Origin: a virus
Reading direction: 5' to 3' (one strand)
IMG/VR virus record: IMGVR_UViG_3300001427_000001
Span: 1-21,633 of that record
DNA length: 21,633 nt
The notes under the pieces are model-generated. The model was not told the DNA's origin. It worked only from the letters and a program-made list of their open reading frames with translations, and did not search any database. The position numbers and the translations under genes were made by a program. The stretch's first letter is position 1. Every line of letters starts with the position of its first letter. Positions 1 through 21,633 of the stretch are shown one piece after another.

Positions 1-88
1 TGACCCCAGCGCGCCTGGCCAGCTCCTCCCCAGTGAAGCCTGCTGCCTTGCGCAGCTCGCGGAATCTCTTTCGGCTGAATGCGGACAT
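1..88 (-). CDS. Xre-family HTH regulator, N-terminal fragment cut by window edge
   Basis: An open frame starts at ATG 88 and runs off the left end, giving 29 visible residues. They begin MSAFSRKRFRELRKAAGFTG and continue EELARRAGV. This is the usual first two helices of a Cro/CI-type helix-turn-helix, where residues like 'tgeeLArraGv' lead into the recognition helix. A GGCAGGAG ribosome site lies about 11 bases upstream. It follows the 109-336 gene with a 20-base gap, so it is probably in the same leftward transcript. The DNA-binding role is inferred from the fold pattern; the target is unknown because most of the protein is missing. Confidence 0.6.
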   Translation of the reverse strand, partial: MSAFSRKRFRELRKAAGFTGEELARRAGV

Positions 89-108
89 GGCTGTGCCACT
101 CCTGCCCA

Positions 109-336
109 TCAGTTGCGCCCAGCTATGTCAGCCCTGGCTGCGCTGGCCAGCTCAGCCAGGGTGCGCCCCAGCGCACCAGCGATGGCCACCAGCTCAGCGT
201 CACCTAGATGCGGGCAGTGCTCCAGCGTGATGTGCAGCATGGGGCCACCATCGGGCGCCGTGCGCAGGTGCGCAAACACGCTGAACAGTGGGTCTGTAGA
301 TGTCGAATGATCATGGTCGCACCGTTCTGCCGTCAT
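109..336 (-). CDS. Hypothetical 75-aa protein
   Basis: The ORF starts at ATG 336 and ends TGA at 109, just before the partial HTH gene. I do not recognise the family. The N-terminal third is rich in His, Asp, Ser and Thr. The middle has an amphipathic strand (PMLHITLEHC), followed by a helix-rich tail (DAELVAIAGALGRTLAELAS). The composition looks like a small folded phage protein rather than an antisense artefact. The gene is divergent from the ribbon-helix-helix gene at 461, so the 337-460 gap should hold promoters for both. The ribosome site is weak (GGGGAA). Confidence 0.5.
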   Translation of the reverse strand: MTAERCDHDHSTSTDPLFSVFAHLRTAPDGGPMLHITLEHCPHLGDAELVAIAGALGRTLAELASAARADIAGRN

Positions 337-411
337 CGGATAGGTTCCCCGTTTGGCTGTGGTCCCGCACTTGCGACGCCTTGTCGTACCGTGGACGCTA
401 ATGCCCGCTTA

Positions 412-431
412 GCCCAGAGGCCAAGCTGGGC
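412..431. promoter_or_regulatory. Operator-like inverted repeat GCCCAG-N8-CTGGGC
   Basis: Perfect 6-bp arms GCCCAG (412-417) and CTGGGC (426-431) are separated by 8 bases. They lie just upstream of the plus-strand ribbon-helix-helix gene and in the divergent gap with the 109-336 gene. This is where an autoregulatory operator for that regulator would be expected, about 30-49 bases before the GTG start. The function is inferred from position and symmetry. Confidence 0.35.
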
Positions 432-448
432 ATATGGGTTGCTGTGCC

Positions 449-460
449 TACACTCTTAGT
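449..460 (+). promoter_or_regulatory. Candidate -10 box TACACT for a leaderless ribbon-helix-helix transcript
   Basis: TACACT (449-454) fits the TANNNT core of actinobacterial -10 boxes and ends 6 bases before GTG 461. That spacing would start the mRNA at the start codon. No clear -35 is present and no Shine-Dalgarno precedes either possible start, which is consistent with leaderless translation. Confidence 0.3.
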
Positions 461-691
461 GTGCGCACCCCCATCAGAAGTGTTCGGATTGATGACTCTG
501 TATGGACAGCTGCGGCTGGGGTTGCGGCCAGCCGTGGCGAATCTCTGTCGGTAGTGATCCGGCGCAGCCTGCAGCGATACACAACGCGTCACACCCCATC
601 GACACCGCGCCCTAGTGTGCCTGTCGATACATCACCCACACAGTCCAGCGCGCCTGAGCCTGAGCTGCCGTTCTACCTACGGAGCGACTAG
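461..691 (+). CDS. Ribbon-helix-helix (CopG/Arc-like) regulator
   Basis: This is the only plus-strand gene in the left arm. From GTG 461 the protein is 76 aa and opens VRTPIRSVRIDDSVWTAA, a basic beta strand followed by 'DDSVW'. A second helix with ESLSVVIRRSLQRY follows. This strand-helix-helix pattern is typical of Arc/CopG DNA-binding dimers, where the strand enters the major groove. The C-terminal third is Pro/Ser/Thr-rich and probably disordered. An in-frame ATG at 434 would add nine residues (MGCCAYTLS) that do not fit the family, so I prefer GTG 461. Its end overlaps the convergent 677-931 gene by 15 bases. A dyad upstream suggests autoregulation. Confidence 0.65.
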   Translation: MRTPIRSVRIDDSVWTAAAGVAASRGESLSVVIRRSLQRYTTRHTPSTPRPSVPVDTSPTQSSAPEPELPFYLRSD

Positions 692-931
692 GACTACTGA
701 GAGGCGCCAGGTGCCTGGGTTGCGGTAGCGCCTGGTGATGCCCCTGCAGTAGCTGCAGCTGGGCTCAGCATCCTTGGTGCGCGCCCTGGTGTCGATGCCG
801 TGAGCGCAGTAGGTGAACTCACCGGGCAGACAGGGCGCGTAGCGCCTGTCCCCCTCACAGGCAGGCTCTGGGCTGCCGTGCGCGCAGTAGCGCGTCAGCG
901 CGTCAGCGCGCCAACCATCCAAGGTGATCAT
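677..931 (-). CDS. Cys-rich hypothetical protein with duplicated YCAHG motif
   Basis: The 84-aa reading starts at ATG 931, which has a strong GGAAGG ribosome site 7 bases upstream. An earlier ATG at 955 with a weaker GAGG would add eight residues. The motif YCAHG occurs twice, about 26 residues apart, and further Cys residues include a CSYC pair, so a zinc-binding fold is plausible. I do not recognise the family. The gene lies just downstream, on the same strand, of the iteron cluster at 1027-1088, so it could be transcribed through or from that region. Confidence 0.5.
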   Translation of the reverse strand: MITLDGWRADALTRYCAHGSPEPACEGDRRYAPCLPGEFTYCAHGIDTRARTKDAEPSCSYCRGITRRYRNPGTWRLSVVLVAP

Positions 932-970
932 GGGTTTACCTTCCGAAATGATCATGAGCGAAGCCTCGCG

Positions 971-1025
971 TTACTTACGTGACCCACATAGTTCTTTGTT
1001 CGTTGGTAATCCTCTTATTCCTATG
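971..1025. other. AT-rich stretch beside iterons (possible DNA unwinding element)
   Basis: By hand count this 55-base non-coding stretch is about 38% GC, in a window that is otherwise strongly GC-rich. It directly abuts the iterons at 1027-1088. Iteron-bound initiators typically melt an adjacent AT-rich segment, so it may be the unwinding element of an origin. It could instead hold the promoter of the 677-931 gene. Confidence 0.35.
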
Positions 1026-1026
1026 G

Positions 1027-1088
1027 AGGTACCTCAGGTACCCAAAGGGAGGTACCTCAGGTACCGCAAAGTAGGTACCTCAGGTACC
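1027..1088. repeat. Three 16-bp iterons at exact 23-bp spacing (candidate origin)
   Basis: The 16-mer AGGTACCTCAGGTACC occurs perfectly at 1027-1042, 1050-1065 and 1073-1088, so the period is exactly 23 bp. The 7-base spacers differ. Each unit contains the palindrome AGGTACCT followed by a second GGTACC, so each could bind a dimer. The third copy overlaps the 3' end of the putative initiator gene (1080-1424), and an AT-rich stretch lies on the other side. This layout resembles phage and plasmid iteron origins, where the initiator binds repeats within or next to its own gene. An operator for the 677-931 gene is the alternative. Confidence 0.55.
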
Positions 1089-1424
1089 TCCTAACCAGGG
1101 CAGTGACTGAGGCGCAGCCGCTGGCATGGCGTTGACCATCCAGCGCGTGCTGTGTGCCTTGGTGCCCAGGCTGTCCAGCTCGATGGCGCCAGCGGCCACC
1201 AGCTTGGCTCTGAGCTTGCGCAGGAAGCGCGCGCTGGTCCGATTCAGCGGGTAGCCCATCGCGCTGGCCTGCATCTCCCAGCTGCCCCAGTACAGGCACG
1301 CTGGCACGTCGTCACGGCCAGGAGGGTCCAGCGCTGTGACGGCCATGTGGACCAGCAGCATGCGGGGCGCTGGGTTCAGGCGCCCCCAGCTGGTCATCAC
1401 AGCCACCACGTTGCTGGCGCCCAT
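1080..1424 (-). CDS. Winged-helix DNA-binding protein, putative replication initiator
   Basis: The protein is 114 aa, starts at ATG 1424 and overlaps the previous stop (TGATG). Its layout matches small winged-helix replication initiators of actinophages. A first helix (RMLLVHMAVTALDPP) is followed by a strand and helix (ACLYWGSWEMQASAMGY). The recognition-helix region is NRTSARFLRKLRAKLVAAGA, and a hairpin wing follows (AIELDSLGTKAHSTRWMVN). It is the last gene of the run starting with RecT, and its 3' end enters the iteron array, as expected for an initiator that binds its own origin. The initiator function is inferred; a general transcription regulator is also possible. Confidence 0.55.
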   Translation of the reverse strand: MGASNVVAVMTSWGRLNPAPRMLLVHMAVTALDPPGRDDVPACLYWGSWEMQASAMGYPLNRTSARFLRKLRAKLVAAGAIELDSLGTKAHSTRWMVNAMPAAAPQSLPWLGGT

Positions 1425-1636
1425 CAGAACAGGCGCCCCTGCTCCAGCTCACCCAGGCCAGCGCGCGCCACAGCCAGGCAGCCTGCGCATATCCAGCGCC
1501 CCTGTGAGCGCATCAGGGCGATCTGATTGGCCCCGCCTTGGGCGCGCACCACCCGCCAGCCCTTGACTGCCTCAGCCACTCCTGTTGTGCGCGTGTCTAT
1601 CTCGACACGGCAGCCACAGCAGCTAACCCTGGCCAT
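1424..1636 (-). CDS. Small zinc-binding protein ending in QGRLF
   Basis: The protein is 70 aa from ATG 1636, which overlaps the RecT stop by 14 bases. The frame is open further upstream, but only over RecT coding sequence. It opens MARVSCCGCRVEIDTRTTG and has a second cysteine pair (CAGC) around residue 52, so a CxC/CxxC zinc site is likely. Similar short proteins sit next to RecT in other actinophages as far as I recall; their function is unknown to me. The C-terminus EQGRLF resembles the QxxLF beta-clamp-binding pentapeptide and could tie the protein to the host replisome, but this is speculative. Confidence 0.6.
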   Translation of the reverse strand: MARVSCCGCRVEIDTRTTGVAEAVKGWRVVRAQGGANQIALMRSQGRWICAGCLAVARAGLGELEQGRLF

Positions 1637-2570
1637 CAGGCTGCGCATCCTGGGCCACCAGCTGCGCATGTACTTCAAACCATCTGGACCTGGCTTCATC
1701 CACCAGGGCTGGCACGTTGTTCTGGTCGGCGCGCTGCCCCACAGCAGCGATGACCTCCAGGTCCAGCGCCTGCACAGCGGCATCCAGCGCCCCGGTCAGC
1801 TCATCCAGCAGGTCCAGCCGCGCCTTGCCAGCCAGCGTGGCGCTGTCGCTGTCTTGCTCCGCCTGCAGCTGCTGGCGCTCCTGCTGCACCTTGCTGGGGG
1901 TTGGGTCGTCTGTCCTGGGGGGGTGCTCAGAAGGCGCTGAGGGCGCCTTCGCCGTTTCCTGGGGGCCATCACCCTGCCCATGGGGCGCTGGGGACGCTAC
2001 GGAGGCGCTGGCCTGCTCCACCACAGCCATGAGCGCGTCGGAGGGGCTGCCGTCACCCAGCTCCTCAGGCACGTAGCTGACCCCAGCCAGGACATCCGCA
2101 CAGGCCTGACGTGCGCAGGCGCTGGTGGCCCTGGCCAGCAGCATGGCCTGGGGGTACTTCACCCAGTTGCTGTCTGGCTTGACCAGCTTGGCCGCGCGCG
2201 CATCGTCCATGGTGAAGGTGGCTGTGTAGGTAAAGTCAGGGTCATCCTTGCGAACGATGGCGCAGCTGGCTGACTGCCTGTCGCCAGTGATCCTGATGCG
2301 GTGCCCAGCGCGCCGAATGAGCGCCTGCATCAGCTCTGCCGACATGGACGGGCGCCCGTCGATGACATGCACGCTGGTGAGCACCGTGGCCACTGGCAGC
2401 CCCAGCGCGCGCCCGTATTCCATGGCCAGCAGCACGTTGCCTGGCTGGTCCCGGTAGGCCTTGGGCAGCAGCCCAGCTGTGGACAGCGCCTGCGCAAAGC
2501 GCCAGGCCTCCTGGCCACTGGCCCTGGCCAGCTCTGCAGTGTCCCTGGCCCTTGCAATGGCAGTGCTCAT
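1623..2570 (-). CDS. recT: RecT-family single-strand annealing recombinase
   Basis: The protein is 315 aa from ATG 2570, which overlaps the upstream stop (ATGA). Residues about 30-175 carry the RecT pattern of actinophages: LLPKAYRDQPGNVLLAMEYG, then LGLPVATVLTSVHVIDGRPS, then MSAELMQALIRRAGHRIRI. These proteins bind single-stranded DNA and anneal complementary strands during phage replication and recombination. After about residue 195 the sequence becomes a Pro/Ser/Gln-rich linker and then a helical tail (LLDELTGALDAAVQALDLEV), longer than in minimal RecT proteins. No partner exonuclease of YqaJ or RecE type is visible in this window, which is unusual; it may lie beyond the left edge or be absent. 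Confidence 0.85.
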   Translation of the reverse strand: MSTAIARARDTAELARASGQEAWRFAQALSTAGLLPKAYRDQPGNVLLAMEYGRALGLPVATVLTSVHVIDGRPSMSAELMQALIRRAGHRIRITGDRQSASCAIVRKDDPDFTYTATFTMDDARAAKLVKPDSNWVKYPQAMLLARATSACARQACADVLAGVSYVPEELGDGSPSDALMAVVEQASASVASPAPHGQGDGPQETAKAPSAPSEHPPRTDDPTPSKVQQERQQLQAEQDSDSATLAGKARLDLLDELTGALDAAVQALDLEVIAAVGQRADQNNVPALVDEARSRWFEVHAQLVAQDAQPDGQG

Positions 2571-3235
2571 GACTCCAGCTCCTCCAGAATTGTTGCGCCC
2601 GTGCGTATCTCACGCCACAGCGCGTCAGCGTTGTCCTTGTCCGGTATCACCCGCAGCTGCCCCTGTGTGTTCAGGATGCGCACCCCAGCAGGGGCATCCT
2701 CAGCGACCTCGCCACCTGGACCGATGGCCACTCCAGCTGCCTCGCTCATCTCCAGCACCTTCGCCTGGAAGGCCTCGCGCACCGCCATGGCAGGCATCGG
2801 GGGGAGGTAGACCTCTGATGGGTAGCGCCTGGCCACCCAGGCAGCAAAGGCCTTGGGGTCACCCACCTGTGCCCTGACCCCAGTCACCGTGCGCAGCACC
2901 GTGCCCGCTGGGCTGCCGTCCGCCAGCGTGGGCTTCATCGTGGTGCCAGGCCTGATCTGCTGGACCATCAGGCTGCGCAGCTTGTCCCGCTCCTCAGCCA
3001 CCCTGGCCAGCAGCGCCGACACCAGCAGTAGCTGCCTGGCCAGGTCATCGCTGGCTATCCGTTGCTCATCCTCCTGCGCCATGGCGCGCCTCACTCCCAG
3101 CTCTGTTGTGTAGACCTCATGGGGCGCGCAGATGTTGGCCCCTGCGCGCGGGTTCAGACAGCCCTGGATGACGCACAGGGATGCCAGGGATGTGGTCAGG
3201 GGCGCGTGGCGCGCTCCAGAGCGATTGCCTCCCAT
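2567..3235 (-). CDS. RecT-neighbour protein with N-terminal zinc-knuckle-like motif
   Basis: From ATG 3235 the protein is 222 aa. Residues about 20-40 show C-x4-C...C-x2-H (CVIQGC then ICAPH), like the small zinc knuckles of phage HNH-type proteins. The rest (from MAQEDEQRIASDDLARQ) has a helical segment, a strand region with 'RPGTTMKPTLADGSPAGTVL', and 'AWVARRYPSEVY'. That second part resembles a hypothetical protein commonly encoded next to RecT in actinophages; its role is unknown. An alternative start at ATG 3082 (171 aa, GAGG upstream) would drop the Cys motif and leave a 113-base gap in a tightly packed operon, so I prefer the longer form. The longer form overlaps the 3196-3408 gene by 40 bases. 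Confidence 0.6.
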   Translation of the reverse strand: MGGNRSGARHAPLTTSLASLCVIQGCLNPRAGANICAPHEVYTTELGVRRAMAQEDEQRIASDDLARQLLLVSALLARVAEERDKLRSLMVQQIRPGTTMKPTLADGSPAGTVLRTVTGVRAQVGDPKAFAAWVARRYPSEVYLPPMPAMAVREAFQAKVLEMSEAAGVAIGPGGEVAEDAPAGVRILNTQGQLRVIPDKDNADALWREIRTGATILEELES

Positions 3236-3408
3236 ACGCTCTGCGCCCTGTTCTGTAATGACTGCACCTGTGGCAGGCTCATGGGGGTGCCGTCGCGCAG
3301 CCCCTGAGCCGTCTGTGTGGCCACCCGCGCCAGGCGCTCCAGCTTTGCTGCTAGCTGGTTGCGCCTGGCGCCCCACTCCTCCAGCCGCGCCTGCTGGGCG
3401 CCCGTCAT
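3196..3408 (-). CDS. Hypothetical 70-aa helical protein
   Basis: ATG 3408 overlaps the upstream stop as ATGA. The protein is predicted to be almost all helix: an N-terminal amphipathic stretch (ARLEEWGARRNQLAAKLERL) and a C-terminal one (LPQVQSLQNRAQSVWEAIAL). It is probably a short coiled-coil adaptor. No enzymatic motif or cysteine is present and I do not recognise the family. It lies inside the early recombination operon between two zinc-type proteins. Confidence 0.6.
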   Translation of the reverse strand: MTGAQQARLEEWGARRNQLAAKLERLARVATQTAQGLRDGTPMSLPQVQSLQNRAQSVWEAIALERATRP

Positions 3409-3620
3409 GGCCGTGCGATGAATGGCAGCGGCTGCTGGGCACTGTCCGTGCCACAGGCATGCTCACGGCTCTTGGCGCGCAGCACCGGGCGCAGCTTGCT
3501 GCCCTGGTCATCCACCACCAGCTGGCTGGCCAGCTGTAGCGGGAAGTGGACCGTAAAGCCACACTCTGGGCAGTCCGCCAGCAGTGTGTACTCACCCTGC
3601 TTGAGTGTCTGAGCCGTCAT
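3405..3620 (-). CDS. Small zinc-ribbon-like protein
   Basis: The protein is 71 aa from ATG 3620, which overlaps the RusA stop as ATGA; that overlap is why I reject an upstream in-frame ATG at 3671. It contains CPECGF near residue 17 and a later H-A-C, a likely zinc site built on two short strands (GEYTLLADCPECGFTVHFPL). Zinc ribbons of this size usually act as DNA- or protein-binding adaptors. The specific function is unknown, but co-transcription with RusA and RecT suggests a role in early DNA metabolism. Confidence 0.6.
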   Translation of the reverse strand: MTAQTLKQGEYTLLADCPECGFTVHFPLQLASQLVVDDQGSKLRPVLRAKSREHACGTDSAQQPLPFIARP

Positions 3621-4096
3621 GGCGCGTCCCTTCTGAGTAGTTGGATGTGGGTCGCTCCTGTTGCGCCCCAACGCTTTCCGCCAGTCACATCACAGGCCTG
3701 TTTGTCATCAGCCCAGACCCCAGCCACCGTGAGCGCGTCAAACACCAGGCGCAGGCACTTGTCCAGGTCTGGGTACTGGGTATGCAGCTCTGGCGCGTCA
3801 GGGCGCAGCTGGTCTGAGTAGCGCCCCGTCCGGTAGTGGGCGCGTGGCCTGGGAAAGCTCAGGCGCACGCTGACCAGCACTGGGCCAGTCAGCGGCGCCT
3901 GCCCCCGCCAGGCAGCGACCAGGGCGCCCACCACCAGGTTGCGGTGCGCCACCACGGGGGCTGCGTACTTGGCACGTTCGTTCCCCTGGTCATCGCGCCA
4001 CAGCGTCATGGAGCCCTGCGCGCGTGGCTTGCCTGGCACCACCACGGACAGCACCGGGGCCAGCGAGGAGGGCCACAGCAGCAGCTGGCCAGTCAC
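3617..4096 (-). CDS. rusA: RusA-family Holliday junction resolvase
   Basis: The protein is 159 aa from GTG 4096, which overlaps the previous stop as GTGA. RusA enzymes are dimeric endonucleases that cut four-way junctions during phage recombination and before packaging. Visible family features are the N-terminal strand VVVPGKPRAQGSM (18-30), the strand GPVLVSVRLSFPRP (71-84) and the acidic core YPDLDKCLRLVFDAL (108-122), with Asp110, Asp112 and Asp120. WADDKQ (128-133) carries Asp130, Asp131 and Lys132. Length and order of motifs match the family. It fits beside RecT in the same operon. Confidence 0.85.
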   Translation of the reverse strand: MTGQLLLWPSSLAPVLSVVVPGKPRAQGSMTLWRDDQGNERAKYAAPVVAHRNLVVGALVAAWRGQAPLTGPVLVSVRLSFPRPRAHYRTGRYSDQLRPDAPELHTQYPDLDKCLRLVFDALTVAGVWADDKQACDVTGGKRWGATGATHIQLLRRDAP

Positions 4097-4359
4097 TGCG
4101 CCTGCTCCTCACGGTGGCGCTGGATGGCTTTGATGATCGGCGCCATGCCTGCCTGAGGCTTGACCCAGGCCAGCTCACGCGCGCCACAGGTGCAGTCCAC
4201 TCGATTGCGCCCCCTCACGTGGCGCAGCACTGGCCGATGGGGGTGCGAGCCCTGCAGCAGGGTGGCCACCTGCTCTGCCTTGTCAGCCGACCAGGGGGGC
4301 ATCCGCGCGCGTTCAGCGGCCAGCTGCTCCTCAGTGAGCAGGCGCCCCTGGTCGCTCAT
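4093..4359 (-). CDS. Hypothetical 88-aa protein with a C-x-C motif
   Basis: ATG 4359 overlaps the HTH gene's stop as ATGA, placing it second in the early operon. The N-terminal half is helical (LTEEQLAAERARMPPWSADK, then AEQVATLLQG). The middle is basic with CTCGARELAW around residue 57, and the C-terminus is another basic helix (PIIKAIQRHREEQ). The arrangement suggests a nucleic-acid-binding protein, but I cannot assign a family. Similar 'LTxEQ...LLPPWSxDxA' openings occur in actinophage hypotheticals. Confidence 0.6.
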   Translation of the reverse strand: MSDQGRLLTEEQLAAERARMPPWSADKAEQVATLLQGSHPHRPVLRHVRGRNRVDCTCGARELAWVKPQAGMAPIIKAIQRHREEQAQ

Positions 4360-4631
4360 GAGGCATCAGCTGCGGCAAGTGCTGCCAGCTCATCAGCCAG
4401 CTTGTCCAGGTTCACTGTGATGGCCGTAACCGGGAGGGCCAGCGCGCGCGCCAGGGCCACGATGACTGCAGGGCTGGCCAGGCGCCTGTCCCGCTCAATC
4501 TTGGACACGTACGCCTTGGTTATCCCCACTTCATCGGCCAGCTGCTGCTGAGTAATTCCGCGCGCTTCCCTGATGGCCCTAACCGTTCCGCCCAGCAATC
4601 TCAGCCGCTGTGTGCTGTTCATAGGAGGCAT
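4356..4631 (-). CDS. Cro-like HTH (Xre family) regulator at head of early operon
   Basis: From ATG 4631 the protein is 91 aa. The helix-turn-helix is ITQQQLADEVGITKAYVSKI, followed by ERDRR, in the first 60 residues. The C-terminus is a short Leu/Ala-rich helix. There is no CI-type cleavage or dimerisation domain, so a Cro-like role is the simplest reading: first gene of the leftward early operon, divergent from a second HTH gene. The start at 4631 is chosen because a TAGACA-N17-TAGGGT promoter places transcription start at that ATG and no Shine-Dalgarno exists. In-frame ATGs at 4655 and 4622 are alternatives. A GTGTCTA/TAGACAC inverted repeat overlaps the -35, suggesting autoregulation or repression by the partner gene. 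Confidence 0.8.
   Translation of the reverse strand: MPPMNSTQRLRLLGGTVRAIREARGITQQQLADEVGITKAYVSKIERDRRLASPAVIVALARALALPVTAITVNLDKLADELAALAAADAS
4368..4389. repeat. 22-bp direct repeat, copy 1
   Basis: This stretch begins AGCTGCGGCA and ends TGCTGCCAGC. It is identical over 22 bases to 4928-4949 and in the same orientation. It lies in the 3' end of the Cro-like gene; the other copy lies inside the divergent HTH gene. The two genes are in opposite directions, so the repeat is not a trace of gene duplication. Confidence 0.6.
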
Positions 4632-4638
4632 GTGGGGA

Positions 4639-4667
4639 ACCCTAGGGACATGCATGGGCAGTGTCTA
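4639..4667 (-). promoter_or_regulatory. Promoter for early operon (TAGACA-N17-TAGGGT)
   Basis: On the minus strand the -35 TAGACA (4667-4662) and the -10 TAGGGT (4644-4639) are separated by exactly 17 bases. The -10 ends 7 bases before ATG 4631, so the mRNA would start at or next to the start codon and be leaderless. The -35 lies within one arm of the GTGTCTA/TAGACAC inverted repeat, so a protein bound there would block polymerase. Confidence 0.5.
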
Positions 4668-4757
4668 GGGCCAATGGGCAATTCCTGGGAAGTAGACACG
4701 GATGGCGGAATTCGGCCGCCTCTAGGGTGTTTCTTAGTGCCGTGTCCTTTGGTGTCC
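4661..4757. promoter_or_regulatory. Immunity control region with four GTGTC half-sites
   Basis: GTGTCTA at 4661-4667 faces TAGACAC at 4693-4699, perfect 7-bp arms with 25 bases between. Further GTGTC half-sites occur at 4742-4746 and 4752-4756. Back-to-back copies of this half-site form the GTGTCATGACAC palindromes at the integrase and portal starts. It lies between two divergent HTH genes and is the natural place for lysis/lysogeny operators. Which regulator binds is not known. Confidence 0.4.
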
Positions 4758-4761
4758 TGGC

Positions 4762-5148
4762 ATGCTTGTCGCTATGAAGCACAACCACGCCTTAGCCGTT
4801 CAGATCAGAGACGCGCGCCTGGCGGCAGGCCTTAGTCAGCAGCAGCTAGCGGATGCCTTAGGCATCAATCTGAGGACAGCAGGGCAGTGGGAGCGCGCCG
4901 GGGCCGTACCCGCCTTAAGAGTGGCCAAGCTGCGGCAAGTGCTGCCAGCCTTAGCTGGCGCGATTGCAGAGGCAGCAGCCGACGGCTGGGAGGCTGAGGC
5001 TGGCGCGACTGATGCTCAGCGTTTCGCCAAAGTCGTGCCACTCAGTGAGGCGCCCCTAGCCAAGCTGCACCGACTTAGGCGCGAGCTGTCGCGCATCTCT
5101 TTGGAAATGGATGAGTGCCTGGCTGAGCTGGAGCGCGGCAAGTCTTAG
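4762..5148 (+). CDS. HTH (Xre family) regulator, candidate lysogeny repressor
   Basis: The protein is 128 aa from ATG 4762, or 124 aa from ATG 4774 (MKHNHALAVQ), which fits family starts better; neither has a Shine-Dalgarno. The helix-turn-helix is LSQQQLADALGINLRTAGQW near residues 24-43. The C-terminal third, LHRLRRELSRISLEMDECLA, looks like a dimerising coiled coil. It is divergent from the Cro-like gene and reads toward the integrase. This fits an immunity repressor or an integrase/excision regulator. Its stop codon directly abuts the predicted attP, so integration would place this gene and the integrase at opposite prophage ends. Confidence 0.75.
   Translation: MLVAMKHNHALAVQIRDARLAAGLSQQQLADALGINLRTAGQWERAGAVPALRVAKLRQVLPALAGAIAEAAADGWEAEAGATDAQRFAKVVPLSEAPLAKLHRLRRELSRISLEMDECLAELERGKS
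4928..4949. repeat. 22-bp direct repeat, copy 2
   Basis: This is identical to 4368-4389 in the same orientation, with starts 560 bp apart. Here it encodes KLRQVLPA in the candidate repressor. Recombination between the copies would remove the control region and parts of both HTH genes. Confidence 0.6.
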
Positions 5149-5196
5149 AACGTCATAAGCCCAACTGCTGCCAGCAGCTGTCAGGCTCATAACGTT
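5149..5196. other. attP: Predicted attP for the serine integrase
   Basis: This 48-bp imperfect dyad is centred on the non-palindromic dinucleotide CA (5172-5173). Comparing each base with its mirror position, 18 of 24 pairs are complementary. The outer arms AACGTCATAAGCC (5149-5161) and GGCTCATAACGTT (5184-5196) match at 11 of 13 positions, and the inner GCTGC/GCAGC arms are perfect. Large serine integrases use attP sites of about this size, with imperfect symmetry around an asymmetric crossover dinucleotide, and the site usually adjoins the integrase gene, as here. A terminator for the upstream gene (a T4 run follows) or an integrase operator are alternatives. Confidence 0.6.
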
Positions 5197-5202
5197 TTCC
5201 TG

Positions 5203-5208
5203 TAGACT
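5203..5208 (+). promoter_or_regulatory. Candidate -10 box TAGACT for leaderless integrase mRNA
   Basis: TAGACT ends 7 bases before ATG 5216, and the integrase has no Shine-Dalgarno, so transcription probably starts at the start codon. Any -35 would lie inside the right arm of the predicted attP, so integrase bound to attP could repress its own gene. Confidence 0.35.
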
Positions 5209-5210
5209 GC

Positions 5211-5222
5211 GTGTCATGACAC
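5211..5222. promoter_or_regulatory. 12-bp palindrome GTGTCATGACAC at integrase start
   Basis: This perfect palindrome encloses the integrase ATG (5216-5218). The same 12-mer is at 18867-18878 and an 11/12 match surrounds the portal ATG. A regulator bound here would block transcription or a leaderless start. Confidence 0.45.
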
Positions 5223-6643
5223 ACACACTGACAGCCCACCCAGACCCTGCCATCATCTACCTGCGTCAGTCGCTGGACCGGACAGGCCAGCGCCTCGCCG
5301 TTGCCAGGCAGCTGGAAGCTAACCAAAGCCTTTGCGCTGCTAGGGGTATCCCTGTCCTGGAGGTTATTGAGGACAATGACGTGAGCGCCAGCAGCAGGAA
5401 GCGGCGCCCAGGCTTTGAACGCCTGGTGGGCATGATCACCAGCGGCCAGGTGCGCACCATCGTTGCCTATGCAGTGGACAGGCTCACGCGCACACTGCTG
5501 GACCTGGAGCGGCTGATAGACCTGGTGGAGCGCTATCAAGTCACAGTGGTCACGGTGTCCGGTGACCTGGACCTGTCCACTCCCGTTGGGCGCGCTGTGG
5601 CGCGCATCCTGGCCTCCATCGCGCGGCAGGAAGTAGAAGTGAAGGCAGCGCGCCAGCAGCTGCGCAACAAGCAGGCCCTGACCGATGGCATGCCCCTGGC
5701 TAGCGGCATGCGCACGGTGGGCTACGTAGATGCTGCCCTGTCGGCAGTCATCCCCAATGAGGTCACGCTGATTCAAGAGGGCTATGCCCAGCTCCTGGCT
5801 GGCGCCAGCACCAGCAGCATCGCGCGCCTGTGGAATGCCCAGGGGCTGCGCACCAGCCGCAATGGGAAGTGGACAGCTTCAACGGTGAAGATCGCCCTGA
5901 CCAATCCGCGCTATTCGGGTATCAGCGCCTATCGGGAGAATAGGCAAACGAAGCAAGTAATGGGCACCGGACGATGGACGGCCATTATTGACATGGATAC
6001 CTGGGAGGCTGCGCAGTCCATTCTGAATGACCCAGCGCGAAAGACCACCACAGGGCCAGCGCGTAAGTATCTGATGTCTGGAATGGCATTGTGTGCAGTG
6101 TGCGGTGAGCATTCTGTCTATTCCGCTCACGTCAGCGGGAAGCTGGTTTATCGCTGCCCCAAGCTGCACCTGTCCAGGCGCATTGAGCAGGTGGACGGCT
6201 ATGTGCGAGAGGTGGTCGCTGAGTATCTGCGCCAGCCTGGTGGCCCTCAGCTGGCCGCTGACACCAGCGACGCCAAGGCGCTGCGCCAGGAGGCTGCAGC
6301 GGTGCGCGCCAGGCTGGACAGGCTCACGGCCATGTTCATGGATGACCGGATAACTGAGGCGCAGCTGGACAGGGGCACAGCGGATGCCAGGGCGCGCCTG
6401 GAGGCCATCAGCAACGCTCAGGCAGCCAACGCTGGCCTGGGTGCGCTGGCGCCCCTGCTGGCCGCTGTGGACCCTGGGCAGGCCTTCCTGGATGCGCCCC
6501 TGGATGTCCAACGCACATTGGTGGACATGCTTGTCACGGTGCGCCTGTCCTCGCTGGGCAGGGGCAAGGGCAGAGCCCCGTTCGATCCCAGCACCATCCA
6601 GCTGGACTGGAAGGTGAGCGAGGCCACAGCCGTTGCTGCGTAA
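5216..6643 (+). CDS. int: Large serine recombinase (phage integrase)
   Basis: The protein is 475 aa and catalyses site-specific integration between attP and host attB through a covalent serine-DNA link. The catalytic motif is YLRQS with Ser19. The N-terminal resolvase domain continues through AYAVDRLTRTLLDLERLIDL (about 82-101) and the long helix VGRAVARILASIARQEVEVK. The recombinase domain follows (GMPLASGMRTVGY, then TSSIARLWNAQGLRTSRNGK). A zinc ribbon has Cys293, Cys296, Cys314 and possibly His318. A coiled coil (about 355-400, EAAAVRARLDRL) probably controls directionality. No dedicated directionality factor is recognisable. The predicted attP lies just upstream, and length and domain order match the family. 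Confidence 0.93.
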   Translation: MTHTLTAHPDPAIIYLRQSLDRTGQRLAVARQLEANQSLCAARGIPVLEVIEDNDVSASSRKRRPGFERLVGMITSGQVRTIVAYAVDRLTRTLLDLERLIDLVERYQVTVVTVSGDLDLSTPVGRAVARILASIARQEVEVKAARQQLRNKQALTDGMPLASGMRTVGYVDAALSAVIPNEVTLIQEGYAQLLAGASTSSIARLWNAQGLRTSRNGKWTASTVKIALTNPRYSGISAYRENRQTKQVMGTGRWTAIIDMDTWEAAQSILNDPARKTTTGPARKYLMSGMALCAVCGEHSVYSAHVSGKLVYRCPKLHLSRRIEQVDGYVREVVAEYLRQPGGPQLAADTSDAKALRQEAAAVRARLDRLTAMFMDDRITEAQLDRGTADARARLEAISNAQAANAGLGALAPLLAAVDPGQAFLDAPLDVQRTLVDMLVTVRLSSLGRGKGRAPFDPSTIQLDWKVSEATAVAA

Positions 6644-6709
6644 TGACTTACGGCTCAGCCCCGTCCCTTCTACGTACGTCCACACCACCCACTGAAAGGC
6701 TCAGAAGCA

Positions 6710-7042
6710 ATGCGAACGGCTCAGCTCCTCCTCACAGCCGCTGCCATCGGCGCGGCAGCCATCACCCTGACTGCCTGTGGCTCACAGGCTGCGCCAGCCA
6801 CCACCATGGCCAGCGACACCACCCACACATACACAGTCGGTCATGACATCAAAGCTGGCACCTACGTGGCCAACCAGCCGCTGGGCAAGGACTTCCGCTG
6901 TATGTGGGTGGTCAAGTCCCCAGAAGGCCTAGAGCTGGGGTCTGATGTCACCAAGGACAGCCACTTGGCCAAGCGTGTGCTGGTGCTGTCCGATGGCCAG
7001 GAAGTCATCACTGGCGGCTGTGGCACCTGGACCCTCACATGA
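6710..7042 (+). CDS. Secreted lipoprotein, possible lysogenic-conversion or exclusion factor
   Basis: The protein is 110 aa with a lipoprotein signal peptide: positive start (MRT), hydrophobic core (AAAIGAAAITL) and lipobox LTAC with Cys23, so it should be exported and anchored to the outer face of the membrane. The mature part has the pattern YTVGHDIKAGTYVANQP, CMWV, and a closing GGCGTWT with two Cys that may pair. This matches a small domain common in actinobacterial lipoproteins. It is co-oriented with the integrase, 66 bases downstream, in the position where temperate phages carry prophage-expressed genes. A superinfection-exclusion role is a reasonable guess by analogy with other phage lipoproteins, not shown by the sequence. 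GAAAGG lies upstream. Confidence 0.75.
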   Translation: MRTAQLLLTAAAIGAAAITLTACGSQAAPATTMASDTTHTYTVGHDIKAGTYVANQPLGKDFRCMWVVKSPEGLELGSDVTKDSHLAKRVLVLSDGQEVITGGCGTWTLT

Positions 7043-7215
7043 TGCGGATCTTGAGCCCCGACATGCCGCGCTACTGGTCTTGCGAATGTGGCGCCCGTAA
7101 GGGGCAGCCCTGCAGGTCCAGGACAGGCAGGCCCATCGCCTATCACGCATCGCGCGTCAATTCCGCAGTGCTGTGGCAGCGCTACGGCGCGCCGTCCGCA
7201 ACGGAGGCCCCGTAA
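7042..7215 (+). CDS. Small zinc-finger protein (57 aa)
   Basis: ATG 7042 follows the overlapping ATG at 7039, which forms an ATGA with the lipoprotein stop, so the two genes are translationally coupled. The protein has C-x-C-G-A at residues 14-18, G-x-P-C at 21-24, then Gly-Arg and a His at 35. This pattern (CxCGAxxGxPC...GR...H) is a small zinc finger often seen in actinophages, probably binding DNA or a protein partner. It ends 14 bases before the terminator at 7230. Being under 60 residues, it is easy to miss in automated calls. Confidence 0.65.
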   Translation: MRILSPDMPRYWSCECGARKGQPCRSRTGRPIAYHASRVNSAVLWQRYGAPSATEAP

Positions 7216-7229
7216 CGGATATTGTGACG

Positions 7230-7269
7230 AAAGAGCCCCCGCTGAGCCCCCACTCAGCGGGGGCTCTTT
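7230..7269. terminator. Bidirectional intrinsic terminator
   Basis: There is a perfect 17-bp stem: AAAGAGCCCCCGCTGAG (7230-7246) pairs with CTCAGCGGGGGCTCTTT (7253-7269) around the loop CCCCCA. Short A and T runs at the outer ends let it work in both directions. It stops the late operon arriving from the right and the integrase-lipoprotein transcript arriving from the left. The stop codon of the 7254-7406 gene lies within the right arm. Confidence 0.85.
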
Positions 7270-7406
7270 GGGTTCCCAGGGTGCCTGGTGTTGGGGTCAA
7301 GGATGGCCAGCACCCTGTCCACCTTGCTGGCAATGTCCCTGAGCAGCTGCTCAGTCCCTGGCGGCAGATCGCGGCCAGCCGTGTCGCTCACGTCACTGTT
7401 CGCCAT
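7254..7406 (-). CDS. Hypothetical 50-aa protein, last gene of late operon
   Basis: ATG 7406 has GAAAGAGG about 10 bases upstream. The peptide has a polar start and a short helix, LPPGTEQLLRDIASKVDRVL, followed by a Pro/Asn-rich tail. The helix resembles the short heptad segments of small phage proteins encoded after the tail genes, but no family is clear. Its stop codon lies inside the terminator. An upstream extension in the same frame (to 7520) would run into the tail-tip gene and has no ribosome site, so I reject it. Confidence 0.5.
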   Translation of the reverse strand: MANSDVSDTAGRDLPPGTEQLLRDIASKVDRVLAILDPNTRHPGNPKSPR

Positions 7407-7497
7407 GGTGGGGGCGCCTCTTTCCCAGGGGCCGTAGGGCCAAGCGAGTGTGTGAAGTAGTGGGAAGTAAGTAAGAGTGCAAGGACGCACTGTGGCA

Positions 7498-7914
7498 TCA
7501 GTAGCCCCATACGGAGACATTGAGGTGCTGGTAAGCGTTGCGGACCTGTTCGCCGCGCCCGTCCATCACCATGAAGCTAATTCCGCTCACGTTCAACGCC
7601 TCGTTGTTGAACAGGATGGAGCGGCCCAGGTCACGGATGCTGGCAAGGGACAGGGTGGCTGCCACCACCACAGTGGTGAAGCCCGTTGGCGCTACGCCCA
7701 TCCCAAACCCATCCAGCCCGATCTGCCAGTTGTTGATGCAGACGTGACGCACCTTTGACCTGTCATAGGCTGCGCTACCAGCCCAGGGCGGTTGCCCGGG
7801 GAACAGGTCAGCCGGGCGAAGGTTGTCACCGATCCCAGCGATGATCGCGGCGCCGTCGCGTACCGGGTCGGTGGGCAGCGGCACCACATATCCGAACGGC
7901 GTTGTTCTAGTCAT
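7498..7914 (-). CDS. Putative tail-tip / minor tail protein
   Basis: The protein is 138 aa from ATG 7914, overlapping the 7907-8056 gene by 8 bases. The opening MTRTTPFGYVVPLPTDPVRD, followed by GAAIIAGIGDN, is a common start of short actinophage proteins encoded after the minor tail genes. The rest is beta-rich with many aromatic and Gly residues (FGMGVAPTGFTTVVVAATLS), as in small receptor-binding or tail-tip proteins. No catalytic motif is visible. Being distal in the tail gene cluster supports a role at the tail tip; receptor binding is inference. Confidence 0.6.
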   Translation of the reverse strand: MTRTTPFGYVVPLPTDPVRDGAAIIAGIGDNLRPADLFPGQPPWAGSAAYDRSKVRHVCINNWQIGLDGFGMGVAPTGFTTVVVAATLSLASIRDLGRSILFNNEALNVSGISFMVMDGRGEQVRNAYQHLNVSVWGY

Positions 7915-8056
7915 CGCGCTGCCCCGTTCCCCCCTGGTCGGATTCCGCGCGTTGCTCACGTTCGATCTGGTCGCGCAGCTGATCAGCAAAGGCTTGCATT
8001 GCGGGGTCTATTGGTGACACGTAGCCTACTGGCGGCCAGCCGTCGTCATCGCTCAT
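7907..8056 (-). CDS. Hypothetical 49-aa tail-region protein
   Basis: ATG 8056 lies 2 bases after the minor tail gene's stop and has the ribosome site AAAGGTG in the end of that gene. The sequence is acidic: MSDDDGWPPVGYVSPIDPAM, then a helix QAFADQLRDQIEREQRAE. Its helical, charged tail and its place between two tail proteins suggest a structural or chaperone role, but the family is not recognised. Confidence 0.55.
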   Translation of the reverse strand: MSDDDGWPPVGYVSPIDPAMQAFADQLRDQIEREQRAESDQGGTGQRDD

Positions 8057-8058
8057 TG

Positions 8059-9975
8059 TCAATTCACCTTTACACCAGACAGATCCACCCAGCGGATGCT
8101 GGGATGGAAGTCCTGCCATCTCCAGGCAGTGACAGGGTGCGGGGTGCTGGGCATGTCCTCCCATTTACAGGACACTCCAGCGGCTGTGGGCGCGCTGGTG
8201 ATCATATCCAGCTGCCAGGCGCCGTCATGGCTGGTATAGGTGCCCCCTTCGACAAACAGGGGCACCTGAGCGCGCCCATCGACTGGGGACCAGGGTGGCA
8301 GGTTGGTGACCAGCACTGGGCAGCCGTTGCGCGTGGTGCCATCCAGCAGCGTCATCATGCGTGTCAGCTGGTCGCTGGTCATGGCATCGGACACCAGCGC
8401 ATCCCAGGTGAGCCCAGAGATACGCCAGCCAGGTGAGCTGGTGCGCCCCAGGATGTTCGCAGCCAGTCTGGCTGCATCGGCTTGCGCGGCCAGCTGGGTG
8501 GAGACAGCAACGCGCCTGGTCCCCATCCTGGCCTCTAGCACAGGGTCAGCAGTGGTCACCACGCTGTCAGTCGGCGCAGGCTGGCCCTTGTCGTTCAGGG
8601 TCTGCTCACGCCAGGTCACAGCAACCCTGGTGGATACGTCCGCCACGTCCTGTACCCAGCGCACAGGGTCACGCGATAGATCACAGGCATCCAGGGTGAC
8701 CTGGCCAGGCACGCTGTCCATCGGGCCGATGGTCACGATGCCGCTGGCGCCCTGGCTGAGCCCTGACAGCGCTGGCCGCTGGCCCAGTGCCTCCATGTCC
8801 AGGTAGGGGCCAGTGGTCAGGCTGGTGGCGCACCAGAGCACTGAATCAGCGGATATGGCCAGCTCCTGCAGCAGGGTGAGCGCGCCCTGCCTGTCCACAT
8901 CACGCCAGGACACCTGCAGAGGCGCTGGGGCGCTGTCTATCTGGTATTTGATGGGTTGCCCTGACAGGGTGACGATGCGGGCAAACCTGGTGTCTAGGCG
9001 CTCAGCCAGCCAGGGCTCATCTCCCACATCCCTGTTGGCCAGCTCGCTGCGCTGGTCCTGCGCTGTGATGTCGATCAGCGTTGCGCCACTCCCAGTGTCA
9101 AAGCGCGCTTCCATGTCCGTGATGCGCCCTGAGAACACCAGGCCGCTGCGCTGGGTGCCCGCTCCTGGTGCTGTCAGCTTGACGTTATCCACAGCGAAGG
9201 TGGACAGGTCCAGCCAGCTGCGGCTGTCCAGGGCATTCCATGGGGTGCGGTCCAGCTCATTCCAGGCTGGCCCCGTAGGGCTGACCACCACGCGGATGCC
9301 CTGCCAGGCATCAGGGGTCGGCACGTACGTGACGGCAGCCCCGGTCACGTTCAGCGGGATGTCACTACGCTGCGCGCCTCGCTGCCAGGGCGCCAGGTAG
9401 TCCAGCGGATAGGCAGCCGCGCGCCAGCCTGTGTAGCCAGCGAAGGCAGCAGGCAGGGTCACCAGGACTGCAGCAGCCCAGCTCTGCCCAGCCTTGGGTC
9501 TGGGCACCGCATCCCAGGCCGCTGGGTTGCCCCCCTGAGACTCAGAAGGGCCAGGGGTGAAGTCCAGCACCACAGGCTGGGTGGCTTTGTCAGCGACCAG
9601 CTTGAGCGCCCCTGTGCCGCCCAGGCTGGCACTGCCGTTCTCAGCCACCAGGGGTGGCAATGGTGGGGCTGTGAATTGATGGTCCATCAGCACCACAGCG
9701 CCTGGCGCTGGGTAGACAGTCGCATCAGCGCGCACGGACAGGGTGCGCCCGATGCCCACCAGCTCCCTGAACGACTGGCCCCCCAACGCATCCAGCAGCG
9801 TCAACACACAGGTGGCTGGCGCTGGCTGGTCCAGGATGGTGGAGCGACCCCATTGCACGCGCAGCCCCGACAGCACCATCGGCGCCAGGCTGTCTACGTC
9901 CCTGCCGTCCGATAGCTGTACGCCATCGCACCAGACAGACACGGCAGGGGGGCGCATGCGCCCTGGCAGGGTCAT
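8059..9975 (-). CDS. Minor tail protein (baseplate/hub region)
   Basis: The protein is 638 aa from ATG 9975, overlapping the tape measure stop as ATGA. It opens with a beta-rich domain (PAVSVWCDGVQLSDGRDVDS) and has a middle region with lectin-like strands and many Trp. It then has a phage-tail segment, LVFSGRITDMEARFDTGSGA, followed by TLIDITAQDQRSELANRDVG. This last pattern is typical of minor tail proteins directly downstream of the tape measure in actinophages. These form the tail tip hub that holds the fibres. No peptidase or lysozyme motif is visible. Confidence 0.75.
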   Translation of the reverse strand: MTLPGRMRPPAVSVWCDGVQLSDGRDVDSLAPMVLSGLRVQWGRSTILDQPAPATCVLTLLDALGGQSFRELVGIGRTLSVRADATVYPAPGAVVLMDHQFTAPPLPPLVAENGSASLGGTGALKLVADKATQPVVLDFTPGPSESQGGNPAAWDAVPRPKAGQSWAAAVLVTLPAAFAGYTGWRAAAYPLDYLAPWQRGAQRSDIPLNVTGAAVTYVPTPDAWQGIRVVVSPTGPAWNELDRTPWNALDSRSWLDLSTFAVDNVKLTAPGAGTQRSGLVFSGRITDMEARFDTGSGATLIDITAQDQRSELANRDVGDEPWLAERLDTRFARIVTLSGQPIKYQIDSAPAPLQVSWRDVDRQGALTLLQELAISADSVLWCATSLTTGPYLDMEALGQRPALSGLSQGASGIVTIGPMDSVPGQVTLDACDLSRDPVRWVQDVADVSTRVAVTWREQTLNDKGQPAPTDSVVTTADPVLEARMGTRRVAVSTQLAAQADAARLAANILGRTSSPGWRISGLTWDALVSDAMTSDQLTRMMTLLDGTTRNGCPVLVTNLPPWSPVDGRAQVPLFVEGGTYTSHDGAWQLDMITSAPTAAGVSCKWEDMPSTPHPVTAWRWQDFHPSIRWVDLSGVKVN

Positions 9976-12770
9976 CGCGCGCTCACCGTGACCCCATGCA
10001 CCCTGCGCTCACGCTCCTGCAGCAGCGCCAGCACCCTGCGCGCGATGGCATCGCTGCTGTCCAGCCCTCCGCTCACGTTTATCTCATAGGTCACTGATCC
10101 CACATCCGCTGCCTGGCTTGGGGTTCCCAGGCGTAGTGGTGGATAAGCGGCTGGGCTGAAGCCAGGCGCGCGCAGCCCCATGAGCGCCATGGGGGCCACT
10201 GTCTGGGGCACTCCCGCTGCAGAGCGCGCGCCGACACTCCTGGGGATAGCGGCCACTGCGGCAGCTGCAGCGGCAGTGTTGGCTGTCACGTTGATGGTTG
10301 CTGTGTAGCTGCCCCGAGTGATGGCGTTGATGGCGCTCTGGGCTGGGCTGGTGTTGGCATCCACTGTGATGGTCAGGGTGCGTGACTGGGTGACCAGGGC
10401 TGTAATGGCCTGCTGCGCTGCAGTGGTGTTGGCCTGCACTGTCACTGGCGTGGTGCTGCGCTGGGTCTGGGTGAAGCCATTCGCAGTGCTGTTGGCCTGG
10501 CTGGGGTCTGCCGTCACGCTGACCGGCGCAGTGGTGCGCTTAGCGTTCACAAAGTCATTGACCGTGCCCTGCGCTGCCTGTGCGTTGGCGTCCACCTTCA
10601 CCGTATTGCCCAGCTGCTGCTGCACCAGCTGGGTGAATGCGCCCTGAGCTGGCGCCACAGTCGCGGTGACAGTGACTGCCTTGGGGTCTATCTGCGCCTT
10701 CTGCAGGTCACTGACAGCCTGGTCTGCCTGTTGGTCCTGGGCTATCAGCTGGAATGTCTTGGGGTCTATCTGTGTGCCCTGAACGATGCCCAGCTTTGCG
10801 GCCAGGGTCGCTGCCTGGTCGGCGCTGAGCCCAGCACCTGTGGCCATCGTGATAAATGCCTGGTAGGCGCTGTCGGCAGCAGCGCTGGCCGCTGCCATGG
10901 CTGCGCTGGCATTGTTGCTGCCCCCAGCATTTTGGTAGGCAGCGACAGTGCTTGTTGCATAGGCAGTTTGGACCCTCACTAGCTGGTCATACAGGGATGA
11001 GCCCTCAGCGGTACTGGTCAGCGCTGCGGCATTCCAGGTGGTCAGCGCGTCAGTGTTGATGCCTCCCTTAGCGGCGCTGTCCTGGAAGGCGCTAGCAGTA
11101 TTGCGCAGCGTGTCATTCAGCAGCTTGGCCGCATCGTCCATGGCTGGGGTGCGACCAGCGGCCAGGTCCATCTGCACGACAAAGAATTGAACCGCTGTCG
11201 ATGCCTGGTCAGCGGCAGCCTTCACACTGTCCAGCGCTTGCTTGACTGCCGTCTGGGCTGCGGCTGCCTTGGCTGCCTCCAGCGACGCCTTGGCCTGCTC
11301 CTCCGCTGCCTTCTGTTGCGCTGCAGCAGCTTCCGCTGTGGCTGCGCTGCTCTGCTGTGTGGCCCCGGTGGCTGCCTGCTCCGCTGCCTGAAATGCCAGC
11401 TTCTGCTGCGCGTATTTCTCAGCCTGCTGGCCAGCGCCGGTCATAGCCAGTGCCGACACAGCCAGCTCTGGCCCCATCTCCCCCAGGGCAGCGTTGATGG
11501 CATCAATGGCCTGCTGGCTCAGCTTGCTCTGGTCGGTCATGAAGTTCATGGCATCGCCGTATGAAATGCCCTGGGAGACAAGGCCTTTGAATGCGTCGCT
11601 GTTTTCCAGGGTGGTGCGCTTTAGGTCATCGAAAGCTGAGGTTGCCTGGCCCCCGGTGCGTACCAACTCGTCACCCAGCGACTGCACAGCCGACTGAAAG
11701 TCAGCCGCGCGTTGCTTGGCTTCTGCCATGGTGCTGGTCAGCTCACCGATCAGCAGCATGCCTGCGCCCAGCAGCGCCCCGGCGCCCAGAACCTTGCCGA
11801 TATTGCCCATCGCGCTCCTGAACCCATCCGCGGATGTGGTGGCGTTGCGCATGGATGTGGACAGGCTGGACAGCATCCCAGCAATGGGGCTGAATTTCCA
11901 CAGCGCCATGCCAACGGCCACCGCCAGGATGGGGGTGGGTAGGTCCAGCACCCAGCCAGCAAAGGCAGCAAGGGGGCCAAGGATGGTGCTAATGGCAGGC
12001 GCCATGTCCCCCAGTGCTTTGCCCAGGCTGGACAGCGCGGGCAGCAGCGCAGAGCCCACATCAGCAATGCTGTTCTCCCATATGGCATTGAGCTGCTGCA
12101 TCACGCTGGCGTAGCTGTCAGCCTCGCGCGCAGCCGCGCCCTGGCTGTCCGCTGACTGTTTGTAGATCAGCGCCAGGGTGGCCTGTTGGGTGGCAGCCTG
12201 TTTGGCTGCGCTGGTGCTGGTGTCCAGCCCCTCAGCCATAATCTCAGCGTCAATGGCTGCCTGGTTCAGGCTGATGCCGTAACGCTCGATAGGGTCACGC
12301 TCACCCTTGAGCGCCGATGACAGCGCGTCCACAGCCTCAGCTGTGGTGCCCCCGAACATGGCAGCCAGGTCAGCGCCTTTGGCGATAATCTCCTGGGTCT
12401 TGGGCGCCAGCTGATCCATGGCCACGCCAGCGTTCTTGAGCTGGCTACCAATCACGGTGGCCAGCTCCTGGTAGGCAGACTTACTGAGCCCCAACGACTG
12501 TGCAGCATCGGTGCTGAATTGCTTCACAGCATCGGCGCTGCCTTTGAAGACAGCTTCCACAGCGCCCGATGACTGCTGCAGCCTGCTGGCAGCATCCACA
12601 GCTGACTGCATGAAGGCGCCGACACCAGCAAAGGCAGCGGCTGCCTTGACCATGCTGGCCAGCTTGTCTGTGGTACTGCCTGCAGCGTCACCTACCTGGC
12701 GCAGCTCGCTGGCGCCCTGGGCAGCATCCACCAGCACACGGATGCTGAGACTGGCTGACCTGGATGCCAT
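9972..12770 (-). CDS. Tape measure protein
   Basis: The protein is 932 aa from ATG 12770, which follows the chaperone frameshift stop by one base (TGAgATG); the frame stays open upstream only within chaperone coding sequence. It is the longest gene here, very Ala/Gln-rich and helical. It has hydrophobic segments (PLAAFAGWVLDLPTPILAVA; VLGAGALLGAGMLLIGEL) that may insert into the host membrane during DNA ejection. Around 10240-10680 the protein has tandem repeats of roughly 30-34 residues with V-x-V-x-A-(N/D)...A strands, such as VTVQANTTAAQQAITALV and TITVDANTSPAQSAINAI. The protein sets tail length; by the usual 0.15 nm per residue the tail should be about 140 nm. No lysozyme or peptidase motif is seen. 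Confidence 0.92.
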   Translation of the reverse strand: MASRSASLSIRVLVDAAQGASELRQVGDAAGSTTDKLASMVKAAAAFAGVGAFMQSAVDAASRLQQSSGAVEAVFKGSADAVKQFSTDAAQSLGLSKSAYQELATVIGSQLKNAGVAMDQLAPKTQEIIAKGADLAAMFGGTTAEAVDALSSALKGERDPIERYGISLNQAAIDAEIMAEGLDTSTSAAKQAATQQATLALIYKQSADSQGAAAREADSYASVMQQLNAIWENSIADVGSALLPALSSLGKALGDMAPAISTILGPLAAFAGWVLDLPTPILAVAVGMALWKFSPIAGMLSSLSTSMRNATTSADGFRSAMGNIGKVLGAGALLGAGMLLIGELTSTMAEAKQRAADFQSAVQSLGDELVRTGGQATSAFDDLKRTTLENSDAFKGLVSQGISYGDAMNFMTDQSKLSQQAIDAINAALGEMGPELAVSALAMTGAGQQAEKYAQQKLAFQAAEQAATGATQQSSAATAEAAAAQQKAAEEQAKASLEAAKAAAAQTAVKQALDSVKAAADQASTAVQFFVVQMDLAAGRTPAMDDAAKLLNDTLRNTASAFQDSAAKGGINTDALTTWNAAALTSTAEGSSLYDQLVRVQTAYATSTVAAYQNAGGSNNASAAMAAASAAADSAYQAFITMATGAGLSADQAATLAAKLGIVQGTQIDPKTFQLIAQDQQADQAVSDLQKAQIDPKAVTVTATVAPAQGAFTQLVQQQLGNTVKVDANAQAAQGTVNDFVNAKRTTAPVSVTADPSQANSTANGFTQTQRSTTPVTVQANTTAAQQAITALVTQSRTLTITVDANTSPAQSAINAITRGSYTATINVTANTAAAAAAVAAIPRSVGARSAAGVPQTVAPMALMGLRAPGFSPAAYPPLRLGTPSQAADVGSVTYEINVSGGLDSSDAIARRVLALLQERERRVHGVTVSAR
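10240..10680 (-). repeat. Tandem protein repeats within tape measure C-terminus
   Basis: Five or six degenerate units encode a beta strand with V-x-V-x-A/D-N followed by an A-rich helix, each about 30-34 residues. Units are diverged at DNA level, so they look old rather than recently expanded. Such units are known in other tape measure proteins and are places where tail length can change by gain or loss. Confidence 0.5.
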
Positions 12771-12771
12771 C

Positions 12772-13205
12772 TCACGCGCCCTTCCGTCGTTTGCGTTCTG
12801 CTGCTCTGGATTCCGCTGCGCGCTGTTCGTAGATGTCCACCACAGTGGCCAGCACATCGTCCCCCTGGTCCAGCCAGGTGGTCACCGGAATGCTGGTAGC
12901 CAGGCTCAGCTCTGTCAGGAATCGACCCCAGGTGCCGTCACCGTAGGGTCCAGCTCTGTCGGCTGCCCATCAGCTGACACGCAATCATCCAGGAAGGCCT
13001 CCCAGGGCTTGTCATAGAGCCCCAGGCGCCTGGAGGCATGCCACGCCAGGAAAGCCTCCCAGCGCGCAGTGTTCTCACTCATGGACCCCCACGGGGGGCG
13101 CTGGCGTTTGGCTGTGTCGTCGTACGCCACGTAATCCTTGGTGGTGGTGCGCACATCCCACTCATCACCGTTGGCCATCGTGATGTGGATGGCTAGCTGC
13201 TTCAT
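12772..13205 (-). CDS. Tail assembly chaperone, -1 frameshift product (gpGT-like)
   Basis: The short chaperone frame stops at 12915, but the -1 frame is open from 12969 to a TGA at 12772. It reads GTWGRFLTELSLATSIPVTT, then WLDQGDDVLATVVDIYEQRA, then a basic helix ending RKRRKGA. It has no start codon of its own and ends one base before the tape measure ATG. This is the arrangement in which siphophages make a longer chaperone by programmed -1 slippage; the GT form recruits the tape measure to tail tube subunits. Shift at CCT (to CCC) within GGACCCTAC would give 144 aa. No perfect X-XXY-YYZ heptamer is visible between the -1 stop (12972-12970) and the zero-frame stop, so the exact site is uncertain. 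Confidence 0.75.
12915..13205 (-). CDS. Tail assembly chaperone, short form (gpG-like)
   Basis: The protein is 96 aa from ATG 13205, one base after the upstream stop codon (13207-13209). It opens MKQLAIHITMANGDEWDVRT and continues with a helical middle (ENTARWEAFLAWHASRRLGL, then YDKPWEAFLDD). Position between the major tail protein and the tape measure, acidic helical character and the overlapping -1 frame identify it as the first half of the G/GT chaperone pair. These proteins coat the tape measure and are not in the final virion. Confidence 0.75.
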   Translation of the reverse strand: MKQLAIHITMANGDEWDVRTTTKDYVAYDDTAKRQRPPWGSMSENTARWEAFLAWHASRRLGLYDKPWEAFLDDCVSADGQPTELDPTVTAPGVDS

Positions 13206-13206
13206 C

Positions 13207-13569
13207 TCATGCCCCTTTCACGGTGCCCAGCACCTGGTCTGCATATTCCGCGTAGGCATCAGTGGTGAGGCTATCCAGCGCCCCTGTCAGGAAGTAGGTG
13301 GGCCTGTTGTGCCTGCTGCCGTAGTTGACGAAGCCTGCATAGCGCACAGTGCTGCCCACCTGGACCTGTACCCGGTCAGTCCCCAGCACCACGATGGACC
13401 CAGCCAGGCGCCCTGTGCGCCGGGGCGCGCGTCCCATGGCCGTTGCCACCAGCTGCTGGCCAGCGACCCTGTTGGGGGCGCTCTGGTCCAGCAGCTGGGT
13501 GGCAGCAGAGTGCAGGGTGCGCTCCAGCTGCTGCGCACCCTGCACTTCCACCTGGATGCCGGAAGCCAT
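13207..13569 (-). CDS. HK97 gp10-like tail-completion / head-tail connector protein
   Basis: The protein is 120 aa from ATG 13569, overlapping the major tail protein stop. Family marks are the opening IQVEVQGAQQLERTLHSAA, the motif APRRTGRLAGSI (48-59) and the closing strand YAGFVNYGSRHNRP (77-90) before a C-terminal helix. HK97 gp10 relatives join head to tail or terminate the tail tube. Here the gene is downstream of the major tail gene rather than upstream, an order found in some actinophages. Confidence 0.75.
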   Translation of the reverse strand: MASGIQVEVQGAQQLERTLHSAATQLLDQSAPNRVAGQQLVATAMGRAPRRTGRLAGSIVVLGTDRVQVQVGSTVRYAGFVNYGSRHNRPTYFLTGALDSLTTDAYAEYADQVLGTVKGA

Positions 13570-14234
13570 CAGGTGGCCGCGCCAGTGGCCCAGGCTGACC
13601 CACCCCAGTGCGCACTGCCACTGGCCAGGTTCACGCTCTGCCCAGTGGTCCAGGCAGCGGTGGGCTTTGCGCTTCCAGCGTCACCCACCACTGGATCAGC
13701 CTTGAGTGCTGCCAGGTTGGCTGGCAGCGTGGCGTTGCCAGGCTGGAATGACCCAGGGCTGCCAGCGGTGACCCCAGTAATGGCCACCGTGACTGGCGGG
13801 GTGGTGCCCCCGTAGGTGTAGACAGGCGCGCCCACCAGACTCCAGGTCACATCACTGTTCATGATGTCGCCATAGGCATCGGCGCCAAAGTCCAAGGGGT
13901 CCAGGATCAGTTGGCCCTTGGCACTGTTGCCCCCAGCAGTGTTGGGGGTGAACTCGAATGACTGTGTGCTGCCTGGATTCTGTTGGCTGAGGGCAAAGAG
14001 GCTGGCCGCGCCATCCTCCAGGTCCAGGTCCAGGTTGCCTGTCATCTCGTAGTCATAGCGCACGGTGCCAGCCTTGGTGGTGCCACACAGCATGGTCTTG
14101 CTGTCGCCCCTATCGGGTGACGCTGTGATGCGCAGCCCGTTGACTGCACAGCTGGCATCAATCTCGCTGCCAGTGGCCCCGATCTTGAGCACCCCAGGGC
14201 CAAACTTATTGACATCCGCTGTGGGCTGGGTCAT
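13569..14234 (-). CDS. Major tail (tube) protein with extra C-terminal module
   Basis: The protein is 221 aa from ATG 14234, which has AAAGGA about 9 bases upstream. An ATG at 14252 overlaps the previous stop and would add six residues. The N-terminal 140 residues (TADVNKFGPGVLKIGATGSE, then a strand-rich body with YEMTGNLDLDLEDGAASLFA) have the tube-protein layout of actinophages; hundreds of copies stack into the tail tube. After a linker rich in Pro, Thr and Gly (143-170), residues 171-221 form a small module with PTAAWTTGQ and SAWATGA. That module is also present at the end of the 15000-15275 protein. It probably projects from the tube surface. Confidence 0.8.
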   Translation of the reverse strand: MTQPTADVNKFGPGVLKIGATGSEIDASCAVNGLRITASPDRGDSKTMLCGTTKAGTVRYDYEMTGNLDLDLEDGAASLFALSQQNPGSTQSFEFTPNTAGGNSAKGQLILDPLDFGADAYGDIMNSDVTWSLVGAPVYTYGGTTPPVTVAITGVTAGSPGSFQPGNATLPANLAALKADPVVGDAGSAKPTAAWTTGQSVNLASGSAHWGGSAWATGAAT

Positions 14235-14248
14235 CTCGCGTGTTCCTT

Positions 14249-14641
14249 TCATCGTTGCCTAATCAGGTCAGTCCATGTCAGCTCATATGCGGCCAGTACC
14301 GCTGTCTGGTCTGCAGTCCACATGTCTGCTGGCCTGGCAGTGACCATGCGGCCAACCAGGGCAGCCTGCGCCCTGGTCAGCAGGTCTGAAAGCTCCTGGT
14401 ATTGAATGCGTTTGATGGTGTGGCCACTGCACAGCACCAGGGTCTGGTCACACTCATAGTCGTTGCCCTTGAATCGAAAGCGCAGCGTAGGGGGCGCGTA
14501 GTAGATGCATGGTGGGTTGATGTCCTTGGGGTCATCAAAGACGCGCAGCCCAGCACCCAGTAGCGCCTGGATGATGGGCTGCGCCGCACTGATGAGGATG
14601 GGCAGCGCAGTGGCCACAGGTGCGCTCACGCCACCCCCCAC
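14249..14641 (-). CDS. Head-tail connector / tail terminator-like protein
   Basis: The protein is 130 aa from GTG 14641, or 126 aa from GTG 14629, whose GTGA overlap with the previous stop is also attractive. It has an N-terminal helix (ALPILISAAQPIIQALLGAG), a strand-rich centre (PPCIYYAPPTLRFRFKGNDY) and a helical end (AAYELTWTDLIRQR). No strong family signature is readable by eye. The position between the DNA-packaging connector and major tail genes is where the stopper and tail terminator proteins of siphophages lie. Confidence 0.55.
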   Translation of the reverse strand: MGGGVSAPVATALPILISAAQPIIQALLGAGLRVFDDPKDINPPCIYYAPPTLRFRFKGNDYECDQTLVLCSGHTIKRIQYQELSDLLTRAQAALVGRMVTARPADMWTADQTAVLAAYELTWTDLIRQR

Positions 14642-15003
14642 TGGGCTTTGTAGGGCTGCAGCGCAAAGAGCACAGGGTCCAGCCAGTCCTTGCTCACCCG
14701 CATGGCCACCCCATCAGCCGACCAGGCGCCTGTGATGCCAAAGGGGGCATCTTTGCGCCTGTACTGCTCCACCAGGGCAGTGATACAGGCATCGGTCGCC
14801 GGGTCAGGGATGGGCTCACCCTGGGCTGGGTCATCGAAGGCCAGCACCCAGTCCAGCTGATGGCGCACCAGGTCCATCACCACATAGGCCAGGCGCCCCA
14901 GCCGCGTCATGTCTGGGTCGGTGCTGTCCAGGTGCAGGATGCCTGCGGCAGCTTCGACAATGAATGCAGGGTCACCATCCCAGGGGTTGGGGTTGGTGCT
15001 CAT
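14626..15003 (-). CDS. Head-tail connector (HK97 gp6-like) candidate
   Basis: The protein is 125 aa from ATG 15003, overlapping the 15000-15275 stop as ATGA. It is mainly helical with a conserved-looking first helix, PDMTRLGRLAYVVMDLVRHQ, and a C-terminal part, DGVAMRVSKDWLDPVLFALQ, with aromatic residues. Length, charge and position directly after the capsid cluster fit the adaptor that docks under the portal ring. The family assignment rests on context and general character, not on a motif I can name. Confidence 0.55.
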   Translation of the reverse strand: MSTNPNPWDGDPAFIVEAAAGILHLDSTDPDMTRLGRLAYVVMDLVRHQLDWVLAFDDPAQGEPIPDPATDACITALVEQYRRKDAPFGITGAWSADGVAMRVSKDWLDPVLFALQPYKAQWGVA

Positions 15004-15275
15004 GCCACTGCCCCTGGCTGCCAGGCCGTGCCGTCCCAGCTGAATACGAAGGTGCCCACCGTGATGCCCTGCCCGCTGGTCCAGGCAGTGGTGGGCGCGG
15101 CCACGTAGCCCAGAGGCCCTAGCTTGGCAGCGTTGGCCGCGTTCTGGGCAGTGACCGTGGGCTCAGCTGGGAACACACCCGCAGGCGCAGCTGCGCCCTT
15201 GTCCGGTCCAGGTGGTGTGGGGGGCGCGTAGATGCTGGGTGGGTAGCTCTGGTCAAAGTACCCAGGGCGCGTCAT
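15000..15275 (-). CDS. Small head protein with surface module shared with tail tube
   Basis: The protein is 91 aa from ATG 15275, with GGAGG 8 bases upstream. Residues 1-40 are Pro/Tyr-rich and probably flexible (PPSIYAPPTPPGPDKG). Residues 43-91 form a compact module with PTTAWTSGQ (61-69) and TAWQPGA (83-89). This aligns without gaps over 31 positions with the end of the major tail protein (13 identities). Being next to the capsid gene, it is probably a head decoration or fibre-like protein. The shared module could bind a common partner or the cell surface, which is inference. Confidence 0.6.
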   Translation of the reverse strand: MTRPGYFDQSYPPSIYAPPTPPGPDKGAAAPAGVFPAEPTVTAQNAANAAKLGPLGYVAAPTTAWTSGQGITVGTFVFSWDGTAWQPGAVA

Positions 15276-15278
15276 GTT

Positions 15279-15434
15279 TCAGCCTCCTGGCTCTGAGACT
15301 GGCTCTGCCGCTGGCTCTTTGGGGTCAGGGTCTGGCTCTGCGGCAGGCTCTGGCTCTGGGTCTGGGGCGCCATTCTCGTTGGGCTCAGCGCCGAACTCAC
15401 CCAGCTCAGACTGTTCTCTGCTGTAGAAGGTCAT
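15279..15434 (-). CDS. Tiny acidic Glu/Pro-rich protein (51 aa)
   Basis: ATG 15434 overlaps the capsid stop as ATGA, and the gene ends 3 bases before the next ATG. After MTFYSREQSELGEFGAEPNE the sequence becomes a low-complexity run of Glu-Pro and Asp-Pro pairs (PDPEPEPAAEPDPDPKEP), extended and highly negative. Translational coupling to the capsid gene on one side and the ribosome site GGAGG for the next gene on the other argue it is a true gene. It may be a linker, scaffold accessory or decoration peptide; no family is recognised. Its length, under 60 residues, makes it easy to overlook. Confidence 0.6.
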   Translation of the reverse strand: MTFYSREQSELGEFGAEPNENGAPDPEPEPAAEPDPDPKEPAAEPVSEPGG

Positions 15435-16711
15435 GGCGCAATCACCACGATGCCCTCATTCTTGGCCGCTGGGGTGCCACTGGGGCCAGCCTCAGTGGTC
15501 GGGGGCTGATAGAAGCCATAGGAGGCTGCCACAGCCACCTGGCGCCCCAGCACGCTGGGCTCTACCGCCTGCAGCATGGGGAAGCGGTACACAGCAGCCT
15601 CAATGCCAGCGCCGTTGCCCATATACATAGTGGTGTCAGTGATCCCAGGCGTGATCACAGTACGGATGCCAGCCACGTCAGCCCCAAAGCTGCCAGCGCT
15701 GGATGTGCCGCTGGCGTTGGCAGGGTTCAGTGTGGGGAACAAAGGCCTGCCAGCCAGGTCGCTCACTGACCCCATGCGCGCCCACCCGAGTGGCCCCATG
15801 GCCAGCCAGCTGGGCAGCTCGTTGGTGGCTGTGAACACTGCAGCGCTGGCCGCATAGATGGCAGCCAGTACCTCACTGGCACTGGCACTGGCAGCCAGGG
15901 TGATCTTCTTTGTGGCCTTGGCAAGCTCTGCCACCGAAGCCTTCTCCAGGCCACGGCTCAGGCGCTTGTTCAGCTGGCCCACGATGATGTCAAGCGACCC
16001 AGCGACGAAGGTCTCCAGCTGAATACTGATGTTCAGGTAGTTGCCCAGGGTGGTGAGCTTGACTTCATCAGCGGTGACATCGAAATGCTTGCTGGGCAGC
16101 TCAGCCTTTTCTTTGCTGCCAGCCTGGGGGCCAGCCGCCGTGTCCAGGTAGGGGTCCACAATGCGTGGCCGCGACCAGCCCAGAGGGTTGGTCGCTGGGG
16201 ATGGGTTCAGCGCCTGGAAGAGGGGCATTCCACCCCAGGCCAAGTCAATGACCGGTCCCTGCACAGGCGTGATGACCAGCCCTGGCATGCCACCAGCCGT
16301 GGCGACCGTGGCGCCGGATGAGGTGCCCATGTGTTCGGCCGCCCGGGTCTGCGCCTGCAGCACGGACTGGAAGCGCTCACGCGCCTGCCGATCGGCGCCC
16401 TGGTGCAGGCAGTCATAGAGGACTTCACCAGCGGTGCGGTACTGGAAGCCCTCACTGGGCAGCTGCTGCTGGCCGCTGAATGCGGCAATGCGCGCGGCTG
16501 TCTCAGCGTTCAGCTGGTAGTCCGTAGTGGTGAGCGTCAGCTGCTCATCAATGCCCCGGATGCGTTGCTGGATGTTGCCCAGCGCCTGGCGCTCGCTGTC
16601 CACCAGGTCACGCTGATTGTCTTCGTAGGCGCCTTGTTTGATGCCTTCGGCGCGGGCAATGAGCCCCTGGCGCTCCTGGATCAGCTTGGATGAGATGGCA
16701 TCCATAGGCAT
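15431..16711 (-). CDS. Major capsid protein (HK97 fold)
   Basis: The protein is 426 aa from ATG 16711, with GGGAAGG 10 bases upstream. Residues 1 to about 110 are a helical, charged scaffold-like domain (ERQGLIARAEGIKQ, then LGNIQQRIRGIDEQLTLTT) that the upstream protease should remove. The shell domain follows: ITPVQGPVIDLAWGGMPLFQ, a long helix with SLDIIVGQLNKRLSRGLEKA, and strands near AGIRTVITPGITDTTMYMGN. Many copies form the icosahedral head. The C-terminus (NEGIVVIAP) is beta-like. Position after portal and protease confirms the call. Confidence 0.88.
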   Translation of the reverse strand: MPMDAISSKLIQERQGLIARAEGIKQGAYEDNQRDLVDSERQALGNIQQRIRGIDEQLTLTTTDYQLNAETAARIAAFSGQQQLPSEGFQYRTAGEVLYDCLHQGADRQARERFQSVLQAQTRAAEHMGTSSGATVATAGGMPGLVITPVQGPVIDLAWGGMPLFQALNPSPATNPLGWSRPRIVDPYLDTAAGPQAGSKEKAELPSKHFDVTADEVKLTTLGNYLNISIQLETFVAGSLDIIVGQLNKRLSRGLEKASVAELAKATKKITLAASASASEVLAAIYAASAAVFTATNELPSWLAMGPLGWARMGSVSDLAGRPLFPTLNPANASGTSSAGSFGADVAGIRTVITPGITDTTMYMGNGAGIEAAVYRFPMLQAVEPSVLGRQVAVAASYGFYQPPTTEAGPSGTPAAKNEGIVVIAP

Positions 16712-16775
16712 GGGTAATTGGCCTTCCCTGTGATGGATGGGGTGCTGAGTTCATCCATGGGGGGCCAGTCATGCA

Positions 16776-16821
16776 CAGGGGTGCCTGCCTACTGCTCAGG
16801 GGTGCCTGCTCCTGGGGTGCC
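16776..16821. repeat. Direct repeats in capsid gene leader
   Basis: CAGGGGTGCCTGC occurs perfectly at 16776-16788 and 16797-16809 (21-bp period), with a partial third copy TGGGGTGCC at 16813-16821. They lie in the 131-base non-coding gap between the protease stop and the capsid start, the largest gap in the late operon. They may be protein-binding sites or part of a structured RNA leader. Confidence 0.45.
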
Positions 16822-16842
16822 ACTTACCTGGTCAGATACTAG

Positions 16843-17484
16843 CTAGTCCGCATCCCACTTGGCTTGCTCTGCGGCAGCTTCCTGCACCCAGGCCAGTAGA
16901 TCAGCGTCGGCGCGGTGCTGGGCTTCTGCGGCCACGTCCGCTGGCGTTGGTTCGCCAGCGTCCAGCTCAGCGGTGCGGATGCTGGCCACCCCAGCGCCTA
17001 CATAGGCGCCCTGTGACACAGCGGCCACGTGATCCAGGATCACGCTGCGCCGGATGACAAGCGCCCCAGGCCTTTCCCTGCCAGGCTGGGGCACCAGGGA
17101 ATAGAAGCCAACGGAGAATGCAGGGTGCGAGCCCTCCAGGATGTCCTTGGCCTTGTCGGCGCTGGACCTGTCTAGCCGGAAGGTGCCGACCAGCCCCTCT
17201 GCCGACTCAGCAAAGCCCTTGGCATAGCCCAGGCGCGCCTGCAGGGTCACGTCATGGTTATAGGTCAGGCTGACCCTGTTGGGCGCCCGTAGCGCCCTGT
17301 CAAAGGCGCCCCTGGTGAAGGCCTCCCTGTAACGAATCACCCCGCTGTCACGTAACTCCTCAATCGGCGCCTCGTGGTCATACGGCACCACCAGGCCAGT
17401 GACCGTAAGCCCATCGTCGGCAGTGTCGCGCAGCTCCAGCTCACTGACAGGCCATGCGCGGTAGTGCATTTCAGATACCGGCAT
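16843..17484 (-). CDS. Prohead protease (HK97 family, peptidase U35/S78)
   Basis: The protein is 213 aa from ATG 17484, chosen for its GGAGGT ribosome site 8 bases upstream; it overlaps the portal stop by 14 bases. Family marks are VTGLVVPYDHEAP (28-40), REAFTRGAFDRAL (53-65), YNHD with catalytic His77, FSVGFYS with nucleophile Ser124, and LDHVAAVSQGAYVGA (150-164). It matures the procapsid by cutting the scaffold domain from the major capsid protein. The C-terminal 45 residues are Ala/Asp/Glu-rich and may aid packaging into the procapsid. Confidence 0.9.
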   Translation of the reverse strand: MPVSEMHYRAWPVSELELRDTADDGLTVTGLVVPYDHEAPIEELRDSGVIRYREAFTRGAFDRALRAPNRVSLTYNHDVTLQARLGYAKGFAESAEGLVGTFRLDRSSADKAKDILEGSHPAFSVGFYSLVPQPGRERPGALVIRRSVILDHVAAVSQGAYVGAGVASIRTAELDAGEPTPADVAAEAQHRADADLLAWVQEAAAEQAKWDAD

Positions 17485-18844
17485 TGCTGAACACCTCCCC
17501 AGAATCAGGCGCCGTGGTGGGCGCGTCGATATTGGACAGCCGCTCTGCTATCCGTACCTCAGGGATGGTCATGGCGCCCATGCCCACCATGGTCTGGTAG
17601 TAGCCGACACGCTCAGAGGGGCCAGGCTGGATGTAGCTGCTGGGGTCCAGCTCCAGGTCAGTGCCACCAGCGAGCACCCACCCTGAGAGGGCGCGCGTGA
17701 TGAACCTTGACCCAGGGCGCAGCGTTGCGCGCCAGTGATAGTCAAACAGGCTCACCACATTGCTGTAGGTCATGGCATCGGCGCCGGATGGCAGGCTGAC
17801 CAGGTAGGGGGGCACCCCCAGCAGGGTGGCAATCCGTGCCTCTGTGAATTTCTGCAGGTCAGCCAGCGCCATGTCTTTGGGGGGCACCTGCAGCACCTGC
17901 AGGTCCATGTCACTGTCAATGATGGCGGGGGCGCCAAACCTGTTGCGCGCGCTGGCTATCCATTGCGCCTTGAGCTGCTGCGCCTGCGCCGACCCCAGCC
18001 GGTACTTGCTTTTGAGCACAGCCCAGGGAACGCCACCGTTCTGGGCCAGCTCAGTGCCAAAGCGCATGAATGTCTGGGCAGCTAGCTGCCTTTCGCCAGC
18101 TGCCTCCAGTGGCCCATGCCCTCTGCAGTCACTGGGCCAGGACATGTAGCGAATGTGCAGGATGTCCTCTGTGGCATCCTCACCACCGATCATGTACCGG
18201 CGCACCCCATCCACCAGGTCCACTGACACGTAGGCAGGGTCCATCATCATGAAGGTGCGCGGGTAGGGGTAGTCATCCTGGTAGCGGCTGGTGCAGACAA
18301 TGAATGCCTCACCGATGGCCTGGTAGCTCCACCACACCTGGCGGATGAACTCACCCCAGTGGCTGTAGACCTCAGGCTGGGGGTTGGCCACCCAGGGCAG
18401 CGGGGTCAGCCGCTGCAGCTGCCTGGTCATGAAGACAGGCATATCTGCCACAATGCGCGCATTGAGGTCTATGCAGGTCCATACGATGTCAGCGTTTCCA
18501 CCCCAGCGCCCGCTGGTGGTGGTAGGGGTTGCCCATTCGACTGGCCAGCCAGCCCAGGCGCTGGCCTCCAGGGGTGGATCACTGGCTGGGTACATCACAT
18601 GCTGTGCGCCGCCTGCATTGTCGGCAGTCGGCGCTGGGCCAACGGTGCCCACCGGGTCATTGGCGTTGGGGGCCACATCACTGCGCGGGGGCAGTGACTG
18701 GGGATCAGGTGGCCCCAGGCTGCGCGCTGAGGGCACCAGGATGCCTGAGGGCAGCTGCATGGGTTCCATAGATGCAAAGGGTAACGCTGGGGATGCAGGA
18801 AAGCGCCCCCCGCGTGGGTCAGGGGGGCGCCTCCTGTCTGTCAT
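17471..18844 (-). CDS. Portal protein (HK97-type)
   Basis: The protein is 457 aa. It forms the dodecameric ring through which DNA enters and leaves the head. Portal features include VWTCIDLNARIVADMPVFMT (about 123-142), ILHIRYMSWPSDCRGHGPLE, and the stretch FTEARIATLLGVPPYLVSLP, followed by MTYSNVVSLFDYHWRATLRP, which is characteristic of these proteins. The first 75 residues are Pro-rich and probably disordered. ATG 18844 has no Shine-Dalgarno and is inside the palindrome TGTCATGACA, with a strong GC hairpin at codons 5-14. A later ATG at 18769 also lacks a ribosome site. Confidence 0.88.
   Translation of the reverse strand: MTDRRRPPDPRGGRFPASPALPFASMEPMQLPSGILVPSARSLGPPDPQSLPPRSDVAPNANDPVGTVGPAPTADNAGGAQHVMYPASDPPLEASAWAGWPVEWATPTTTSGRWGGNADIVWTCIDLNARIVADMPVFMTRQLQRLTPLPWVANPQPEVYSHWGEFIRQVWWSYQAIGEAFIVCTSRYQDDYPYPRTFMMMDPAYVSVDLVDGVRRYMIGGEDATEDILHIRYMSWPSDCRGHGPLEAAGERQLAAQTFMRFGTELAQNGGVPWAVLKSKYRLGSAQAQQLKAQWIASARNRFGAPAIIDSDMDLQVLQVPPKDMALADLQKFTEARIATLLGVPPYLVSLPSGADAMTYSNVVSLFDYHWRATLRPGSRFITRALSGWVLAGGTDLELDPSSYIQPGPSERVGYYQTMVGMGAMTIPEVRIAERLSNIDAPTTAPDSGEVFSNAGI
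18803..18830 (-). promoter_or_regulatory. GC hairpin at start of portal mRNA (attenuator-like)
   Basis: There is a perfect 9-bp stem: GCGCCCCCC on the mRNA pairs with GGGGGGCGC around a 10-base loop, followed by TTT. It covers about codons 5-14 of the portal gene. A C7 run in the portal leader (18856-18862, complementary to the G tract) could pair with the stem's G6 instead. It could act as a leaky terminator or slow translation. Confidence 0.35.
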
Positions 18845-18878
18845 GACACCGTAAGGGGGGGGCCAGGTGTCATGACAC
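18839..18878. promoter_or_regulatory. Paired palindromes upstream of and over portal start
   Basis: GTGTCATGACAC (18867-18878) is a perfect 12-bp palindrome identical to the one at the integrase start. TGTCATGACA (18839-18848), extending to an 11/12 match, encloses the portal ATG. Their centres are 29 bp apart. Two sites nearly three helical turns apart could be bound cooperatively by one regulator. Confidence 0.45.
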
Positions 18879-18880
18879 GT

Positions 18881-19360
18881 TCAGCGTGGACGATAGCCCT
18901 TCACCCCAGCCAGCGCATCTGCCAGCGCGTCATATTCATGGGCAATGCGCCGATGCGCGGCCAGCCCTGCGCCGTCACGCTGCTGCTCATGACAGGTGGG
19001 GCACTTGGCATCAGTCTTCGGACGCTCGTCCGTCCGGTGATGGCGCCAGACATGGGCAACCATCGTGTTGCGTGGCACCGTGCCCTGGCAGACAGGGCAA
19101 GGGGTGAGCGCTGAACGCTTCTTGAGAGGCGCCAGGCGCGCGGTCAGCTTGGCAGGCTCTGGCACCTGGCCTGTCTCAGCCAGCAGCGCCTGCAGGTCCA
19201 GCACCAGCTTGCTGTGCCGCTCACACAGCTCCAGCACCTTGAGCGCTGGCCGCGACTCACCAGTGCAGGCGCCGACCGTAAAGGTATGCACCGCAGGCTC
19301 TTTGGTCTGCGCCTCCAGGAAGCATGAGTCACACCAATGGTTCATGGTCATTTCACGCAT
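18881..19360 (-). CDS. Multi-zinc-finger protein in head gene cluster
   Basis: The protein is 159 aa from ATG 19360, with GAGGAA about 9 bases upstream. The N-terminal part has WCDSC (9-13) and LELCERHSKLVLDL (45-58), a C-x2-C...C-x2-H site. Further on are CPVC with HVWRHH, then KCPTC with GLAAHRRIAHE, two C2H2-like fingers. It lies between the terminase region and the portal, where many phages encode an HNH nuclease. No HNH motif is present, so DNA binding without cutting is more likely. It may help packaging or act as a regulator; this is inference. Confidence 0.6.
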   Translation of the reverse strand: MREMTMNHWCDSCFLEAQTKEPAVHTFTVGACTGESRPALKVLELCERHSKLVLDLQALLAETGQVPEPAKLTARLAPLKKRSALTPCPVCQGTVPRNTMVAHVWRHHRTDERPKTDAKCPTCHEQQRDGAGLAAHRRIAHEYDALADALAGVKGYRPR

Positions 19361-19363
19361 GGG

Positions 19364-19621
19364 CTATTCCTCACCAGCTTCGTAGGCACCGGGCAGGGGA
19401 GTGAAGAGGGGCAGGCCGTTCGCCACTCTCATGGGATTGACATGCTCAATGCAGTCGGCGCAGACGGGTCTACGGTCGCCCTCCACCACCACGGATGGCA
19501 CGCGCTGTGCGGAGAATGCGAAGACTTTGCCACAGCCGAAACATGGACCGATCACTATCAGATAGCCCATGGGCGGGCCGCTGAGCTGCTCACCGGAATA
19601 GTCGTCGTCATCGGTGCTCAC
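19364..19621 (-). CDS. Small zinc-binding phage protein
   Basis: The protein is 85 aa from ATG 19621. It has CFGCGKVFAFSAQRVPSVVV (27-46), then PVCADC, giving a four-Cys zinc ribbon, followed by NPMRVANGLPLF and a short tail ending AYEAGEE. This 'GPCFGCG...VPSV...PVC..C' pattern is a conserved small protein near portal and terminase genes in actinophages, as far as I recall. Its role is unknown. Its stop is 3 bases from the next start, so the genes are co-translated. Confidence 0.65.
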   Translation of the reverse strand: MSTDDDDYSGEQLSGPPMGYLIVIGPCFGCGKVFAFSAQRVPSVVVEGDRRPVCADCIEHVNPMRVANGLPLFTPLPGAYEAGEE

Positions 19622-19627
19622 GGAGCC

Positions 19628-20032
19628 TCACTCCTCTGCAGTATCGGTGGTCAGCACTGACAGCACGCTCTGCAGCCTGATGACATCCCTGTCTGAGCCT
19701 GTCAGCCTGCCCAGGCCTTGGACCAGGTAGCCCTCTGGGTAGTCATAGTTACCTGAGAGTTGCGCGCCTGTGCTGGACAGCCAGCGCGCCCTGATGGTCT
19801 TGCACCGCTGACAGATCAGCTCAGAGCGGTAGGCATTGTCCTGCGGCAGCCAGCGCGCTGAGTATGGGCGCCAGCTGTGCCCAAAGTCTCTGCACTGGAT
19901 GAATGCCAGGTCCATGCCCTTCACAGCGCGCTCTATCTCGCTGCCAGTCATCTTGGGGGGTGGTGCTGCTGTGCTGCGGCGTCTGGGTTTCGCCTTCGCT
20001 GCTGCCTGTGCCGCTGTCTTGCTCACTGCCAT
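19628..20032 (-). CDS. Hypothetical zinc-type protein after terminase
   Basis: The protein is 134 aa from ATG 20032 with AGGTGG upstream. It has a basic Ala/Lys/Arg-rich start (residues 5-25, KTAAQAAAKAKPRRRS). The core reads IQCRDFGHSWRPYSAR, then ELICQRCKTIRARWLSSTGA and NYDYPEGYLVQGLGRL. Cys and His pairs suggest one zinc site, and the Arg-rich strand suggests nucleic acid binding. The pattern is seen in actinophage hypotheticals near terminase. No function is known to me. It follows the terminase stop by 74 bases. Confidence 0.6.
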   Translation of the reverse strand: MAVSKTAAQAAAKAKPRRRSTAAPPPKMTGSEIERAVKGMDLAFIQCRDFGHSWRPYSARWLPQDNAYRSELICQRCKTIRARWLSSTGAQLSGNYDYPEGYLVQGLGRLTGSDRDVIRLQSVLSVLTTDTAEE

Positions 20033-20106
20033 TGCTGAGCCACCTAACCAGTGAGAGTGGGGAGTGCTGGACCCTCATCTAATCACCGAATGTCCATACA
20101 GCCCCC

Positions 20107-21633
20107 CTAATACACACTGGGCGCATTGCGCCTTTCGCGCTCCACTGCGCCCACTGCCCATGCCGCTGCCCTGATGACATCCCAGCGCCCACTGGAAGCC
20201 ACGCGCAGCCCAGCGGTGCCCTCCCCGACTCTGCAGGCCTTCACCTGGCTGTCCAGCTCTGGAGTCTCCGCATGCACCAGGCCGCGCCTGTTGACCACCT
20301 GGCGCAGCAGTGACAGGGCTGCGCGTGTGTCGCCGTAGCTCATGGGCACCACAGTGAGCGAGGCGCCCAGCTCCACCACAGGCGCGTCATCTGCCAGCGC
20401 AGTGCCCACCACCAGTGAGCTGCCAGGCCTGCTGGCAGAGTGCGCCGCTATCCAGTCGTAGGCCACGCGCCGATCACCGGGCAACACGTAGGCCTCCAGC
20501 GTGATGGTGCCGCTGGGGTTGCGGCCAGCTGCAGCGACGGCCACAGCGATGCCAGCAAAGTCCTCCACCGCAAAGACCACAGGGCCAACAGGGTCAGCGG
20601 GGCCAGCGAGCTGCGCCCAGGCGCCAGGGGTAAATAGGGCATCCCCAGGCAGTGTCTGCTCATTGTCGGCGCGCTCTGGCCACTGGTTCAGGTACTGGCC
20701 CCGGAAGGTGGCAATAGGGTCCTCCTCATTCAGCGCACTGGAGCGTGAGGACAGGGCGCGCTGCAGGGCGCGCTCCACTGTCTGCTCACGCTGCGCCGTC
20801 CAGTGGGGGCTGGCCATCCTCCAGCCCTGCCTATCGCTCAGCTCTAGGTAGCGCGGGGTGCTCCACTCCAGCAGCAGGATGGAGCCCCCCAGCAGCGCCG
20901 TGGCGCGCCTGTCGATGAACAGGGATGTGGCCCTGGGGTGCGCAGAGGACAAGAGCCCCAGCTGCGGCCAGGTGCGCTCAATCTGGGTGGGCTCAATGCC
21001 ATCCTCGACAATGGCTGCGCGCAGCGCCCAGACCTCATCTATCAACGCCAGGCCAGCGCTCCAGCCGTAAGGCGTGTCCTTGCTGAACACTCGCCAGCGG
21101 CTGCCGTCAGGCGCCTCCACTCGTTTCTGGCCTGCCTGCTCTGAGGATTTCCAGCCCTCATCTTTGCGACTCTTGGCCCAGGCACGCGCGTAGCCCTGTA
21201 CCTCATCCCCTGTCTGCAGCTTGTCAGCCACGTGCATAACCAGCTGGGCGCCGTCATCGAACAGGGGCGCGTGCTGGATGCGCCACATGGCCAGCTCACT
21301 CATCAGCCAGGACTTGCCACCCTGGCGCGATAAAGTCAGCAGCCATTCCCTCCAGCACAGTGCGCCATTCCTGTCATGCTCCAGAATGCGTGCGGCGGCC
21401 AATTGTTGCCACCAGCGGAGCGCCTTTCCGCGCCTTTCCTCCGCCATTGTTGCCAATTTTGCGCCATAGCTGCCAATTGCGTCAGGGTGCGGATATGACA
21501 TATACCGTGGCCATATTGCATTATCGGGAATTGAATTAGCCAATTCCCGCGTCCATTCGCAGCGCTGCCACACGGACGACAACCCTTGCGCCACAAGCAC
21601 TTTCGGGTCCGCGGGAGAGGGCGTAGCGAGCAC
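20107..21633 (-). CDS. terL: Terminase large subunit (probably truncated at window edge)
   Basis: 508 residues are visible. A GTG coincides exactly with the last base of the window, so the true start may lie beyond. The enzyme is the ATP-driven motor that packages DNA and cuts concatemers. The ATPase part has Walker A SRQGGKS (102-108) and Walker B LALIDE with Asp199-Glu200. The C-terminal nuclease part includes VVFAVEDFAG with its acidic pair, a middle MSYGDTRAAL stretch, and GRWDVIRAAAWAV with a late Asp. No small subunit is seen; it would lie to the right. Confidence 0.85.
   Translation of the reverse strand: MLATPSPADPKVLVAQGLSSVWQRCEWTRELANSIPDNAIWPRYMSYPHPDAIGSYGAKLATMAEERRGKALRWWQQLAAARILEHDRNGALCWREWLLTLSRQGGKSWLMSELAMWRIQHAPLFDDGAQLVMHVADKLQTGDEVQGYARAWAKSRKDEGWKSSEQAGQKRVEAPDGSRWRVFSKDTPYGWSAGLALIDEVWALRAAIVEDGIEPTQIERTWPQLGLLSSAHPRATSLFIDRRATALLGGSILLLEWSTPRYLELSDRQGWRMASPHWTAQREQTVERALQRALSSRSSALNEEDPIATFRGQYLNQWPERADNEQTLPGDALFTPGAWAQLAGPADPVGPVVFAVEDFAGIAVAVAAAGRNPSGTITLEAYVLPGDRRVAYDWIAAHSASRPGSSLVVGTALADDAPVVELGASLTVVPMSYGDTRAALSLLRQVVNRRGLVHAETPELDSQVKACRVGEGTAGLRVASSGRWDVIRAAAWAVGAVERERRNAPSVY

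Follow-up and report, generated by a model that had tools for sequence, protein, structure and literature searches.

A predicted attP site immediately upstream of the large serine integrase gene in an uncultured small tailed phage

The 48-bp dyad at positions 5149-5196 of the IMG/VR virus record IMGVR_UViG_3300001427_000001, analysed here over a window of 21,633 nt that is referred to below simply as the window, is very probably the attP site of the large serine integrase encoded at 5216-6643. The attP sites of large serine integrases are an already known kind of site and their location beside int is the ordinary arrangement. From the sequence we infer that this integrase uses the dyad, that crossover takes place at the central CA and that the site is coupled to the int promoter. 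The locus is of interest because it offers a candidate integrase/attP pair with a new specificity; the pair comes from an uncultured family of small phages and would be useful as a tool for orthogonal recombination.

The phage and its integrase

The record is a linear contig of 21.6 kb belonging to a small tailed phage; its portal protein is nearest to Mycobacterium phage portals (~40%) and many other matches are to Microbacterium phages, which makes an actinobacterial host probable. Two other IMG/VR records, G007 (IMGVR 3300049491_000348) and G011 (3300048917_000103), belong to the same small phage family and share with the window, in synteny, the structural genes, the two genes of XRE-type proteins HTH1 and HTH2, RusA and RecT. 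In the window the divergent HTH1 and HTH2 genes lie to the left of the dyad together with RusA and a RecT-like gene, the latter recognized by eye and with no Pfam match; a scan for relatives of HTH2 turned up G011 and, in other phages, no more than the HTH domain. The integrase has a resolvase catalytic domain with the serine present, in which Y15-x-R17-x-S19 and R89/R92 are invariant in the alignment, followed by a Recombinase domain. A candidate zinc ribbon domain gives no separate Pfam match; cysteines C293-x-x-C296 and C314 are invariant among the five aligned sequences, with no clear fourth zinc ligand. The features of the locus are collected in Table 1.

Table 1. Integration locus and neighbouring features, in window coordinates
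Feature	Position	Strand	Sequence, evidence or remark
Predicted attP, P half-site (outer arm, distal to int)	5149..5172	+	AACGTCATAAGCCCAACTGCTGCC
Predicted attP, P' half-site (inner arm, on int side)	5173..5196	+	AGCAGCTGTCAGGCTCATAACGTT; 18/24 complementary to P half-site
Predicted crossover dinucleotide CA	5172..5173	+	centre of dyad symmetry
Large serine integrase, 475 aa	5216..6643	+	PF00239 9.7e-26, PF07508 2.7e-18; phrog_95 9.5e-89
XRE-type HTH protein HTH2, stop directly before attP	4774..5148	+	PF01381 2.7e-8; homologues in G007, G011
XRE-type HTH protein HTH1, divergent from HTH2	4356..4655	-	PF01381 8.9e-17
Small lipoprotein-like gene, 3' of int, same strand	6710..7042	+	ORF list, lipobox-like LTACG by eye
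Terminator-like hairpin closing the int-lipoprotein unit	7244..7266	+	terminator scan
Putative -10 box TAGACT, leaderless int transcript	5203..5208	+	30 nt from attP centre, 7 nt before ATG

A 22-nt exact direct repeat, AGCTGCGGCAAGTGCTGCCAGC, is found at 4368-4389 and 4928-4949, within the HTH1 and HTH2 genes on opposite strands, and the core 5162-5175 repeats 13 of its last 14 bases. On the other side of int, the region 6710-8164 carries the small lipoprotein-like gene in the place where G007 has a gene of ~214 aa, located between the tail genes and int, thought to encode a lysin (no Pfam match) and without a match in the window or in the related contig L061.

Architecture of the dyad

A sequence-only reading had described a 48-bp dyad with 18 of 24 complementary mirror positions around an asymmetric CA, starting right after the stop of the upstream gene and ending 19 bases before the integrase, and all of this was recomputed as claimed: the TAG of the HTH2 gene occupies 5146-5148 and positions 5197-5215 separate the dyad from the ATG at 5216. 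The full site consists of the two half-sites of Table 1 placed end to end, the halves meeting at C5172 and A5173. The central CA is a non-palindromic dinucleotide, read as TG on the other strand. The inner CTGCTGCCAGCAG is symmetric by itself about 5171, and it is the outer arms that set the centre between 5172 and 5173. An attP site is defined as an imperfect inverted repeat of 40-50 bp around a core (PMC3783163, PMC5311408), and the mirror pairing of 18/24 over 48 bp about C5172-A5173 makes the dyad a repeat of this kind. On an attP half-site of 25 bp the recombinase domain contacts positions ~1-13 and the zinc domain positions 16-24 (PMC3783163); the strongest pairing in the dyad, at positions 1-5, 7-8, 11-14, 16-17, and 19-23 from the centre, covers the whole span that an integrase subunit contacts.

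From sixty dinucleotide-preserving shuffles, sites that pair at 18/24 or better are expected 0.033 times per window, and none of 200 shuffles of the dyad's own ~350-nt region reached 18/24. Symmetry alone cannot identify 5149-5196, because two further 18/24 dyads occur in the window, one in a GC-rich terminator (7226-7273) and the other within a coding sequence (14540-14587). With up to 3 mismatches allowed, the arm pattern had no second match, and its exact form is absent from all other IMG/VR contigs.

Comparison with established attP sites

The same dyad scan was run blind on phages with known attP, namely phiJoe, phiC31 and phiBT1. The attP of phiJoe (Streptomyces phage Joe, KX815338) was confirmed by plasmid integration (PMC5311408). 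Its top dyad, of 17/24, is located at the annotated core GG. In phiC31 and phiBT1 the attP dyads ranked first with 15/24 each, centred respectively on TT and GT, the known cores of these two sites; the attP of phiBT1 is annotated in its record. The Mycobacterium abscessus prophage prophiGD54-2 has been mapped through its attL/attR cores (PMC8092301); here the top local dyad, of 15/24, falls where the two record ends are joined (core GACTA). The recovery of these four attP sites indicates that the scan finds real ones.

The likeness to phiJoe is base for base in spacing: in both phages the core lies 43 nt from the ATG and 30 nt from the -10 box, and the box is 7 nt from the ATG. In both, an attP of ~50 bp forming an imperfect dyad is located directly 5' of int, and the -10-like box of phiJoe, TAGGTT, stands at +30. 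In contrast, the half-site sequence and the core (GG) of phiJoe are different, and its flanking gene is the divergent RDF gp52, whereas in the window it is the co-directional XRE gene. phiC31 and phiBT1 also have attP 5' of int, but their dyads are weaker (15/24) and of other sequence, and in phiC31 the -10-like box is at +22, inside the outer arm. In its size, architecture, asymmetric core and position the dyad resembles proven attP sites, and its geometry matches phiJoe exactly, which supports the attP reading.

The site adjoins int, with 19 nt before the ATG compared with 18 nt in phiJoe. Such proximity is usual and not universal, because attP is 8 kb from int in the related phage prophiGD54-2 and downstream of int in SV1 (PMC4068962).

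Related phages and integrase loci

The integrases of G007 and G011 are respectively 42-44% and 29-32% identical to that of the window, and int is convergent with HTH2 in both relatives, whereas the window has the two genes in the same direction; therefore the integrase cassette has been flipped. With a fixed scan of -330..-5, the best dyad lies 5' of int both in G011 (19/24) and in G007 (13/24), the latter being weak alone (region p=0.62) and nearly tied with another 13/24 centre that a changed scan range favours. In the window, G007, and G011 the dyad centre lies exactly 30 nt before GTAGRCTG, although the dyad sequences are unrelated. In both relatives, unrelated GC-rich terminators with a T-run mark the 3' end of HTH2. 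The dyad goes with int and not with HTH2. A conserved RNA hairpin and terminator at this place in relatives lacking the integrase had been named by the sequence-only reading as a refuting result; what the relatives have is a dyad that accompanies int and HTH2 ends with terminators of their own.

The attP-int cassette 5149-6643 is inverted relative to its neighbours when compared with the close relatives L103 and L104. Inversion of the cassette among family members would alter which genes sit at the prophage ends.

The population evidence comes from 66 related integrase loci in IMG/VR, 38 of which are non-redundant and were used for dyad counts. The record ends at most 300 nt 5' of int in 19/66 loci and at most 2.5 kb 3' of int in 0/66, and 12 records from isolate genomes end within ~50 nt 5' of int. 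Such a pattern would be expected of prophages excised at an attP located 5' of int, with trimmed borders and contig ends counted together. Dyads of at least 16/24 are found at -120..-20 of int in 13/38 loci against 8/265 other zones (Fisher p=2.5e-8); the former is an upper estimate for attP, because a few of these dyads are visibly terminators with a T-run.

In the IMG/VR records, genome contigs and plasmids that were covered, no attL, attR or attB was found, nor any prophage of this phage or of a near relative. The nearest integrase found is only 42-44% identical, and hence there is no prophage of the same specificity to compare. Among genome contigs the integrase search returned only partial-length matches of 20-37%, mostly in Firmicutes and MAGs, and among plasmids only distant integrases, at most 36%.

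Alternative explanations of the dyad

Placed directly after the HTH2 stop, the dyad might instead be an RNA hairpin, either the terminator of HTH2 or an attenuator before int, and its predicted fold (z=-2.5) with UUUU at the 3' base agrees with this; nevertheless, folding cannot discriminate attP from a terminator, because proven attP sites are symmetric too. The dyad is absent from the list of the terminator scan, its stem is interrupted with an A+T-rich base, and it does not combine a GC-rich stem with a T-run. Moreover, the HTH2 genes of the relatives end in their own, unrelated GC-rich terminators and the dyad stays 5' of int even where int is on the other side, which leaves the hairpin very improbable.

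The neighbourhood of two HTH genes and a -10-like box 6 nt past the dyad could also indicate an operator at which an XRE repressor controls the int promoter. This is very improbable: the intergenic region between HTH1 and HTH2, the expected location of operators, shares no 6-mer with the dyad, and the window holds no second copy of either arm even when 7 mismatches are allowed. XRE operators are usually shorter than 48 bp, and symmetry over the full 48 bp fits the footprint of an integrase dimer better. That footprint is 50 bp (PMC3783163). The remaining alternative, that the symmetry arose by chance and the true attP is located at another place in the genome, draws on the two other 18/24 dyads of the window and on the kilobases that may separate attP from int, as in prophiGD54-2; it is extremely improbable in view of the 0.03 sites expected per window, the exact phiJoe spacing and the same placement in the relatives.

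Predicted course of integration

Large serine integrases act by dimer binding, synapsis, double-strand cleavage, rotation, and religation. On the predicted attP, an integrase dimer would bind both half-sites, with the recombinase domain on the inner ~13 bp and the zinc domain on the outer ~9 bp, and would synapse with a dimer bound to attB. Both strands would be cut around C5172-A5173 and, after rotation and religation, attL and attR would result; CA is predicted both as the crossover and as the core dinucleotide of attB. Both coding sequences would stay intact, because the crossover is separated from the HTH2 stop by 24-25 nt and from the ATG by 43 nt. The prophage would span int at one end to HTH2 at the other, int retaining the P' arm and the TAGACT box, and the ends of a prophage carrying this integrase would show AACGTCATAAGCCCAACTGCTGCC or AACGTTATGAGCCTGACAGCTGCT.

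The box TAGACT, just outside the P' arm, is the probable -10 element of a leaderless int mRNA, and from this location bound integrase could dampen its own promoter. Integration might also separate int from transcription coming through HTH2. For phiC31, attP is described as located in the promoter region of int, whose expression continues once the phage has integrated (PMC11784100).

A possible leaderless int promoter built around attP

A TANNNT box 6-8 nt before a plausible int start was found in 29/39 cases, whereas the remaining long ORFs at these loci have it in only 5/97 (p=3e-16), and in 11 of 12 phages fetched afterwards as a fresh test; the box, which would yield a leaderless int mRNA, is well supported by these counts. 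The distance from the box to the attP centre is 21-22 in phiC31, R4-like phages, Mudpuppy, and Jevington, and 30-31 in the window, G007, G011, phiJoe, Yosif, L126, and L168, two spacings that differ by about one helical turn. These classes were picked after looking at the data, and in the set that defined them 9/11 independent families have one of the two preferred distances. Of six clear-dyad phages in the fresh set, three are at preferred distances and the others at 9, 11, and 40; all the exceptions together are 9, 11, 15, 26, and 40. The phasing of box and attP is partly supported.

On balance, we lean slightly towards a general arrangement in actinobacterial phages, in which the serine integrase attP would be built into a leaderless int promoter with the TANNNT box at 21-22 or 30-31 bp. 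If this is true, integrase bound to attP would repress its own expression, and the promoter would be rewired by integration rather than lost. For actinophages, the TANNNT pattern offers a simple rule by which attP and the correct start of int can be located, and it gives a testable prediction on the coupling of int expression to integration. In the part of the literature that was covered, no paper was found stating this general pattern of serine integrase, leaderless start and attP.

Genome ends and additional features

The sequence-only reading had also taken the window for free phage genome, which is reasonable given that both arms are intact, that genes syntenic with the relatives lie on both sides and that L061 joins the window ends. 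In particular, L061 is identical to the window at 101-1 and 21633-19195, the two being joined through 1331 bp; a circular or permuted map of ~22.96 kb is therefore implied, and for the same reason no host junction is seen within the window.

L061 leaves the window at position 101 and not at attP. When L061 1-680 is compared with window 1-101, the two are otherwise 100% identical and, at a ribosome-binding site, L061 passes into a different module, whose first ORF resembles, by eye, the C-terminus of a different serine integrase, with no Pfam or phage match. L061 was considered as a prophage junction and rejected, since the break coincides with a ribosome-binding site, has no dyad and shows just ~5 shared bases. 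The departure at 101 looks like mosaicism from a recent exchange, the relative carrying its integrase elsewhere.

At 1025-1093 the palindrome AGGTACCTCAGGTACCT occurs three times in tandem, each copy being 23 nt long, and this array overlaps a small gene at 1080-1424 (- strand) at its 3' end; three copies of another palindrome, AGGCCACTGAGTGGCCT, stand in G007 directly after the homologue of this gene. The two palindromes are possibly origin iterons, or operators, diverging together with their protein.
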